In this document: positions 1 through 64,000 of the stretch, one piece after another
Layout: each line of letters starts with the position of its first letter
Numbering within the stretch: position 1 is the stretch's first letter
Assembly (NCBI GenBank): GCA_022565795.1
Contig: JAIUMA010000014.1
Coordinates: forward strand, 1-64,000
From: Balneolia bacterium
GTDB lineage: Bacteria > Bacteroidota > Rhodothermia > Balneolales > Cyclonatronaceae
Reading direction: 5' to 3'
DNA length: 64,000 nt
Program-made: the position numbers and the translations under genes
Notes under the pieces: generated by a model
What the model was told of the DNA's origin: nothing
Database searches by the model: none
The model's input: only the letters and a program-made list of their open reading frames with translations

Positions 1-90
1 GAAACCCCTCGCTACCATGTTGGTCGTACCCTGAAGGGCACTTTGGATTCAGGCAGATTTGTCCCAATCATCCATTTCTCGGAACTGTGA
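1..90 (+). CDS. C-terminal end of an unidentified protein (partial)
   Basis: The first frame is open from base 1 and ends at a TGA at 88-90, giving 29 residues that finish in GRFVPIIHFSEL. The composition looks like ordinary protein, but the piece is too short to assign a family. The gene begins upstream of the window. It converges on xseA, leaving 56 bases between the two stops. It may be a chance open stretch. Confidence 0.4.
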   Translation, partial: ETPRYHVGRTLKGTLDSGRFVPIIHFSEL

Positions 91-146
91 TTCTTGTGAT
101 TAAATGATGGACTATGATAAAATTGCTTATTGGTTGTTGTCGGGTC

Positions 147-1346
147 TCACAGCTTTACCTTCCTGTCTTTCCACTCCACCTGTACCGGTTTTCCTTTTTT
201 GAAGTCTGAGGCTTTCCGGATCCATTCTTCACCCTGCCAGATACGGGTGTAGCCAAGCTCCAGGGGCTGATTCGGATTTTGCTGCTTTAAGCGTGATTCC
301 AGCTGTTCCAGCTTTCTTCGGTTTTGAACGAGCATCATTTCGGTGAGTGAATGTGCTTTTCTGCTGAGATTTTCGATGTAGGTCCGCTGTCTCTGTACGT
401 TTTCCATAACCGCATGCAGCGCGTAGGTTTTGGCCAGCGCCTGTATTCTGTCCCGAGCCCGCTGAAGCCTCAAATCCATCCGGTTGTACAACGATCGATC
501 CAGCTCCTCGACCTGAAATCGGAGATCATTCAGATCCGGAACCATCAGGGCGACCGCCTGAGTGGGCGTAGCTGCCCGCACGTCCGCTACGAAGTCGGAT
601 ATGGAAAAGTCAGTTTCGTGGCCGACAGCACTTATTACGGGTACGGGACAGTCAAATATAGCGCGGGCAACGACTTCCTCATTAAAAGGCCACAAGTCCT
701 CAAGCGAGCCGCCGCCGCGGGTTACGATAACCACGTCGGTTTTGGGCTGTTTCGCGAAATAGTTAACTCCGGATGCAATCTGTGGCGCTGCCTGTACACC
801 CTGTACGGCAGCATGAAAGACGCGGAGGGTAATCATGGGATAGCGCTTCTCAAACGTTGAGATAATGTCCTGAAGCGCCGCTCCCTGGGCCGAGGTCACA
901 ATACCGACAACCTTGGGATAAGCCGGCAGCTTCTTCTTGTGAAGCGGATCGAACAGACCTTCGCGCTGAAGCTTCTGCTTCAGTTGTTCAAACGCCTGCT
1001 GCAGCGCTCCGAGACCGGCCTGACGCGCACTCCGCACAATCAATTGATACTTACCGTGCGGTGCGTACAGCTGGACATCACCCGTAAGCTGGACCTGCTG
1101 ACCATGTGCTGGCTTGAAGCTCAGCCGTTGGTAGGTCGACCGCCACATCACGCAGGGCATCTGTGCACCGGAATCCTTCAGGGTGAAGTAGAGATGACCG
1201 CTTGAGCTCACGACCGGTTTACTTATTTCACCCTCTACATCAACATTCTGGAAGGAAGTCTCGAGCAGATCTTTAATCAGACCCGTGAGTTCGGTTACGG
1301 TTGGTACTTTTGGCTGTTGTGATGTGAAGAGGTCGGGATGTTCCAT
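147..1346 (-). CDS. xseA: Exodeoxyribonuclease VII large subunit
   Basis: This is the catalytic large subunit of exonuclease VII, a cytoplasmic nuclease that degrades single-stranded DNA to short oligonucleotides during repair. The 399-residue length is slightly short for the family. The N-terminal OB-fold is visible around residues 20-110 (GHLYFTLKD near 50). The core motifs VTSAQGAALQDI, RGGGSLEDLWPFNEE and SAVGHETDFSISDFVAD follow. The C-terminal half is the expected long helical, coiled-coil region. No small-subunit gene (xseB) lies next to it; the gene converges on a partial frame at the window edge. The start ATG at 1346 fits the usual family N-terminus. Confidence 0.95.
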   Translation of the reverse strand: MEHPDLFTSQQPKVPTVTELTGLIKDLLETSFQNVDVEGEISKPVVSSSGHLYFTLKDSGAQMPCVMWRSTYQRLSFKPAHGQQVQLTGDVQLYAPHGKYQLIVRSARQAGLGALQQAFEQLKQKLQREGLFDPLHKKKLPAYPKVVGIVTSAQGAALQDIISTFEKRYPMITLRVFHAAVQGVQAAPQIASGVNYFAKQPKTDVVIVTRGGGSLEDLWPFNEEVVARAIFDCPVPVISAVGHETDFSISDFVADVRAATPTQAVALMVPDLNDLRFQVEELDRSLYNRMDLRLQRARDRIQALAKTYALHAVMENVQRQRTYIENLSRKAHSLTEMMLVQNRRKLEQLESRLKQQNPNQPLELGYTRIWQGEEWIRKASDFKKGKPVQVEWKDRKVKL

Positions 1347-1560
1347 GCGTGTAATTTACTCAGGCAGCAATGTTCAGGTATCAGATAACAGAACTACTAC
1401 CAATAACCAATGATTGTATGAAAGTTGATGATTTCCGGATTTATGATGTATGCTTATTTGTGTTCAAAAAACATAAACCGGAGGTTCGATATTAACGTCT
1501 GTTTCGGGTATATTCAAGCCGGATAACGATTTAATTTAGAACCTTCAAATAATTCCGGCC

Positions 1561-2841
1561 ATGCTTTTCCGAAACCTCATTCCAGTTGACAGTAAATCGA
1601 AGTCTGTACCATCCGTGACGGTTGATATCAGGGTAGAAAACGGCATCATTACTGAAATGTCCGACTCTATTGAGCCAAAGAAAGATGAGGAAGTGTTCGA
1701 CGGAAAAGGGGCGTTCGTTTCACCGGGATGGATGGATATGCACGTGCATTTGCGTGAACCGGGTCTGGAGCATAAGGAGACAATCGAAACCGGATGTGCA
1801 GCAGCAGCAGCAGGAGGCTTTACGGCCGTGGCCTGTATGCCCAATACTATTCCAGCTATTCATACGCGTGATGTTGTTGAATATATCGTTAATAAAGCCA
1901 AAAGACTGCCGGTAGATGTCTACCCGATTGGCTGCGTTTCCAAGGAGCGCAAAGGGGAGAGTCTGGCCGAGATGGGAGATATGAAGGATGGCGGCGCCGT
2001 AGCATTCAGCGATGATGGTGATCCGGTCTACAACGCCAAGCTAATGCGCACCGCGCTTGACTACGCTTCTATGCTTGACGTTCCCGTCATCAATCATGAG
2101 GAAGATCTTGATCTGTCCCGGCCCGGTCATATGAATGAAGGACGTGTCTCAAGCAGACTAGGCCTCGAGGGTACACCCGGAATTGCGGAAGAAGTGATGA
2201 TCGCACGTGACATACTGCTTGCAGAGCTAACCGGTGGTCATGTGCATGTGGCGCATATAAGCACCCGTCGTGGCGTTGAGCTGGTGAGAGATGCAAAAAA
2301 ACGAGGCATCAATGTAACGACTGAGGTTTGTCCGCACCACTTTGACCTGACCGATGAAGAGATTGAGCGCAGCGGTTTCGACACCAACTACAAAATGCAC
2401 CCGCCGCTAAGAACCGAAGATGATGTTGAAGCCATGATTGAAGGACTAGCAGATGGTACGATTGATGCCATCTGTACCGATCATGCGCCTCATTCCATAG
2501 AAGAGAAAGAGGTTGAGTTTATCTACGCGCCTAACGGCATTCTCGGGCTGCAAACGGCATGGAGTGTGGTTGTATGCCGTCTGCTCGATACAAAGCGCAT
2601 GCCTTTGGCAGATGTGCTTGAACGCCTCATCGACGCCCCCAGACGAATACTGCGTCTGACTATTCCACAGCTGAAGAAAGGAGAACAGGCTAACTTCACC
2701 ATTTTTAACACGGATGAAAAGTGGACCTACACCACGAAAAACAACAAGTCACGCTCAAGAAACTCGCCATATCTCAACGCTGAACTTAAAGGCCGCGCCG
2801 TAGGAATCTGCAACAAAGGCCAGTGGGTTTTTAATCAGTGA
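1561..2841 (+). CDS. pyrC: Dihydroorotase, class I
   Basis: This enzyme cyclises carbamoyl aspartate to dihydroorotate in pyrimidine synthesis. The 426-residue protein has the amidohydrolase zinc motif HVHLREPG (His61, His63), further likely metal ligands His179 and His232, and the catalytic stretch TDHAPHS with Asp307. A DDG sequence at 151-153 sits where other amidohydrolases have a carboxylated lysine, as is usual in class I dihydroorotases. All expected catalytic residues appear present, so it should be active rather than a PyrC-like pseudo-enzyme. The gene stands alone between two minus-strand genes. Its stop codon lies inside a heptamer tandem repeat, described separately. Confidence 0.95.
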   Translation: MLFRNLIPVDSKSKSVPSVTVDIRVENGIITEMSDSIEPKKDEEVFDGKGAFVSPGWMDMHVHLREPGLEHKETIETGCAAAAAGGFTAVACMPNTIPAIHTRDVVEYIVNKAKRLPVDVYPIGCVSKERKGESLAEMGDMKDGGAVAFSDDGDPVYNAKLMRTALDYASMLDVPVINHEEDLDLSRPGHMNEGRVSSRLGLEGTPGIAEEVMIARDILLAELTGGHVHVAHISTRRGVELVRDAKKRGINVTTEVCPHHFDLTDEEIERSGFDTNYKMHPPLRTEDDVEAMIEGLADGTIDAICTDHAPHSIEEKEVEFIYAPNGILGLQTAWSVVVCRLLDTKRMPLADVLERLIDAPRRILRLTIPQLKKGEQANFTIFNTDEKWTYTTKNNKSRSRNSPYLNAELKGRAVGICNKGQWVFNQ

Positions 2842-2874
2842 GCAGTGAGCAGTGAGCAGTGAGCAGTGAGCAGT
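2836..2874 (+). repeat. CAGTGAG heptamer tandem repeat over the pyrC stop
   Basis: The heptamer CAGTGAG is repeated five times exactly, plus a partial sixth copy (CAGT). The pyrC stop codon TGA at 2839-2841 lies in the first copy. Because each unit contains TGA, changes in copy number would not alter the protein. A degenerate single copy (CAGTGAGCAGT) also follows the secreted protease gene near 36279. Confidence 0.95.
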
Positions 2875-2923
2875 ATCGGATTTTTGTTATTCCTATGCAT
2901 CAGCTCATTTTGATACCTGATAC

Positions 2924-3871
2924 TCACTTACCCACATGGGTTATTGCGTCGCCGGCGTTCAGGACTGGCATGTAGTTCAGGCTGATGACATTACCCGATT
3001 CCCGGGCTTTAATTTTGTAGGTTGTTTCTCCATACGGATCGGTGATGGTGCCCAATAGCTGATTCTTTTTTACGGTATCGCCTGGCGCAATTAACGGATG
3101 AAAAATTCCGGCATATTTGGCGCGGATCCATGATGTTGATTTCATGGTTATGCATTTGTGCGATGCTTCCGGAGCATCCGAAATCATTTTGAGGGCTTTC
3201 ATCATTCTCAATGTGCCGTCAATTCCTTCCTGAATAGAGTAGTCATCAAAACGTAGGGATTCACCGCCTTCATATACTATGATGTGCTTTCCGTTTCGGT
3301 GAGCTGCTTTCCTGAACGATTTGTCGATCATTTTGGAGTTCAGGATGAAGGGTGGAGCAAACATTTCAGCCAGCTTGATGTTGATGCCGTGCTCGAAATC
3401 ACATCTGATTTGGGGGAAGTTGCTCAGACTGGCCCCGCCGGTGTGAAAGTCAATGCCATAGTCGATTAGCGGGATGATTTCATTCATCAAAACATAGGCA
3501 ACTCGATGTGCCAGTGAGCCTGTCTTATTACCGGGAAAGCTTCTGTTCAAATCTTTTCCATCGGGCAGATAGCGCTCTGACTGCAGGAAACCGTATACGT
3601 TTACGATAGGAATCGCAATCACCGTTCCGCAGTTTGGTATGGCCTTGCCTTCAGAGATAAGACGACGCACGATTTCGATTCCGTTGATTTCATTTCCGTG
3701 CAGTCCGGCTGTTAAAAGCAACACGGGACCGGGCTTTTCGCCACGAAATACATAAACCGGAAGATCAATAGGGGTATGGGTTGGGAGACGCGCAATCTTG
3801 AAGTCAACCTGAAGCGTTTCTCCGGGCTTTACTGTGTGTCCTTTGATGGTAAAAACTTCGTTCTGCGACAT
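2924..3871 (-). CDS. Succinylglutamate desuccinylase/aspartoacylase family zinc hydrolase
   Basis: This is a zinc-dependent M14-like deacylase or carboxypeptidase of 315 residues. Zinc ligands are His58 and Glu61 in GLHGNE and His143 in DFHTGG. The substrate-binding DLNRSFPG stretch (Arg110) and a late YEGGES motif with a probable catalytic Glu are also present. The C-terminal part is a small beta-rich domain typical of this family. It starts 2 bases after the rimK stop and is the last gene of a rimB-rimK-deacylase operon. Family members remove acyl groups from N-acyl amino acids; the true substrate here is unknown. The context suggests it acts on a product or by-product of the RimK ligase. 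Confidence 0.85.
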   Translation of the reverse strand: MSQNEVFTIKGHTVKPGETLQVDFKIARLPTHTPIDLPVYVFRGEKPGPVLLLTAGLHGNEINGIEIVRRLISEGKAIPNCGTVIAIPIVNVYGFLQSERYLPDGKDLNRSFPGNKTGSLAHRVAYVLMNEIIPLIDYGIDFHTGGASLSNFPQIRCDFEHGINIKLAEMFAPPFILNSKMIDKSFRKAAHRNGKHIIVYEGGESLRFDDYSIQEGIDGTLRMMKALKMISDAPEASHKCITMKSTSWIRAKYAGIFHPLIAPGDTVKKNQLLGTITDPYGETTYKIKARESGNVISLNYMPVLNAGDAITHVGK

Positions 3872-3873
3872 GG

Positions 3874-4782
3874 TTAAACCCCTATTTTGTCTTTTGTACT
3901 GTTGCGAATAGCAGCGCGCTGTTCCAGGTATTTAATAATCTTGGAGGCAATGTCTATGCCTGTAGACTGCTCGATTCCCTGAAGACCGGGAGAGGAATTC
4001 ACTTCCATTACCAGAGGACCGCGGTCACTTTGCAGCATATCCACACCGGCTATCGCAAGTCCCAGGGCTTTGGCAGCCTTGATGGCCGTACGTCTTTCCG
4101 CGGCGCTCAGCTTAATAGATTCTGCGCTTCCGCCGCGGTGGAGGTTCGACCGAAAATCACCCTCTTTCCCTGTACGTTTCATCGCACCCACAACCTTTCC
4201 GTCTACTATAAAGGCCCGGATATCAGAGCCGCGTGACTCCCTAATAAACTCCTGAATAAGAATGTTGGTCTTCAGGCCGTAAAAAGCATCCAGTACCGAT
4301 TCCGCGGCCTTTTTGGTTTCTGCCAGAACCACTCCAATTCCCTGCGTGCCTTCCAGAAGCTTGATAACAACGGGCGTACCACCAACCATCTCAATAATAT
4401 CAGCTTTATCTTTCGGAAGACGGGCAAAACCCGTTTTAGGCATATCAACACCCGCGCGGGAGAGAATCTGCAGGCTGCGGAGCTTGTCACGCGAGCGGAC
4501 TATGGCCTGCGATTCGGATGCTGACATCACGCCCATCATTTCAAACTGACGTACAATCGCACAGCCGTAAAACGTAACTGATGCTCCTATTCTCGGGATG
4601 ATGGCATCAATTTGCTCAACCTTCTTGCCCTCATAGTGAATCTCCGGATTCGACTTTTCAATGGATACATAGCACTTTAGGTGATCCAGCACGCGCATGT
4701 CGTGACCGCGCTGTTCACCGGCTTCAATAAGTCTTTTTGTGGAGTAGAGGTTTTGGTTTCTGGAGAGTACGGCAATTTTCAT
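3874..4782 (-). CDS. rimK: RimK-type ATP-grasp alpha-L-glutamate ligase
   Basis: This 302-residue ATP-grasp ligase has the characteristic N-terminal MKIAVLSRN, the central [18 protein letters not shown] nucleotide-binding stretch, and the metal-binding [13 protein letters not shown] near residue 260. In E. coli, RimK adds glutamates to the C-terminus of ribosomal protein S6 and makes poly-glutamate; related ligases make N-acetyl-aspartyl-glutamate or cofactor tails. The start codon overlaps the upstream rimB stop by one base (TGATG), so the two are translationally coupled. The ligase chemistry is secure; the acceptor cannot be read from sequence. Confidence 0.87.
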
Positions 4783-5252
4783 CAGCTGTTCTTTTCTTCG
4801 TTTATCGACTTTTGTTTCAGGTTGAAGGCAACGTTCTTTTGTGATACATCCACGATAAAGCGGTTGTAGAGTGCTTTTCTGCCCAGTAGCACCGGATATT
4901 CAAGCTTTGAGCGGTCGGCCAAAGAAAGCTCAAGCTTGTAAATCTTATCATAAATCTTCATACGGGCCTGTACAATAATGCGTTTCTGTACCTGCCCAAA
5001 GCTGTTCTTAATTTTCCGCCTGGCCTTTACAGGAAGAATGATTTCCTGATGGTTATAAGCCGGATGGGTGGGGTCCAGCAGTTTGAAGCTAACCATTTCA
5101 GTGTCGCTATCTTTGAACGACACTATATCGTGGCAATGTATAGCAGAGGTATAAGCACCGGTATCTACTTTAGCATCTATTTCGAAAAGGTTGAAATCCG
5201 GGAAATCGATTTTCTCAACCCTGCCGATTGTGCGCGGCTTCTTTATCTTCAT
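4782..5252 (-). CDS. rimB: RimB-like retropepsin-fold protease ('ATP-dependent zinc protease' family)
   Basis: The 156-residue protein has the retropepsin-like signature [13 protein letters not shown] near residue 30, a VLLGRKAL stretch near residue 120, and the compact one-domain size of PF05618. These proteins are annotated as ATP-dependent zinc proteases but look like aspartic peptidases (DTGA). In Pseudomonas, RimB works against RimK in ribosome modification. It is the first gene of the cassette and overlaps rimK by one base. The nuo terminator lies upstream, so the cassette probably has its own promoter in 5253-5308. Confidence 0.8.
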
Positions 5253-5308
5253 GATTAACTATAAGCAATGATTATTAGCGAATATCTAAACCTATCATTA
5301 ATAAACGA

Positions 5309-5342
5309 AAAAAAGCCGGTATCTCGTGGAACACCGGCTTTT
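5309..5342 (-). terminator. Rho-independent terminator after nuoH
   Basis: A perfect 10-bp stem, AAAAGCCGGT paired with ACCGGCTTTT (5311-5320 and 5333-5342), encloses a 12-base loop. On the minus strand it is followed by further T residues. It sits 50 bases past the nuoH stop and before rimB, so it separates the complex I operon from the rim cassette. Confidence 0.85.
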
Positions 5343-5392
5343 CTCCAAAATGTGTCGCTACTTGGTTGGCTGATTTTATGCTTAACTGTCTC

Positions 5393-6409
5393 TTAGAACC
5401 AGGTGTGGATAGCCATCAGGATGAAAGCAATTACCACGAAGTTTAAGATAGAAAGAGGAAGTAGCTTAGACCAGCCAAGGCTCATAAGCTGATTGTACTT
5501 AAATCTCGGGATTGTCCAGCGCACCCAGATAAAGAAGAATACCATAAATGAAGTCTTACCAACAAACACGCTTACATCAAGGATGGCTTTTGCCCATGTT
5601 CCAGCTTCCGGAAGAAGGTGCTCGTAGAAACCTGCAAACGGAAGGTGATATCCACCAAGGAAGAAGGTGGTGATGAGCATACTACCAATTACGACGTGCA
5701 TATACTCCGCGAGGAAGAACATACCGAATTTCATGGAGCTGTACTCGGTATGGAAACCACCTACAAGCTCCTGCTCAGCCTCAACAAGGTCAAACGGAGC
5801 TCGGTTAGCCTCTGCAAACGCACACACGGTAAAAATGATAAATCCGATTGGATTTACCATAATACCCCACCAGAAAAGCTGGGAATTTACCATGTCGACC
5901 ATGCTTAGTGATGCTGCAAAAAGAACCATGGAGGCAATGGCCATACCCATAGGCAGCTCATAGCTAAGCATCTGTGCCGCAGCACGCAAACCACCAAGAA
6001 GGGAATACTTACTGTTAGACGCCCATCCCGCCATGGTTACGCCATAAACACCCAAAGAGGCAATGGCCAGAATGTACAGGATACCAATGTTGAGATCAGC
6101 AATGAAAAGCCCGTCACCAAAAGGAATGACGGCAATAGTCATCAATGCCGTAATAACGGGTATCAGAGGCGCAACGGTATGAAGCGTACGGTTACCGTAG
6201 CTGGGCGTTACGTCCTCTTTGAAAATCAGCTTTACAACGTCGGCTACCGGTTGAAGCAGACCCAAAGGCCCCACACGGTTCGGACCAACGCGATACTGAA
6301 TAAATGCCGCAATACGGCGCTCAGCATATACGGTTATAGCCGCCGAGTTCAGAAGAGCGAACAGAGCCGCACCTAAAATGATGTATGAAGAAATGATTGG
6401 AGCATCCAT
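5393..6409 (-). CDS. nuoH: NADH-quinone oxidoreductase subunit H
   Basis: This is the membrane subunit of respiratory complex I that links the peripheral arm to the proton pump and forms part of the quinone cavity. The 338-residue protein has about eight hydrophobic segments. It carries the conserved loops QYRVGPNRVGPLGLLQPVAD and RAPFDLVEAEQELVGGFHTEY, the latter with the acidic residues of the quinone channel. The ATG at 6409 is preferred to a TTG directly upstream. It is the last gene of this nuo operon. nuoI through nuoN do not follow; a terminator and the rim cassette do. Confidence 0.95.
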   Translation of the reverse strand: MDAPIISSYIILGAALFALLNSAAITVYAERRIAAFIQYRVGPNRVGPLGLLQPVADVVKLIFKEDVTPSYGNRTLHTVAPLIPVITALMTIAVIPFGDGLFIADLNIGILYILAIASLGVYGVTMAGWASNSKYSLLGGLRAAAQMLSYELPMGMAIASMVLFAASLSMVDMVNSQLFWWGIMVNPIGFIIFTVCAFAEANRAPFDLVEAEQELVGGFHTEYSSMKFGMFFLAEYMHVVIGSMLITTFFLGGYHLPFAGFYEHLLPEAGTWAKAILDVSVFVGKTSFMVFFFIWVRWTIPRFKYNQLMSLGWSKLLPLSILNFVVIAFILMAIHTWF

Positions 6410-6465
6410 CAATAAAAACGTTACCTGATTGAAGGTTATTTAGTTAGGTCGTTGCTTAGCGGATG

Positions 6466-8205
6466 CTAAACCGACTTTGCTTCTTGTTCGTTAGTAATGA
6501 GCGGCACACCTAGCTCATCGTCAATACGGTCGTAGTTTACGCCGCTGAATTTCTCGTTTACTGTAGCAATTTCAGCGATGATGTCTCTGGTCGACTGATA
6601 CCCAAACTGCTGGTCGGAAAGGGCAGCAACGCGCTCGATGAATTCCCATGCAGGAATACAGTCAATACGGTTTCTGTCGCTCACCCAGTTGTCGAACTTG
6701 GTTCCGTAGCGGTCAAGACGTCCTACCGACATCTCAAGGTTGAGTTTACGGTTGGTATAGATGGTTTCCTTCGCCGCTACTGTACGCTGAATGCGCCCGC
6801 CGGTATTTACATAAGAGCAGCTCTGCTCTACGGAATTGGCGATAGGCACCACAAGGTCAGCCGCTGCTGATGTCTCGTTGTGGTTAGAGCCCATATATAC
6901 GAAATACTTACCGCTGAATGAATTTGCACTTACAGCGCCACGGCCAACAAGATCGTCTTCAAGTGAGATTATCAGTTTTACGCCTGAAGACTTGATTTTT
7001 GCTTCCAGCTCAGAAGCGGAAAGCTCTTTGATGTCAAGCAGACGGCATCCGTTTGTATTCGGATACTGATCGTCTTCGATCAGGAATCCGTCACCGGAAC
7101 CTTCCTTGATGAATGGCGTGAATACGGTTTCATCTACGCCAAGCGCCTTAAAACGTTTCTGAAGCACATAGTTGTCTTCCACAGAAGAGAAGGCGCTGCC
7201 GATTACCAGAATTTCTTGGGGCTTAACTTCCTGAAGCTTCTCAGCGATGGTCATTTCAGCGTTTGCCCAGGATGATTTGATAACATCGCCATCAATCTTA
7301 ACCTGTGGCTTGGAAATTCTGTTTTCATTGAGACGACTCACATCGTCGCGCCCGAAGTCAGGCATCCAGTGGTCGTTAACCGCAGGATTAAAGCGAGGGG
7401 TGATGCGCATCACAAGGTTGTCGCGCGTCCAGACGTCAATGTTACATCCTTTGCCGTTGGTTACGTCAATGCCGGGCGTCTGATTCATTTCCCACACGCG
7501 GGCCTTGAAGCGGAAATCAGCTGAAGTAAGCGCGCCTACCGGACAGATATCCACGGTATTGAGCGAATACGGATCGTCGAACTCGGTACCAGGAGCTACA
7601 GCAGGGTAGTTCTTATCTCCACGGGCGATAATGGTAAGCTGATCAGTTTTACTGATTTCACTCGTGAAACGCACGCAGCGCGTACAGTTAATGCAGCGCT
7701 CAGCGTCCAGAATTACTTTAGGACCAAGCTTGATACGCTTTGGTTTGTGCACTTTCTTGTGCTCAAAACGACTTCCTTCAGGACCATATTTGTAGGTCTG
7801 AATCTGCAGCGGACACTCACCGGCCTGATCACAAATCGGACAGTCCAAAGGGTGATTCACGAGAATGAACTCAAGCGTGTCTTTCTGAGCACGTTCTACG
7901 AGTTCACTTGTACGCTGTGTTTTAATTACCATTCCGTCGGTAGCCTCAAGGCTGCAGGAGGTCATAAGCTTAGGGAAGAAGCGAATAACTCGCTCGCCCT
8001 TGTCGTCTAGCTCCCATTCACCGGTATCGCGGTTCATTACGGGCGTGCCGGCTTCTACGTAGCACTGACGGCAGTTGGCAGGAATGGAAAGTGAAGGATG
8101 ATAGCAGAAGAAAGGATGATCTAAGCCCTGATCCAGCATAAACTGGAGAACAAGTGGTTTTCCCTCAAACTCGTATCTGACGTTATCAATAAAAATTTCG
8201 GGCAT
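6466..8205 (-). CDS. nuoG: NADH-quinone oxidoreductase subunit G (short form)
   Basis: This is the large iron-sulfur subunit of the complex I NADH-oxidising arm. Residues 1-100 form the 2Fe-2S ferredoxin domain (Cys34, Cys45, Cys48, Cys84). The His-Cys3 4Fe-4S site is HPLDCPICDQAGEC (His118, Cys122, Cys125, Cys131). A second 4Fe-4S site is CINCTRC plus CPVG (Cys171, Cys174, Cys177, Cys221). The rest is a reduced molybdopterin-oxidoreductase-like domain ending around ETSAAADLVVPIANSVEQ. At 579 residues it is much shorter than the E. coli protein (about 900), and I see no cysteines for the extra N7 cluster. It is 12 bases from nuoF. Confidence 0.93.
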   Translation of the reverse strand: MPEIFIDNVRYEFEGKPLVLQFMLDQGLDHPFFCYHPSLSIPANCRQCYVEAGTPVMNRDTGEWELDDKGERVIRFFPKLMTSCSLEATDGMVIKTQRTSELVERAQKDTLEFILVNHPLDCPICDQAGECPLQIQTYKYGPEGSRFEHKKVHKPKRIKLGPKVILDAERCINCTRCVRFTSEISKTDQLTIIARGDKNYPAVAPGTEFDDPYSLNTVDICPVGALTSADFRFKARVWEMNQTPGIDVTNGKGCNIDVWTRDNLVMRITPRFNPAVNDHWMPDFGRDDVSRLNENRISKPQVKIDGDVIKSSWANAEMTIAEKLQEVKPQEILVIGSAFSSVEDNYVLQKRFKALGVDETVFTPFIKEGSGDGFLIEDDQYPNTNGCRLLDIKELSASELEAKIKSSGVKLIISLEDDLVGRGAVSANSFSGKYFVYMGSNHNETSAAADLVVPIANSVEQSCSYVNTGGRIQRTVAAKETIYTNRKLNLEMSVGRLDRYGTKFDNWVSDRNRIDCIPAWEFIERVAALSDQQFGYQSTRDIIAEIATVNEKFSGVNYDRIDDELGVPLITNEQEAKSV

Positions 8206-8217
8206 TGCGAATTTGGA

Positions 8218-9498
8218 TTATGCTAATGCGTAAACGGTATTTTTAACTTTTTTCTCAAAATCTTCGCGGAAACGGGTAACTGCGTAGCGAACAGGCCATG
8301 CGGCAGCATCAGCCAGCGCGCAAATCGTACGGCCTTCCATCTGCGTACACAGATCAAGCAGAAGATCGAGGTCACGCATTTCGCCATGACCATCTTTGAT
8401 TTTTATAAGCGTTTTTTCCAGGAATCCGGTACCGTCACGACATGGCGTGCACTGGCCACAGGACTCGTGATGGTAGAAGTGTGAAATTCTCCAGACAACA
8501 TCCACAATATCGGTGTCTTCATCCATGATAATCATTCCGGCAGTTCCCATCATGGAGCCAGCGGTGCGAAGGCTGTCGGCATCCATGCAAACACCTTCAA
8601 GCTGATCACCGCGAAGGGGAGGAGTGGAAGATCCGCCTGGAATTACGGCTTTGATTTTCTTGCCGCCTCTCATGCCGCCGCAAACCTCGTAAATAAGATC
8701 ATGAATCGACATGCCTGTTGGATATTCATATACGCCAGGCTTATTGATGTGACCTGATATACCATAAAGTACAGGTCCGGGATGGTTTTCAGCACCGATG
8801 GACTTGTACCAGTCTGCGCCATTCTTAATTACGAGCGGTACATTCGCCAGCGTTTCAATATTGTTGATGGTTGTCGGACGCCCCCAAAGGCCTTTTTGGG
8901 CAGGGAATGGCGGCTTAACGCGCGGATAGCCACGCTTGCCTTCAAGTGATTCCATCAAAGAAGACTCCTCGCCGCAGATATATGCGCCGGCGCCGGAGTG
9001 AACGTACATGTCCATATCATAACCGGAACCCATGATGTTTTTGCCAAGATATCCTTTGGCATACGCATCATCGATGGCTTTCTGCATCATATCGATCCAG
9101 TCTTTGTATTCGCCGCGAATGTAGACATAAACAGCGTCTATGTGCATGGCGAATCCGGCTATAGTAGCACCTTCGATAAACAAGTGCGGGTTGTATTCAA
9201 AAATCTGACGATCCTTAAAGGTGCCCGGCTCGGACTCATCACCGTTTGCAGCAATGTAGCGGGGTTTACCGTCCGGCTTAGGCATGAACGACCACTTTAG
9301 ACCTGCATTGAAGCCCGCTCCGCCACGACCACGGATGTTGGCAGCCTTCACTTCGTCAACGACCTTTTCAGGTGTCCACTCTTTAAGAACTTTAGCCAAC
9401 TGCTGATATCCGCCGTTTTTCTCAAAAACCTCAATCTTGTGAAGGTTAGGGATTTTGGGGATTAGTACTGGTTCAAAATTTCTCCATTCAACTGCCAT
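8218..9498 (-). CDS. nuoF: NADH-quinone oxidoreductase subunit F
   Basis: This is the NADH- and FMN-binding subunit of complex I, where electrons enter the enzyme. The 426-residue protein carries the nucleotide loop GRGGAGF (57-63), the FMN-region motif ICGEESSLMESLEGKRGYPR (174-193), and the N3 4Fe-4S cluster site SCGQCTPCRDG with Cys347, Cys350, Cys353 and distant Cys393 in TICALADAAAWP. Length and motifs are complete. It follows nuoE by 3 bases and precedes nuoG by 12, as expected of a co-transcribed NADH-dehydrogenase module. Confidence 0.96.
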   Translation of the reverse strand: MAVEWRNFEPVLIPKIPNLHKIEVFEKNGGYQQLAKVLKEWTPEKVVDEVKAANIRGRGGAGFNAGLKWSFMPKPDGKPRYIAANGDESEPGTFKDRQIFEYNPHLFIEGATIAGFAMHIDAVYVYIRGEYKDWIDMMQKAIDDAYAKGYLGKNIMGSGYDMDMYVHSGAGAYICGEESSLMESLEGKRGYPRVKPPFPAQKGLWGRPTTINNIETLANVPLVIKNGADWYKSIGAENHPGPVLYGISGHINKPGVYEYPTGMSIHDLIYEVCGGMRGGKKIKAVIPGGSSTPPLRGDQLEGVCMDADSLRTAGSMMGTAGMIIMDEDTDIVDVVWRISHFYHHESCGQCTPCRDGTGFLEKTLIKIKDGHGEMRDLDLLLDLCTQMEGRTICALADAAAWPVRYAVTRFREDFEKKVKNTVYALA

Positions 9499-9501
9499 GA
9501 A

Positions 9502-10056
9502 TCAGCCCTCTTTGTTATTAGATTCGTCCTGATGCTGCGGGAAAGGTATTTGCTCAAATTCCGGCATTTTTCCTGCTTTCAGGTCGTCTACGATTTTATC
9601 TACTTTCTCGGTTGTGAGGTGGTTGCAGTAAACGCCGTTGGTGATTTGCATCATCGGGGCATAACCACAGGCGCCAAGGCACTCCACCGATTGGATGCTG
9701 AACATACCGTCTTCGGTGGTTTCGCCGGCTTTAATGCCAAGCTTGTCCTCGAGATGATGCAGTATATCGTATCCGCCGCAAAGCTGGCAAGTAAGCGTAG
9801 TACAAACATCGAAAACAAACTTGCCTTTGCGCTCACCATAATATTGGGTGTAGAAGCTAACGACGCCGTAGACGTGCGCAGCAGGAATGTCGAGGGTTTT
9901 GGCAACAAGCTGCTGAACCTCCGGCTCAACATGACCAAACTTTTGCTGAGCCAGCCACAATACAGGCATCACCGGAGACTTCTTATCCGGATATTTTGCC
10001 TTAATCTTTTCAATCTCGGCCAGGTCTTCTTTGCTGAATTCGTAGTTTTCTTTCAT
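9502..10056 (-). CDS. nuoE: NADH-quinone oxidoreductase subunit E
   Basis: This is the 2Fe-2S (N1a) thioredoxin-fold subunit of the NADH-oxidising arm. The 184-residue protein has all four cluster cysteines: Cys85 and Cys90 in CTTLTC, and Cys126 and Cys130 in ECLGAC. An N-terminal helical part (SPVMPVLWLAQQKFG) precedes the fold, and VYGVVSFYTQYY is typical of the family. It starts 2 bases after nuoD and ends 3 bases before nuoF. The C-terminal tail beyond residue 165 is polar and variable. Confidence 0.95.
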   Translation of the reverse strand: MKENYEFSKEDLAEIEKIKAKYPDKKSPVMPVLWLAQQKFGHVEPEVQQLVAKTLDIPAAHVYGVVSFYTQYYGERKGKFVFDVCTTLTCQLCGGYDILHHLEDKLGIKAGETTEDGMFSIQSVECLGACGYAPMMQITNGVYCNHLTTEKVDKIVDDLKAGKMPEFEQIPFPQHQDESNNKEG

Positions 10057-10058
10057 AA

Positions 10059-11348
10059 TTATTTGTCAGAATCTCCCATTACAGGATCAACTCCACCAAT
10101 CATAACTACCGTATCGGCAATCATCTCGCCGTCGAGCATTTTCTCGAGGGCCTGAAGGTTGGTGAATGATGGTGAATTTATTTTTAATCTCCACGGGTGT
10201 CCGGTTCCGTCGCTTTGAATGTAGAAGCCAAGCTCCCCTTTGGGCGCTTCGATAGCTTTGTAGCTCTCAACGCCTTCCGGAGGACAAATACCGGTGTCGG
10301 TCATCATAAAGTCATGAATCAGGCCTTCCATAGAGTAGTAGACCTCATCTTTCGATGGATAGCTCTTTTTGGCATCATCGGTACGGATCGGGCCTTTTGG
10401 CATTTTCTCAAGGCACTGCTTGATAATCTTGATAGATTCTCCCATTTCTTCCATCCGGATGTAATAACGAGCAAGGTTATCTCCCTCAAGACGGGTTGGG
10501 ATTTCAAAATCAACTTCATCGTACTTCAGATACGGATCGAACTTGCGGATGTCGTAAGGAACACCAACCGCGCGAATGTTGGGACCGGTAACGCCAAGTT
10601 TGATAGCGTCATCATAAGTAATCCGTCCTACACCGTTGTTGCGATCGTAAAAAATGCGGTTTTTGTTGAGAAGCTTCTTCCAGTCTGTAAGTCTCTCCGG
10701 GAACTCTTCGCAGAAATCCTCAATCATCTTAATAACGTCAGGGGAGAGATCGTTGTGCACTCCGCCAATACGTGAGTGCGAAATAGTGAAGCGATGACCG
10801 CCGAAGTTGTCAAAAATATCGTACAGACGTTCCCGCTCCTTGAATGTCCAGATAAAGAATGAGATAGCTCCGGTATCCATCACCATTGCTCCGAGGTAGA
10901 GAAGGTGTGAAGAAATTCGCGCAAGCTCACAGCCAATCATCCTGATCCACTGCGCGCGCTCCGGCACCTGCACGTCTGCAATCTTTTCAACTGCTTCACA
11001 CAGAGCTACGTTATTACTGTACGGAGAAAGGTAGTCCATGCGGTCTGTGTAGGGCATGAATTCCTGATACGTCTTGTTTTCTGCAATCTTTTCTACACCT
11101 CTGTGCAGGTAGCCAATGTCGAGACGGGTTCGCAGAATCTTCTCACCCTCAAGTTCCAGCAGCAGACGAAGTACACCGTGTGTGGCTGGGTGCTGTGGGC
11201 CCATGTTGAGAATCATACGGGTACCGAGCGGATCTTCCTCAACCTCAACAGTGGTGTGTTTGTCTTCCAGACTCTTGTATAGAGCAATCTGATGCTCCTT
11301 AAAGAAGGTCGGTTTACCTTTGTCGGTTATTCTGTTTTTCAATTCCAT
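10059..11348 (-). CDS. nuoD: NADH-quinone oxidoreductase subunit D
   Basis: This is the 49-kDa-type subunit that shapes the quinone reduction site of complex I. The 429-residue protein has the conserved loop GPQHPATHGVLRL near residue 50, the following IGYLHRGVEKIAE, and RIGGVHNDL. Its C-terminus ends in GGVDPVMGDSDK, close to the family's usual VMGEVDR ending. The nickel-ligand cysteines of hydrogenases are absent, which separates it from hydrogenase large subunits. nuoC and nuoD are separate genes here, 18 bases apart, not fused as in E. coli. Confidence 0.96.
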   Translation of the reverse strand: MELKNRITDKGKPTFFKEHQIALYKSLEDKHTTVEVEEDPLGTRMILNMGPQHPATHGVLRLLLELEGEKILRTRLDIGYLHRGVEKIAENKTYQEFMPYTDRMDYLSPYSNNVALCEAVEKIADVQVPERAQWIRMIGCELARISSHLLYLGAMVMDTGAISFFIWTFKERERLYDIFDNFGGHRFTISHSRIGGVHNDLSPDVIKMIEDFCEEFPERLTDWKKLLNKNRIFYDRNNGVGRITYDDAIKLGVTGPNIRAVGVPYDIRKFDPYLKYDEVDFEIPTRLEGDNLARYYIRMEEMGESIKIIKQCLEKMPKGPIRTDDAKKSYPSKDEVYYSMEGLIHDFMMTDTGICPPEGVESYKAIEAPKGELGFYIQSDGTGHPWRLKINSPSFTNLQALEKMLDGEMIADTVVMIGGVDPVMGDSDK

Positions 11349-11366
11349 AGTAAAGGTCGTTGATAA

Positions 11367-11873
11367 TTATTCAGAGTCCGGAGTCGTGGACGGAAGCTCG
11401 AATGAGCCGGGAATACCGAGTAGAGGAAATTCCTTTCTAAGCGGGTGATACTTGAAATCTTCCGGCAGGAAAATTCTTCTGAGGTCAGGATGGTTCTCAA
11501 ATCGAACGCCGTACATGTCCCAAATTTCACGCTCGTTCCAGTTAGCACCCGGCCAGATGTCGGTAACCGTTGGAAGCTGGGGATTTTCCTCAGGAAGCCA
11601 TGTCTTGATGAAAATGCGAACACCAGTCTTAAGGCTGATTATATGGTAAATAACCTCAAAGCGGTCTTCTGAAGTGAAGCGGTCTGCACCAAACACGTCG
11701 ACCAAATAATCGAAGCTGTGCTTTTCTTTGAGCCAGCTGCAAATCTCGTGGATTTTTTCGCGGGACACACGCGTCTGACGGTCGCCGGCGTGAGTTTTGG
11801 ATTCAATAACCGCATCACCGAACTCATCTTTGAGCTCATTAAGTATGCGTGTAAGCAGTTCAGTTTTATTCAT
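11367..11873 (-). CDS. nuoC: NADH-quinone oxidoreductase subunit C
   Basis: This is the 30-kDa-type peripheral subunit of complex I, a structural partner of NuoD. The 168-residue protein contains the diagnostic stretch REIWDMYGVRFENHPDLRRI followed by LPEDFKYHPLRKEFPL near residues 118-152. The N-terminal alpha-beta region (LVDVFGADRF near residue 60) is complete. The gene is independent of nuoD and lies 27 bases after nuoB in the A-B-C-D order normal for bacteria. Confidence 0.95.
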   Translation of the reverse strand: MNKTELLTRILNELKDEFGDAVIESKTHAGDRQTRVSREKIHEICSWLKEKHSFDYLVDVFGADRFTSEDRFEVIYHIISLKTGVRIFIKTWLPEENPQLPTVTDIWPGANWNEREIWDMYGVRFENHPDLRRIFLPEDFKYHPLRKEFPLLGIPGSFELPSTTPDSE

Positions 11874-11900
11874 GAGAACAATTGGGAATGAGAAAAGAAC

Positions 11901-12386
11901 TTATTTGTCGTAAACGGTAGAATGCTCGTTTTTGACTTTTTCCTGAATTTCCATAAGTGCGTTAAGTACGGCATCCGGACGAGGAGGACATCCGGAAATG
12001 TAGACATCAACCGGCAGAAAGTTATCTACGCCCTGAACAACACCATAGCAGCGGTGCATACCTCCGGTAGAGGCACAGGCGCCCATTGCGATACACCACT
12101 TTGGATCAGGCATCTGATCCCATATACGGCGGATGGCATGCGACATCTTGTAGGTACACCATCCTGCAACAATCATAACGTCGCTCTGGCGGGGAGAAAA
12201 ACGCATTACCTCAGAACCGAAGCGTGAGGCATCGTATTTTGGTCCGGCAAATGCCATCATTTCAATAGCGCAGCAGGCAAGACCCATTGGCATCGGCCAC
12301 ATGGCGTTAGCGCGTGCCCAGTTGGTAAGAAAGTCTAAGGAAGTAGTTAGGTAGCCTGTATTTTCGACTGCTTTCTCTAAGCTCAT
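11901..12386 (-). CDS. nuoB: NADH-quinone oxidoreductase subunit B
   Basis: This subunit holds the N2 4Fe-4S cluster, the last electron carrier before quinone. The four ligands are visible: the tandem pair Cys38-Cys39 in [10 protein letters not shown], Cys104 in GACASTGG, and Cys133 in [11 protein letters not shown]. The 161-residue length is normal. It follows nuoA with a 10-base gap and has the compact soluble form without extension. Confidence 0.96.
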
Positions 12387-12396
12387 AAAGCCTTAA

Positions 12397-12774
12397 TTAT
12401 TGGATATTTGGTTTGCTGATCTCGAAATTCTTGGACTCTTTTTTAAGGGTATACAAAAGGCCAAGCGTTAGTATGGTAATAAATATCATGACGGCAACGA
12501 ACGTTCCGAAACCGAGCTCTTTATACCGCACCGCCCATGGATAAATGAAGATAATTTCAAGGTCGAAAACGATGAACTCCATGGCCACCATGTAGAAGCT
12601 GATAGAATAGCGTTCTTTGGCGTCGCCGATCGGATCCATACCACTTTCATAAGGACGAAGCTTTGTAGCTGACGGACGATGTGGCCCCATCACCCTCGAT
12701 AACACAACAAAAGCAATGGCCAGAACAACAGCTACGCCCAGCAGGGCAAAAATCGGTAAATATGCTTCAAGCAT
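12397..12774 (-). CDS. nuoA: NADH-quinone oxidoreductase subunit A
   Basis: This is a small membrane subunit at the hinge between the peripheral and membrane arms of complex I. The 125-residue protein has three hydrophobic segments and the conserved loop RPYESGMDPIGDAKERYSI followed by FYMVAMEFIVFDLEIIF with its acidic residues. It is the first gene of an eight-gene operon nuoABCDEFGH. The promoter should lie in the 331-base divergent gap to the bifunctional nuclease gene. Confidence 0.95.
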   Translation of the reverse strand: MLEAYLPIFALLGVAVVLAIAFVVLSRVMGPHRPSATKLRPYESGMDPIGDAKERYSISFYMVAMEFIVFDLEIIFIYPWAVRYKELGFGTFVAVMIFITILTLGLLYTLKKESKNFEISKPNIQ

Positions 12775-13105
12775 GAGTTGAATTGAAGTTTGAGAAGAAT
12801 TTTTCGAGTAAAATATTCATCCCTAAAATTTACGTTCAATAGTCACAAATATCAATTTTAATATTCATGCTGTATTTATCTAAACCTATTCCAAATTGAT
12901 TTGGCCAGCTTTAGTGCTGAAGCCTTTTTGTAACAGCGAATTAGGCAGATTTGTATTGGTGATTTTGTCAATTCTAAAGTCTCATAACAGGGTATGGCTC
13001 ATAGAAATAGTGCGAATTGTTATTCGGTAAAACGTGTTTATGCTCACTGTTTAATTTGTTAAATTCAAGATTCAATCAGCATCATCTAAAACGAAACCGA
13101 GCTTC
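12775..13105. other. Divergent intergenic region between nuoA and the nuclease gene
   Basis: This A+T-rich 331-base gap must contain the promoter of the nuo operon (leftward) and that of the nuclease-bshC pair (rightward). I see no structured RNA, no long palindrome and no small gene in it. No promoter element matches well enough to name. Confidence 0.5.
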
Positions 13106-13723
13106 GTGGACAAAATTCAAATGGATATACTGGGCCTGTCGACGAGTCCCAGCAGCGGTGGAGCATACGCACTCATACTTAATGAACACGACGGCAACCG
13201 AAGGCTGCCCATTATTATTGGTACTTTCGAAGCACAGGCCATAGCGCTTGAGCTGGAGCATATCAAGCCTCCCAGACCAATGACTCACGATCTGCTGCGA
13301 AATGTAATCCAGAGTTTTGATTCTTTCGTGAAGTATATCTTCATCAATAATCTTAAGGACGGCACCTTTTTTGCCAAGATTATCTATGAGTTTCAAGGTG
13401 AGGAAATCGAGCAGGATGCCCGCCCAAGCGATGCCATAGCGCTATCCATACGTTTTAAGGCACCAATTTATGTATCACCGGAAGTTCTCAATGAAGCCGG
13501 TATTGTTTCTGATGATGAGAGTAACCCGGCAGGTAAAGCTTCCGAAAAAGCCGGGGTGTCCAGGCAAAGTGAACCTGCCGTTCCATCAACCTCGTCAAGA
13601 GCCGCAGTGAGTCCGGATGATAAACGCAAACAGCTTGAGAAGAAGCTGCAGCAGGCCATTAAAAATGAAGACTACGAAAAGGCCGCCCAGCTTCGCGATG
13701 AAATCGCAAAATTAGGAAACTGA
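13106..13723 (+). CDS. Bifunctional nuclease (DUF151) with C-terminal UVR motif
   Basis: The 205-residue protein starts at a GTG. Residues 1-130 form the bifunctional nuclease domain (GLSTSPSSGGAYALIL, then LPIIIGTFEAQAIALEL and RPSDAIALSIRFKAPIYV). A Ser/Pro/Ala-rich linker leads to a UvrB/UvrC motif at the end (KLQQAIKNEDYEKAAQLRDEI), which in UvrB mediates protein contact. Plant homologues show DNase and RNase activity; the bacterial role is not well settled. This domain pair is common in Bacteroidota. The next gene, bshC, starts 3 bases after its stop, so the two are co-transcribed. Confidence 0.88.
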   Translation: MDKIQMDILGLSTSPSSGGAYALILNEHDGNRRLPIIIGTFEAQAIALELEHIKPPRPMTHDLLRNVIQSFDSFVKYIFINNLKDGTFFAKIIYEFQGEEIEQDARPSDAIALSIRFKAPIYVSPEVLNEAGIVSDDESNPAGKASEKAGVSRQSEPAVPSTSSRAAVSPDDKRKQLEKKLQQAIKNEDYEKAAQLRDEIAKLGN

Positions 13724-13726
13724 CAC

Positions 13727-15370
13727 GTGGACTGTACGCCGGTAAACTATTCTGAACTCGGCTTTTCCAGGTTGTTTACCGACTACCTGAACGAAAACGA
13801 GGAAGCGCATTCATTTTATAACGGCCGGTCGCCATTTCAGGTCGGGTCTTTTTTGAAACAAGCTAAGGCAAGAGGCATTCAGTCGGGTGTTGGCAGAGAA
13901 GAATTGAGCGACCTTCTCATGAAGTTTAATGCGCCCTTTAATCCGGGCGAAGAGTCCATCAGAAACATTCTCGCGCTAAAGGATAAAGACACCTTTACCG
14001 TTGTTACCGGTCAGCAGCTTTGTCTGTTTGGCGGACCTTTGTACACATTATATAAGACTGTCTCTGCCATAGCCCTTGCTAAACACCTCTCTGAAAAGAC
14101 GAGTCTGAAAGTAGTGCCGGTTTTCTGGCTCGCTGATGAAGATCACGATTTCGAAGAAATCAGCTTTACTAACGCTTTCAGCAAAGATCATGAGCTAATA
14201 AAAGCCGGAATACCATCAACTGCTTTTGAAGGGCACTCTGCCGGCCGCCTTCAGATTGATGAACATACAGAGCAGGCAAAGTCGCTGCTTGCCGAAATCC
14301 TTGGAGCATCATCTGATCAGTTTAAAGAGGTAAATAAACTTATATCCGACTGGACCCCCGGGGCGAAATGGCGTACATCATTTGGCAGGATGATGATGAA
14401 GCTATTCGGTTCTCACGGGCTCGTACTGGCCGGCAGTGACGATTCCGGCATAAAAAATGCGCTTAGTCCGGTTTTGAAAAAGAGCATTGCCGAAGCTGCT
14501 CAGATCTATGATAAGCTTGAAAGCCAAAGTAGTGCCGTAGGCGATAAGTATCACGTACAGGCAGTGGTTTCCGAAAGTCAGTTTTTCTGGCACGATGAGA
14601 AAGAGGGCAGGGTGAAGATTCCCTTTGAGTCCGGAAAGTGTAAGCTTCCCGGACTTACTGGCTCATTGAGTGATATTGACGCTTCTGAGTACATTTCAGA
14701 ACACGGTTTGTGGGAAAAGTTATCACCTAATGTATTCATGCGTCCGGTTCTTCAGGAATATCTGCTGCCTAATCTGGCCTACATCGGGGGTGGGGCAGAG
14801 CTGGCCTATCACGCGCAGATGAAGTCGTTATTCGCTCATTTCGAAATGGAAATGCCGCTCTTGCTTCCAAGACTCGGAGCCACCGTGCTGGACTACGGAA
14901 CAAAACGCGTGATGAAAGAAGCCGGGTTTCCCTTCACCGACTACAAGCGCCCGGTGAGAGAACTACAACGGGACTGGGTTACAGAATTTGCTGGCTACGA
15001 GGTCAATGAGACGTTCGAAAAATGGGAGAGGGAGCTTCAGAAGCTGTTTGCGGAAAAGGAGCCATATATCTCTGATTTGGACAAGTCGTTGGGTAAATCA
15101 GCCAAAAGCACGCAGGTCAGAATCGAACATGAGCTTGAATCACTAAGAAAAAAAATGATTCGCTCTGTAAAAAACAGGGAAGAAGTACAGATGAGCAGAA
15201 TCAGAAGGATTGGTAACACCTTGTTCCCCAATGGCGTGCTGCAGGAGCGAGAGGTCGGGTTTGTATTCGTAATCGCTGCCCATGGCCGCGTCTTCTCCGA
15301 TTCACTGGTTAACATCATGGCTGAAGAACCTTTTAGATTTATGAAAGCACACCAAATAATTGAGCCCTGA
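13727..15370 (+). CDS. bshC: Bacillithiol synthase BshC (cysteine-adding enzyme)
   Basis: BshC catalyses the last step of bacillithiol synthesis, joining cysteine to glucosaminyl-malate. The 547-residue protein has the family signature TVVTGQQLCLFGGPLYTLYKT near residue 100, VPVFWLADEDHDFEEI near residue 145, and LPNLAYIGGGAELAYHAQMK near residue 345. A long coiled coil lies near residues 425-490. The start is a GTG 3 bases after the nuclease gene. bshA and bshB are not in the window. The presence of bshC implies bacillithiol as the main low-molecular-weight thiol. Confidence 0.93.
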   Translation: MDCTPVNYSELGFSRLFTDYLNENEEAHSFYNGRSPFQVGSFLKQAKARGIQSGVGREELSDLLMKFNAPFNPGEESIRNILALKDKDTFTVVTGQQLCLFGGPLYTLYKTVSAIALAKHLSEKTSLKVVPVFWLADEDHDFEEISFTNAFSKDHELIKAGIPSTAFEGHSAGRLQIDEHTEQAKSLLAEILGASSDQFKEVNKLISDWTPGAKWRTSFGRMMMKLFGSHGLVLAGSDDSGIKNALSPVLKKSIAEAAQIYDKLESQSSAVGDKYHVQAVVSESQFFWHDEKEGRVKIPFESGKCKLPGLTGSLSDIDASEYISEHGLWEKLSPNVFMRPVLQEYLLPNLAYIGGGAELAYHAQMKSLFAHFEMEMPLLLPRLGATVLDYGTKRVMKEAGFPFTDYKRPVRELQRDWVTEFAGYEVNETFEKWERELQKLFAEKEPYISDLDKSLGKSAKSTQVRIEHELESLRKKMIRSVKNREEVQMSRIRRIGNTLFPNGVLQEREVGFVFVIAAHGRVFSDSLVNIMAEEPFRFMKAHQIIEP

Positions 15371-15436
15371 ATTGTTTACCTTAGCGCTCAGAGAATCCAT
15401 TAACTATTATTTTAGAATCATCTAACGGAACGAACT

Positions 15437-16129
15437 ATGAGTTTTGAGTCATCAGAAAAACTGTGGAAACTGCTGGGATTAATGCTGAAATCACACCCCT
15501 GGCACGGTGTACCGATTGGCGACAATTCGCCGGAGCAGGTAACATCATTTGTGGAGATCGTGCCGACTGATACGGTTAAGTATGAAGTCGATAAAGATAC
15601 GGGTTTCCTTAAGGTAGACCGTCCGCAGCGTTTTTCAAACGTTTGTCCGGCCTTGTATGGCTTTATACCGCAAACCTACTGCGGGGAGTCTATAGCCGAA
15701 TACTGCGAAGAAAAGAGCGGCCGCAAAGTTACCGGTGATGGCGACCCACTCGATATCTGTATTCTGTCTGAAAAGCAAATTACGCACGGGAATATCCTTC
15801 TTCAGTGTCACCCGATTGGAGGTTTCAGAATGATCGATGGCGACGAGGCCGATGATAAAATCATTGCGGTAATGAAGGGTGACCTTGTTTACGGCAAGTA
15901 CAAGAACATTGCCGATGTGCCCCCAATCGTAATTGATCGCCTGAGACATTATTTCCTTACTTATAAGCAAATTCCGGGTGAATCTAACAAAACGGCCTGC
16001 GAAATTACCCACACCTACGACAGGGATGAAGCGTTCGAAGTTATTAAAAGGAGTCAGGATGATTATTATAGCAAGCACGGTGATTTAAAAGGGCTGCTTG
16101 CTACAATGATTCGATTTGAAGATAACTAA
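15437..16129 (+). CDS. ppa: Inorganic pyrophosphatase
   Basis: This is a soluble family I pyrophosphatase that hydrolyses PPi to phosphate and so drives biosynthetic reactions. The 230-residue protein shows the active-site order EVDKDTGFLKVDRPQRFS, CPALYGFIPQTYCGE, and the metal-binding GDGDPLDICIL (about residues 96-106), then DGDEADDKIIAV. The extra N-terminal part and the Cys-containing insert resemble the longer form common in Bacteroidota. It follows bshC by 66 bases. Confidence 0.9.
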   Translation: MSFESSEKLWKLLGLMLKSHPWHGVPIGDNSPEQVTSFVEIVPTDTVKYEVDKDTGFLKVDRPQRFSNVCPALYGFIPQTYCGESIAEYCEEKSGRKVTGDGDPLDICILSEKQITHGNILLQCHPIGGFRMIDGDEADDKIIAVMKGDLVYGKYKNIADVPPIVIDRLRHYFLTYKQIPGESNKTACEITHTYDRDEAFEVIKRSQDDYYSKHGDLKGLLATMIRFEDN

Positions 16130-16157
16130 ATAATTGTATAGCAATTAAATAGGACTT

Positions 16158-16934
16158 ATGATGAAAACTGTTTTGATAACCGGCGGATCCAGCGGAATCG
16201 GGTATGAGGCGGTAAAGCTGTTTTATAACGACGGCTTCAGGGTCTACTTTACCTACCGCAGCGGAAAGGGGAAAAGTGAAGCCCTTATCAAAGAGCTTTC
16301 GGACAAAGAAGCGGATGAGAGACTCATAGCGCTTCGCTGGGATGCCGGAGATAGAAAAAGTCTCGATGAACTGGTCTCGGCTATCAGGCATCCGGTTGAT
16401 GTGCTCACTAACAACGCCGGAGTCGGTTCAGCTACGGTAAAGTACGTCACGGACGATGAATATGAGCAGGACCACCAGATGATGCTCATTAATTCAGTAG
16501 CTCCATTATGGCTTATCAAAAAGCTTTTGCCCGGCATGAAGGAGAGAGGCGGCAAAATTGTGAACGTGAGCTCAGTGGGTGGAGGCATCACGCAGTTTCC
16601 AAACTTTACTACGGCAGACGGAATGAGCAAAGCCGCGCTGGCTTTCATGACCCGACAGCTCGCGGCTGAACTTGCCCACGACCCTGTAGATGTATTTGCC
16701 ATCTGCCCGGGAGCCGTGGAAACCCCAATGTTTGGAGCATCAACGTTAAATCACCTTTCCGAAGACGACCGAAACAAATTAATTGCCAAATTACCGGCAA
16801 ACCGGCTTATTGACCCCTTGGAAGTTGCTCGAATTATACGATATTTGAGTAAGCCTGAAGCAACCATAATGAGAGGAGCCGTCATCGACGCTTCATTAGG
16901 TTTGGGGAGCAACCCGGGACTGTTACAGGCATAA
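16158..16934 (+). CDS. SDR-family oxidoreductase lacking the catalytic Tyr
   Basis: This 258-residue short-chain dehydrogenase has the NAD(P) motif TGGSSGIG (8-15), the structural NNAG (85-88) and VNVSSVGGG with Ser138/Ser139. In the usual YxxxK active site the lysine is present (Lys158 in DGMSKAAL) but the position of Tyr is Asp154. PG-motif and tail (CPGAVETPMF) are normal. With the Tyr missing, ordinary carbonyl reduction is doubtful. It could be a divergent active enzyme, a binding protein or a dehydratase-like relative. It precedes an aminotransferase by 38 bases and probably shares a transcript with it. Confidence 0.85.
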   Translation: MMKTVLITGGSSGIGYEAVKLFYNDGFRVYFTYRSGKGKSEALIKELSDKEADERLIALRWDAGDRKSLDELVSAIRHPVDVLTNNAGVGSATVKYVTDDEYEQDHQMMLINSVAPLWLIKKLLPGMKERGGKIVNVSSVGGGITQFPNFTTADGMSKAALAFMTRQLAAELAHDPVDVFAICPGAVETPMFGASTLNHLSEDDRNKLIAKLPANRLIDPLEVARIIRYLSKPEATIMRGAVIDASLGLGSNPGLLQA

Positions 16935-16972
16935 AATAATCTGCAGAACAGACATCAGACATCGCTACGCTC

Positions 16973-18217
16973 ATGTATATCTCTAAACGCGGCACAAAGC
17001 TGCTGGAAAATCATCAACCCCTCGTGAATGCGCACTTTCGCTGTGCGCAGGATCCCTGGGCCGCAAATGTAAACCCGGAAGGATACATCAATCTGGGTAC
17101 GGCTGAGAACCATCTTGTTTACGACATTCTAAAAACCAAGCTGAACGCTTCACCCGGCTTTGATGAGGCCCATACGCATTATTCTGAATTGCACGGGATG
17201 AAGTGCTTCAGGGATAAGCTGGCGGGATTTCTTACGAATACGACATCACACAATATCACGGCAGATAAGCTTGCCGTAGCCAGCGGAAGCTCGGCTATCA
17301 TCGATATGCTTATGTTCGCCATGTGTGAGCCGGGAGAGGGTATCATCATTCCGGCGCCCTATTATGCCGGTTTTGACCACGATCTTAAAACACGCGTGAA
17401 CGTTGAGCCTATCCCTGCCTACACCGATGCCGAGAACGGCTTTGTAATTTCGCAGGAGGTGCTCCAGCAGGCGCTGATTCAGGCCGGAAAGAGAAAGATT
17501 AAAGTTCGTGGCATTCTCATCACCAATCCCAATAACCCGCTTGGCAGTGTTTACAGCGACTCCACGCTGAAAATGATCATTGCTTTTGCGAAAGAGAATA
17601 AGCTCTCCATTATAGCTGATGAGTTATATGCGCGCTCTGTTTACGGAAAAAGAAACTACACATCGCTGGCACGACTGACCGAAGAGGCTGGTGTCGGAAT
17701 TCACCTTGTTTACGGTTTTGCCAAGGATTTCGGCCTTTCAGGATTTAAGGTTGGTGCGCTGTATTCTACAGATGAAAAAATTCTGCAGGTTGTACAGCAG
17801 CTTGCGTATTTCATGCCGGTGTCTAATGCTGCGCAAAAAATTCTCTACAACGTATTGCAGGATGAAGCTTTCCTCAACTACTATTTCGCTGAAAACCGCA
17901 AAAGACTTTACGCAGCTTCGGTTCACATCCATGAGAAACTGAATGGAGCGGGAATTGATACTCATCCTACTGAAGCCGGTTTTTTTGTATGGCTGAATCT
18001 CGGTAAATGGCTTTCAGCGCAGACATTCGATGCCGAAATGGACTTATACACCTATATTCTGGATGAAGCAAAGGTTAACATCTCTCCGGGGCAGGTTTTC
18101 CATAGCGCAGATCCGGGGTGGTTCCGTTTGTGCTACGCCCGCGAGCCTGAAATGATTAATCAGGCGGTCAGCCGTATAGCCACGGTTCTTGGAAAGCTGG
18201 AGCAAATTCCGGCCTGA
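16973..18217 (+). CDS. PLP aminotransferase, class I/II, ACC-synthase-like
   Basis: This 414-residue fold-type I enzyme resembles 1-aminocyclopropane-1-carboxylate synthases and related aminotransferases: an N-terminal INLGTAENHLVYD, PAPYYAGFDHDL, ITNPNNPLG with Asn187, ADELYA with Asp216 and Tyr219, and the PLP lysine Lys251 in VYGFAKDFGLSGFKVG. The residue after SGF is Lys instead of the usual Arg. PLP binding is secure; the substrate is not. It ends a run of plus-strand genes and converges on the DUF971 gene. Pairing with the Tyr-less SDR suggests a joint pathway of unknown kind. Confidence 0.85.
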   Translation: MYISKRGTKLLENHQPLVNAHFRCAQDPWAANVNPEGYINLGTAENHLVYDILKTKLNASPGFDEAHTHYSELHGMKCFRDKLAGFLTNTTSHNITADKLAVASGSSAIIDMLMFAMCEPGEGIIIPAPYYAGFDHDLKTRVNVEPIPAYTDAENGFVISQEVLQQALIQAGKRKIKVRGILITNPNNPLGSVYSDSTLKMIIAFAKENKLSIIADELYARSVYGKRNYTSLARLTEEAGVGIHLVYGFAKDFGLSGFKVGALYSTDEKILQVVQQLAYFMPVSNAAQKILYNVLQDEAFLNYYFAENRKRLYAASVHIHEKLNGAGIDTHPTEAGFFVWLNLGKWLSAQTFDAEMDLYTYILDEAKVNISPGQVFHSADPGWFRLCYAREPEMINQAVSRIATVLGKLEQIPA

Positions 18218-18254
18218 AACAGCTTTCTGCTTCGCTCTATTCCGTTTCGGCCGG

Positions 18255-18587
18255 TTATTCTATGACTCCGGCCTCAACAGGGCAGCCGTCCCTCAGGTAT
18301 TCAAAACGATAGATGCCCGTGGTGTGGCCGTCGTTCCAAAACATATGGAGCGCATAGTTGCCTGAAGCTTTCATATTGTTTAAATCCAGCTTTTCGGGCG
18401 TGTCGGTCAGATACTTAAATGCATCCATCGGCTTGCCCATCTCGCTGTGTCCTCCCTGACAAAACACGCACGGGCAGGAGCTTCTGAGCCCGCCGAAAGG
18501 GTATCTGCTACGGTGTCCGTCGCCCCAGGTTATGCGCAATTCCTTCTCTTTTTTTAGAACGGTGATGTCAACTGGCTTATATCGCAT
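18255..18587 (-). CDS. DUF971 domain protein
   Basis: The 110-residue protein matches DUF971, the domain found at the N-terminus of gamma-butyrobetaine hydroxylases and as free proteins near iron-sulfur genes. Visible landmarks are LRITWGDGHRSRYPFGGLRSSCPCVFC with a CxCxxC cluster (cysteines near 40-45), and a C-terminal NYALHMFWNDGHTTGIY. The cysteines suggest metal or Fe-S binding, which is an inference. It is divergent from trpB, with 140 bases between them. Confidence 0.82.
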   Translation of the reverse strand: MRYKPVDITVLKKEKELRITWGDGHRSRYPFGGLRSSCPCVFCQGGHSEMGKPMDAFKYLTDTPEKLDLNNMKASGNYALHMFWNDGHTTGIYRFEYLRDGCPVEAGVIE

Positions 18588-18727
18588 TCTGTAATCTGTT
18601 GAGTCTTAATTCGTTAATGAAGGTTGTATCACTCAGAATCAAAAATAAATGATTGGAAGGTTTAATTGATACTTAATGTTAGTTATTTTAAATCTCTGAA
18701 TCATTTATTTAAACATTTCAATCTGCT

Positions 18728-19969
18728 TTGAGTACTCTAGAAAAATCTCCCGAAACGGATAACTTAACCTACAATTTCCCGAATAGCTCGGGTTACTTCG
18801 GCAAGTTCGGCGGCAAGTTTGTCCCTGAAATACTCATTCCCGCTCTTGATGAACTGGAGCGCGAATACAAAGTAGCCAAAGATGATGAACAGTTTAAGAA
18901 GGAAAGACTCCATCATCTGAGAGAATATGTCGGACGCCCGACCCCATTAACGCTCACCGAAAGGCTTACCGAGCATTACGGTACCGGAAAGATCTATTTC
19001 AAACGAGAGGATCTATGCCACACCGGCGCGCATAAAATCAATAACACAATCGGTCAGGTTTTGTTGGCGATGCGTATGGGCAAAAAACGTATTATCGCGG
19101 AGACAGGTGCCGGACAGCACGGTGTTGCAACCGCAACGGTTTGCGCAAAGTTCGGTCTTGAGTGTATCGTTTACATGGGCGAAGAAGATATGCGCCGCCA
19201 GAAGCTTAACGTTGATCGTATGCGTCTTTTGGGTGCTGATGTGCGCTCAGTAACAAGCGGATCGCGTACGCTCAAAGATGCCACCAATGAAGCCATTCGC
19301 GACTGGGTTACAAATGTTGATGATACGTTTTACATCATTGGCTCGGTGGTGGGGCCGCACCCTTATCCAATGATGGTTCGTGATTTCCATGATGTAATCG
19401 GTCTGGAAACAGAAGCGCAGTGCCTGGAGATTGAGGGTCGTGACCCGGACTATATCCTGGCCTGTGTCGGGGGCGGATCAAATGCGATTGGGATTTTTCA
19501 TCGCTTTATCGACAAGAAGCACGTTAAGCTCATTGGCCTTGAAGCAGCCGGAGAGGGAGCCGAGACAAACAAAACGGCAGCCACATTTTCTAAAGGCCAG
19601 CCCGGTGTACTGCACGGCTCGCTCAGCTATTTGCTGCAAACGCATCAGGGGCAGATCGCTTTGGCGCATTCGATAAGCGCCGGACTGGACTATCCCGGTG
19701 TCGGGCCCGAACACTCGCACCTGTTCGATACAAAAAGAGTAGACTATCGCCCCGTAACCGATACGGAAGCGATGGATGCCGTGAAGCGTTGCTCTATGCT
19801 TGAAGGTATTATTCCCGCGATTGAAACTGCACACGCCATTGCATGGCTGGAAACGCTCATGCCGACCCTTACCAAAGACGATATTGTAGTAATTAACTGC
19901 AGCGGTCGCGGCGACAAAGACATGGGCACCATTTCTGAATATTTTTACGGAACCAACGGACAATCCTGA
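18728..19969 (+). CDS. trpB: Tryptophan synthase beta chain
   Basis: This enzyme joins indole and serine to form tryptophan. The 413-residue protein carries the PLP lysine Lys103 in [14 protein letters not shown], the catalytic region [13 protein letters not shown], the phosphate loop GGGSNAIG and the C-terminal GRGDKDM. The start appears to be TTG at 18728, as no ATG in frame lies near the family N-terminus. It is followed 3 bases later by trpA. The rest of the pathway lies 26 kb away, so this locus is under separate control; no Trp-codon leader is visible in the 140 bases upstream. Confidence 0.95.
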
Positions 19970-19972
19970 ATT

Positions 19973-20809
19973 ATGAGTACAGCAGCAGCAGTAAGCATCA
20001 AAGCAGCATCGGAACGTATGAAGCGCGTTTTTGAGGAACGCGTTGAATCAGCGAAAATCATGAATCTGTTTATAACTGCCGGATTTCCGCGCAAAGAAGA
20101 TACCGTTGAGCTTATTCTTGGCTATGAAAAGAACGGAGCCGACATCATAGAGTTGGGAATGCCGTTCAGTGATCCTCTCGCCGATGGTCCCACCATACAG
20201 TATTCCAGCGAAAAGTCTATCGAAGCCGGATTCGTGATGGACGACATTTTTGATATAGTTGCTCAGGTTCGTAAACGCTCGCAGATTCCGATTGTACTAA
20301 TGGGCTATATCAACCCGGTCATTCACTACGGCCTGGAGAAGTTTTTCGCTAAAGGGCAGGAGGCCGGAATCGACGGTCTCATTCTGCCGGATGTTCCGGT
20401 TGAGGAATCCGGACTCATTCAGCAGGCTTCGCAATCACACAACATTCCGCTGATATACCTGGTTGCCCCAAACAGTACTGACGAGCGAATGAAGCTGGTT
20501 GATCAGCGTTCCGGTGGTTTCGTCTACTGCGTGTCGGTTACGGGAGTTACAGGCGCAAGAAAAGGTGATGAGGTTGATGAATCGGTCAAACGCTTCATTG
20601 AGCGAATCAACAAAAATATCACCAATAACCCGGTTTTGATTGGTTTTGGAATCGCGTCGCATACTGATGCCATGCGCATATCCGAAAAAGCCGACGGTTT
20701 TGTAGTGGGCAGTGCGCTCATAAACAACATTCGCAGTCTTGATGGCGACGCAGAGTGGAAGGAAAAACACTTCAGGTTTGTCCGTGAGCTCAAGTTCGGA
20801 AGCGCCTGA
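19973..20809 (+). CDS. trpA: Tryptophan synthase alpha chain
   Basis: The alpha subunit splits indole-3-glycerol phosphate and channels indole to TrpB. The 278-residue TIM barrel has catalytic Glu60 in IIELGMPFSDP and Asp71 in LADGPTIQ, then PIVLMGYINPV, LPDVPVEES and the phosphate site VIGFGIA-type sequence near residue 220. It has a slightly longer N-terminus than E. coli TrpA. It starts 3 bases after the trpB stop and is almost certainly co-translated with it. Confidence 0.95.
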   Translation: MSTAAAVSIKAASERMKRVFEERVESAKIMNLFITAGFPRKEDTVELILGYEKNGADIIELGMPFSDPLADGPTIQYSSEKSIEAGFVMDDIFDIVAQVRKRSQIPIVLMGYINPVIHYGLEKFFAKGQEAGIDGLILPDVPVEESGLIQQASQSHNIPLIYLVAPNSTDERMKLVDQRSGGFVYCVSVTGVTGARKGDEVDESVKRFIERINKNITNNPVLIGFGIASHTDAMRISEKADGFVVGSALINNIRSLDGDAEWKEKHFRFVRELKFGSA

Positions 20810-20890
20810 TGTACTAAAATGATTCAGGTTGAGTTTTAACATACAGACACCTACTTTTGCCTAATCATTTTTTCTTCCATATTTAAAACT

Positions 20891-21976
20891 ATGACGGAAC
20901 GTTTAAGCCTACTCTTAATCCTTGCCCTGTTTGGTATTACGCTCACAGCCTGTGAGGGTGATTACCGGCCTGAATCTATCGGCGGGCACAGTGAAGCCAT
21001 TGTTGTGATCGATTCTTCCTGGGTTGATACCGAACTCGGTATGGCAATCAGAAATACCTTTGGTGCTCCCATTGTTACGATGCCCAGACCTGAGCCCCGT
21101 CTTGACGTCGTATTTCGCGATTTGCGAACCAATCAGGATATGGAACTCATTGAGCGCCACAAGAACGTGATTATCGTATCACCAATCGATGATGATACAA
21201 ATGTGGGCACGTTTCTGAGATCTCTGCTTGGTGAAAACGTACAGGAAAGTGTTCGGAGAGGAGACAGCTTCAGCTATCAGCAGAAAGACGTTTGGTCGAG
21301 AAATCAGCTGGTAATGATGCTCAGTGCTCCAACCGCGGAGGAGCTGGCCACGAATATACTGCGCGACGGCCGCCGTTTGGTTAACGAAATGCATCAGGTT
21401 GAACTGCAAAGATGGCACCGCTATGTATATCGTCGTGCTGAGCAAACCGACCTGTCTCAGCGTATACTGGATACATATGGATGGACTTTCCGCATACAGC
21501 ACGATTACCGCGTTGGTGTAGACACCCTTAACTTCCTTTCACTGCGTCGTTTTCTGCCCGATAATGATCGCTGGATCTGGGTCAACTGGATCGACGACAT
21601 TGAGAGCTTTGATGAGGTAGACCGCGAATGGATTACTGCTCGTAGAGACAGTCTCAACCAAACATTTATGAGAGGGGGATCGGAGGGCAAGTTTGTTCGC
21701 ACGGATTTTGATCGCCCTTATGAGCAGCGATTTCTTGAAATCAACGGCATGCAGGCCTATGAGTCCAGAGGTCTGTGGCGAATGGAGAACGACCTGATGG
21801 GCGGCCCGTTCATCAACTATACCATGATGGATGAGGAAAACAACAGGCTATTCATGATTGAGTTTGGTCAGTTTTCGCCCAGATGGGACCAGCGTCGTTT
21901 CCTCTATCAGTTTGAGGCTATGGCCCGAACCTTCATATCCGATCCCGATGCTATTGTGCCCCGGGAGGATACATAA
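20891..21976 (+). CDS. DUF4837 lipoprotein
   Basis: The 361-residue protein starts with a signal peptide and lipobox ending LTACEGD, so Cys20 should be the lipidated residue. The body matches the DUF4837 family of Bacteroidota: repeated references to an acidic start (VVIDSSW), YGWTFRIQHDYRVG, NDRWIWVNWIDD and RGLWRMENDLMGGPF are recognisable landmarks. Function is unknown. It is envelope-anchored, between trpA and a DUF3127 gene that begins 55 bases after its stop. Confidence 0.82.
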   Translation: MTERLSLLLILALFGITLTACEGDYRPESIGGHSEAIVVIDSSWVDTELGMAIRNTFGAPIVTMPRPEPRLDVVFRDLRTNQDMELIERHKNVIIVSPIDDDTNVGTFLRSLLGENVQESVRRGDSFSYQQKDVWSRNQLVMMLSAPTAEELATNILRDGRRLVNEMHQVELQRWHRYVYRRAEQTDLSQRILDTYGWTFRIQHDYRVGVDTLNFLSLRRFLPDNDRWIWVNWIDDIESFDEVDREWITARRDSLNQTFMRGGSEGKFVRTDFDRPYEQRFLEINGMQAYESRGLWRMENDLMGGPFINYTMMDEENNRLFMIEFGQFSPRWDQRRFLYQFEAMARTFISDPDAIVPREDT

Positions 21977-22031
21977 CGCATTTTTATTTAGTAACCTTCT
22001 TCCAATAAATAACAGAACACAAAAAAGATAT

Positions 22032-22406
22032 ATGTCATTAGAACTAACAGCAACGCTAAAGCAGGTGCTTCCTCCGGTAACAGGGAATGGTAAAAATGGT
22101 CCCTGGTCGAAACAGGATTTTATCATAGAAACACCGGGAGACTACCCTAAAAAAGTGTGCTGCACCATGTGGGGCGATAAAGCCAATGTGCTTCAGAATC
22201 TTTCTGCGGGTCAGCAGGTAAAAGTTTCCTTCGACGTGGAGTCCCGGGAGTACAACGGGAAGTGGTACACCGATGTAAAAGCGTGGAAAGTTGAAGCTCC
22301 GCAGAGCGGTGGTGGTAGCGTTAGTGCTCCTCACCAGGGCGAAGTTCCGCCACTTGAAGATTCCGATATACCTTTCGACGACGACGACAGCGGACTTCCG
22401 TTTTAA
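22032..22406 (+). CDS. DUF3127 protein, SSB-like
   Basis: The true start is the ATG at 22032 (124 residues). The frame stays open upstream into the DUF4837 gene, but the family N-terminus is MSLELTATLKQVLPP. The first 90 residues look like an OB-type beta barrel (KQDFIIETPGDYPKKV, VKVSFDVESREYNGKWYTDVKAWKVE). A linker leads to an acidic, Phe-ending tail, SDIPFDDDDSGLPF, that closely resembles the protein-docking tip of single-stranded DNA-binding proteins. DNA binding is an inference. A strong terminator follows the stop. Confidence 0.85.
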   Translation: MSLELTATLKQVLPPVTGNGKNGPWSKQDFIIETPGDYPKKVCCTMWGDKANVLQNLSAGQQVKVSFDVESREYNGKWYTDVKAWKVEAPQSGGGSVSAPHQGEVPPLEDSDIPFDDDDSGLPF

Positions 22407-22429
22407 TTGAGTCGCTAATCAAATCTTGA

Positions 22430-22458
22430 GCCGTGCCGGATTCCGGTACGGCTTTTTT
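22430..22458 (+). terminator. Rho-independent terminator after the DUF3127 gene
   Basis: GCCGTGCCGGA and TTCCGGTACGGC form an 11-bp stem with one wobble pair and a tiny loop, directly followed by TTTTTTA. It lies 23 bases past the stop and should end the transcript that includes the DUF3127 gene. Confidence 0.9.
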
Positions 22459-22611
22459 ATTTCAATGATATTATTTGAAACAGATAGGTGCTAATGCGCT
22501 GTAAATTCCCTATCATTGTGCGCTTATAAAACAGACTGAAAACATCTCAGACCTCTGTATCATCCGGTGAAGGCGTTCAGCCGGGTTTATTCTATAGTTA
22601 AAAACTAAAGC

Positions 22612-23451
22612 ATGGATGCATTAGAAGCTTTTATCCTTGGGCTTGTACAAGGAATTACGGAATTTTTGCCAATCAGCAGTTCAGGACATCTTCGCATTGC
22701 TTCGGCATTGTTGGGGCAGGATCTTGATACAGATCTTCTATTTGACCTCGTGGTCCACTTTGGTACGCTCTTCAGTATTTTTATCTATTTCCGCGAGCGA
22801 CTCACCAAGCTGATCTTTTCGGTATTTCGCGTTCTGAAAGCCCCGGTTTCCTCCTTTAAAAACTGGGATAATGATTACGAGCTTCGCTTCAATACGTTTA
22901 TCCTGGTGAGTATGATTCCTGCTGGTCTGGCGGGCTTCACTATTCGCGATCAGGTTGAAGGCGTCTTTGCAAATCCCATCGGCATCTCAAGCATGTTCCT
23001 GTTCACAGGCATTATGCTTTATGCCACCAAGTTTTTTGATGAAGGCACCAAAGGGCTCACGCTCAAGAATACCTTTCTTGTAGGTTTAGCTCAGGCGTTA
23101 GCGCTTTTGCCGGGTGTCAGCCGCTCAGGAATGACTATCTCCGTAGCCGTATTTCTGGGCATCAGGCGGGAAGACATTGCCAACTTTACCTTCATTATGA
23201 TGATCCCGGTTGTGGCGGGAGCGACCTTGCTTGACCTCCTCAAGCTTCAGACCACAGGCGTGCCGGACGGCATGGGGCTGGCGCTCATTATCGGTTTCTT
23301 TACCGCTCTTGTTTCGGGGTATTACGCGCTGAAGTATCTCATCATCCTGTTTAAGTCAAAAGGTATATTCTACTTCGCATGGTACTGCTGGGCCATTGGT
23401 CTGCTCGGCCTCACCTGGTTCTGGCTACTTGGCCGCTCCAGCTTGTTTTGA
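22612..23451 (+). CDS. uppP: Undecaprenyl-diphosphatase (bacitracin resistance protein)
   Basis: This integral membrane enzyme dephosphorylates undecaprenyl pyrophosphate and recycles the lipid carrier for peptidoglycan synthesis. The 279-residue protein has about eight hydrophobic segments and both catalytic motifs: EFLPISSSGHL (residues 17-27) with a preceding Glu, and LPGVSRSGMT near residue 170. It has its own upstream region, because a terminator separates it from the DUF3127 gene. It converges on the sulfatase-like gene 12 bases away. Confidence 0.95.
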   Translation: MDALEAFILGLVQGITEFLPISSSGHLRIASALLGQDLDTDLLFDLVVHFGTLFSIFIYFRERLTKLIFSVFRVLKAPVSSFKNWDNDYELRFNTFILVSMIPAGLAGFTIRDQVEGVFANPIGISSMFLFTGIMLYATKFFDEGTKGLTLKNTFLVGLAQALALLPGVSRSGMTISVAVFLGIRREDIANFTFIMMIPVVAGATLLDLLKLQTTGVPDGMGLALIIGFFTALVSGYYALKYLIILFKSKGIFYFAWYCWAIGLLGLTWFWLLGRSSLF

Positions 23452-23463
23452 GCATCGGGAAAG

Positions 23464-25332
23464 CTATGGAAGCTCTCCGAACTCATTTTCGTAAAGGGCT
23501 TTTAGTTTATTTCGTAACGAATCCGGTGTGTCATTGTACATATCAGTCAGCTGCTCCGGGTCGCGGCTTAAATTGAATATTGAAATTCGGGAATCAGGGC
23601 GATTGTAATCCAGCATCAGGATTTCATCATTAGAAGTATAAAGCAGCGCCTGATTTCCGCCTCTGAACGTGCTGAGGTGATGACTGGAAGTACGATTCCC
23701 TCTTTTCAAATCAAATCCTTCCCAGCTGCCGGGAGAAGGTAAATTCAACAGACCGTTGATTGTCGGCCCTATATCCAACAGATTGCCAAATAGTGGATTC
23801 TCAGGCTCCGAAATACGCCCCGGAGCATAGATGAGCAGCGGAATACCGATCGTAGCCTGATGCACCACCTGCGCATGACCGTAAATCCCTCGGTCTCCTA
23901 AACCTTCGCCGTGGTCTGAGGTAATCACAACGATTGCATCCTCCAGAATCCCCCTTTCTTCAAGCGCTGAAAAGATTTCGCGTATAATGCCATCGGCCTG
24001 CAGCACGCCGTTATCATAATTGTTGATTACAATTTGCTGCTCTTCATCCCTTAAAGATGAGGTTCTCCCTCTGAACATCAGGCTGTTTTGAGCTGAAAAA
24101 TCATTGGGCTCGAATACGTTAAATTCGTCATATCTGGCGCCAGCCCCGTGCGTGCTCATCATATGCAGATAGGCAAATACGGGGGGTGATTCTACAGTTT
24201 GCTCGGGCAGCTCTTCAATGAAATCAATAAGCATGCGGTCGTCTGTGTTGAACCTTTCTCCGGCGTCGAAGCCATCCCGGAATCGCGTGATTCCGTCGCC
24301 GTAATACTCCTTCATGAATGCATACACCCTCGAGTGATCGCCGGAGAGGAAGAAATTGGTGTCGTAACCCAGATCCGAAAACTGTTCATGCATTTTATAG
24401 TTCACGTAATGAATGCGGCTGTAAAATGCCGATGACAGCATTCCGGTAATCCCGCACTCACTCTGCGGACAGGGAGAGTAGGCTTTTTCGACCCGGATCA
24501 TCTGTCCGTTGGTATAGAGAGAATCCAGAAAGGGAGTCGTCGGTCGTTCATATCCATAGACAGAGAAGTGATCAGGCCGGGCTGCATCCATCATAATTAT
24601 TATGACATTTGCATTTTCGGCTTCTTCATACGGCATACCTTCGCGAAATGCATATCGGGCCTCGATATGTGACAAATAAGCAGGATCAGCGGGCTTGAAC
24701 CGGAGGTCGTACACGGAACCGGTCCGGAACGCATCGGCAAAGGGCTCGCCGCGAAGGGAAAGAAAGCGATCACTCTTTATGCTGAACACAAAAAGTCCGA
24801 TTCCCGCTGTACACAAAATTGCGGCAGTTGAAAACGTTAGCTGTAGTCCGAATGAAACAGGATTAGGTTTCTTAAAGAAGGAAACCAGAGATCGAAACCA
24901 GGCTGCATAAGCGTAAATCAGCCCGGTAAATAAAACGATAGCTGTTATTGAGACTAAGGCAACGTTAAAACCACCCAGCCGGATCAGCTCGGACATGAGC
25001 GGGATGTAGAACATCAATCCGGTTATGGTGACCGCATCCGACCAGAACAGATAGGCTACAAAGGTGGTGATGTGCTGCGCAACAAACCAAAGAGAAAACA
25101 ATGGCAAAAGTGCGGCGGCGCACCATAATTTAGCCGGTTTCGGACCATAGCGATTCAGCAGAACCGAGAGTGATATCCCCACGATAAAAAAGGCCGTCAC
25201 AAGAAAACCATGCAAGACAACAGCCTCCCAGCGAATGGCCGCTGCGTTGAAATAGTACAGCATGATACCCATCCCTGCAGCCAGATGCAGCAGCAACGGC
25301 AGTAAGAACGGAGCGGTAGTCTTTTGAATCAT
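23464..25332 (-). CDS. Membrane-anchored sulfatase/phosphoethanolamine-transferase-like hydrolase
   Basis: The 622-residue protein has five or so membrane segments in residues 1-185, then an extracytoplasmic alkaline-phosphatase-superfamily domain. Metal-site motifs are IIIMMDAARPDHFSVYGYERPTTP near 247 and VVITSDHGEGLGDRGIYGHAQ near 475. The nucleophile region reads SPCPQSECGITGMLSS, which is neither a classical sulfatase CxPxR nor clearly an LtaS threonine site. The layout resembles LtaS, EptA and DUF3413-type sulfatases that decorate envelope glycans or lipids. The substrate is unknown. It is divergent from the small peptide and symporter. Confidence 0.82.
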   Translation of the reverse strand: MIQKTTAPFLLPLLLHLAAGMGIMLYYFNAAAIRWEAVVLHGFLVTAFFIVGISLSVLLNRYGPKPAKLWCAAALLPLFSLWFVAQHITTFVAYLFWSDAVTITGLMFYIPLMSELIRLGGFNVALVSITAIVLFTGLIYAYAAWFRSLVSFFKKPNPVSFGLQLTFSTAAILCTAGIGLFVFSIKSDRFLSLRGEPFADAFRTGSVYDLRFKPADPAYLSHIEARYAFREGMPYEEAENANVIIIMMDAARPDHFSVYGYERPTTPFLDSLYTNGQMIRVEKAYSPCPQSECGITGMLSSAFYSRIHYVNYKMHEQFSDLGYDTNFFLSGDHSRVYAFMKEYYGDGITRFRDGFDAGERFNTDDRMLIDFIEELPEQTVESPPVFAYLHMMSTHGAGARYDEFNVFEPNDFSAQNSLMFRGRTSSLRDEEQQIVINNYDNGVLQADGIIREIFSALEERGILEDAIVVITSDHGEGLGDRGIYGHAQVVHQATIGIPLLIYAPGRISEPENPLFGNLLDIGPTINGLLNLPSPGSWEGFDLKRGNRTSSHHLSTFRGGNQALLYTSNDEILMLDYNRPDSRISIFNLSRDPEQLTDMYNDTPDSLRNKLKALYENEFGELP

Positions 25333-25404
25333 CGGGGATTATAATTATTCTTTTTGGCGCCACAAAAATAGGGTATTCTCAGCCAAATGGTATAATCTGA
25401 ATAT

Positions 25405-25500
25405 ATGACTTCTCTGAACCTGGTTTTGTTTTTGCTTCCGATGCTCATCATCCTGCTGAGCGTGGTTCTGGTTTATCGCTCCAAATCTAAAAAGGCGTAG
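25405..25500 (+). CDS. 31-residue single-span membrane peptide upstream of the symporter
   Basis: An ATG at 25405 opens a 31-codon frame ending with TAG at 25498-25500, two bases before the symporter ATG. The peptide has a short polar start, about 20 very hydrophobic residues (LVLFLLPMLIILLSVVLVY) and a basic tail RSKSKKA, so it should span the membrane once with the tail inside. Tight spacing implies co-translation. Small accessory peptides are known next to several sodium symporters (for example YhdT with PanF, and MetS-type subunits). I infer a similar role here; there is no direct evidence. Confidence 0.7.
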   Translation: MTSLNLVLFLLPMLIILLSVVLVYRSKSKKA

Positions 25501-25502
25501 CC

Positions 25503-26993
25503 ATGGAACTGGATACTCCCTACGTAATGAGCTACTGGGCACTGGCCTCGTTTATCGGCTATCTGCTCATCATAATTGGTATTGGCGTGTATGCGTCGCG
25601 TTTTTCCTCGCAGGGAATCAGCGAATACTTTATCGGCGGACGCAAAATAAACCGCTATGTAATGGCATTGTCGGCCGTGGTATCGGGCCGCAGCGCCTGG
25701 CTGCTGCTTGGCGTTACGGGTATGGCATGGAGCATAGGCGTGCAGGCGGTGTGGTCAGTCGTTGGCTATATCGTGGTTGAAATCTTTCTGTTTCTCTATT
25801 TCGCCCGAAGGCTCAGACGGTTTGCCGAAGTCCGTAACGTGATTACCATCCCGGATTTCTTCGCCGGTCGATTTCCGGCACACGCGGGTCTGATCCGCAT
25901 TCTGATGGTCTGCATTCTGCTCATTTTTATGACGGGCTACGTTGCTTCCCAGTTTGTAGCCGGCGGGAAAACGTTTGTCTCCGGCTTCGGGCTGGATCCG
26001 TTAACCGGCATTCTAATCACCGCGGCCATCGTGCTGGCGTACACCATGGTCGGCGGTTTCCTGGCGGTCAGCCTCACCGATTTGGTTCAGGCCTTCCTGA
26101 TGATCTTTGCGCTCGTAATCATGCCTGTGCTGCTTATCATCTCGCTGGGCGGATGGAGCTTCGTGGCAGAGCAGCTTTTGCTGTTTGATCCTTCGTTTGT
26201 GGATCCCTATGCCATCGGAATTGGCGCGGCGATTGGCGCGATAGGGATAGGTTTGGGCTCGCCCGGAAATCCGCACATCATCTCGCGCTATTTATCGATC
26301 GAGCACGAATCGCAATTGCGCACCGCCTGTATCGTCGGAACCGGCTGGAACGTGATTATGGCGTGGGGCGCGCTGTTTACCGGTCTGGCGGGAAGGGTGA
26401 TGTTCCCCGAGATTTCTATGCTTCCCGAGGCCGATACGGAGAATCTGTTTCCTTATCTGGCGCAAACCTTGCTTCATCCCGTTTTGTTTGGTGTGGTGAT
26501 GGCGTCTGTGTTTGCAGCCATTATGTCCTCAGCCGATTCGCAGCTGCTGGTGGCCGCCTCCAGCCTCGTGCGTGACCTGTACGAGAAAATGATTCGACCC
26601 GGCGAGGAGGTTCCGCAGAAGCTGCTGGTCCGTTACAGTCGGGCGGTGGTTTTTCTGCTGGTTGTGGCATCGCTGCTGTTTGGCTATCTGGCTGAAGATC
26701 TTGTCTTCTGGCTTGTATTATTCGCCTGGGCAGGCCTTGGTGCCGCCATTGGTCCGACTATCATTCTGGCGCTCTACTGGAAGCGAACTACCGGTCCGGG
26801 AGTGGCTGCTGGCCTCATCACAGGAGCTACTGTAACAATAATCTGGAGACTAAACGACATCCTGAGGGAGTTGTCCTACGAGCTCATACCCGGTTTTATC
26901 GCGGCGTTAATCATGACTATACTTGTATCCCTCGTAACCAAACCAGCGAAGGATGCAGAACAGGATTTCAGAATAATGAAGGGGGAAGGCTAA
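25503..26993 (+). CDS. Sodium/solute symporter (SSS family, PutP-like)
   Basis: The 496-residue protein has about 13 hydrophobic segments and the SSS-family layout. A short periplasmic start is followed by FIGGRKINRYVMALSAVVSGRSAWLLLG, whose SGRSAW stretch matches the sodium/proline symporter PutP. Further landmarks are GFLAVSLTDLVQAFLM, GLGSPGNPHIISRYL, and FAAIMSSADSQLLVAASSLVRDLY, the last being part of the sodium site. Proline or another small substrate is likely, but not proven. It is coupled to the 31-residue peptide upstream. A long repeat-rich gap follows it. Confidence 0.87.
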   Translation: MELDTPYVMSYWALASFIGYLLIIIGIGVYASRFSSQGISEYFIGGRKINRYVMALSAVVSGRSAWLLLGVTGMAWSIGVQAVWSVVGYIVVEIFLFLYFARRLRRFAEVRNVITIPDFFAGRFPAHAGLIRILMVCILLIFMTGYVASQFVAGGKTFVSGFGLDPLTGILITAAIVLAYTMVGGFLAVSLTDLVQAFLMIFALVIMPVLLIISLGGWSFVAEQLLLFDPSFVDPYAIGIGAAIGAIGIGLGSPGNPHIISRYLSIEHESQLRTACIVGTGWNVIMAWGALFTGLAGRVMFPEISMLPEADTENLFPYLAQTLLHPVLFGVVMASVFAAIMSSADSQLLVAASSLVRDLYEKMIRPGEEVPQKLLVRYSRAVVFLLVVASLLFGYLAEDLVFWLVLFAWAGLGAAIGPTIILALYWKRTTGPGVAAGLITGATVTIIWRLNDILRELSYELIPGFIAALIMTILVSLVTKPAKDAEQDFRIMKGEG

Positions 26994-27068
26994 TAGTGAA
27001 TGGTTTGGTGTTTGGTGTATGGGTGTTCAATTTCGCGTAGTGGAAACCGGTTTTATAGCTGCTATTGC

Positions 27069-27108
27069 ATCCATCATGGTGATCCCTTAAATCCTGTAGG
27101 TTCTGGTT
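27069..27108 (+). repeat. 39-bp direct repeat, left copy
   Basis: This stretch, beginning ATCCATCATGGTGATC and ending TTCTGGT, recurs at 27473-27511 in the same orientation with a few mismatches. Together the two copies bracket about 440 bases that contain REP-like hairpins. The full gap 26994-27760 has no gene I can support; a frame on its minus strand merely translates the repeats. Confidence 0.7.
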
Positions 27109-27160
27109 AACCTGAAAAACCAATAAACTGCATCTCAAAGCTTGACTTAGCCCATATCCT

Positions 27161-27208
27161 TCAGGCTGCAGGCCTGAACTGTCGTAGCCCGGTGGCAACG
27201 CCCCGGGT
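27161..27208 (+). repeat. REP-like double hairpin, forward copy
   Basis: A first palindrome, TCAGGCTGCAGGCCTGA (27161-27177), is followed 7 bases later by a second, TAGCCCGGTGGCAACGCCCC and on to GGGT (27185-27208). The second has a constant GGCAACGCC core between complementary arms. The same two-hairpin layout appears reversed at 27391-27436 and again at 29244-29291, which marks it as a dispersed repeat family. Confidence 0.8.
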
Positions 27209-27229
27209 GTGTTGTCCACCCTCAATTTC

Positions 27230-27246
27230 CCAGGCTGTAAGCCTGG
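27230..27246 (+). repeat. Isolated REP-like palindrome
   Basis: CCAGGCTGTAAGCCTGG is a 7-bp stem (CCAGGCT with AGCCTGG) around a three-base loop GTA. It matches the first hairpin of the neighbouring repeat pair, with different but still complementary arm bases. Confidence 0.75.
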
Positions 27247-27354
27247 ACCAGACGTGATGGTGAACAATCGTGGAATTCGGTCGTGAACCGATGAAGAAAT
27301 ATCAGACCTGTTAGCGATTTGGAAATGTTAACCGGAATAAAACCGACGACTCGT

Positions 27355-27436
27355 GCAGGCTTACAGCCTGCGCACGTTGTGTTGTTTTCTACCTGAGGCG
27401 TTGCCTCAGGCTATGACAGCTGAGGCTTACAGCCTC
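27355..27436 (-). repeat. REP-like hairpins, inverted copy
   Basis: Three palindromes: GCAGGCTTACAGCCTGC (27355-27371), ACCTGAGGCGTTGCCTCAGG with CTA (27391-27413) and GAGGCTTACAGCCTC (27422-27436). Read on the minus strand, the last two reproduce the hairpin order of the forward copy. The arm bases have changed in pairs (CTGAGG with CCTCAG instead of CCGGG types), so the stem is kept while the sequence varies. Confidence 0.8.
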
Positions 27437-27472
27437 GGATTATGGTTAGTAGATTTGCACTCAATGCTTTGT

Positions 27473-27511
27473 ATCCATCATGGTAATCACTGAAATCCTG
27501 TGAATCCTGGT
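27473..27511 (+). repeat. 39-bp direct repeat, right copy
   Basis: The second copy of the direct repeat at 27069-27108, with most positions identical (ATCCATCATGGTAATC at its start, AATCCTGGT at its end). The 250 bases after it up to msrB contain only short A+T-rich intergenic sequence, including a 15-base string AATTGCTTATTGGTT (27651-27665) that also occurs at 121-135 beside xseA. Confidence 0.7.
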
Positions 27512-27760
27512 CGGCCGTTGTAGCTAAAAATATCCAACTAAGCTTCATTCGTCCCTAATGCTTCAACGCTAAAGGGTGTACTGTAACAGATACAAAGTTC
27601 GGCTATTGAAACACGCTGCATGACCGGATCACATCCTATGCGGTTTCATTAATTGCTTATTGGTTATTGCTAATTCCAATTTCCGCTTTCGCTGAACCCA
27701 ATTTGGTCTTATTGTGTTTCAGGGAATAGAATGAAACAACCAATCAATTAATCTAATGCC

Positions 27761-28210
27761 ATGGCAGATATCAACTGGAAGCAGATACTTTTTTACGCCG
27801 ACAAAGGAAATCCCGAACCTGACAGAAGGGTAGAGAAGCCCGACGAGGAGTGGAAGAAGGAGCTAACGCCGGAGCAGTTTCAGGTGGCCAGAAAGCACGG
27901 AACCGAGCGTCCCTTTACAGGCGAGTACTGTGAAGCATTCGATCCCGGTATTTATGGATGCGTATGCTGTGGCGAAACCCTGTTTGATGCCAACGAAAAA
28001 TTTGAGTCAGGCACGGGATGGCCGAGCTTCACCAAGCCGGTAAAACTGAATGCCATTAAATACAAAGTAGACCGCAGCTTCGGCATGACCCGCGTAGAAA
28101 CCCTTTGCAACGTATGTGATGCTCACCTCGGCCACGTATTCCCCGACGGCCCGGCGCCAACCGGCCTTCGCTACTGCATGAACTCAGCCGCTCTCAAAAA
28201 GCAAACTTAG
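27761..28210 (+). CDS. msrB: Peptide-methionine (R)-S-oxide reductase MsrB
   Basis: MsrB reduces the R epimer of methionine sulfoxide in damaged proteins. The 149-residue protein has two zinc CxxC pairs (Cys67 and Cys70 in YGCVCC, Cys116 and Cys119 in CNVCDAHLGH), the substrate motif GTGWPSF (85-91), and the catalytic Cys139 in GLRYCMNSAAL. There is no MsrA fusion. No signal peptide is visible, so it is cytoplasmic. It is isolated, with repeat-rich gaps of about 770 and 1190 bases on either side. Confidence 0.95.
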   Translation: MADINWKQILFYADKGNPEPDRRVEKPDEEWKKELTPEQFQVARKHGTERPFTGEYCEAFDPGIYGCVCCGETLFDANEKFESGTGWPSFTKPVKLNAIKYKVDRSFGMTRVETLCNVCDAHLGHVFPDGPAPTGLRYCMNSAALKKQT

Positions 28211-28456
28211 GCAGGGGCAGGACGCAAAGGCGCTCGGATTATGACGCGGATTAACGCAAAGGTTTAAAAGTCATAGGTTGTAATGAGCAAAGCTCAAAAT
28301 TGTGAATCATTGGTGTCCGGGTAAACTTGAATTGTCCTTTAAAAACTGACTTAATTGAATTTGGAGCCTTTTTTATAGTGAAAACAAGAATAAACCCATG
28401 CCACATCCCGAAGATCCCGCCTGCCTGCCGCAGGCTCGAAAGGGGTCCAATATGAG

Positions 28457-28523
28457 TAGCCCCGGATGACTGAACCAAGCGAAAGCGCGACTTTAGTCCG
28501 TACCCCGCGGAAATCCGGGGTTA
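28457..28523 (+). repeat. Long inverted repeat (hairpin) in the gap after msrB
   Basis: TAGCCCCGGAT at 28457-28467 pairs with ATCCGGGGTTA at 28513-28523 (one mismatch), leaving a loop of 45 bases that contains a second small stem (GCGAAAGCGC). A GC-rich palindrome lies just upstream around 28420-28436 (CCTGCCTGCCGCAGGC). No gene is visible in 28211-28532. Confidence 0.65.
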
Positions 28524-28532
28524 GAAGTGACA

Positions 28533-29260
28533 CAATGCAAAAACAGCCGAGGAGCCAATAACGGCACTAATGTAAAACCTACTCCCGCACCGAGGCTGAA
28601 AGACTCAACTACTACAGCCGAAGGCACCAAGTCGAGTTTCATAAAAAATCTGCCCCGTCTACGGACGTTGGTACATAACTCTGCTATTCATTTCATGCAT
28701 ATGCAATGCAAAAACAGCCGAAGAGCCTAAAATGGCACTAATGTAAAACCTACATCCGCACCGAGGTTGTAAGCCTCAACTACTACAGCCGAAGGCACCA
28801 TCTCGATTTTTATGAAAAACTCTGCCCCGTCTGCTAAAGCTGGTACATAATCCTGCTAATCATTTCATGGATAGGCAATGCAAAAACAGCCGAGGAGCCC
28901 AAAGCGGCACTAATGTAAAACCTACATCCGCACCGAGGTTGCAAGCCTCAACTACTACAGCCGAAGGCACCATCTCGACTTTTATCAAAAACTCTGCCCC
29001 GTCTGCTAAAGCTGGTACATAATCCTGCTAATCATTTCATGGATAGGCAATGCAAAAACAGCCGAGGAGCCCAAAGCGGCACTAATGTAAAACCTAAATC
29101 CGCACCGAGGTTGTAAGCCTCAACTATAATAGCCGAAGGCACCATCTCGATTTTTATGAAAAAACTCTGCATTTCATGGATAGGCAATGCAAAAACAGCC
29201 GAAGAGCCAAAAACGGCACTAATGTAAAACCTACATCCGCACCGAGGCTGTAAGCCTCAG
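28533..29260 (+). repeat. Tandem array of about 172-bp units (five copies)
   Basis: Units begin with CAATGCAAAAACAGCCG at 28533, 28704, 28876, 29048 and 29185, so the spacings are 171, 172, 172 and 137. The fourth unit is short because about 35 bases near its end are missing. Each unit holds GCACCGAGG-type and GCCGAAGGCACC small palindromes; the fifth runs directly into a REP-like hairpin pair. Copies 2, 3 and 4 are most alike, and the first is most diverged. Frames across it are broken differently in each unit, so it is unlikely to be coding. Confidence 0.92.
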
Positions 29261-29291
29261 CAATCATAGCCCGGGGCAACGCCCCGGGTTA
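29244..29291 (+). repeat. REP-like double hairpin at the end of the tandem array
   Basis: GAGGCTGTAAGCCTC (29244-29258) followed by TAGCCCGGGGCAACGCCCCG and on to GGTTA (29267-29291). The second hairpin has perfect arms around GCAACGC-type core. It belongs to the same family as the hairpins at 27161-27436. The following 113 bases to the methyltransferase gene hold nothing I recognise. Confidence 0.8.
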
Positions 29292-29404
29292 TGAGATAAA
29301 CAAATTATGGCCCGAGCATGAATGGTGCAGAAATATCTATGCAGACGAGGGCCAACATTCAGGTGGTGTCAACATCAATAATGCCTTTAGGCTGAGCTTT
29401 CATG

Positions 29405-30016
29405 TTACCGCTTTATAGCAACTGCCCTCAATACATGGGCATTGCCAACATGATAAAGCCCCTCATTAAGATTCGTTTCCTGCTCGGTCAACATCTTAAA
29501 ATCAAAACCCTCAAAATCTGACTCAATTTCTTTCGCCGCGAAAAGCATATAAACGTTTTTCGGACCTCCGGCTGTTGGGTTGTTTTTGCTGTACTCAAGG
29601 TGCTCTTTGGTGAAACCCTCCAGAATAAGCACACCGCCGGGCTTAAGATATTCGGCCAGCTTCCGATGAAATGATCTTCTAAGCTCTGCGGGAAAATGTG
29701 CGAATATGAGAACAACCGCGTCAAAGGATTCCGGGTCATACCAACTATCCTGCACAGAGCAGACATCATAACTGATTTCAACATGTTTTTTCTCAGCCAG
29801 TTCTTCAGCCTTTAGCCGGCCCTGTTCGCTTATATCAAACGCTGATACCTCCCAACCCAGCTCAGCTGCATAAACCGCGTTGCGACCTTCACCCTCCGCC
29901 GGAAACAGGATACGACCGGGCTCCATACCAGTCAGCTGTGATTTTAAAAACTCATTTGGTTCAGTGCCGTATGCAAACGCTTCGTTGCCGTAGCGTTCAT
30001 CCCAAAATTCTTTCAT
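29405..30016 (-). CDS. Class I SAM-dependent methyltransferase (TehB-like)
   Basis: The 203-residue protein begins FWDERYGNEAFAYGTEPNEFL, a start typical of TehB/thiopurine-type methyltransferases. The SAM-binding motif is ILFPAEGEGRNAVYAAELGWEVSAFDIS (residues 35-62), followed by FDAVVLIFAHF and LKPGGVLILEGFT. The usual glycine-rich E/DxGxGxG is replaced by AEGEGRN, as in this subfamily. It may methylate a small molecule or metalloid. It is cytoplasmic and stands alone. Confidence 0.8.
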   Translation of the reverse strand: MKEFWDERYGNEAFAYGTEPNEFLKSQLTGMEPGRILFPAEGEGRNAVYAAELGWEVSAFDISEQGRLKAEELAEKKHVEISYDVCSVQDSWYDPESFDAVVLIFAHFPAELRRSFHRKLAEYLKPGGVLILEGFTKEHLEYSKNNPTAGGPKNVYMLFAAKEIESDFEGFDFKMLTEQETNLNEGLYHVGNAHVLRAVAIKR

Positions 30017-30111
30017 CTGTGGTCTCTTGTAGAATATAGTTCGTATTAATGTTGGCTTGCGTTTCTGCTGTTACTCTGGATCCGGATGTGAGCCAAATCA
30101 TACAGCCGGGT

Positions 30112-30564
30112 TTATTGGGCCGCTTGAGGAAATGCCTGATCTATATTGATAAAGTTGAGCGGAACGAGTTTTGCCGCAATACCATCCAGCTCAACACGCG
30201 CCATATTATTGATGCCATTGTAACGAATGTTCATAAGAGCAGGAAGGTCAACATCATCGAGCCGAATTACTGAAAGGGCCGGGGCTAAAATCCGTATACA
30301 GTCTTCGGGCTCAATATAATCCAGGATCTCGATCGTTAGTTGTTCTCCGGACGTTCTTATGGAGTAGTCAAACTCCCAGCCTCCGCAGGAGAACAAATCC
30401 TGAGTCGATAATACTAGTCCTGATGCCGGCGGATATACCGTTGGGTCTCCAAGCAGGGTGATGTTGGCATTCAGCCCTTTATCAAGTTTATCGTTCTGAG
30501 CTGGCGTCACATCAGAGCATGCTTTAATTAAGAAAAGGGAGAAAATGATAAGTATATATTTCAT
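30112..30564 (-). CDS. Hypothetical lipoprotein
   Basis: The 150-residue product starts MKYILIIFSLFLIKACSD, a signal peptide with a lipobox-like end (LIKAC), so Cys16 may be lipidated. The rest is a beta-rich, acidic sequence with two further cysteines (in FSCGGWEF and EDCIRI) that could form a disulfide. I recognise no family. It lies between tdh and the methyltransferase and is probably monocistronic. Confidence 0.6.
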   Translation of the reverse strand: MKYILIIFSLFLIKACSDVTPAQNDKLDKGLNANITLLGDPTVYPPASGLVLSTQDLFSCGGWEFDYSIRTSGEQLTIEILDYIEPEDCIRILAPALSVIRLDDVDLPALMNIRYNGINNMARVELDGIAAKLVPLNFINIDQAFPQAAQ

Positions 30565-30642
30565 TTAGCACTTTGTTTATGGCAGATACTTAACTATGTC
30601 ATCACCCTTTATATAACTGAATGCCAATTACTTTGTTCCGAA

Positions 30643-31587
30643 TCAGATCCAGTACTTCCCGATATTCTTAAGCATGTCTTCGGTCATCTTATCCAGGTCG
30701 AAGGCGTGTTTCCAGCCCCAGTCGCTACGGGCAGCAGAGTCGTCTATGCTGTCCGGCCAGGAATCGGCAATCTGCTGACGATAATCCGGCTTATAGGTAA
30801 TTTTGAAGTCAGGAATAAACTTGCGAATGGATTCCGCAATCTCCTCCGGGGTAAAGCTTATGGCCGCGATGTTGTAGCTGGTGCGCACGTTCAGCGATTT
30901 GCTGTCGGCATTCATGAGGTCGATGGTGGCTTTTACGGCATCATCCATATACATCATAGGGAGGCGGCTGTCTTTATCGAGGAAACATTCGAACGGCTCG
31001 CCTTTTACGGCTTTATGGTAAATATCAACTGCATAATCCGTTGTTCCGCCGCCGGGTAGCGTTTTGTACCCAATGAGCCCGGGATAGCGCACCGATCGCA
31101 CATCAACGCCGAAAACGCGGTTGTAGTAGGCGCAATACTGCTCGCCGGTTAGCTTGTTAATGCCATAAACTGTGGTCGGATTGCACTGCGAATTCTGAGG
31201 CGTGCCGTCGGTCTTGGCATCCGGGCCGAATACGGCTATTGAGCTCGGCCAGAAAACCTTATCAAGCTTGTAATCTTTGGCAATGCTCAGCACGTTGTGA
31301 AGGCTGCCAACGTTCAGCTTCCGAGCCAGCTCGATATTTTTTTCCGCTTTTGCAGACAGCAGGGCGGCAAGGTGATAAATCTGGGTGATTTCATGCTTTT
31401 CTACCATGGCGCGCATGGCTGCTTCGTCCATTACGTCCAGCTTTTCGAACGGCCCTTTTTTTAAGTCTCCTTCCGCGTCCCGTATATCGGTAGCGATTAC
31501 AGCATCTGTTCCGTGCTGCTCCCGAAGTTTGGATATAATTTCAACCCCCAGCTGACCGGCAGCGCCGGAAAATAGTATTTTTGTCAT
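30643..31587 (-). CDS. tdh: NAD-dependent L-threonine 3-dehydrogenase (epimerase type)
   Basis: The 314-residue protein is a member of the extended SDR/epimerase family, with GAAGQLG at 8-14 and a YGINKLTGEQY active site (YxxxK) near residue 143. It is not the zinc-dependent Tdh of E. coli. Bacteroidota use this epimerase-like form to oxidise threonine to 2-amino-3-ketobutyrate. The assignment rests on its close resemblance and on the next gene upstream, kbl, which cleaves that product. The two genes are 132 bases apart with a hairpin between them. Confidence 0.87.
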   Translation of the reverse strand: MTKILFSGAAGQLGVEIISKLREQHGTDAVIATDIRDAEGDLKKGPFEKLDVMDEAAMRAMVEKHEITQIYHLAALLSAKAEKNIELARKLNVGSLHNVLSIAKDYKLDKVFWPSSIAVFGPDAKTDGTPQNSQCNPTTVYGINKLTGEQYCAYYNRVFGVDVRSVRYPGLIGYKTLPGGGTTDYAVDIYHKAVKGEPFECFLDKDSRLPMMYMDDAVKATIDLMNADSKSLNVRTSYNIAAISFTPEEIAESIRKFIPDFKITYKPDYRQQIADSWPDSIDDSAARSDWGWKHAFDLDKMTEDMLKNIGKYWI

Positions 31588-31659
31588 TTACGTATGTAGG
31601 TTTCGAATCAAATAAACTGCGCTATAACGGGCGCATTATGAATAAACAGTCTTTTTGTT

Positions 31660-31709
31660 AAGGGTGATGGCATCCGGGGCTTCAACTGGCTCCGCAGCGC
31701 ATCACCCTT
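31660..31709. other. Hairpin between kbl and tdh
   Basis: AAGGGTGATG (31660-31669) and CATCACCCTT (31700-31709) are perfect complements. An inner CCGGGGC-GCTCCG pairing extends the stem. No clean T-run follows on either strand, so it may be a partial terminator, a processing site or a stabiliser of the upstream kbl message. The string CATCACCCTTTA recurs at 30600-30611 after tdh. Confidence 0.55.
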
Positions 31710-31719
31710 TAATATACAG

Positions 31720-32910
31720 CTATTTTATAACCCCAAGCTCTGTGCCGACTTCGGTAAACGCGCTGATGGCACGGTCGAGGTGCTCACGTTCGTGGACGGC
31801 AGATATTTGAACCCTGATGCGCGCCTCACCCTTTGGAACAACAGGGTAGTAGAAGCCGATTACGTAGATTCCCTTTTCCAGGAGTTTTGCGGCAAAATCC
31901 TGAGCGATATTCGCATCATAGAGCATGATGGGTACGATCGCATGCTCGCCCGGTTTGATGTCGAATCCTGCGGCCGTCATTTTCTCGCGGAAGTAGAGGG
32001 TGCTGCTTTCCAGCTTGTCGCGCAGTTCGGTGGTTTCGCTCAGCAGCTCCAGCACTTTGATCGAAGCGCCGCAGATGGAAGGAGCCAGGGTGTTTGAAAA
32101 CAGATACGGACGCGAGCGCTGACGCAGCATATCAATAATTTCCTGATGCGCACAAGTGAATCCGCCCAAAGCGCCACCAAGCGCTTTGCCAAGGGTTCCG
32201 GTAATGATATCAACCCGGCCCATTACATCGCGGTATTCGTGAACCCCGCGGCCTTTTTTGCCCATGAAGCCGGTAGAGTGGCATTCGTCGCTCATCACCA
32301 GGGCATCATACTTATCGGCCAGGTCGCAGATTTTGTCGAGCTGCGCGATGGTACCGTCCATGGAGAACACGCCGTCGGTTACGATGATGCGCGTGCGGGC
32401 AGAGGAGGCTTCCTTAAGCTTATCCTCCAGATCGGCCATGTCGTTGTGCTTGTAGCGAAAGCGCTGCGCCTTGCACAGGCGGATGCCGTCAATAATAGAG
32501 GCGTGATTCAATTGATCGGAGATGATGGCGTCTTCCGGACCGAATAGCGGCTCGAACAGACCGCCGTTTGCATCAAAGGCAGCGGCGTAGAGAATGGTGT
32601 CGTCGAAGCCGAGAAACTCAGCCAGCTTTTTCTCCAGCTGTTTGTGAATCGACTGCGTGCCGCAGATAAAGCGTACCGAAGACATTCCGTAGCCATATTC
32701 ATCGATGGTGTCTTTGGCAGCTTTAATTACATCGGGATGGGAGGAAAGTCCCAGGTAGTTGTTGGCGCAAAAGTTAAGGACATCATCCATTTGTGTAGTC
32801 TTGATAGATGCGCCCTGAGGGGTGGTGATTACCCGCTCGCTTTTGTACAGCCCGTCGGCTTTAATAGATTGGAGCTCTTCAGAGAGCAGGTCCTTAAGTT
32901 TCCCGTACAT
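31720..32910 (-). CDS. kbl: Glycine C-acetyltransferase (2-amino-3-ketobutyrate CoA ligase)
   Basis: This PLP enzyme cleaves 2-amino-3-ketobutyrate with CoA to glycine and acetyl-CoA. I place the start at the ATG at 32910 (396 residues, [13 protein letters not shown]), matching the E. coli length; the frame extends 31 codons farther but with non-family sequence. Motifs: [48 protein letters not shown], and the PLP lysine in [14 protein letters not shown]. The C-terminal [15 protein letters not shown] is complete. With tdh it makes the two-step threonine-to-glycine route. Confidence 0.94.
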
Positions 32911-33094
32911 ACAAATAATTTGGTTAGGTTTAACAGTCGGTTGGTTTGGAAATATTTTGCCTAAAAGTATGAAAATTCCATGAGTATTTCGGGCCGAATT
33001 CACTTTTGATTCGCCCGTTTGTTAATACTATATTCATTTTTACGTGCTTGAAAATTCTCAATGAAGCCAAATATTTAACGAATACATTTCTTTA

Positions 33095-36000
33095 ATGACA
33101 CACAGGTACATACTGTCTTGTGTGTTTGCCGTTGCTATCCTTTTTGGATCGTTGCAGCATGCACACGGACAACTGAATCAGGGTGGAACACCGTTCAGTT
33201 TTGATTTCGATAACAAAAACTTAAATACTGTAGAATTCGTCCAGATGGACTATGTTGATGTCGAAGCCCTCCGGGCTGAAGACCGCATCAACGACTATAA
33301 GCCAGCAACCCCGTTTCGTTTTGGCTATAATCTGGAAGTGAACCTGAACCCCACTAACAGCGGCGTTTGGGATGAAGTGAAGGAAGGCTACAACATCTGG
33401 CGACTGGGCATCAGCTCGCCCGGCGCGCGCACCATCAACCTGCTGTTCGATGATTATAAGCTACCGGAAGGCGCAACGCTTTATATCTACAGCAAGGACC
33501 GTAAGGACGTAATTGGTGCCTTCACGCATCGCAATAATCAGGAAGACGGCATCTTTGCCACTACGCTGGTTACCGGCGATGAAATCATCATCGAGTATTT
33601 TGAGCCTGGTGATGTCGAATTTGAAGGTCGCCTGAATCTGGCGCAGGTAACCCATGGCTATCGTGCCTATGGCGAGACCGACAAATTCGGTTCTTCAGGG
33701 TCGTGTAATCTCAACGTTGCCTGTGAAGAGGCCGACGGATGGGAAGAGCAAATCAGTTCTGCAGCCCGAATGGTTGTTAACGGCAACTCCTGGTGCTCTG
33801 GTCAGCTGATTAATAATACTGACAACGACGGCACACCGTACTTCCTCTCAGCCAATCACTGCTTTACGAATCCTTCGGCTGTTGTTTTCTGGTTTAACTA
33901 CGAAAGCGAGACCTGCTCAAACCCGAGCACGCCTCCTTCACATGATGCCCTTTCAGGTGCAGTTACCGTATCCAGAAACAGCGCCAGCGATTTCTGGCTG
34001 ATGGAGCTGAACGACGATATCCCTGCTGAGTACGATCTTTTCTTCTCCGGCTGGAACCGTACCGAGGAGCCGGAGATTCCAGGCTATATTTTTGGGGTAC
34101 ATCACCCGAGCGGCGATATCAAGAAATTCAGCTATCTGTTTGATGGCGTTACGGCTTCATCGTATCTCGGTGCTACTGGTTCCGGTGATACCCACTGGCG
34201 TGTAGGCACCTGGGCCGATGGAACAACTACCGAACCTGGTTCATCAGGCTCCGCTTTATTTGATGGCGACGGACGCATTATTGGTCAGCTGCACGGCGGC
34301 TATGCAGCCTGCGGAAACACCCTCGAAGACTGGTACGGCCGTATAGGCACAAGCTGGGAAGGCGGCGGAACGCCGGCAACCCGACTGAAAGACTGGCTCG
34401 ATCCCGGAAATACCGGCGCTGAGGTTTGGGATGGCTACAATCCTAATCTTGGAACGGTAGATGTTGATGCGCAGATAACCTCGGTGATTTCTCCAAGCGG
34501 AACCTACTCTCCGGCCGATGATATCACTCCGATGGTGCGTATTCGTAATGCAGGAATCCTCGACCTTACCGAAGCCAGCGTAAGCTACGTGATTGAAGGT
34601 CCTGAAACAGCCGAAGAGAGCGTCAGCTGGACCGGAAATCTGGAAACGGGTGAAACGGAAGACGTAGGTTTCGAGAGTCTTAATCTTCCCGTAGGTGACT
34701 ATAACTTTACCGCAACTATAATGGCACCGGGTGATGAGAATCCGGATAACGACACCCGCTCGGCCTCATTTCGGGTTGTTGACTGTTCCCAGCCGTTCAC
34801 TATGCCGTTTGAGGAAGACTTCGACAACGGTTCGGGTATTCCGGACTGCTGGTCGGTTACCGATAACCAGGGAAGTGGTCAGGTCTGGCAGGTTGGAAAT
34901 ATCGGAAGCAGGGGTATAGACGGAAATACTACCAGCTACGCCTATATCGATTCCGATGCATTCGGAAGCGGTAACGCGCAGGACTCAGATTTGATTACTC
35001 CGGCAATTAATATGTCGAATTACGAAAATGTTGAGTTATCCTTTCAGCATTATTTCCGTCAGTTCCAGACCTCTACGGCTACGCTCTCATATAGTATAGA
35101 TGATGGTGAAACCTGGACTCAGCTTGAAGAATGGACAACAAACACCAGTAATCCGGCAGTGTATTCCGCTTTGATTCCTGAACTTGACGGTCAAAGCCAT
35201 GTTCGTATTAAGTGGAATTATGAAGGCTCATTCGACTGGTACTGGTCCGTGGATAACATCGTGCTTGATGGCGATATGACCGGACCGCTTCCAACTGACC
35301 CTGCAATCGTACAACTGGTACACAACTCAGCTGATCCTGCGCTTGAGTCGGTTGATATTTTCATTGACGGTGAGCTGGCTATCAGTGGATTCGAATTCCG
35401 CTCATCATTGAGTGGTATTAAGCTTCCATCAGAACAGGACATCTTTGTTGGAATTGCTCCTCACGGGTCAGAGGAAATCGTGCTTGGTTCTGATGCTTTG
35501 TTTACCGAAAACGGCAGCTACCTAATTGTTGTAGACGGCGTAGGCGCGCCAGCAGATTTTGCCCCTAACCCTGACGGTCTTAGCACAGCTGCTGCTATAC
35601 GAGTATATCCGGACCTTCTGGATGCAGAGGTAAATGCTGATGAAAACGCTATGTATTTTAGCCATGGCGGTACTGATGCCGGAACAGTTAGGATAACAAT
35701 TGGTAATTCGCCTCCATCAGCCGGAGTAAGTTTTGGTGATATGCTCACAGATTTACCGGGAATGGAAAGCGATGTGAACTACATCTACATATCCGAACCA
35801 GATTCAGATGAACCCATCTTCATTCTTGAGGCCGACCTCAGCATGATGAGCGGTGAGCTGATTGGCTTTTACGCTTCAGGATTCCTGGAGCCAGCCGAAA
35901 ATCAGGGCGGTGCAGGACTGATGTTCTTCGCAGTAAGAGAAAACGGCGATATGATTGATCTTCGCGACGTGCCTCTTTCAAACGAGCACGAAACGGATGT

Positions 36001-36268
36001 TCCGACCGAGTTTGCGCTGGAGCAGAACTATCCGAATCCGTTCAACCCGACTACCTCCATCGAGTATGCACTTCCGGAGCAGGCTCAGGTCCGCCTTGAG
36101 GTCTACAACCTGATGGGACAGCGCGTAGCTACGCTTGTGAACGGCACCGAGTCAGCCGGCCGCCACACCGTAAGCTTTGATGCATCAAGGCTCTCCAGCG
36201 GTATGTACGTCTACCGCCTCGAAGCCGGCAGCTACGTGGAAACCCGCAAGATGATGCTGGTGAAGTAG
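33095..36268 (+). CDS. Secreted trypsin-like protease with T9SS sorting domain
   Basis: The 1057-residue protein has a signal peptide (cleavage near residues 25-26). A long N-terminal propeptide-like domain is followed by an S1-type protease resembling lysyl endopeptidase: catalytic His255 in SANHC, Asp299 in SDFWLMEL and Ser384 in PGSSGSALF, with several paired cysteines. Next come a CARDB-like domain (near 450-560), a MAM/jellyroll-like domain (near 570-720) and a DUF4397-like domain (VQLVHNSADPALESVDIFIDG, near 740). It ends in a type IX secretion sorting domain with NYPNPFNPTT and the MYVYRLEAGSYVETRKMMLVK tail. It should be exported and possibly surface-anchored for nutrient breakdown. 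Confidence 0.9.
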   Translation: MTHRYILSCVFAVAILFGSLQHAHGQLNQGGTPFSFDFDNKNLNTVEFVQMDYVDVEALRAEDRINDYKPATPFRFGYNLEVNLNPTNSGVWDEVKEGYNIWRLGISSPGARTINLLFDDYKLPEGATLYIYSKDRKDVIGAFTHRNNQEDGIFATTLVTGDEIIIEYFEPGDVEFEGRLNLAQVTHGYRAYGETDKFGSSGSCNLNVACEEADGWEEQISSAARMVVNGNSWCSGQLINNTDNDGTPYFLSANHCFTNPSAVVFWFNYESETCSNPSTPPSHDALSGAVTVSRNSASDFWLMELNDDIPAEYDLFFSGWNRTEEPEIPGYIFGVHHPSGDIKKFSYLFDGVTASSYLGATGSGDTHWRVGTWADGTTTEPGSSGSALFDGDGRIIGQLHGGYAACGNTLEDWYGRIGTSWEGGGTPATRLKDWLDPGNTGAEVWDGYNPNLGTVDVDAQITSVISPSGTYSPADDITPMVRIRNAGILDLTEASVSYVIEGPETAEESVSWTGNLETGETEDVGFESLNLPVGDYNFTATIMAPGDENPDNDTRSASFRVVDCSQPFTMPFEEDFDNGSGIPDCWSVTDNQGSGQVWQVGNIGSRGIDGNTTSYAYIDSDAFGSGNAQDSDLITPAINMSNYENVELSFQHYFRQFQTSTATLSYSIDDGETWTQLEEWTTNTSNPAVYSALIPELDGQSHVRIKWNYEGSFDWYWSVDNIVLDGDMTGPLPTDPAIVQLVHNSADPALESVDIFIDGELAISGFEFRSSLSGIKLPSEQDIFVGIAPHGSEEIVLGSDALFTENGSYLIVVDGVGAPADFAPNPDGLSTAAAIRVYPDLLDAEVNADENAMYFSHGGTDAGTVRITIGNSPPSAGVSFGDMLTDLPGMESDVNYIYISEPDSDEPIFILEADLSMMSGELIGFYASGFLEPAENQGGAGLMFFAVRENGDMIDLRDVPLSNEHETDVPTEFALEQNYPNPFNPTTSIEYALPEQAQVRLEVYNLMGQRVATLVNGTESAGRHTVSFDASRLSSGMYVYRLEAGSYVETRKMMLVK

Positions 36269-36306
36269 CAGTACTGCAGTGAGCAGTAATCAGTAATGGT
36301 TTTATG

Positions 36307-36342
36307 AGAAGGGGTTCGGTTTATGTGGCCGGATCCCTTTTC
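36307..36342 (+). terminator. Terminator after the secreted protease
   Basis: AGAAGGGG-TTCGG pairs with CCGGAT-CCCTTTTCT across a 9-base loop, with a T-rich end (TTTTTGG). It lies about 40 bases past the stop. Confidence 0.75.
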
Positions 36343-36454
36343 TTTTTGGTGTGGCTCATAAAAGAAGTTGTCAGGTGGTTTGTATCTGATGTGTATATGT
36401 CTATATTAAAAAATATCATTTAGCTACTGCCAACTATCAACTACTGAGTGTCTT

Positions 36455-36838
36455 ATGCTTCAGATTTTCAAATTCTTCTTTTATGTATGCGGCGCAATGC
36501 TCATCATGTTTTTTCTTGGGGCATTTAATTCCGAAATGGCCGTATTTCAGCGGTTTGTGACCATCTTTTTATGTGCCGGTTATATGATGATTCCCTACGC
36601 GCTGCATTCCCATGAAAGCACAAGGCCATTCATTGAAGACACCCGTAACTCATTTATCCTGAGCCTCGGCGGATTGTTTTTTGTTTACGTTCTGTCTAAA
36701 GAAGCTGCAAACGGTTTATTCTCAATAGAGTTTGGTCTGGCGTTTGTTGCCAGCGCGGCTGTACTTTTAATGTGCGTATCTATAATAAGACAGGGAATTA
36801 AAAAGCAATTGAAGAATGGCGCTGCTGCGGAAGCCTGA
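36455..36838 (+). CDS. Small hypothetical membrane protein
   Basis: This 127-residue protein has four hydrophobic stretches (near residues 5-22, 32-48, 66-82 and 90-110) and a basic C-terminal tail (IRQGIKKQLK). A polar loop with HSHESTRPFIEDTRN lies between the second and third spans. I recognise no family. It sits alone between two terminators, so it has its own transcript. Confidence 0.65.
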   Translation: MLQIFKFFFYVCGAMLIMFFLGAFNSEMAVFQRFVTIFLCAGYMMIPYALHSHESTRPFIEDTRNSFILSLGGLFFVYVLSKEAANGLFSIEFGLAFVASAAVLLMCVSIIRQGIKKQLKNGAAAEA

Positions 36839-36864
36839 TTAGCTTTAACGTAACTTTTAAAAAC

Positions 36865-36906
36865 AAAAAAAGCCCTGAGAATCTTTCGACACTCAGGGCT
36901 TTTTTT
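36865..36906. terminator. Bidirectional terminator before tRNA-Val
   Basis: AAGCCCTGAG (36870-36879) and CTCAGGGCTT (36892-36901) form a perfect 10-bp stem with a 12-base loop. It is flanked by A-run and T-run, so it can end transcription from the small membrane protein gene (plus) and from the tRNA (minus). Confidence 0.9.
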
Positions 36907-36922
36907 ATAATCTAACCGGATG

Positions 36923-36996
36923 TGGGTGATGGCGGATTCGAACCGCCGACCTCCACGATGTCAACGTGGCGCTCTAACCAACTGAGCTAACCACCC
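36923..36996 (-). tRNA. tRNA-Val (anticodon GAC)
   Basis: On the minus strand the 74 bases fold into a full cloverleaf. The acceptor is GGGTGGT with ATCACCC, the D arm GCTC-AGTTGGTTA-GAGC, the anticodon stem CCACG/CGTGG with loop TTGACAT, and the T arm GGCGG-TTCGAAT-CCGCC. Positions 34-36 are GAC, reading valine codons GUC and GUU. CCA is not encoded. A terminator lies 17 bases downstream. Confidence 0.95.
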
Positions 36997-37041
36997 GTTT
37001 TGTTTTGCGAACGGCAAATATACAACCAAATTGATGCTCCA

Positions 37042-38277
37042 TCAAGACGCGTTCTGCTGGTCGATAAAATAATTGAGGCGTGCGCTCATAAGCACCGCAT
37101 CGGGAACAGCGATAATAATTGGATTGACGCGGTTTTTGATGCTCAGGTGCAGCGTATCATCTTCCAGGGAACAAACAATATCAAGCACATGGCTCAGCCT
37201 GATGTTTCGAACGTTTTCGCCGGCAATGTAGATCTGCTTGTTCGTTAAATAAAGCTCGCCTTCCAGCTCTGTTTCGTATCCATAGGTTTTGTATCTGACA
37301 TTGTTGCGCTGATGGGTATCCATAATCTTACGCTTCAGAAGCCGGGCCGGAGTTTGATAATAGCAGGTTTCGCCTCTGGTGAGATTAACCGGACACTCAA
37401 TTTCACTTCCTGGGTCATCAAGCACTTTGCCAAGCTTTGAAAGTTTCTCAATTTGCTGCAGCTGTTTTTCGAGGGATGATTCGGGCAGTTCAAGCTCTTG
37501 GATCTTTGCTTCGAGCAGCTGTTTCTCATCATCACTTATGGTGTGGTCTTCAAGACAGGCATCGAGAAGTTCATCAAAAGCACGAACCTTCAGGGTAATG
37601 ATGGTGTCCTCATCAAGCGATGTTTTCTCAAGCACGCTCCTTAAATCATTAACGCCGAATTCGGGCGTGGAATCCATGTAGAGTGTGATTGCGGCTTCTG
37701 CAATCAACTCATCCCGCTTTGGTTTCCATGGAGCAGGTATATCGCTTTCGAGAAGGGCATAAAAAGCTTCAGCCAGTGAATCAGAATCCGGAATAGATTC
37801 AAGCACTGACTCCGTTTGCTGCAACGAGCGTTTAGCCGACTGCTTTCTACTGCTGATTGTGATAAGCCCGGCCACATAAACGGCAATTCCTATCCCGATT
37901 ATCCATAGTTCGAAGACCAATATTCCAACCGCGGCCAAAACCGAAGCGCCCGCATTGAAATAGGTTTTGAGCTGACGATCGAGTGGTTTCTCCGGCTTTT
38001 CTTCTGCTGCAGCAGACTGAACAGGAGTGAAGGTTTGACCGGTATCAGCGAACAGTTCAACAGCATCTGCTTTTCCGGCTGACTTTCCCCGCCCTTTCTT
38101 TTTACTGCCTATACGTTCGCGGTAGTAAAGGCCGTGCCGACCGCCTGCCACATACGCTCCGTTTTTATTGAGGCCGATACGTGCACCCGTGATTCCGGCA
38201 GACAAACCAACCCCGCCTTTAGAAAAATTGAATCGTACGGGGCCTGAACTCAGGCTTTTGCGAATAAAAAACGACAT
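37042..38277 (-). CDS. DUF4236 protein with membrane span and C-terminal PH-like domain
   Basis: The 411-residue protein begins with a DUF4236 domain (MSFFIRKSLSSGPVRFNFSK, then GVGLSAGITGARIGLNKNGAYVAGG, residues 1-50). A polar linker precedes two hydrophobic stretches near 110-145. A helical, acidic middle (150-300) follows. The last 90 residues, starting near NLTRGETCYYQ, look like a small beta domain of the PH/GRAM type that reads a phospholipid or partner protein (YLTNKQIYIAGENVRNIRL). The function is unknown. Fusion of DUF4236 with such a domain is unusual in my reading but not checked. Confidence 0.75.
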   Translation of the reverse strand: MSFFIRKSLSSGPVRFNFSKGGVGLSAGITGARIGLNKNGAYVAGGRHGLYYRERIGSKKKGRGKSAGKADAVELFADTGQTFTPVQSAAAEEKPEKPLDRQLKTYFNAGASVLAAVGILVFELWIIGIGIAVYVAGLITISSRKQSAKRSLQQTESVLESIPDSDSLAEAFYALLESDIPAPWKPKRDELIAEAAITLYMDSTPEFGVNDLRSVLEKTSLDEDTIITLKVRAFDELLDACLEDHTISDDEKQLLEAKIQELELPESSLEKQLQQIEKLSKLGKVLDDPGSEIECPVNLTRGETCYYQTPARLLKRKIMDTHQRNNVRYKTYGYETELEGELYLTNKQIYIAGENVRNIRLSHVLDIVCSLEDDTLHLSIKNRVNPIIIAVPDAVLMSARLNYFIDQQNAS

Positions 38278-38659
38278 GGTGAATTAGTTAAGCCGCTTTT
38301 GGAAATGAAGTAATCCAGCGGATTGAGTTGTTTCATATTGAGTGACTAAAATAATCAATTGGGCTTCAATATAAAGCCGGATGAAAGTTAATCTGTGACT
38401 TTCCGGATTCGCCCATTGTGCTGGAATTTGAAAGACCTTGGACTTTTGTCTTTTGTCTTTCCCCCATTCAACATTCAAAATTTCCACAAATACAGGACTT
38501 AGCATTTTGAAAAAATCACAAATTTAATCAAGTTATCATATTCGGTTAAGCAGGCTGAAGATTCGACTTTGTCCGGGAGCTACAAACCCGCTGTGCCTGC
38601 TATCAACCAGGGTAATTCGCGATTATTAATTCTCAATCATAACAAACATAGTTAATAAA
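38278..38659. other. Divergent intergenic region upstream of acs
   Basis: These 382 bases hold the promoters for the DUF4236 gene (leftward) and acs (rightward). They include T/C-rich simple sequence around 38442-38468 (CTTTTGTCTTTTGTCTTTCC) and no convincing gene, RNA or palindrome. Confidence 0.5.
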
Positions 38660-40576
38660 ATGGCAAAACAGACTAAGGCTCCGGCAGTCGATTCCGGACA
38701 GGAATTATATCACCCGTCTAAAGAAGTGGTGAAAAATGCCAATGTGAAGGACTACGAGAAAGTATACAAGCAGTCAATCGAAGACCCTGAAAAATTCTGG
38801 GCAGCAGAAGCCAAAAAGCTGGACTGGTTTAAAAAATGGACCAAAGTTTTCGACGATAGCGACCGTCCGTTTTTTAAGTGGTTTGTCGGCGGAAAAACGA
38901 ATATCGCACATAATGCTATCGACCGACATTTAAAAACATGGCGCCGCAACAAGCTTGCTATCATCTGGGAAGGCGAACCCGGTGATGTGCGGACCATGTC
39001 GTATCACGCGCTTAACCGTGAGGTTTCGAAAACGGCCAACGTGCTTAAAAGCATGGGCGTGCAGAAGGGGGAGATCGTAACCATTTACATGCCTCAGATT
39101 CCTGAGCTGGCCATTACGATGCTTGCCTGTGCAAAAATTGGTGCGGCCCATAGTGTTGTTTATGGCGGATTCAGCGTGGAGGCGCTGGCTGATCGCATTG
39201 CAAGCGCTAACTCCCGTGTGCTTGTAACGGCCGATGGAGGCTGGAGACGAGGGAAGGTTACTGATCTCAAGTCCATAGCAAATGAGGCCATGGATCGCTC
39301 ACCAACCATCGAGGTCTGTATCACTGTTAAGCGTACCGGGCACGAAGTTCATATGGAAAATGATCGCGACTTCTGGTATCACGATCTGATGGCGCTACCT
39401 ATCGCGAGCCCGAAGTGCGAAACCGAAGTGATGGATTCAGAAGACATGCTGTTCATCCTGTTTACATCAGGTACCACGGGCAAGCCTAAAGGTCTGGTCC
39501 ATACGCACGGCGGCTATTCCGTCTATACGGCAAGCACGCACCGGAACGTGTTTGATATAAAGGATGAGGACCGCTGGTGGTGTGCAGCCGATCCGGGCTG
39601 GATTACAGGACACAGCTATTTGGTGTACGCTCCGCTGATTAATGGTTCTACCATTATGATGTATGAAGGCGCCCCGAATCATCCGTACCCGAACCGCTGG
39701 TGGAACATGATTGAGAAATATGGAATTACGATTCTCTATACCTCACCGACGGCAATCCGTGGACTGATGCGGTTTGGTGATCAGTGGCCGAAGCGTCATG
39801 ATTTGTCGTCACTGCGACTACTCGGTTCGGTAGGAGAGCCGATAAACCCTGAAGCCTGGAAATGGTATCACAGCGTGATCGGCAACAATGAGTGTCCGAT
39901 TATGGATACCTGGTGGCAAACCGAGACAGGCGGATTTATGATAACTCCTCTTCCGGTAACGCCACTGAAACCGGGTTCAGCTACAAAGCCTTACTTTGGC
40001 GTTGAGGTTGCCGTAGTTGATGAGTCCGGTAAGGAGGTGAAAGCCGGAGAAGAAGGTAAACTGGTAATCAAAAACCCGACTCCGGGAATGGCACGCACTA
40101 TTTATGGAGATCCGGATCGCTACAAAGAAACCTACTGGAAAGAGTACGAAGCCAACGGCTGGTATAAGGCCGGCGATTCTGCCCGCATTGATGAAGATGG
40201 CTATATTTGGGTCATTGGCCGAATCGATGATGTGATAAAGGTGAGTGGCTATCGTCTCGGAACCGCCGAAGTCGAAAGCGCATTGGTGAGCTATCCCGAC
40301 GTAGCTGAAGCTGCTGCCATCGCCCTTCCGCATGAGCTTAAAGGTAATGCGATTCACGTTTACTGCATCCTTAAAGCAGGACTAAAGGGAGATTCGAAGC
40401 TTGCTAACGAAATCAAAAACCATGTAAGCAAAGAAATCGGACCGATTGCCAAGCCCGAAGAGGTTCACTTCCTGGAGTCACTGCCGAAAACCCGCAGCGG
40501 TAAAATTATGCGCAGGGTGCTGAAGGCCAGGGCTATGGGCGTGGATGAAGGAGACCTCTCAACACTCGAGGAATAG
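38660..40576 (+). CDS. acs: Acetyl-CoA synthetase (AMP-forming)
   Basis: This enzyme activates acetate through acetyl-AMP to acetyl-CoA. The 638-residue protein has the adenylate-forming P-loop FTSGTTGKPKGLVHTHGGY near 266, the acetate-pocket WWCAADPGWITGHSY near 306, DTWWQTETGG near 413, GRIDDVIKVSGYRLGTAEVES near 523, and the C-terminal PKTRSGKIMRR with the lysine (near 615) that is acetylated in relatives. Length and motifs are complete. It is likely monocistronic, with a terminator after its stop. Confidence 0.96.
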   Translation: MAKQTKAPAVDSGQELYHPSKEVVKNANVKDYEKVYKQSIEDPEKFWAAEAKKLDWFKKWTKVFDDSDRPFFKWFVGGKTNIAHNAIDRHLKTWRRNKLAIIWEGEPGDVRTMSYHALNREVSKTANVLKSMGVQKGEIVTIYMPQIPELAITMLACAKIGAAHSVVYGGFSVEALADRIASANSRVLVTADGGWRRGKVTDLKSIANEAMDRSPTIEVCITVKRTGHEVHMENDRDFWYHDLMALPIASPKCETEVMDSEDMLFILFTSGTTGKPKGLVHTHGGYSVYTASTHRNVFDIKDEDRWWCAADPGWITGHSYLVYAPLINGSTIMMYEGAPNHPYPNRWWNMIEKYGITILYTSPTAIRGLMRFGDQWPKRHDLSSLRLLGSVGEPINPEAWKWYHSVIGNNECPIMDTWWQTETGGFMITPLPVTPLKPGSATKPYFGVEVAVVDESGKEVKAGEEGKLVIKNPTPGMARTIYGDPDRYKETYWKEYEANGWYKAGDSARIDEDGYIWVIGRIDDVIKVSGYRLGTAEVESALVSYPDVAEAAAIALPHELKGNAIHVYCILKAGLKGDSKLANEIKNHVSKEIGPIAKPEEVHFLESLPKTRSGKIMRRVLKARAMGVDEGDLSTLEE

Positions 40577-40601
40577 ATTACTCTAAATATGTGAATTACT
40601 A

Positions 40602-40636
40602 AAAGGGGCTGCTGATCTACGGCAGTCCTTTTTTTA
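40602..40636 (+). terminator. Terminator after acs
   Basis: AAGG-CTGC pairs with GCAG-CCTT across a short loop with a small bulge, followed by TTTTTTT. It is 26 bases past the acs stop. Confidence 0.75.
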
Positions 40637-40769
40637 TTTCCGGCAGAAATTGGGAATGGTTGAGGAGTTTGTATTTTTAATACTCTTAAAAAGCCTTCTC
40701 AAACCGGAAACTGTTCGGGGAAACATTTGTAAACAAGACATCATTTAGTTCTGAATCAGCTATTCAACT

Positions 40770-41984
40770 ATGAAACTTTTTTCTGTATTAGCCACATCTG
40801 TAATCCTCCTGTTCGCTTTTTCTGATGCCCGTGCTCAGGCGCTTGAAATTCCTACGAGAGGATACGGTCTGGCGATCGGTAATTCGAGCGAGACCACCGG
40901 GATCCGGATTAATTTCAGGGATCGTGACCTGCGTCAGGTTAACGGAATCAACGCTACATTTTGGTTTCCGCGGGAGAGTGAATCTACCGTAACTGATGAC
41001 TTCACAGGAACCGTTAACGGATTGTCTTTAGGCCTTCCTCTTACTGGTGTTCGCAATATGCACGGACTGAGCATCGCCGGTGGAGTGCAGTTTATGAGCA
41101 ACAATATGTACGGCATACAGATTTCCGGCCTTGGATCATTCTCCAGCAGTTTCTATGGTATTGGTGTGAGCGGTCTGGGTCATGTTGCCGACAGCGGAGG
41201 CGGTATTATGATCGGCGGTCTGGGTTCGTTTACCGCCCGTAGCTTTACCGGAATCACACTTTCGGGGCTGGCATCCTTCAGCGGAGGAGATATAGACGGG
41301 ATTTCATTCGGCGGTCTGTTCAGTGGTGCTGCTGCTGATTTTGACGGAATAAATGTATCCGGCTTGATGGGGCTTGCCGGCGAAGATATGGCAGGCATTA
41401 ATCTGGGCGGTCTTGCCGCTATTACAGGCAGAACCGGAGGGGGGATTCAGCTTGCCGGTTTGGCCAGTATTTCAGGTGAAAGCTTCACCGGAATTTCAGG
41501 CGCCGGTCTTGTGAATATTGCCGGAGGAGGCATGCACGGTTTTGGCTTTTCTCCGGGAATAATGGTAAGTGGCGGAACAAGTTTCGGTATTTCAGCAGCT
41601 GGTTTATTACTTGTTTCAGAACGTAACCGTGGAGCAGCTTTCGGCGGTATCGGACTCGTTGGCGACCGTCTCACCGGTGTTAACCTGTCTGGTTTAACAA
41701 CTATTGGTGATACCGTAGGAGGAATCACCATAACCGGGGGCGGATTAATAGCCAACAGGCTCAACGGGGTTTCTACAGCTGGTCTGTTTAGCTACATAAG
41801 TGAAAATGGCTCTCAAACCGGGGTAGCGCTGAGTCCGGTCAACTGGAATGAAGGGCGACAGCAAGGTGTCACAATTGGTATTGTGAACTACGCCAGCAAC
41901 CTCCGGGGTCTTCAAATCGGGCTGCTTAACATTGCTGCGAATAAATCAGGATTCGGAAGAGTTCTACCCGTAATAAACTTTTGA
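40770..41984 (+). CDS. LA_2272-type surface repeat protein
   Basis: The 404-residue protein has a signal peptide (MKLFSVLATSVILLFAFSDARAQ). From about residue 90 to 390 it is built of about a dozen units of 22-26 residues with the pattern G-I-x-hydrophobic-S/G-G-L-x-x-hydrophobic-x-x-x-hydrophobic (for example GIGVSGLGHVADS, GIMIGGLGSFTAR and GITLSGLASFSGG). The regular glycine-leucine spacing suggests a right-handed beta-helix or beta-solenoid. I know similar repeats as the LA_2272 surface family in Leptospira and Bacteroidota. It is probably exported to the outer membrane or surface; ligand and role are unknown. Confidence 0.75.
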   Translation: MKLFSVLATSVILLFAFSDARAQALEIPTRGYGLAIGNSSETTGIRINFRDRDLRQVNGINATFWFPRESESTVTDDFTGTVNGLSLGLPLTGVRNMHGLSIAGGVQFMSNNMYGIQISGLGSFSSSFYGIGVSGLGHVADSGGGIMIGGLGSFTARSFTGITLSGLASFSGGDIDGISFGGLFSGAAADFDGINVSGLMGLAGEDMAGINLGGLAAITGRTGGGIQLAGLASISGESFTGISGAGLVNIAGGGMHGFGFSPGIMVSGGTSFGISAAGLLLVSERNRGAAFGGIGLVGDRLTGVNLSGLTTIGDTVGGITITGGGLIANRLNGVSTAGLFSYISENGSQTGVALSPVNWNEGRQQGVTIGIVNYASNLRGLQIGLLNIAANKSGFGRVLPVINF

Positions 41985-41993
41985 CAGACTGAT

Positions 41994-42725
41994 TTACTTA
42001 GCCTTCTCTTCAGGCTTTGTTTTCTTGTCGAACAGATGGATATCCGTATCTACAACCAGCGAACCATCCTTAGAGATCTCGTCTTCCCTCTGTTCGAAAT
42101 CCGGAGCCATATGCGACACTTTTTCCGTGATGAATGAGTTTACAATTTCAAGGGCTGGCTTGTTTTCACCTCCGTGCGGAATGATGATGTCAGCATATCG
42201 TTTGGATGGTTCAACAAACTCCAGGTGCATCGGTCTTACGAATTTCTCGTACTGATTTAACACGCTGTCTACGTTTCTTCCACGCTCGTGAATGTCACGC
42301 TTTAGGCGACGGAGAAGCCGAAGGTCATCATCGGTATCCACGAAAATTTTGATGTCCATCAGCTCACGAAGCTCTTTTTCATAAAAAATCAGAATTCCGT
42401 CAACCAGGATGATGGGCTGAGGGGTGTAGCTGCTGTATTCCTCAGATCGGACATGGTTCTTGAAGTCGTAAATCGGAACTTTCACACTGTAGCCGCTCAA
42501 TAACGCGTTAATGTGCCTGATCATAAGCTCAGTTTCCAGCGAAGCCGGATGATCGTAATTTTGTTTTACCCGTTCTTCAAACGGTATATGCTTGAGGTCA
42601 CGATAGTAGGCGTCGTGCTGAAGCAGTACAAGATTATCATTCCCCACGGAATTGATGATGTGGCTTACTACAGTCGTTTTTCCGGATCCGCTTCCTCCGG
42701 CTACCCCAATTACAAATGGCTTCAT
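41994..42725 (-). CDS. udk: Uridine kinase
   Basis: This kinase phosphorylates uridine and cytidine in pyrimidine salvage. The 243-residue protein has a P-loop GVAGGSGSGKTTVV (7-20), the base-binding QHDAYYRDL, NYDHPASLETELM, and the GILIFYEKELRELMDIKIFVDTDDDLRLLRRLKRD region with the lid. The last 40 residues are a charged extension beyond the E. coli length (213), rich in Lys, Glu and Asp. It converges on the repeat-protein gene with a 9-base gap and lies 26 bases after the amidase gene. Confidence 0.93.
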   Translation of the reverse strand: MKPFVIGVAGGSGSGKTTVVSHIINSVGNDNLVLLQHDAYYRDLKHIPFEERVKQNYDHPASLETELMIRHINALLSGYSVKVPIYDFKNHVRSEEYSSYTPQPIILVDGILIFYEKELRELMDIKIFVDTDDDLRLLRRLKRDIHERGRNVDSVLNQYEKFVRPMHLEFVEPSKRYADIIIPHGGENKPALEIVNSFITEKVSHMAPDFEQREDEISKDGSLVVDTDIHLFDKKTKPEEKAK

Positions 42726-42751
42726 CCTAAAATATGCTGAGTTTAAAAGTG

Positions 42752-44098
42752 CTAATCGTTGTTGTTTCTGTCTCTTGAGGCGCGCTCAAAACTTTCCTTG
42801 TAATCTCTGATTGCCCGGAAAATTGCAGAGGCGAGAATGCTTTGGCCATATTCACTCATCATAAAACGTTCTTCGGTTGGATTCGAAATAAATCCAAGTT
42901 CAATGAGTACCCCGGGCATTGAAGCTTCCCATAATACCTGAAGACCCGCTTGTTTAACGCCACGGCTTCTGCGCTGAGCTCGCTGTGAAAACTGATGGTT
43001 TAACAGCTCTGCGAAATGCTGACTCATCGCCATGTTACCTGCGTTTTGAAGCTCGTATATCATGAGCTGCTGCTGTGTAAGTTCTTCGACCTCGTCGGCC
43101 TCCTGCTCGAAACGAACAACGCTATTCTCACGCCTCATTACCTCAAGCGCAGAGGCAGAACGCCCCTGACCGAGAAAGTAGAACTCCGCGCCGTTTGCCT
43201 GACGTCCGGTGTGGGCGTTTGTATGGATGGAGACGAAAAGATTCCCGTTTTTTCGGTTTGCAATCCGGCCGCGCTCAGCAAGTCCAATAAACGTGTCGTC
43301 TGTTCTGGTAAATTCCACCCGAAGCTCAGGCAGGTACTGGTTTATGTATTCGCCCACCTTTTTTGTTACGGCCAAGGCAATGTCTTTTTCATAATTTCCG
43401 GCAGCACCGATGGAACCGGGGTCCTGTCCGCCGTGTCCGGCATCCAGAATGATGGTATCGAAGGTTATGGCCGAACGGTTTATTTCCGCAGGAGTAAGTG
43501 GACCGCTTTCGGGCCAAAAGTCATCGTTATCAACGGCAAGCAATTCTTCAAGTTCACTGTCTGAAAGGGTGGTATCGGCCTCAATGAACTCATCACCCGC
43601 AGCCGCAATATTGCCGTTCCACATCACCGGTTCCACGCCGTCGGTGAGTACATTAATTTCACGACTTGAAACTTCAGTAAGTCCAATCAGTACGTGCCTG
43701 CGGTTCTGATCAAGATAGGCCTGAGCACGATAGGAGGTCTCCGGGTTCAGAGTGATGTCAACTCCGAGCCCGTTATATAAATTTGTGCGTTCGAGCGCTG
43801 TTATAGGACCATGATAGGCTATTTGTTCGGTTTCGTGCACAATGCCCCGATTGTAAAAAGCAATCTGAATAAGCTCCGCTGAAGACTGCACCACTTTGAA
43901 TGAGTCCGGAGCGGCAGTAAAGTGGAAGCGAAGTACATACCCGAGGCCGTCTGAGCGCGTAGCTGTAGAAATTCGCTCAAGAGTAACGTCATTATTCAGC
44001 GAAGACTCAGCTGATGCTGAGCCTGGAAAGGACAAAAGACCAATCAAAAAAGATACGACAATACAAAAGCTGAAAAAGAGTACAGTATGTTTCCGCAC
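42752..44098 (-). CDS. N-acetylmuramoyl-L-alanine amidase with AMIN-like domain
   Basis: This is an AmiA/B/C-type cell wall amidase that cuts the peptide from muramic acid. The 448-residue protein has a signal peptide (MRKHTVLFFSFCIVVSFLIG...), an AMIN-like beta domain at about 40-150, and an amidase_3 catalytic domain from about residue 215. Zinc residues are in ILDAGHGGQDPGSIG, NYEKDIAL (Glu) and SIHTNAH; the late GVLIELGFISNPTEE contains the catalytic glutamate. It acts in the periplasm, probably in cell separation. It precedes udk. Confidence 0.9.
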   Translation of the reverse strand: MRKHTVLFFSFCIVVSFLIGLLSFPGSASAESSLNNDVTLERISTATRSDGLGYVLRFHFTAAPDSFKVVQSSAELIQIAFYNRGIVHETEQIAYHGPITALERTNLYNGLGVDITLNPETSYRAQAYLDQNRRHVLIGLTEVSSREINVLTDGVEPVMWNGNIAAAGDEFIEADTTLSDSELEELLAVDNDDFWPESGPLTPAEINRSAITFDTIILDAGHGGQDPGSIGAAGNYEKDIALAVTKKVGEYINQYLPELRVEFTRTDDTFIGLAERGRIANRKNGNLFVSIHTNAHTGRQANGAEFYFLGQGRSASALEVMRRENSVVRFEQEADEVEELTQQQLMIYELQNAGNMAMSQHFAELLNHQFSQRAQRRSRGVKQAGLQVLWEASMPGVLIELGFISNPTEERFMMSEYGQSILASAIFRAIRDYKESFERASRDRNNND

Positions 44099-44348
44099 AG
44101 GTTTTTGGTTGGTTAATTGTGAAAAAAACGGACTTTCAGGACGGCTGTTCTGATAATCTCCTAAATTATTAAATAAACGGGTTAAATGTTAGTTTTGATA
44201 TATGCTGATGCGAATAGAAAATTATAGGTTACAAAACATCTGAAGCATGCCCGTTAAATTGATAAATGATTGTGTCGCTTAGCCGGAAAATTGGTAGATT
44301 AACCACATAATTCGACTGACCTGTACCAATAATTATTCGACAAAAATT

Positions 44349-45374
44349 ATGCTTGCAAGCCGATCCAAGGACCTTGTAACACTGGAAGAGTTTATCATAA
44401 AATCCCAGCAGAAGTTTCCGCAGGCTACCGGAGAGCTTTCACAACTGCTTCGCGATCTTGCGCTGGCCGGGAAAATTATCGCAGATGAAATCAACAAAAC
44501 GGTAGTTCGAAACGCTTCCAATCCTGAAGGAATTACCGAAGAGCCGTTAGAGCGCATGAACCGGCTCGAAGAATTTGCCGAAACGCAGCTAACCTTTGCG
44601 CTGAAACGATCCGGAATTGTCTGCTCGGTTATAACCGATGATGATGCCAGACCCAATACAGTAGATCCGGACGGGAAGTATATCGTAATTTTAGATCCGC
44701 TGGACGGTACGTTCAATGTTGAGATTAATGCCTCAATCGGGACAATCTTTTCAATTTACCGACGCTTTTCTGAACCGGGCACTATGCCCGATGAATCAGA
44801 GTCACTTCAGCCCGGGCTCAATCAGGTGGCCTCGGGGTACATACTTTATGGATCGAGCGTCATTTTGGTATTTACGACCAAAAATCTGGGCGTGAATCTT
44901 TTTACTCTTGATGAGTCGCTGGGAGAGTTTTTTCTGGCGATGCCGGATATCCGCGTGCCTGAGCAGGGCAAAACATTCAGCCTAAACACCAGCTACTTCA
45001 ACGGATGGGATGAAGGGGTGAAGCGTTATTATGCCAAGCTCCGCGGTGAGAACCTGGAAGACGGCAAGGAGGGAGGCTACAGCTACCGTTACATTGGTTC
45101 GTTCGTGGCCGACGTACATCGCACGCTTCTGGAGGGTGGTATCTTTTTGTTTCCCAAAAGCAGCTATTATCCAAACGGCAAGCTGAAGCTGATGTATCAG
45201 TGTAATCCGATTGCGCTTATTGTTGAGCAGGCCAGAGGAAGGGCATCAGCAATTGGAAAACGAATTCTGAACATCACACCGGAAGAGATACACCAGACAA
45301 CGCCCATCACACTTGGTTCGGTCAACAATGTACTGGACGCCGAGAAGAGCCTTAAGGAGTCGGTGAAGCAATAG
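44349..45374 (+). CDS. fbp: Fructose-1,6-bisphosphatase, class I
   Basis: This is a key enzyme of gluconeogenesis that hydrolyses fructose-1,6-bisphosphate. The 341-residue protein shows TLEEFIIKSQQKFPQATGELSQLLRDL at the start, the metal site ILDPLDGTFNVEINASIGTIFSIYR near 115-140, GYILYGSS, and the substrate-binding GGIFLFPKSSYYPNGKLKLMYQCNPIALIVEQARGRAS near 261-300. All class I landmarks are present. It is a lone plus-strand gene that converges on merC. Confidence 0.95.
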   Translation: MLASRSKDLVTLEEFIIKSQQKFPQATGELSQLLRDLALAGKIIADEINKTVVRNASNPEGITEEPLERMNRLEEFAETQLTFALKRSGIVCSVITDDDARPNTVDPDGKYIVILDPLDGTFNVEINASIGTIFSIYRRFSEPGTMPDESESLQPGLNQVASGYILYGSSVILVFTTKNLGVNLFTLDESLGEFFLAMPDIRVPEQGKTFSLNTSYFNGWDEGVKRYYAKLRGENLEDGKEGGYSYRYIGSFVADVHRTLLEGGIFLFPKSSYYPNGKLKLMYQCNPIALIVEQARGRASAIGKRILNITPEEIHQTTPITLGSVNNVLDAEKSLKESVKQ

Positions 45375-45402
45375 AGGTAAAGCTATCTTCAGCCGATTAG
45401 TC

Positions 45403-45831
45403 TCAATGGTGGTGATGTGGATTCTTGCACACGTGCGTATGCTTGTTGTTTTTGTATATCACCCAAGCTAATCCAATTGCGCCTAATGTGATCAGGAAAA
45501 TTTCCGCCAGATGCTCCATTGAAGCAAAGTTGGCTGAAACCATGTCGTGGCTGTGCGTGAATGCAAACTGACCGACGAGCATTAGAATCAGGCTTCCCAA
45601 ATAAATGTAGAGATAGCGCATGTTCTTGTGCTTGCGCCAGGTTGGAAGAAACCCAATTGCGCTTAGCGGTATGATTGAAAGAACCAAAATGGTCTCAAAC
45701 GTACTGCTAAAAAACTGAGCAAGAGCCGGGAGCAGCAAAATAATAATAGGAAAACTCAGGCAGTGGATGATACATGCTGACGACAGCACTATGCTGAGTT
45801 TAGAAAAAATACCGGGATGTGAAATATGCAT
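45403..45831 (-). CDS. MerC-domain membrane protein with His-rich tail
   Basis: The 142-residue protein has four hydrophobic segments and the MerC-like N-terminal stretch SSACIIHCLSFPIIILLLPAL, with a CxxxC pair in the first span. The C-terminus is KNNKHTHVCKNPHHHH, a clear metal-binding tail. MerC proteins are known as mercuric ion importers, but no mer reductase or MerR gene is near. It lies 18 bases after a Fur/Zur-type regulator, and a double palindrome lies upstream of both. I infer that it handles zinc or another nutrient metal rather than mercury. Confidence 0.75.
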   Translation of the reverse strand: MHISHPGIFSKLSIVLSSACIIHCLSFPIIILLLPALAQFFSSTFETILVLSIIPLSAIGFLPTWRKHKNMRYLYIYLGSLILMLVGQFAFTHSHDMVSANFASMEHLAEIFLITLGAIGLAWVIYKNNKHTHVCKNPHHHH

Positions 45832-45849
45832 AACTAATAAATACTGCAG

Positions 45850-46287
45850 TTAAATACACACGGGGCAGCGGCCGTGTAAACGAATTTCCTGTTGCTTGAT
45901 TTCAAAACCGTGGAGATTCTGCCTGTTTATGGACAGCAGTTTCTCATCGATTGGAAAGCAGTAAATTTTCTCGCAGTCATCGCATATAAAATGCGCGTGA
46001 TTGTGAGATGAATTTTTATGGTTGTGGGCATGATCATCATAAATAGCATACAGCCAGTTACGATCTTCCGTAGCGACTTTATGGGCAAGACCTTTTTCGA
46101 CAAAACTGTTCAGCGTTCTGTAAAGCGTTACTTTGTCGATTGTTTCGTCGTCTAAGAGTTCGGAAATCTGCGCATGTGACATAGCCACATCAGAACCTGT
46201 AAGTAGCTCCATAACACGTAAGCGTATTCTGGTTGCCTTTAGATTGTGATTATGCAGTATCTCTTTGTGACGTTGTTCTCTTTCCAT
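45850..46287 (-). CDS. Fur-family metal regulator, probably Zur
   Basis: The 145-residue protein has the Fur winged helix (NLKATRIRLRVMELL, then SHAQISELLDDETIDKVTLYRTLNSFVEKGLAHKV). The structural zinc pairs are CDDC and CPVC, with cysteines near residues 99-102 and 141-144. A histidine-rich loop DDHAHNHKNSSHNHAH follows the wing. Histidine enrichment and its partner suggest a zinc sensor, though Fur or PerR cannot be excluded by eye. It is the first gene of a two-gene operon with the MerC-like protein, and a double palindrome (46306-46344) lies 18 bases upstream of its start codon, so it probably represses itself. Confidence 0.82.
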   Translation of the reverse strand: MEREQRHKEILHNHNLKATRIRLRVMELLTGSDVAMSHAQISELLDDETIDKVTLYRTLNSFVEKGLAHKVATEDRNWLYAIYDDHAHNHKNSSHNHAHFICDDCEKIYCFPIDEKLLSINRQNLHGFEIKQQEIRLHGRCPVCI

Positions 46288-46305
46288 ATTTAAATATAAG
46301 CAAAA

Positions 46306-46344
46306 TGCAACACGGTTGCAATAAGATTCTGCAACCGTGTTGCA
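46306..46344. promoter_or_regulatory. Double 15-bp palindrome, candidate Zur/Fur operator
   Basis: TGCAACACGGTTGCA (46306-46320) and TGCAACCGTGTTGCA (46330-46344) are exact reverse complements, separated by nine bases. Each half is itself a TGCAAC-N3-GTTGCA palindrome. The pair sits in the divergent gap, 18 bases from the regulator start, and within the upstream region of the trp leader. The arrangement fits a pair of regulator dimers on the autoregulated zur-merC promoter. Confidence 0.75.
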
Positions 46345-46436
46345 TCCGTTTTAACCAATTAAGCGTTAAAAGACAGATTATTTTGAAGCTTCAAAACATG
46401 AAATGAAACTTTTTAAGGAGATGCTTAATTTACAGT

Positions 46437-46465
46437 TTGACTTTAGCATCACTCACGTTTAAATT
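46437..46465 (+). promoter_or_regulatory. Candidate promoter of the trp operon leader
   Basis: TTGACT (46437-46442), a 17-base spacer and TAAATT (46460-46465) fit a sigma-70-like promoter. Transcription would start near 46472, at or just before the trpL start codon. The match is moderate, and Bacteroidota often use a different consensus, so this is only a candidate. Confidence 0.4.
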
Positions 46466-46472
46466 CATGCCC

Positions 46473-46523
46473 ATGCTAAAAAACGCAACACATATAAACT
46501 TTTGGTGGTGGTCAATTCGCTGA
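46473..46523 (+). CDS. trpL: trp leader peptide with three consecutive Trp codons
   Basis: An ATG at 46473 (or in-frame ATG at 46467) opens a frame that encodes MLKNATHINFWWWSIR and stops at TGA 46521-46523. The Trp codons are TGG-TGG-TGG at 46503-46511. A frame this short with three Trp codons in a row, directly ahead of trpE and of a pair of competing hairpins, is the signature of a ribosome-sensing leader. No strong Shine-Dalgarno is visible, which is normal for this group. Confidence 0.85.
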   Translation: MLKNATHINFWWWSIR

Positions 46524-46610
46524 GCGGATTGACTTTTCTTGTTGGTGTTAATTTAGCTAAAGAATGTCAGACCCGCTTCGTTTTATGTACGAGTGCGGGT
46601 TTTCTTGTTT
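46511..46610 (+). terminator. trp attenuator: pause, antiterminator and terminator hairpins
   Basis: Arm 1 is GTCAATTCGC (46511-46520) and arm 2 GCGGATTGAC (46524-46533); they form a 10-bp hairpin with one wobble that overlaps the leader stop. Arm 2 can instead pair with arm 3 (GTCA 46566-46569 and CCGC 46573-46576, as TGAC/GTCA and GCGG/CCGC). Arm 3 overlaps the 5' side of the terminator, ACCCGC (46571-46576) with GCGGGT (46595-46600) plus TCG/CGA, followed by TTTCTTGTTTT. Ribosome stalling at the Trp codons would cover arm 1 and free arm 2. Confidence 0.85.
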
Positions 46611-46642
46611 TATACCCTTGTGTTTTCATTTAATCATCCATA

Positions 46643-48115
46643 ATGACCTTAGAAGAATTTAAAAAGCTGGCCGGTAGTTACAACGCCATCCCTGTCTACA
46701 GGATGGCTCTTGCGGATACGCTTACACCTGTATCGGTTTTTATGAAAATCAGAAAGGGCGCGAACTTTCCGTTTCTGCTCGAGTCTGTTGAGGGCGGCGA
46801 GCAAATTGCACGTTATTCATTTCTTGGCAAGAATCCGTTTCAGGTATTCAGATTCGACGGAAAAAAGGCTTCACTGACATCAAAAAATGGTGATGTGAAA
46901 GATCTGGGCGGATCATACTACGAAGCCCTGAAGTCTCTCACAGATCCCCTGAAAGAACCAACGATCCCTGATCTGCCGCGTCTTACCGGCGGTGCGGTCG
47001 GTTTTTCCGCATACGATACTATTCGTCAGACCGAGCGCCTTCCTAATCAGCCGAAGGCCGATCTAGATATACCTGACGCCATCTGGTCTTTTTACGATCA
47101 GATCTACGCTTTCGACCACGTGAAGCATCGGATTGTTATGATCAAAACGGTCTTCACAGAAGGTTTGTCCGAGGCTGAAACTGAAGATGCATATCATGAT
47201 GCAGTAGCCGCACTTGATGAAATGGAAGCGGAGCTGCTTTCAGGCTATGAGCGTACTACACCGCTTGAAATTACCACGAAAGGCATCGAAAGCAACATCA
47301 CAAGGGAAGACTTTCATGCTATGGTGGAGAAGTCGAAAGAGTATATTTATGAAGGTGACATTTTCCAGGTGGTTTTGTCACAGCGGTTCAAAAGCAGCTT
47401 CAGCGGCGACCGATTCATGCTCTATCGCGCGTTGAGAATGGTTAATCCATCGCCGTATTTGTTCTATCTGGACTTCAGTGATTTTGCGCTGGTTGGATCG
47501 TCGCCTGAGGTACTTGTTTCTGTTCAGAACGGCATCACTAAAGTATTGCCGATTGCGGGCACGCGGCCCAGAGGTAAAACAACTATCGAGGATAACCAGC
47601 TGGCGGAGGAGCTGGCTGCTGACCATAAAGAGGTCGCTGAGCACATCATGCTGGTGGACCTCGGCCGAAACGATTTGTCCAGAATTTGCAAGCCGGGCAC
47701 GGTTAAGCTTACCAAGAATCAGGTAATTGAGCGCTATTCTCACGTGATGCATATCGTGAGTGAAGTGACCGGCGATCTGGGTGAAAACTCCCATCCGGTT
47801 GACGCGCTTCAGCACTGCTTTCCGGCTGGCACGGTAAGCGGTGCGCCAAAGGTAAGAGCCATGGAAATTATCGACGAGCTGGAGCCTGTAAAACGCGGCC
47901 CTTATGCAGGCGCTGTAGGCTATTTCGACTTTTCCGGAAATATGGACACCTGTATCGCCATCCGCACCATGGTAGCCACAGACTCCGATATCTTCATACA
48001 GGCTGGAGCCGGAATTGTGGCCGACAGCGTTCCGGATAACGAGTACAAAGAGACTGAAAATAAAGCACGGGCGCTTTTTGAAGCGCTTAAAGTAGCCATC
48101 AGGCTTCAGCAATAA
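46643..48115 (+). CDS. trpE: Anthranilate synthase component I
   Basis: TrpE converts chorismate to anthranilate with ammonia supplied by TrpG. The 490-residue protein has the N-terminal feedback region (FLLESVEGGEQIARYSFLG, carrying the LLES-type tryptophan site) and the catalytic core: IYEGDIFQVVLSQRF, LFYLDFSDFALVGSSPEVLV, PIAGTRPRGKT, LVDLGRNDLSRI, CFPAGTVSGAPKVRAMEII and the C-terminal AGAGIVADSVPDNEY. It is the first structural gene behind the attenuator and should be both feedback-inhibited and attenuated. Confidence 0.96.
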   Translation: MTLEEFKKLAGSYNAIPVYRMALADTLTPVSVFMKIRKGANFPFLLESVEGGEQIARYSFLGKNPFQVFRFDGKKASLTSKNGDVKDLGGSYYEALKSLTDPLKEPTIPDLPRLTGGAVGFSAYDTIRQTERLPNQPKADLDIPDAIWSFYDQIYAFDHVKHRIVMIKTVFTEGLSEAETEDAYHDAVAALDEMEAELLSGYERTTPLEITTKGIESNITREDFHAMVEKSKEYIYEGDIFQVVLSQRFKSSFSGDRFMLYRALRMVNPSPYLFYLDFSDFALVGSSPEVLVSVQNGITKVLPIAGTRPRGKTTIEDNQLAEELAADHKEVAEHIMLVDLGRNDLSRICKPGTVKLTKNQVIERYSHVMHIVSEVTGDLGENSHPVDALQHCFPAGTVSGAPKVRAMEIIDELEPVKRGPYAGAVGYFDFSGNMDTCIAIRTMVATDSDIFIQAGAGIVADSVPDNEYKETENKARALFEALKVAIRLQQ

Positions 48116-48155
48116 TTGTTAAGCAGATAAACTATATTCATTTCGAAATCTCAAT

Positions 48156-49154
48156 ATGAGTACATCAGTAAGCAGTTCGAAAACCATACTCTCCGGAATC
48201 ACTCCTTCGGGCCGGCTTCACGTGGGCAACTACTTCGGGGCTATGAAACAGCACCTGGACTTTATCGAAAAAGGTGACGCTTTCTACTTCATAGCTAACT
48301 ACCATGCGCTCACCTCACTGCGCGATGGCGAGCTTCTGAAGCAGTATACGCTGGACGTTGCAATCGACTATTTATCGCTCGGTCTCAATCCGGAAAAATG
48401 TACGTTCTTTGCACAAAGCGACGTGCCGGCGGTTACCGAGCTGGCATGGATCCTGGGCAGCCTGTGCCCGGTAAGCCTGATGGAAAAAGGCGTGGCATAT
48501 AAAGACAAAGTGGCTCAGGGACTAGCTCCGAACATCGGTCTTTTCACCTATCCAATTCTTCAGGCAGCAGACATTCTGATTTATCATTCGGATATCGTGC
48601 CGGTAGGGGCAGATCAAAAGCAGAATCTTGAATTCTCCCGTGATCTGGCCCAAAAACTAAACAATGCCTACGGTGAAAATCTGCTTCGTTTGCCGGAACC
48701 CTACATCGTAAAAGATGTAGCAATTGTACCGGGTATCGACGGCCGCAAAATGAGCAAGTCGTACAACAATCACATTTTTATTTTTGATGAAGGCAAAGTT
48801 CTCAAGAAAAAGGTGATGTCCATACAGACCGACGCCACTGCTCTGGAGGACCCTAAAGATCCTGATAGCTGCAATGTTTTCAGCCTGATTAAGCTTTTTG
48901 CCGAAAAAGACAAGCTGGCTGAAATCCGCGAGTCCTATGAGGCAGGTGGTTACGGATACGGTCATGCCAAGAAAGAGCTGCTCGCATTGTTTTCAGACTA
49001 CTTTGCGGAGGCCCGGGAGCGTCGTAAAGAGCTGGAGAAGGATACCGATACCGTTATGGACATTCTGCGTGAAGGTGGCCGTAAAGCCCGTGAGCGCGCT
49101 GAAACGGTGATGGAGCCCATCCGTGAAGCCACAGGAATTATTCGCACGCATTAA
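48156..49154 (+). CDS. trpS: Tryptophanyl-tRNA synthetase
   Basis: This class I synthetase charges tRNA-Trp. The 332-residue protein has the HIGH-type motif ITPSGRLHVGNYFGAM (residues 17-32), the tryptophan-binding QAADILIYHSDIVPVGADQKQNLE, and the KMSKS loop GRKMSKSYNNHI near residue 200. Length is normal. The gene is inserted between trpE and trpG, 40 bases from each, so its expression falls under the trp leader. This would tie charging capacity to tryptophan supply. Confidence 0.96.
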   Translation: MSTSVSSSKTILSGITPSGRLHVGNYFGAMKQHLDFIEKGDAFYFIANYHALTSLRDGELLKQYTLDVAIDYLSLGLNPEKCTFFAQSDVPAVTELAWILGSLCPVSLMEKGVAYKDKVAQGLAPNIGLFTYPILQAADILIYHSDIVPVGADQKQNLEFSRDLAQKLNNAYGENLLRLPEPYIVKDVAIVPGIDGRKMSKSYNNHIFIFDEGKVLKKKVMSIQTDATALEDPKDPDSCNVFSLIKLFAEKDKLAEIRESYEAGGYGYGHAKKELLALFSDYFAEARERRKELEKDTDTVMDILREGGRKARERAETVMEPIREATGIIRTH

Positions 49155-49193
49155 GCGATTCTTTAGATTCAATACGCAAGATTAGCCTGATAT

Positions 49194-49757
49194 ATGATTC
49201 TGATAATAGATAACTACGATTCCTTTACGTACAACCTGGTTCACCTCGTTGCAGCCCATACTGATGAGTATAAGGTTATTCGGAATGACGCCATCACCAT
49301 AGAAGAGGTAAGGGCGCTCAAACCTTCCAAGATTTTGATTTCGCCCGGGCCGGGTCGTCCGGAAAATGCCGGGATTACAGAAGCGCTCATTCGAGAACTG
49401 GGGCAAACCACTCCTGTGCTTGGCGTTTGCCTGGGCTACCAGGCCATCGGCAACGTTTTCGGCGCAAAAGTAACGCACGCGCCAAGCCTGATGCACGGTA
49501 AAACATCCGTTATTGAACACGATAGTTCGGGCATCTTCAACAACGTGGAGCAAAACTTTACCGCCACCCGCTATCACTCTTTGGTACTTGAGCCTGACTC
49601 CATTCCCGATGTGCTCCAGATAACATGCAAAACGCCTGATGGCGTGATTATGGGCGTAAAACACAAAGATTACCCGGTTGAAGGCATTCAGTTTCATCCG
49701 GAAAGCATTCTTACCACCGAAGGACCAAAACTAATTGAGAACTGGATCAAATCGTGA
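49194..49757 (+). CDS. trpG: Anthranilate synthase component II (glutamine amidotransferase)
   Basis: TrpG hydrolyses glutamine and delivers ammonia to TrpE. The 187-residue class I amidotransferase has the nucleophile motif GVCLGYQAIG (Cys near residue 81), the oxyanion ISPGPGRPENAG, and the catalytic His-Glu pair in GIQFHPESI. It might also serve folate synthesis as PabA, which is common when a single copy exists. It follows trpS and precedes trpD by 14 bases. Confidence 0.95.
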   Translation: MILIIDNYDSFTYNLVHLVAAHTDEYKVIRNDAITIEEVRALKPSKILISPGPGRPENAGITEALIRELGQTTPVLGVCLGYQAIGNVFGAKVTHAPSLMHGKTSVIEHDSSGIFNNVEQNFTATRYHSLVLEPDSIPDVLQITCKTPDGVIMGVKHKDYPVEGIQFHPESILTTEGPKLIENWIKS

Positions 49758-49771
49758 TCCGGTAAATAGCT

Positions 49772-50812
49772 ATGAGTTTACATTCGTTTAGCGAACCGCT
49801 TGAGCATCTGGCCTCAGGCAAAGACTTTACCCGTGAGCAGGCCAGACAGGCTCTTATGTTTGTGATTAATGGTGATGTCAATGATGCCCAAATGGCTGCC
49901 TTCCTGTTTGGGATGCGCCAAAAAGGGGAAACATCAGATGAGGTTACCGGCTTTGTTGAAGCCATGAGAAGCGCAACTATTTCCATCGACGTAAACACTG
50001 ATGGCGCCGTGGATCTTTGCGGAACCGGAGGTGATCACAGCGGAAGCTTCAATATATCAACGGCTGCGATGTTCGTAACGGCCGGAGCCGGAGTGCCTGT
50101 TTTGAAACACGGAAACCGAAGCATATCCAGCAAAAGCGGAAGTTTTGATGTCCTGGAATCACTCGGAGTGGTGCCTGATCTTAAGCCAGAGTCGGCTAAG
50201 GTATGTTTTGAGCAGACGGGACTCACTTTTATGTTTGCGCCCCTGTATCATCCGGCTATGAAATACGTGATGCCTTCCCGGCGAGCGCTCGGCATGCGAA
50301 CGTTTTTCAATATAATGGGTCCGCTCCTGAATCCTGCCGGAGTAAAGCGACAGGTTGTCGGAACCTATAACGCTGATACAGCACGTCTTTCTGCTGAAAT
50401 TCTCCATAATCTTGGATCAGAAGCCGCGATTACCGTTCACTCGGCTGATGGCATGGATGAGTTTAGCACGGCTTCTACATCTGATTTCTATGAGGTGAAC
50501 GGCGAAATACCCGGACAATCCCGTATGTTTGATCCGGCAACGGTTGGCATCACCCTATCCACACACGAAGATCTTAAGGGAGGAGATAAGGATGTCAATG
50601 CCGGTATCATCCTCGATATCCTCAATAATAAGGCGACATCAGAACAGACCGATATCGTAGTTCTGAATGCTGCGTTTGCCATTTTGGTGTCCGGTAAGAC
50701 CGCCAATATAGCTGATGCGCTTGCCCTTGCGCGGGAAAGCGTGAAAAGCGGGGCAGCAAAACAAAAACTGGAAGATATGAAGCAGGCAAGTCGGGATTTA
50801 AAACATGCTTAA
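49772..50812 (+). CDS. trpD: Anthranilate phosphoribosyltransferase
   Basis: TrpD transfers the phosphoribosyl group from PRPP to anthranilate. The 346-residue protein has the PRPP loop LCGTGGDHSGSFNISTA, the KHGNRSISSKSGSFDVLESLG anthranilate region, HPAMKYVMPSRRALGMRTFFNIMGPLLNP, and HSADGMDEFSTAS. Its N-terminus has the small helical domain. It overlaps trpC by 8 bases, indicating translational coupling. Confidence 0.95.
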   Translation: MSLHSFSEPLEHLASGKDFTREQARQALMFVINGDVNDAQMAAFLFGMRQKGETSDEVTGFVEAMRSATISIDVNTDGAVDLCGTGGDHSGSFNISTAAMFVTAGAGVPVLKHGNRSISSKSGSFDVLESLGVVPDLKPESAKVCFEQTGLTFMFAPLYHPAMKYVMPSRRALGMRTFFNIMGPLLNPAGVKRQVVGTYNADTARLSAEILHNLGSEAAITVHSADGMDEFSTASTSDFYEVNGEIPGQSRMFDPATVGITLSTHEDLKGGDKDVNAGIILDILNNKATSEQTDIVVLNAAFAILVSGKTANIADALALARESVKSGAAKQKLEDMKQASRDLKHA

Positions 50813-51608
50813 CTCAGCCCAAACGACGATTCTTGATAAAATTGTTGATCAAACCAGAGCAGATCTGATTGCAAAAAAGAAACAGACCGCTCAATCTGAT
50901 TTCAGGAGTTTTGAGTTATACGATAGTCCACGCCGTGACTTCAAATCCGCCCTTAAGCGTGATGATGATCAGGTGAAAATCATTGCTGAGGTGAAGAAAG
51001 CGTCTCCTTCAAAAGGAATCATACGTGAAGACTTTGAGCCGGTAAAAACGGCCGTACAGTATAATGAGGGCGGTGCGGCTGCGATATCAGTCTTAACGGA
51101 ACCACGTTTTTTCCAGGGTGACCTTGAGTATCTCAAGTCAATTCGTCCTGAAGTAGACCTTCCGCTTTTAAGGAAAGACTTTATTATCGATTTCTATCAG
51201 ATTGAAGAAGCACGGGCCTACGGAGCCGACGCCATCCTTCTCATTGTCGGAATCACCAGCGGAGCACAGCTTGAGGAGCTGCATCACGCTGCCACTGAAG
51301 CCGGATTGAAATGCCTTGTTGAGTGTTACACTCAGGAGGAGTATGAGACCCTGTCGTTTAATCAGGTTGAAATTCTCGGCGTTAACAACAGAAACCTGAA
51401 GAACTTTGACGTTGACCTTCATAGGGGCCTCGAAATATTGAGTCAGGCACCTGAGGGCGTTATCCGCGTATCCGAAAGCGGAATCACGAGCCCCGATGAC
51501 CTTAATATTATAGCTGAGTACAATTGTGATGCCGCCCTTATTGGTGAGCACTTCATGCGCCAGCCACATCCCGGAGATGCCGTTAAACGAATTCTTGATC
51601 GTAGCTGA
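50805..51608 (+). CDS. trpC: Indole-3-glycerol phosphate synthase
   Basis: TrpC closes the indole ring of indole-3-glycerol phosphate. The 267-residue TIM barrel shows IIAEVKKASPSKGIIREDF with the catalytic lysines, LPLLRKDFIIDFYQI, GADAILLIV, LGVNNRNLKNFDVDL and VSESGI. It starts inside trpD (8-base overlap) and its stop overlaps the trpF start by one base, so trpD, trpC and trpF are coupled. Confidence 0.95.
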   Translation: MLNSAQTTILDKIVDQTRADLIAKKKQTAQSDFRSFELYDSPRRDFKSALKRDDDQVKIIAEVKKASPSKGIIREDFEPVKTAVQYNEGGAAAISVLTEPRFFQGDLEYLKSIRPEVDLPLLRKDFIIDFYQIEEARAYGADAILLIVGITSGAQLEELHHAATEAGLKCLVECYTQEEYETLSFNQVEILGVNNRNLKNFDVDLHRGLEILSQAPEGVIRVSESGITSPDDLNIIAEYNCDAALIGEHFMRQPHPGDAVKRILDRS

Positions 51609-52255
51609 TGAACGTCTCTGAGTCAAAACATCATCCACTGATTAAGATCTGCGGCATTACCCGTAAAGACGATGCGAAGCACGCTGCAGATTCAGGGGCC
51701 GATTTTTTGGGTTTTATATTCGTAGAAAACACGCCGCGTTATATCGAGCCGAACGCTGCGGGAAAAATAAGCAGCTCTGTTCAAAACGCTGACTATGTTG
51801 GCGTTTTTATGGACGAAGACCCTGAGAAAGTAAATACCATAGCAGAACTGTCTGGTTTGAGCTTCTTACAGCTCCACGGTGATGAATCACCGGAGTACTG
51901 CCAGCAGATGAGACTGCCGATCATCAAAGCGTTTCGGATTAAGCCGGATATGGACGAAGATGATATCTATAAGCTCATATCACCTTACAAAAACTGTGCT
52001 GAGTATGTGCTGCTCGATGCATGGCATCCGGACGCTGCAGGAGGAACCGGACATACTTTCGACTGGAGTACAGCTAAAAAGCTCCATAAAGATTTCCGGA
52101 TCATACTTGCCGGAGGACTAAAACCGGAGAACGTAAAACATGCGGTTCAAGCGGTAAAACCTTTCGGAATCGACGTTTCGAGCGGGGTGGAGATCAGCCC
52201 GGGGATAAAAGATCATGATAAGATATCTCAACTGATTGAATCAGTTAGAAGCTGA
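51608..52255 (+). CDS. trpF: Phosphoribosylanthranilate isomerase
   Basis: TrpF isomerises phosphoribosylanthranilate by an Amadori rearrangement. The 215-residue protein has the catalytic cysteine in KICGITRKDDA, FLGFIFVENTPRYI, YVGVFMDE, LHGDESPEYC, the catalytic Asp in LLDAWHPDAAGGTGHTFDW, and AGGLKPENV plus DVSSGVEISPGIKD. The start codon overlaps the trpC stop (TGATG). It is a separate protein, not fused to TrpC as in E. coli. It converges on ftsE with a gap of about 10 bases and is the last gene of the operon. Confidence 0.95.
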   Translation: MNVSESKHHPLIKICGITRKDDAKHAADSGADFLGFIFVENTPRYIEPNAAGKISSSVQNADYVGVFMDEDPEKVNTIAELSGLSFLQLHGDESPEYCQQMRLPIIKAFRIKPDMDEDDIYKLISPYKNCAEYVLLDAWHPDAAGGTGHTFDWSTAKKLHKDFRIILAGGLKPENVKHAVQAVKPFGIDVSSGVEISPGIKDHDKISQLIESVRS

Positions 52256-52265
52256 CTAAACCAGT

Positions 52266-52949
52266 TCAGAGTCTGGCTGGATCCACTTCGACAATTTTGC
52301 CGTCATCCAGGCGGATGGTTCTGTTCGGAAACTTGCGAACCAAGTCGTAGCTGTGCGTTACCATAAGAATAGCCATGCCCCGGTTGTTGATCTGACGCAG
52401 TAGATCCATGATGTTGTGTGATGCTTCGGGATCGAGGTTACCTGTTGGCTCATCAGCCAGCATTATTCTTGGTTCGTTAGCTAACGCACGCGCAATAACT
52501 ACTCTCTGCTGCTCGCCTCCTGAGAGGTCTCTTGGCATATTGTTGTGTTTATGCGAAAGTCCGACCATCGAAAGGCATTCCAGCACGCGCTGCTTAATGA
52601 AGGTTCTTTTGTTGCCGGTTACCTCAAGCGCAAAGGCGACATTTTCGTACACGGTGCGGTCAGGTAGCAGTTGAAAGTCCTGAAACACAATCCCAAGCTT
52701 ACGACGTAAAAGCGGCACTTCTTTGTCATTGAGTCTTGGTACGTTGCTCCCGCTCACTATTACATCGCCGTAGTTTGGGAGCAGATCGCGGTAAATGAGT
52801 TTTAAAAGTGAGCTTTTCCCCGTGCCGGTAGAACCGATGAGATAGCAAAATTCGCCGTTCTCAAGACGGAAGTCGATATCGTCCAGTACAGGGTTTCCGC
52901 CGAACTCAACGGTTACGTTTCTAAACTCAATTACTGTGTTTTCTGACAC
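52266..52949 (-). CDS. ftsE: FtsE-type cell-division ABC ATPase
   Basis: This is the cytoplasmic ATPase that pairs with the membrane protein FtsX to regulate cell wall hydrolases. The 227-residue protein has Walker A GSTGTGKSSLL (37-47), the signature LSGGEQQRVVIARAL, and Walker B IMLADEPTGNLD. The FtsE assignment rests on length and overall resemblance (VTVEFGGNPVLDDIDF and MVTHSYDLVRKFPNRTIRLDDG). No ftsX follows; trpF converges. The start overlaps the upstream methyltransferase by 19 bases. Confidence 0.85.
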   Translation of the reverse strand: MSENTVIEFRNVTVEFGGNPVLDDIDFRLENGEFCYLIGSTGTGKSSLLKLIYRDLLPNYGDVIVSGSNVPRLNDKEVPLLRRKLGIVFQDFQLLPDRTVYENVAFALEVTGNKRTFIKQRVLECLSMVGLSHKHNNMPRDLSGGEQQRVVIARALANEPRIMLADEPTGNLDPEASHNIMDLLRQINNRGMAILMVTHSYDLVRKFPNRTIRLDDGKIVEVDPARL

Positions 52950-53713
52950 TTCAGCACCATGGTTATGCGTTCACTTTTGTCGTTAGCAGGTTCGAGAACA
53001 AAATCCTCATAAGCAGCGACAATTTCCATATTTGTTTTGGCAATTATTTCCTTCATCTCTTTGAAGGTGTAAATGCGCTGACGATGCACTTCACGCTCAC
53101 GTCTCAAAACGGTCTGCTTGTCCTTATCAAGGAACTCGATATCAAATTCATTGACGTGAATCTTCTCGGTCGGGATATAAAAGCTGTGTCGTTCAAAGCG
53201 GATATTATCTGGCGTGATGCCTTCTTCATTGAGCATCTCCGCCACGTACTCAGAATGTGCCGGAGTGGTGAAGTCGAAAATGAAAAGGGAGTCGTCGTGC
53301 ATCACTTTGGATACACTATCGAACATTTTAATCATTTCCTCTTCCTTAAGGATATAGTTCACGCTGTCAAAAAGTGACAAAATGATGTCGTAGGTTTCAT
53401 CCAGCTCAATATTCATGAAATCAACCTTCTGCCAGTTGATGTTCATATCGCGGAATTCAGCTATTGTACGGGCAACTTCAATCATCTCTTCAGAAAAATC
53501 AGATGCTGTAATATCATAGCACTCCAGCTCTTCGAGAAACATGGCCACTTTACCTGTTCCGCATGCCAGCTCAAGCAAACTAACAGCATCGGCATTGTGC
53601 TCCTGTATGATGGCATCGACATAGTCTGCCCAGTCTTCGTAATCGACGTCTTTCATTACTTCGTCGTAAATAGGTGCCAAAGAGGTGTAAATACGTGACG
53701 TTTTCTGGCTCAT
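52931..53713 (-). CDS. Class I SAM-dependent methyltransferase
   Basis: The 260-residue protein has the SAM motif SLLELACGTGKVAMFLEEL near residue 44, the acidic second motif DITASDFSEEMIEVAR, and a central YDIILSLFDSVNYILKEEEM. A long C-terminal beta region follows (VLRREREVHRQRIYTFKEMKE). It belongs to the general methyltransferase family without a predictable substrate. It lies upstream of and overlaps ftsE, suggesting a joint transcript. Confidence 0.82.
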   Translation of the reverse strand: MSQKTSRIYTSLAPIYDEVMKDVDYEDWADYVDAIIQEHNADAVSLLELACGTGKVAMFLEELECYDITASDFSEEMIEVARTIAEFRDMNINWQKVDFMNIELDETYDIILSLFDSVNYILKEEEMIKMFDSVSKVMHDDSLFIFDFTTPAHSEYVAEMLNEEGITPDNIRFERHSFYIPTEKIHVNEFDIEFLDKDKQTVLRREREVHRQRIYTFKEMKEIIAKTNMEIVAAYEDFVLEPANDKSERITMVLKCQKTQ

Positions 53714-53779
53714 TGGTTCAATTTGTATCGTTTTGTGAGATGGAAGTATAGGTAAGGTTAAACTAATTGAGGTTGCTGC

Positions 53780-54799
53780 TCAGGCAGACTGTACTTTTAT
53801 GCTACCCAGTGAAAGTGCAAGGGTGATGGCTTCTGTTGTTGATCCGTGCTCCGCTGCGTTTTTTCCCGCAATTGAGAAAGCCGTACCGTGATCGGGTGAG
53901 GTTCGAATAAACGACAATCCAGCTGTAAAATTCACACCCTGATTAAATGAAAGCGTTTTGAAAGGAATCAAACCCTGGTCGTGGTACATAGATAAAATCG
54001 CGTCATAATTTCTCCAGGAACCCGTAGCGAAAAAGCCATCGGCAGGGAAGGGTCCGTCACAATTGATCTCTTCCTGTTTCAAACTCTGAATGGCCGGGCT
54101 AATGACTTCAATTTCTTCGCGCCCTATTACCCCACCGTCGCCCGCATGCGGATTCAGCCCCAGTATTGCTATTTTTGGTGAGGCAATTCCAAAATCGTAA
54201 AGCAGGCTATTTTTAATAATGCGTGCTTTGGTAATAATCGATCTTTCAGTTATAGCTTTGCTAACTTCAGAGACGGGAATATGTGTTGTGAGCGGTACCA
54301 CCCGAAGGCTTTTATTCACCAGCATCATAGCTACATCTTCGGCTTCATCCCGTTCTGCAAGATATTCAGTATGGCCGGGAATGTGATAACCTGCGAGATT
54401 AACGGCTTCCTTGCTAATGGGTGCAGTCACCATCGCCACTGCTTCACCTGAGAGACAAAGATCGACTGCTTTTGCTATGCTGAGCATGCTAACAAGGCCG
54501 GCTTCTTTAGTGAGTTTGCCCGGCTCAGGTTTGATGTCGGTCTCGGGCACTGGATTCAGCACATAGATGCCGTCTTCAGTTACCTCTGCTGTCGATTCTA
54601 CTTCTTTAAGGGTAAGAGAAAAGTTGGGAATCAGTTCTCCATAAAATTGCCATGCTGAAAGAGTTCCAAGCAGAAGTACAGGCTGGGCAGGGCGGGGAAT
54701 GCTTTGAAGAGCTTTCAAAACTGCTTCAGGCCCGATTCCATTGATATCGCCGGGAGTTATTACCAGGAAAGGTTTCTGCATTCTCATTTTAACCGGCAA
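53780..54799 (-). CDS. pdxA: 4-hydroxythreonine-4-phosphate dehydrogenase
   Basis: PdxA oxidises 4-phosphohydroxy-threonine in the DXP-dependent pyridoxal phosphate route. The 339-residue protein has ITPGDINGIGPEAVLKAL at the start, TAPISKEAV, the metal-binding PGHTEYLAE, ILGLNPHAGDGGVIGREE and YHDQGLIPFKTLSFNQGVNFTAGLSFIRTSPDHGTAFSIAG. The family start may be at an internal methionine (54787 or 54781) rather than at 54799. It is isolated, with about 236 bases of empty sequence (54800-55035) before the GWxTD gene. Confidence 0.94.
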   Translation of the reverse strand: MPVKMRMQKPFLVITPGDINGIGPEAVLKALQSIPRPAQPVLLLGTLSAWQFYGELIPNFSLTLKEVESTAEVTEDGIYVLNPVPETDIKPEPGKLTKEAGLVSMLSIAKAVDLCLSGEAVAMVTAPISKEAVNLAGYHIPGHTEYLAERDEAEDVAMMLVNKSLRVVPLTTHIPVSEVSKAITERSIITKARIIKNSLLYDFGIASPKIAILGLNPHAGDGGVIGREEIEVISPAIQSLKQEEINCDGPFPADGFFATGSWRNYDAILSMYHDQGLIPFKTLSFNQGVNFTAGLSFIRTSPDHGTAFSIAGKNAAEHGSTTEAITLALSLGSIKVQSA

Positions 54800-55035
54800 C
54801 GCAGATTAAAGTAAAGGTGCAGAATACGAAACCACTGCATAGCATTAAAAAGCCATTTGGGTTGTTTGTTCCGGAGAGGCCGGGCGCGTTGCCCTGAAAC
54901 CTGTTCATAGTAATCGTCAGCAGTTTTAAACGTTCGTTAACCGGCCGTAAAGTAGCCGCATAATCTGTAAAATGAAGTATACTTTAAGATTTTTAATCAA
55001 GCAAGCATCGCCTAAAAAAAGATGATGACGCAGAT

Positions 55036-56415
55036 TTAGCGGGATGAACGGTTGAGTAATCGGTATTCACCAAAGCCGCTTGTAGCCTCGAAAGTAAACT
55101 CACGGTTGCTGTAGGACCAGACCTCAATTGCCGGACTGCCCGACGGCAGTCTGCGGGTTATGTTATCCGGCTCGCCATGACGGATAAAAATACGCCCCTG
55201 ATCAGTTTCATAGCCCGGTGCATTTGGAGATGAAAAACGGTCAAATGCGATATCGACTCTCCGGAAAAACTCAACCATGAGCGGGTTGTAATCTGTTTCA
55301 GGTTCTGGATCACGTTCGCTCCAGAATTCCCTGAACTTTCTGATACGTTCCTGTTCATTACCTCTTCGCAGCTGGCGGAAATCCTCAGACTCCATAATGA
55401 TTTGCATCATGCTAATAGCCACGTCTACGTTGAGCAGACTTGTGGGGATATCAATCCATAAGCTGCGGAAGTTGCGTGAAGAGATTATCTCATCGCCCTC
55501 CATCAGGCGAATTCGGAATGAGGCGTTCTGAAAGCGTCTGTTGGGAATGGCAAGCTGAGCCAAAGTGTGATTGTTGTCACCGTCGCGGTGGAGGCGAAGG
55601 TAAGGGGAGTTGTCGCTTTGTGTACGCATACTTATGCGGGATACCTGCCTGAATGAGTTGCTGCTTATCGACTCTTCGAAAACGGTGTCTGTTATGGTAG
55701 TATCATTGCCGGAAATATTCAACTGCTGAACAACGACGGTGTAATCACGGCTCTCATCCGGAATGAAGAAAAGGGCACTGAAGTCCTCAGCGTAGAGCAC
55801 GGAGCGGCCATAGTTTACAAGGCTGAAATCATAGGTGGATTCGTCATCATTATGCTCCGTAAAGTAAATCGGCAGGTTTTTGTTGCTGTTAAAGTCAGGT
55901 ACGGTAAACGTTCGAATATTGCGTCTCAGTGGTACGCTTCTGCCATCAATGGTAATGGTAGGTGAGTAGGCGTAGCGGCCGGGTGGCAGGTTCAGCGAGA
56001 GATTGCCGTTCAGGAACTCGGTAGCCGAGCGTGTAGATTCGAAAGTCTCAGTACGGGCTCGCCCGCTCCAGCTGAGCGTGTGAAGAGGCGTTTCATTGCG
56101 AATTTCGTCCAGATCGGTCTCGCTGCCGGCTTCAAAAATACGTATAGTCATCTCTGCTGAAGCCTCAAAACGCTCTGTTGATCCGGAGCGCTGACGGAAA
56201 TTCAGTACATCATGGCCAAAGCGAAAGTTAATCCAGACGTTGTCGGCATCGGCCTCAGCGGGCAGTATGTTGTGGTCAACATAAAGCCCCGGCGCCTGAT
56301 TCTGAGCCTTAAGCTGTTGGTAAGATACTCTGCGCTGGGCGTCAGCGTCTGCAACAGCCGCAAAAAAGAATCCTGCAGTAATTAAAATGATAGCCGATAA
56401 ACGTACAAAAACCAT
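55036..56415 (-). CDS. GWxTD domain protein, exported
   Basis: The start is best placed at the ATG at 56415 (459 residues), where a clear signal peptide begins (MVFVRLSAIILITAGFFFAA...DADAQ); the frame extends farther upstream without sense. The body has two or more beta-rich stretches. The C-terminus carries the GWxTD-type motif, here GYETDQGRIFIRHGEPDNITRR near residue 400, followed by VWSYSNREFTFE. These proteins are known from Balneolota, Rhodothermota and other bacteria, and are exported. The function is not established. It is divergent from the carboxylase gene with a 167-base gap. Confidence 0.85.
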   Translation of the reverse strand: MVFVRLSAIILITAGFFFAAVADADAQRRVSYQQLKAQNQAPGLYVDHNILPAEADADNVWINFRFGHDVLNFRQRSGSTERFEASAEMTIRIFEAGSETDLDEIRNETPLHTLSWSGRARTETFESTRSATEFLNGNLSLNLPPGRYAYSPTITIDGRSVPLRRNIRTFTVPDFNSNKNLPIYFTEHNDDESTYDFSLVNYGRSVLYAEDFSALFFIPDESRDYTVVVQQLNISGNDTTITDTVFEESISSNSFRQVSRISMRTQSDNSPYLRLHRDGDNNHTLAQLAIPNRRFQNASFRIRLMEGDEIISSRNFRSLWIDIPTSLLNVDVAISMMQIIMESEDFRQLRRGNEQERIRKFREFWSERDPEPETDYNPLMVEFFRRVDIAFDRFSSPNAPGYETDQGRIFIRHGEPDNITRRLPSGSPAIEVWSYSNREFTFEATSGFGEYRLLNRSSR

Positions 56416-56582
56416 GATGTGCAATATAAGTGATGAGGTATTCTGATGAGCAAACGCCAATATAACGCCCCGTAGTTCGAACTGTTGTAAAGGAATGTAT
56501 ATGATGCTTTTCTGATTACCTCGGGAGTACTTTTTTGTTATTTTATGCTCACTTTTAGCCAACCAAATTACTAACATAAACT

Positions 56583-58199
56583 ATGACTGACAACGCAAAA
56601 GCAAACGCGGCTCAGCTTCAAGAAATAAAAGAAGCTGAAGCTAAGATTCGACTAGGTGGCGGCCAAAAAAGAATAGACAAAGAGCACGCCAAAGGAAAAA
56701 TGACGGCACGTGAACGTGTTGCTAATCTCATTGATAAAGATTCTGACTTTCAGGAAATTGGCTTGTGGGCCGGTTATGGAATGTACGAAGATGTGGGCGG
56801 ATGTCCGGCAGCCGGGGTTATTACCGGTATTGGTACCGTTTCCGGTCGAAGCTGTATGATTGTAGCCAATGATGCTACTGTTAAAGCCGGAGCCTGGTTC
56901 CCGATTACCTGTAAGAAAAATCTTCGGGCGCAGGAAATTGCCATGGAGAATCACCTGCCGCTCATTTATTTGGTGGATTCAGCCGGGGTTTATCTCCCTA
57001 TGCAGGATGAAATCTTCCCGGACAAAGAGCATTTCGGGCGAATTTTCCGGAACAATGCAAAAATCAGCGCAATGGGAATACCGCAGATTGCGGCCATTAT
57101 GGGCTCGTGCGTGGCCGGAGGGGCCTACCTTCCGATTATGAGCGATGAAGCCATGATTGTGGAAGGAACAGGCAGCGTTTTCCTTGCTGGTAGCTATCTC
57201 GTAAAAGCCGCAATCGGCGAAACGGTAGACAACGAGACGCTCGGTGGTGCAACTACGCATACTGAAATCAGTGGTGTTACAGATTACAAGATGCCGGATG
57301 ATAAGACCTGCCTTGAAACCATTCGGGACTTAGTCGGTAAGCTTGGCCCATTCAAAACCGCGGGCTTCAATCGTTCAGAACCCGTAGAGCCATCCCGCTC
57401 AGCTGAAGATCTGCATGACATTCTTCCGTTCGACAGAAACCGCCCATACGATATGAATGACGTGCTGGAATGCATTATCGATGCGAATTCTTTCACAGAG
57501 TTTAAGCAGGGCTATGGGCAAACGCTTATTACCGGATACGCCAGAATTGATGGCTGGAGCGTCGGCATTGTAGCCAATCAACGCAAAGTAGTTCGCTCTA
57601 AGGCAGGAGAGATGCAAATCGGTGGGGTAATTTATTCTGACAGCGCAGACAAGGCAGCCCGTTTTATCATGAACTGCAATCAGAAAAAGATACCCATCAT
57701 CTTTATGCATGATGTTACCGGCTTCATGGTAGGGAAGAGAAGCGAGCACGGAGGTATCATTAAAGACGGAGCAAAAATGGTGAACGCGGTTAGTAACTCT
57801 ACCGTGCCGAAAATCTCTATCGTGGTTGGAAACAGCTACGGCGCCGGCAATTACGCTATGTGCGGCAAGGCTTACGATCCCAGATTTATATATGCGTGGC
57901 CATCGGCTAAAATTGCCGTAATGGGAGGCTCTCAGGCTGCCAAAACGCTCATGCAGATAGAGGTATCGTCTCTTGAGAGAAGAGGTGAAAACATTTCGGA
58001 TGAACAAAAGGCAGAGTTCCTGAAAAAGATTACCGAGAAATACGAATCTCAGACAACCGTACAGTATGCGGCTTCCCGTCTCTGGGTTGATGGCATCATC
58101 GATCCTGCTGACACCCGTAAACGTATTTCGAAAGCCATCGACTCAGCTAACCACAACCCGGAAATACCTGAGTTTAAAACCGGTGTAATTCAGACCTAA
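56583..58199 (+). CDS. Acyl-CoA carboxylase beta subunit (methylcrotonyl/propionyl type)
   Basis: This is the carboxyltransferase subunit of a biotin-dependent acyl-CoA carboxylase. The 538-residue protein has both crotonase-like halves. N-terminal motifs are RERVANLIDKDSDFQEI, GVITGIGTVSGRSCMIVANDATVKAGAW, and LPLIYLVDSAGVYLPMQDEIFPD; the C-terminal half has SYGAGNYAMCGKAYDPRFIYAWPSAKIAVMGGSQAA. The YLPMQ stretch favours a methylcrotonyl-CoA-like substrate (leucine breakdown) over propionyl-CoA, but this is uncertain. No biotin-carrying subunit is next to it. Confidence 0.9.
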   Translation: MTDNAKANAAQLQEIKEAEAKIRLGGGQKRIDKEHAKGKMTARERVANLIDKDSDFQEIGLWAGYGMYEDVGGCPAAGVITGIGTVSGRSCMIVANDATVKAGAWFPITCKKNLRAQEIAMENHLPLIYLVDSAGVYLPMQDEIFPDKEHFGRIFRNNAKISAMGIPQIAAIMGSCVAGGAYLPIMSDEAMIVEGTGSVFLAGSYLVKAAIGETVDNETLGGATTHTEISGVTDYKMPDDKTCLETIRDLVGKLGPFKTAGFNRSEPVEPSRSAEDLHDILPFDRNRPYDMNDVLECIIDANSFTEFKQGYGQTLITGYARIDGWSVGIVANQRKVVRSKAGEMQIGGVIYSDSADKAARFIMNCNQKKIPIIFMHDVTGFMVGKRSEHGGIIKDGAKMVNAVSNSTVPKISIVVGNSYGAGNYAMCGKAYDPRFIYAWPSAKIAVMGGSQAAKTLMQIEVSSLERRGENISDEQKAEFLKKITEKYESQTTVQYAASRLWVDGIIDPADTRKRISKAIDSANHNPEIPEFKTGVIQT

Positions 58200-58233
58200 G
58201 TTGAAATTTAGACAGGTCTATTTACCAGAAAAC

Positions 58234-58268
58234 AAAAAAAGGCGCTGATGTTGGTCAGCGCCTTTTTT
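58234..58268. terminator. Bidirectional terminator between the carboxylase and S41 protease genes
   Basis: AAAGGCGCTGA and TCAGCGCCTTT form an 11-bp stem around TGTTGG, with an A-run on one side and a T-run on the other. It serves the converging genes on both strands. Confidence 0.9.
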
Positions 58269-58289
58269 GTTTCAAGTTTAAACTGAGGT

Positions 58290-60179
58290 TTATTGTCTTC
58301 GTGAAGCCTGTTGACTGCTTCTGAATTCCTCAACGTATGCCTGCAGATTCTGTACTTCTTCCCAAAGCGTCATTGTTGTTCTGAGCGTGTTATCGAACTG
58401 ATCGTTGTAAACCGGGAAGAATCTGTCCGGACTCCAAACCTGTCGGGCAAGTTCAGCCTTCGTGAAAGCCGGTGGTATCCAGCGGTCACGCTCAACAAGC
58501 TCAGGGTTGATGTACATCATATCATCTTTAAATGTAGCTGTTTCAGTAGTGTCGGAAAGTACCATACCGGCAGTCTCCATACGGTCCCAGAAAAGCTCCA
58601 TCTGATCATCGCTCCAGCTGAAATCTGCGCGGAAGCGGTCGAAATCGTCTTCCCACTCGGCGCGGAACTCATCAGAGTTTTCGTCGAGGAAGCTGCGTAC
58701 GAAATCAAAGCCAATGTTGTTTTGCCTCATGAAGCCCAGTACGTAGCTGCGAGCTGTATCGGCCTGAATGATGTGATCAGGTACAATTCCACCACCGCCG
58801 TAAACGGTTCTGCCTGCACTTGTCTGGAAGATAAGCGAGTCTGGCAATTCGCTTACGAAGTTCTCTACATCAGTGCTGGCGTCACGGTCGCGGTTTACGA
58901 TTTCAAGCGCGTACTCTTCGCGTCCCTGATTAAACGGCTTCTGGATAAGACGTCCGGAAGGGGTATAGTAGCGGGAAATAGTTACGCGAATGAAGCTATC
59001 GTCTACAAGTTCATACTGCTGCTGGACCAGACCTTTTCCAAAGGTGCGACGACCAACCACAAGCCCGCGGTCATTATCCTGTATGGCGCCGGCAACAATC
59101 TCGCTACCTGAAGCCGAACCTTCATTAATCATAACAATTAGCGGCAAATCCTGGAAACGTCCGTTGGTTCTGGTTACATATTCGCTGCTGAAACGCGGAT
59201 GGCGGCTTTGTGTGCTTACCAGCTTGGTTCCTCTTGGCAGGAACTCGCCGGTCATACGTACAGCCTGATCAAGGAATCCACCCGGATTATAGCGCATATC
59301 AAGAACCAGTCTTTCCATTCCAAGTTCGAGCAGACCTTCCATAGCGTCCATGAACTCATCGTAGGTGGTTTGCGCGAAGCGATTCACTTTAATGTATCCC
59401 GTGCGTTCATCGAGCATATAAGAAGTGTCGATGGTGTAAAGCGGAATATCATCACGGGTGATGTTGAAATTCAGTGTGCTTGCCGTTCCGGGTCTCTTCA
59501 CGCCAACGCGTACAACAGATCCTTTAGGACCACGAAGCGTCTCGAGCACTTTCTCCTGGCTGAATCCTACAGCAGACTCTTCATCAATCGAAATAATTCG
59601 GTCTCCAGACCGAATACCCAATTGATCACTTGGGCCGCCAGAAATGGCAGATATTACGGTAATACTATCTGCAATAATATCGAACTGAACCCCGATTCCC
59701 TGAAAACGTCCTGCAAAGTTTTCTCTAACTCGGTCAGACTGCTGTGGGTCGATGTAATCTGTGTAAGGGTCAAGACTGGTAAACATGCCACGTAGCGCTT
59801 CTTCCGTCATTACGTTCATGTCTTTGTCTTCAAAATTCTGCGCAATGAATGTGTAAGCACGCTCAAAACGAACCGCTGCTTCACGGAAATCAGAAACACG
59901 AAAATCTGCAAATGTGGTATCAATCGGTGTGCCTGAAATGGATAAAGTAGAGTCATCAAGTGCCACAACCATGCCCCGGATGCTATCCTTGAAGAGTACG
60001 TCTACATCAACTTCATCTACATAGTTATTAAGAATCCATCGTTGGGTCTGAATGTACTTCTGGAGATTTTGCTCATGATTGGTCTCGTTCGAAACGAAGA
60101 CTTTGTCAAAGCCAAATAGCCAAAGCGCACTTAAGATTATTAAACTGGAAAGACCGGAGGCGAAAAAACGTTTAATCAT
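58290..60179 (-). CDS. S41 family C-terminal processing peptidase
   Basis: The 629-residue protein has an N-terminal signal or anchor segment (FFASGLSSLIILSALWLFGF). A helical domain is followed by a PDZ domain near residues 150-235 (GIGVQFDIIADSITVISAISGG, then IRSGDRIISID). The S41 catalytic core has the serine in NEGSASGSEIVAGAI and the lysine in GRRTFGKGLVQQQY, roughly residues 350-385. A long C-terminal tail beyond residue 480 is helical and charged. These proteases trim or degrade periplasmic proteins. It is monocistronic. Confidence 0.92.
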   Translation of the reverse strand: MIKRFFASGLSSLIILSALWLFGFDKVFVSNETNHEQNLQKYIQTQRWILNNYVDEVDVDVLFKDSIRGMVVALDDSTLSISGTPIDTTFADFRVSDFREAAVRFERAYTFIAQNFEDKDMNVMTEEALRGMFTSLDPYTDYIDPQQSDRVRENFAGRFQGIGVQFDIIADSITVISAISGGPSDQLGIRSGDRIISIDEESAVGFSQEKVLETLRGPKGSVVRVGVKRPGTASTLNFNITRDDIPLYTIDTSYMLDERTGYIKVNRFAQTTYDEFMDAMEGLLELGMERLVLDMRYNPGGFLDQAVRMTGEFLPRGTKLVSTQSRHPRFSSEYVTRTNGRFQDLPLIVMINEGSASGSEIVAGAIQDNDRGLVVGRRTFGKGLVQQQYELVDDSFIRVTISRYYTPSGRLIQKPFNQGREEYALEIVNRDRDASTDVENFVSELPDSLIFQTSAGRTVYGGGGIVPDHIIQADTARSYVLGFMRQNNIGFDFVRSFLDENSDEFRAEWEDDFDRFRADFSWSDDQMELFWDRMETAGMVLSDTTETATFKDDMMYINPELVERDRWIPPAFTKAELARQVWSPDRFFPVYNDQFDNTLRTTMTLWEEVQNLQAYVEEFRSSQQASRRQ

Positions 60180-60385
60180 GTGTATGTGCAGGCTGAGTTG
60201 TAGTAGTGTTTATTGGGTTTGTTCCGAAGTTGTATTTTCCGGGGCTGATGATAATGTAAAACCTACAGTTGGGAAAACATAATCGGAATACGCAGATTTT
60301 CCATTATTAACGGTACGCACAATGTGCAACGTTTCACTGTATGGTCTTTATTATGTATTAATGTGTGAGTACTATGTAATGAAAC

Positions 60386-60423
60386 GCAAAACGGGAGCAA
60401 AATCAGCTGTTTTTGCTCCCGTT
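60386..60423 (-). terminator. Terminator after hslU
   Basis: AACGGGAGCAAAA (60390-60402) and TTTTGCTCCCGTT (60411-60423) form a 13-bp stem. On the minus strand it ends in GTTTTGCG. It lies about 20 bases after the hslU stop and ends the rng-hslV-hslU transcript. Confidence 0.85.
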
Positions 60424-60443
60424 AGCTTAAACTGATTGACATA

Positions 60444-61913
60444 TTAAAGAATATACTGACTCATATCTTTGTTCTTCACGATATGGTCGAGCTGCTTAGC
60501 CACATAGCTCTTGTCGATATCTATACTTCCCGAGCTTATGTCGTCCGGTACAGAATAGAGCAGCTCTTCGAGCACGGTCGATAGAATCGTGTGGAGTCTT
60601 CTGGCACCGATGTTTTCAACCTCCCGGTTTACTTCAGCTGCTATACGAGCGATTTCACGGAGCGCTTCATCATTAAAATTAAGGGTGATGCCCTCGGAGC
60701 TTAACATTGCAGCATATTGCTTGGTTAAGGCGTTCTGTGGAGCCGTGAGGATGTTGTAGAAATCTTCCTCATTAAGCGAGTCCATTTCCACACGTATTGG
60801 AAATCGTCCCTGGAGCTCAGGAATTAGGTCGCTGGGTTTGGCTACGCTGAAAGCACCGGATGCGATGAACAGTATATGGTCGGTTTTAACCATGCCGTAT
60901 TTGGTTGTAACAGTAGATCCTTCAACAATAGGGAGGAGGTCGCGCTGAACGCCCTGTCTGGATACATCAGGGCCACCGCTGCCTTTTCCGGAGGAGTTAC
61001 CTGCTATTTTATCGATTTCATCGAGGAAAACGATACCGGTAGACTGCACGCGCTCAAGAGCAAGCTGTACCGCTGATTCCTGATCAATAAGTTTTTCTGC
61101 TTCTTCCTGAAACAGAATCTCACGCGCTTCGCTAATCTTAACCTGACGCTTTTTGGTTTTCTGTGGCATCAGGTTGCCAAGCATGTCCTGTAGATTCATG
61201 CCCATCTCTTCCATGCCCTGAGGACCAAAAATCTGCATGGTTTGTCCTGAGCCGGCTTTTACATCAATTTCTACTTTACGGTCTTCAAGCTCGCCATTTT
61301 TAAGTTTTTGGCGAAACTTTTCGCGGGTACGTTCATTCAGCTCTTCATCGCTGGCGCTAACCGGATCGAAGTTTCCATCTGAAGCAGATGAGCTAACAGA
61401 AGTCTGGTTAAAGCCTGCGTTTTGTGGTCTTGACTGAGCGGAACCGGTACGCTTCTTTTTCAGAGGCGGAATGAGCATATCGAGAATGCGTTCTTCAACC
61501 ATCTCCTCGGCGCGGGGCTTAACCTGCTGCTGCATTTCCAGTTTAACCATGTTTAGTGCTATCTCTGTAAGATCGCGTATCATGGATTCCACATCGCGGC
61601 CTACGTACCCCACTTCGGTAAACTTGGTAGCTTCAACTTTAATGAAGGGAGCTTTTGCCAGTTTAGCCAGCCTGCGGGCAATTTCGGTTTTACCAACGCC
61701 GGTTGGTCCGATCAGAATGATGTTATTCGGTACAATTTCTTCACGAATTTCTTCATCGGAATTCATTCTCCGCCAGCGGTTGCGAAGTGCAATAGCAACG
61801 CTTTTTTTGGCAGCATGCTGACCAATGATGTACTGGTCGAGAGCAGCTACAATCTGGCGGGGGGTGAGATTATCGAGCTTGGGCTGTAGTTGTTTCTGAT
61901 TAGCCAATTTCAA
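60444..61913 (-). CDS. hslU: HslU ATPase subunit of the HslUV protease
   Basis: HslU is the AAA+ unfoldase that feeds substrates into HslV. The 489-residue protein has Walker [19 protein letters not shown] near residue 67, the following pore loop [14 protein letters not shown], an enlarged I domain (about residues 140-280) with low-complexity Ser/Asn stretch, Walker [14 protein letters not shown], and sensor RFPIRVEM. The C-terminal tail DMSQYIL docks into HslV. It overlaps hslV by 14 bases at the start (61900-61913), indicating tight coupling. Confidence 0.95.
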
Positions 61914-62436
61914 GTGTTGTTAAATTGTGATTCGTATATATATCAATATCAGCAGCGGCGTGGAGCGCTTCTTCAGCTATTTCGCGTGCGGAAAGATGAG
62001 GGGCGTGCTTAATGAGAACGCGAGCTGCACTCTGGGCATAAGATCCGCCGCTTCCGATTGTAAGGATGTTGTCTTCAGGCTCGATGACATCACCCTGGCC
62101 AGAAATGAGCAGGCCTTTTTCGTTGGTTATAACGATGAGAAGCGCCTCAAGCTTTCTAAGGTACTGGTCGGTTCTCCATTCGCGGGCGAGCTCAATAGCC
62201 GCACGCTCCAGGTTTCCGTCGTACTGGCCTAATTTTTCCTCAAACTTTTCAAAAAGGGTGAAGGCATCAGCTGTAGAACCGGCAAATCCCGCGAGAATCT
62301 TTCCATCATGCAGGCTTCTCACTTTCTTAACCGTTGCTTTAAGCACAGTCTTGTCCAGCGTTGCTTGTCCATCGCTGCAGATGGCGGCTTTCCCGTTGTG
62401 TATTACACCAACAACGGTTGTTGCATGTATTTTCAT
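61900..62436 (-). CDS. hslV: HslV peptidase subunit of the HslUV protease
   Basis: HslV is the proteasome-like threonine peptidase. The start at ATG 62436 gives 178 residues beginning [10 protein letters not shown]. Cleavage after Ala5 would expose the catalytic Thr6, as in the B. subtilis type. The frame continues 25 codons upstream, but that sequence is unrelated to the family. Core motifs are GDGQATL-like [67 protein letters not shown] and [14 protein letters not shown]. It is 4 bases after rng. Confidence 0.93.
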
Positions 62437-62440
62437 AAGA

Positions 62441-64000
62441 CTATTCTTTCGGAGTTTCTTTTTTGCTGTCTGTATTAGCTTCAGATGTGCCACCGTTTCC
62501 GTTTTTGCCAACGGTACTGGTAGTTACCGATTTGCTCTCCTTTTCGACAGCTGGCTTTTCCGCCATCTTCCTGAACTGCTCTTCCTTTAGCGTCGCTTTT
62601 ATGGCATCCATTTCCTGAAGCTTCTTGGACTTGGCTTCGCTAATAGCAGGAGCTTCTTTTTTCTCTGCTTCTTTAGACTCGGACGTGTCTGCCTTCTTAG
62701 TGTTTTCGGCTGGTTTGGCTTTCGCTTTCGGAGCAGTCTTTTTGGCCTTGGTATCGTCTTTAGAATGGGCATCTGCCTTCTCATCTGCGGACTTGGATTC
62801 AGCACTGGCTGTAGTCTTGTCATCAGCCTTGTCTGAGTCTTTAGCTTCATCGCTTTCAGAAGATTTGTTCTTCGGAGGCTTGGCAACAGCTTTTTTGCGT
62901 GGTGATCTGGCCGGACGCTTAATTTTCTTTGCAGCCTTAGCCTTCTTTTCAGTTTCTTCGGCCGATGATTCGCTTTCCTTTGATTTAGTATCGGAATCGT
63001 CAGACTTGGAAGTGACAGCCTCACTACTGGCCTTTGGTTCTTCTTTAGTTGAACTATCTTCCTTATCGGAGGTTTCAGCTGCAGAACCTTCCTGTTTTTT
63101 CATTTTTGCCGCATAGGCTTTTGCCACTTCCAGGGCGTCAGGCTTGTTTTCTATACCCGCCTCACGTGAAGAGGAGGATGAGTCCTGCTGTGAACTCTTA
63201 TCCTGCTGCTGATTTTGGTTCTGTCTGGAATCATCATTTTGATTCTTTTGTGACTCATTGTCGGAGTTATTTTGCCCTTCATCAGTACTACCTTTTTTGT
63301 AATACTTCGACTTGATCTTGCCACTGCTTCTCGACTGAGACGAAATACGGACCGGGGCCGAGCGCTTGCGACTCCCTTTAGAGTCATCATCTGCGGCAGA
63401 GGATGATCCGGTAGATTTCCTTTCGTCGGTGGAGCGGCTCTGGTCTTTGCCTCGGCTTTGCTGATCTCTGGTTTTGCCGTTTCTTCCATTCTTCTTATAG
63501 ATATCAAGCAGCTCGGTGTTTTTGCGACCGCCTGATTCAAGATTGGCAAGGTTTTGTTCGCTTAGTTTGATGGCTTCTTCAATAGAACCACCCTGGTGTA
63601 CGGTATCAGCAATATCAAACTCTGAACCTCGAAGCGTTGCTTTGTACTCGTTAAGCGAAATTGTCTCATCCCCGTGTATTGAAATACGCATACGGTATTT
63701 GAACATCCACTTAATGCGTGTGCTTATCAAACCCTGGCAAAGCACGGAGTAGAAAAACGGATTTACGTAGAGCTCAACTGAGTTATACGAGTAGTTGTGC
63801 TTAAATTTACTTACCCATGCTTCAATGTCTGAGAGCAGGGTGCTTTCGGACACTATACTTCCGGAACCGCCGCACATCGGGCACACTTTAGATACCGACT
63901 TAACCACGCTCGGACGAATACGCTGTCGTGTAATCTGCATAACGCCGAAGTCGGACATCGGGAGGATGTTGGTCTTAGCCCGGTCTTTTTTGAACTCCTT
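62441..64000 (-). CDS. rng: RNase G/E family protein, 3' part with long charged tail (partial)
   Basis: The frame is open to the window edge and encodes the C-terminal part of an RNase E/G. At the edge the residues [24 protein letters not shown] are the end of the catalytic domain, followed by the zinc-link-like CPMCGGSGS. After a beta-rich stretch ending near residue 125 of the visible part, about 370 residues are low-complexity and rich in Lys, Ser, Glu, Asp and Ala. Ordinary RNase G lacks this; RNase E has a disordered scaffold for the degradosome. It lies 4 bases before hslV and heads a three-gene operon with hslV and hslU. Confidence 0.88.

Follow-up and report, generated by a model that had tools for sequence, protein, structure and literature searches.

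A probable E. coli-type tryptophan attenuator with a predicted near-leaderless leader ahead of the trpS-containing trp operon of Balneolales

Here, we describe a leader region in a Balneolales genome that very probably acts as an E. coli-type ribosome-mediated transcription attenuator controlling trpE-trpS-trpG-trpD-trpC-trpF. A short frame with consecutive Trp codons stands ahead of the operon, followed by a terminator and an antiterminator that exclude one another because they share one arm (arm 3). We propose that transcription begins about one base ahead of the leader ATG, so that the ribosome would load on a nearly leaderless message. When Trp-tRNA is ample, a ribosome at the stop codon would cover arm 2, leaving 3:4 to pair and transcription to end; when Trp-tRNA is scarce, the ribosome would stall on the three Trp codons and cover arm 1, leaving 2:3 to pair and allowing readthrough.

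The window, the whole 64-kb stretch of DNA that we analysed, belongs to a genome whose phylum is named Bacteroidota in GTDB and Balneolota in NCBI, and the closest named match of its trpE is that of a Balneolia MAG (87%). The leader lies between a Fur-family gene, the nearest upstream, and trpE (Table 1); since this gene faces the other way, the 46570-46601 hairpin is not the terminator of an upstream gene. In the interval from the Fur/Zur-like regulator gene to the trp promoter, TGCAACNNNGTTGCA occurs twice (46306-46320 and 46330-46344); L002/L031 likewise carry two copies and L003-L005 a single one, and these repeats are possibly the regulator's own operator. A preliminary description of this DNA had reported a 16-codon frame with WWW ahead of trpE, which we recover in the same place. 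A second in-frame ATG at 46467 precedes the predicted transcript start, making ATG 46473 the better start codon, a choice also backed by the promoter position and by MLINTFNKNFWWW in the closest relative (L002/L031).

Table 1. Features of the trp leader and operon in the window
Feature	Position	Strand	Remarks
Fur-family gene	45850-46287	-	opposite to trp operon
Predicted promoter, TTGACT-N17-TAAATT	46437-46465	+	Bacteroidota style TTG-N20-TAnnTT; predicted transcript start 46472
Leader peptide frame, MLKNATHINFWWWSIR then stop	ATG 46473 to TGA 46521-46523	+	16 codons; predicted 5' UTR ~1 nt
Three consecutive TGG, putative Trp-tRNA sensor	46503-46511	+	TGG runs common to class leaders
1:2 hairpin, GTCAATTCGC-TGA-GCGGATTGAC	46511-46533	+	dG -14.0 kcal/mol; arm 1 46511-46520, loop = stop codon, arm 2 46524-46533
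Antiterminator 2:3 (GCGG/CCGC, TGAC/GTCA, TTCTT/AAGAA)	46524-46576	+	dG -15 to -17 kcal/mol, ribosome stalled
3:4 intrinsic terminator and T-tract	46570-46612	+	stem 46570-46601, dG about -16.2 to -16.5 kcal/mol
trpE, anthranilate synthase component I	46643-48115	+	TIGR00564, 554 bits
trpS, tryptophan-tRNA ligase	48156-49154	+	TIGR00233, 281 bits; sole copy found in genome
trpG	49194-49757	+	TIGR00566
trpD	49772-50812	+	TIGR01245
trpC	50805-51608	+	NF001377
trpF	51608-52255	+	NF002298

The same description had drawn a pause hairpin at 46511-46533, a terminator at 46571-46610 and, exclusive of both, an antiterminator joining GCGG (46524-46527) to CCGC (46573-46576) and TGAC (46530-46533) to GTCA (46566-46569). 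Folding bears out all three elements, the pause hairpin as the 1:2 hairpin and the antiterminator with both claimed pairings, but the latter extends further than had been claimed, since TTCTT/AAGAA adds an inner helix; energies of the 1:2 and 3:4 hairpins can be compared with the 2:3 form in Table 1. The leader folds better than its dinucleotide shuffles (z = -2.3). With a ribosome mask on the leader's Trp codons in the window and the polymerase having just cleared arm 3, the best fold is the 2:3 form, whereas a mask at the stop codon blocks 2:3 and the terminator forms, although the antiterminator probability in that state is 0.23, not zero, in the window itself. Stalled and terminating ribosomes are thus predicted to favour opposite folds. 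An equilibrium fold of the whole leader favours the terminator even in the stalled state, as would be expected of a kinetic switch, so that the switching argument turns on the presumed sequence of co-transcriptional events.

The window's T-tract, TTTTCTTGTTTT, is broken, with four T before the first interruption where most relatives carry 6-9 uninterrupted T, and termination in the window may therefore be leaky. This feature would suit a reading in which the leader of this species works chiefly at the level of translation or by Rho-dependent termination, its intrinsic terminator playing a minor part. We consider this very unlikely, as the window's stem is as strong as those of relatives (-16.2 versus about -13 to -22), a U-rich tail remains, and the T-tracts of the relatives are uninterrupted.

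We took the region ahead of trpE from 143 genomes of the class (109 Balneolales and 34 others) and found a WW or WWW leader with a terminator in 96 of the Balneolales and 24 of the others (120/143), while WW frames on the reverse strand, a control for chance, occur in 4 of the 143 regions. All 120 leaders have a run of 2-4 TGG codons (three in 104), yet the peptides vary nearly everywhere except in this run; the distance from the last Trp codon to the terminator is 61.9 +/- 4.1 nt. The stop codon lies within 12 nt of the last Trp codon in 25 of the 96 Balneolales leaders, including that of the window, and 27-39 nt past it in 62, where inspection of the sequences places it beyond arm 2; with either anatomy, the terminating ribosome would cover arm 2. 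Elsewhere in the phylum, 47 of 69 sampled genomes have a Trp-rich leader ahead of trpE and 22 have none. WW or WWW frames ahead of trpE also occur in three Candidatus Hydrogenedentota loci (L071, L073 and L077).

Thirteen Balneolales lack a WW leader: G066, G080, G120, G010 and nine members of genus g29 (G074, G089, G099, G101, G108 and G125-G128; loci L177, L174, L167, L191, L170, L189, L180, L190 and L198). G066 reads WCW and G080 reads WRW in leaders that are otherwise intact, and the region of G120, counted here among the 13, is cut by a contig end. The leader is thus not indispensable, judging from G010 and the sampled g29 members. The g29 members have lost the WW leader, and two of them, G074 and G089, retain the terminator hairpin ahead of trpE, so a terminator can stand alone there, as it would everywhere if the leader frame had arisen by chance and the hairpin were a plain unregulated or protein-regulated terminator. 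That reading is extremely improbable given how Trp runs persist across the class in otherwise variable peptides, how rarely they appear on the reverse strand, and how arm 3 covaries with arms 2 and 4, as follows.

Pair counts come from a structure-blind alignment of 26 leaders, chosen because MAFFT placed arm 2 wrongly between subgroups in an alignment of 70; they cover 2:3 and 3:4, the 1:2 columns differing between subgroups. The 2:3 helix is paired in 84.6% of cells and the 3:4 helix in 95.1%, with 23 and 13 both-side changes, respectively, and both exceed all shuffles (500 for 2:3) and all slides in cells paired and in covariation score. An A/G switch at arm-3 column 96 is compensated by U/C in arm 2 (10 both-side changes) and again in arm 4 (12 both-side changes), which fits the prediction from mutually exclusive helices that one base should track two partners. 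Masked folding of the 96 Balneolales leaders yields the antiterminator in 96/96 stalled states versus 1/96 stop states, and in 21% of shuffled segments. Observed 2:3 duplexes are also more stable (-13.9 to -20.7) than those with swapped partners (-9.7 to -12.9), compared as group means because arms are alike within a clade and a pooled ranking is therefore weakly informative. The preliminary description had suggested aligning relatives and had stated that their lacking the leader frame and hairpins would refute it; instead, both the leader frame and the hairpins persist across Balneolales, with the 2:3 and 3:4 helices covarying. Together with the opposite masked folds, this supports the E. coli-type stalling mechanism that it had put forward.

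The Bacteroidota-style promoter motif TTG-N20-TAnnTT (N21 in one case) stands ahead of all 96 Balneolales leaders, as against an occurrence anywhere in 4.7% of shuffled regions. The transcript start predicted from this consensus differs from the leader start codon by -1 to +4 nt in 96/96 and lies 0-4 nt upstream in 94/96, suggesting that the Balneolales trp leader is leaderless or nearly so. In Flavobacterium psychrophilum, whose TAnnTTTG box occupies -12 to -5, leaderless messages make up only 5.5% and 5' UTRs have a median length of 24 nt (PMC9723704), so a leaderless trp leader has probably been selected and does not reflect a general habit. The few other genes of the window that carry the promoter motif are predicted to have UTRs of 27-54 nt. 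In nine genomes outside the class (G427, G388, G285, G346, G293, G254, G316, G267 and G386), a TAnnTTTG box stands 12-15 nt ahead of the trp leader ATG, and near-leaderless leaders may thus be common in the phylum.

Other known Trp regulators are absent or rare. TrpR (PF01371) has no match in the window's own genome and exceeds the cut-off in just one of the 117 genomes searched, G074 of genus g29, the single such case in the order. TRAP/mtrB (PF02081) was found in 0/117 genomes and the T-box (RF00230) likewise in 0/117, under stricter search filters that lose weak matches. At the Rfam gathering threshold the leader has no match, tRNA alone being matched; the Trp_leader model RF00513 aligns to the window over its full length and in register at 23.6 bits (E 0.01), below its 41-bit cut-off, and has no match in the window's own genome at E<=0.001. 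The search was limited to known families, which leaves room for another Trp sensor on the same hairpins (TRAP-like, T-box or an unknown RNA-binding protein), but that TRAP and T-box are unmatched in 117 genomes and that none of these sensors would need in-frame Trp codons makes the idea scarcely credible.

The attenuator stands ahead of an unusual gene order. In all 100 Balneolales genomes with both genes listed, trpS lies directly 3' of trpE in the same orientation (median gap between matches across the order's genomes, 70 nt), whereas sampled loci elsewhere in the phylum have the order trpE-trpG instead. The gene gives a single match in the window's own genome and is single in the order's genomes too, apart from cases in which it seems to be divided by the end of a contig; trpS is presumably essential. 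A search for an internal promoter ahead of trpS in the window (47851-48170) returned no consensus match. The sole trpS thus appears to be part of the trp attenuation circuit, probably co-transcribed with trpE. Given its place as second gene, a drop in tRNA-Trp charging would increase the synthetase as well as tryptophan synthesis.

Beyond the operon, trpB lies 27 kb away in the window (18791-19942) with no WW or Trp leader ahead of it, and no Phe leader was found ahead of the prephenate dehydratase gene. Short His-rich frames (HHH or more) stand ahead of hisG in the window's own genome (L340) and at L338, L341, L342, L344, L345 and L347, and their presence in several family members suggests a His attenuator too.

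E. coli trpL combines a short Trp-rich leader with 1:2, 2:3 and 3:4 folding and a stop codon near the loop of the 1:2 hairpin. The window shares all of these, with the subthreshold full-length match to the corresponding model, and Balneolales differ from E. coli in having almost no predicted 5' UTR, trpS in the operon, no TrpR (G074 excepted) and, for most leaders, the long stop-codon spacing described above. A leaderless message starting from the ATG and attenuation without a repressor recall trpL/rnTrpL of Sinorhizobium meliloti (PMC7298713), an Alphaproteobacterium where attenuation concerns trpE(G) only and the leader peptide has trans functions. Streptomyces trpL1 is likewise a leaderless WWW leader (MFAHSTRNWWWTAHPAAH) ahead of trpE, a leaderless trpL message being known in S. 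lividans (PMC8079986), and trpL2 is an attenuator ahead of trpS (PMC1262725); Streptomyces trpE and trpS are, however, two separate monocistronic units, while Balneolales have one attenuator ahead of both.

The mechanism is classical, and its distribution and wiring, with this gene order, seem to be what is under-described. An attenuation survey by Lopatovskaya et al. (2010; doi 10.1134/S0026893310010164) may include Bacteroidetes. According to another survey from 2010, leader-peptide systems had been known in Proteobacteria and Actinobacteria alone, to which it added Firmicutes (PMC2965389), so the earlier remark that such attenuators are best known from Proteobacteria and may be under-described here was fair for this lineage. 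It does not carry over to novelty in Bacteroidota, since a 2021 report on F. psychrophilum, of the same GTDB phylum, found 'strong clues' for leader-peptide attenuation ahead of amino-acid operons (PMC9723704), predicted in general terms in its main text and without Balneolota or trpS. Our analysis adds to the preliminary description the predicted near-leaderless start of the leader, trpS in the operon and leaders elsewhere in the phylum.

These findings extend, with covariation, a textbook mechanism to Balneolota/Rhodothermia and much of Bacteroidota, for which the literature searched yielded general mention only, and they provide a case of a sole, presumably essential aminoacyl-tRNA synthetase behind a starvation-sensing terminator. 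We lean slightly towards a model in which all Balneolales place their sole TrpRS and tryptophan synthesis under one near-leaderless Trp-codon attenuator, so that charged tRNA-Trp would feed back on both the amino acid and its synthetase, and in which leaderless starts may couple the first ribosome to RNA polymerase in a phylum where Shine-Dalgarno pairing plays little part. Attenuation depends on transcription and translation being closely coupled, and its broad occurrence in this phylum, where translation initiation is unusual, would allow such coupling to be tested.
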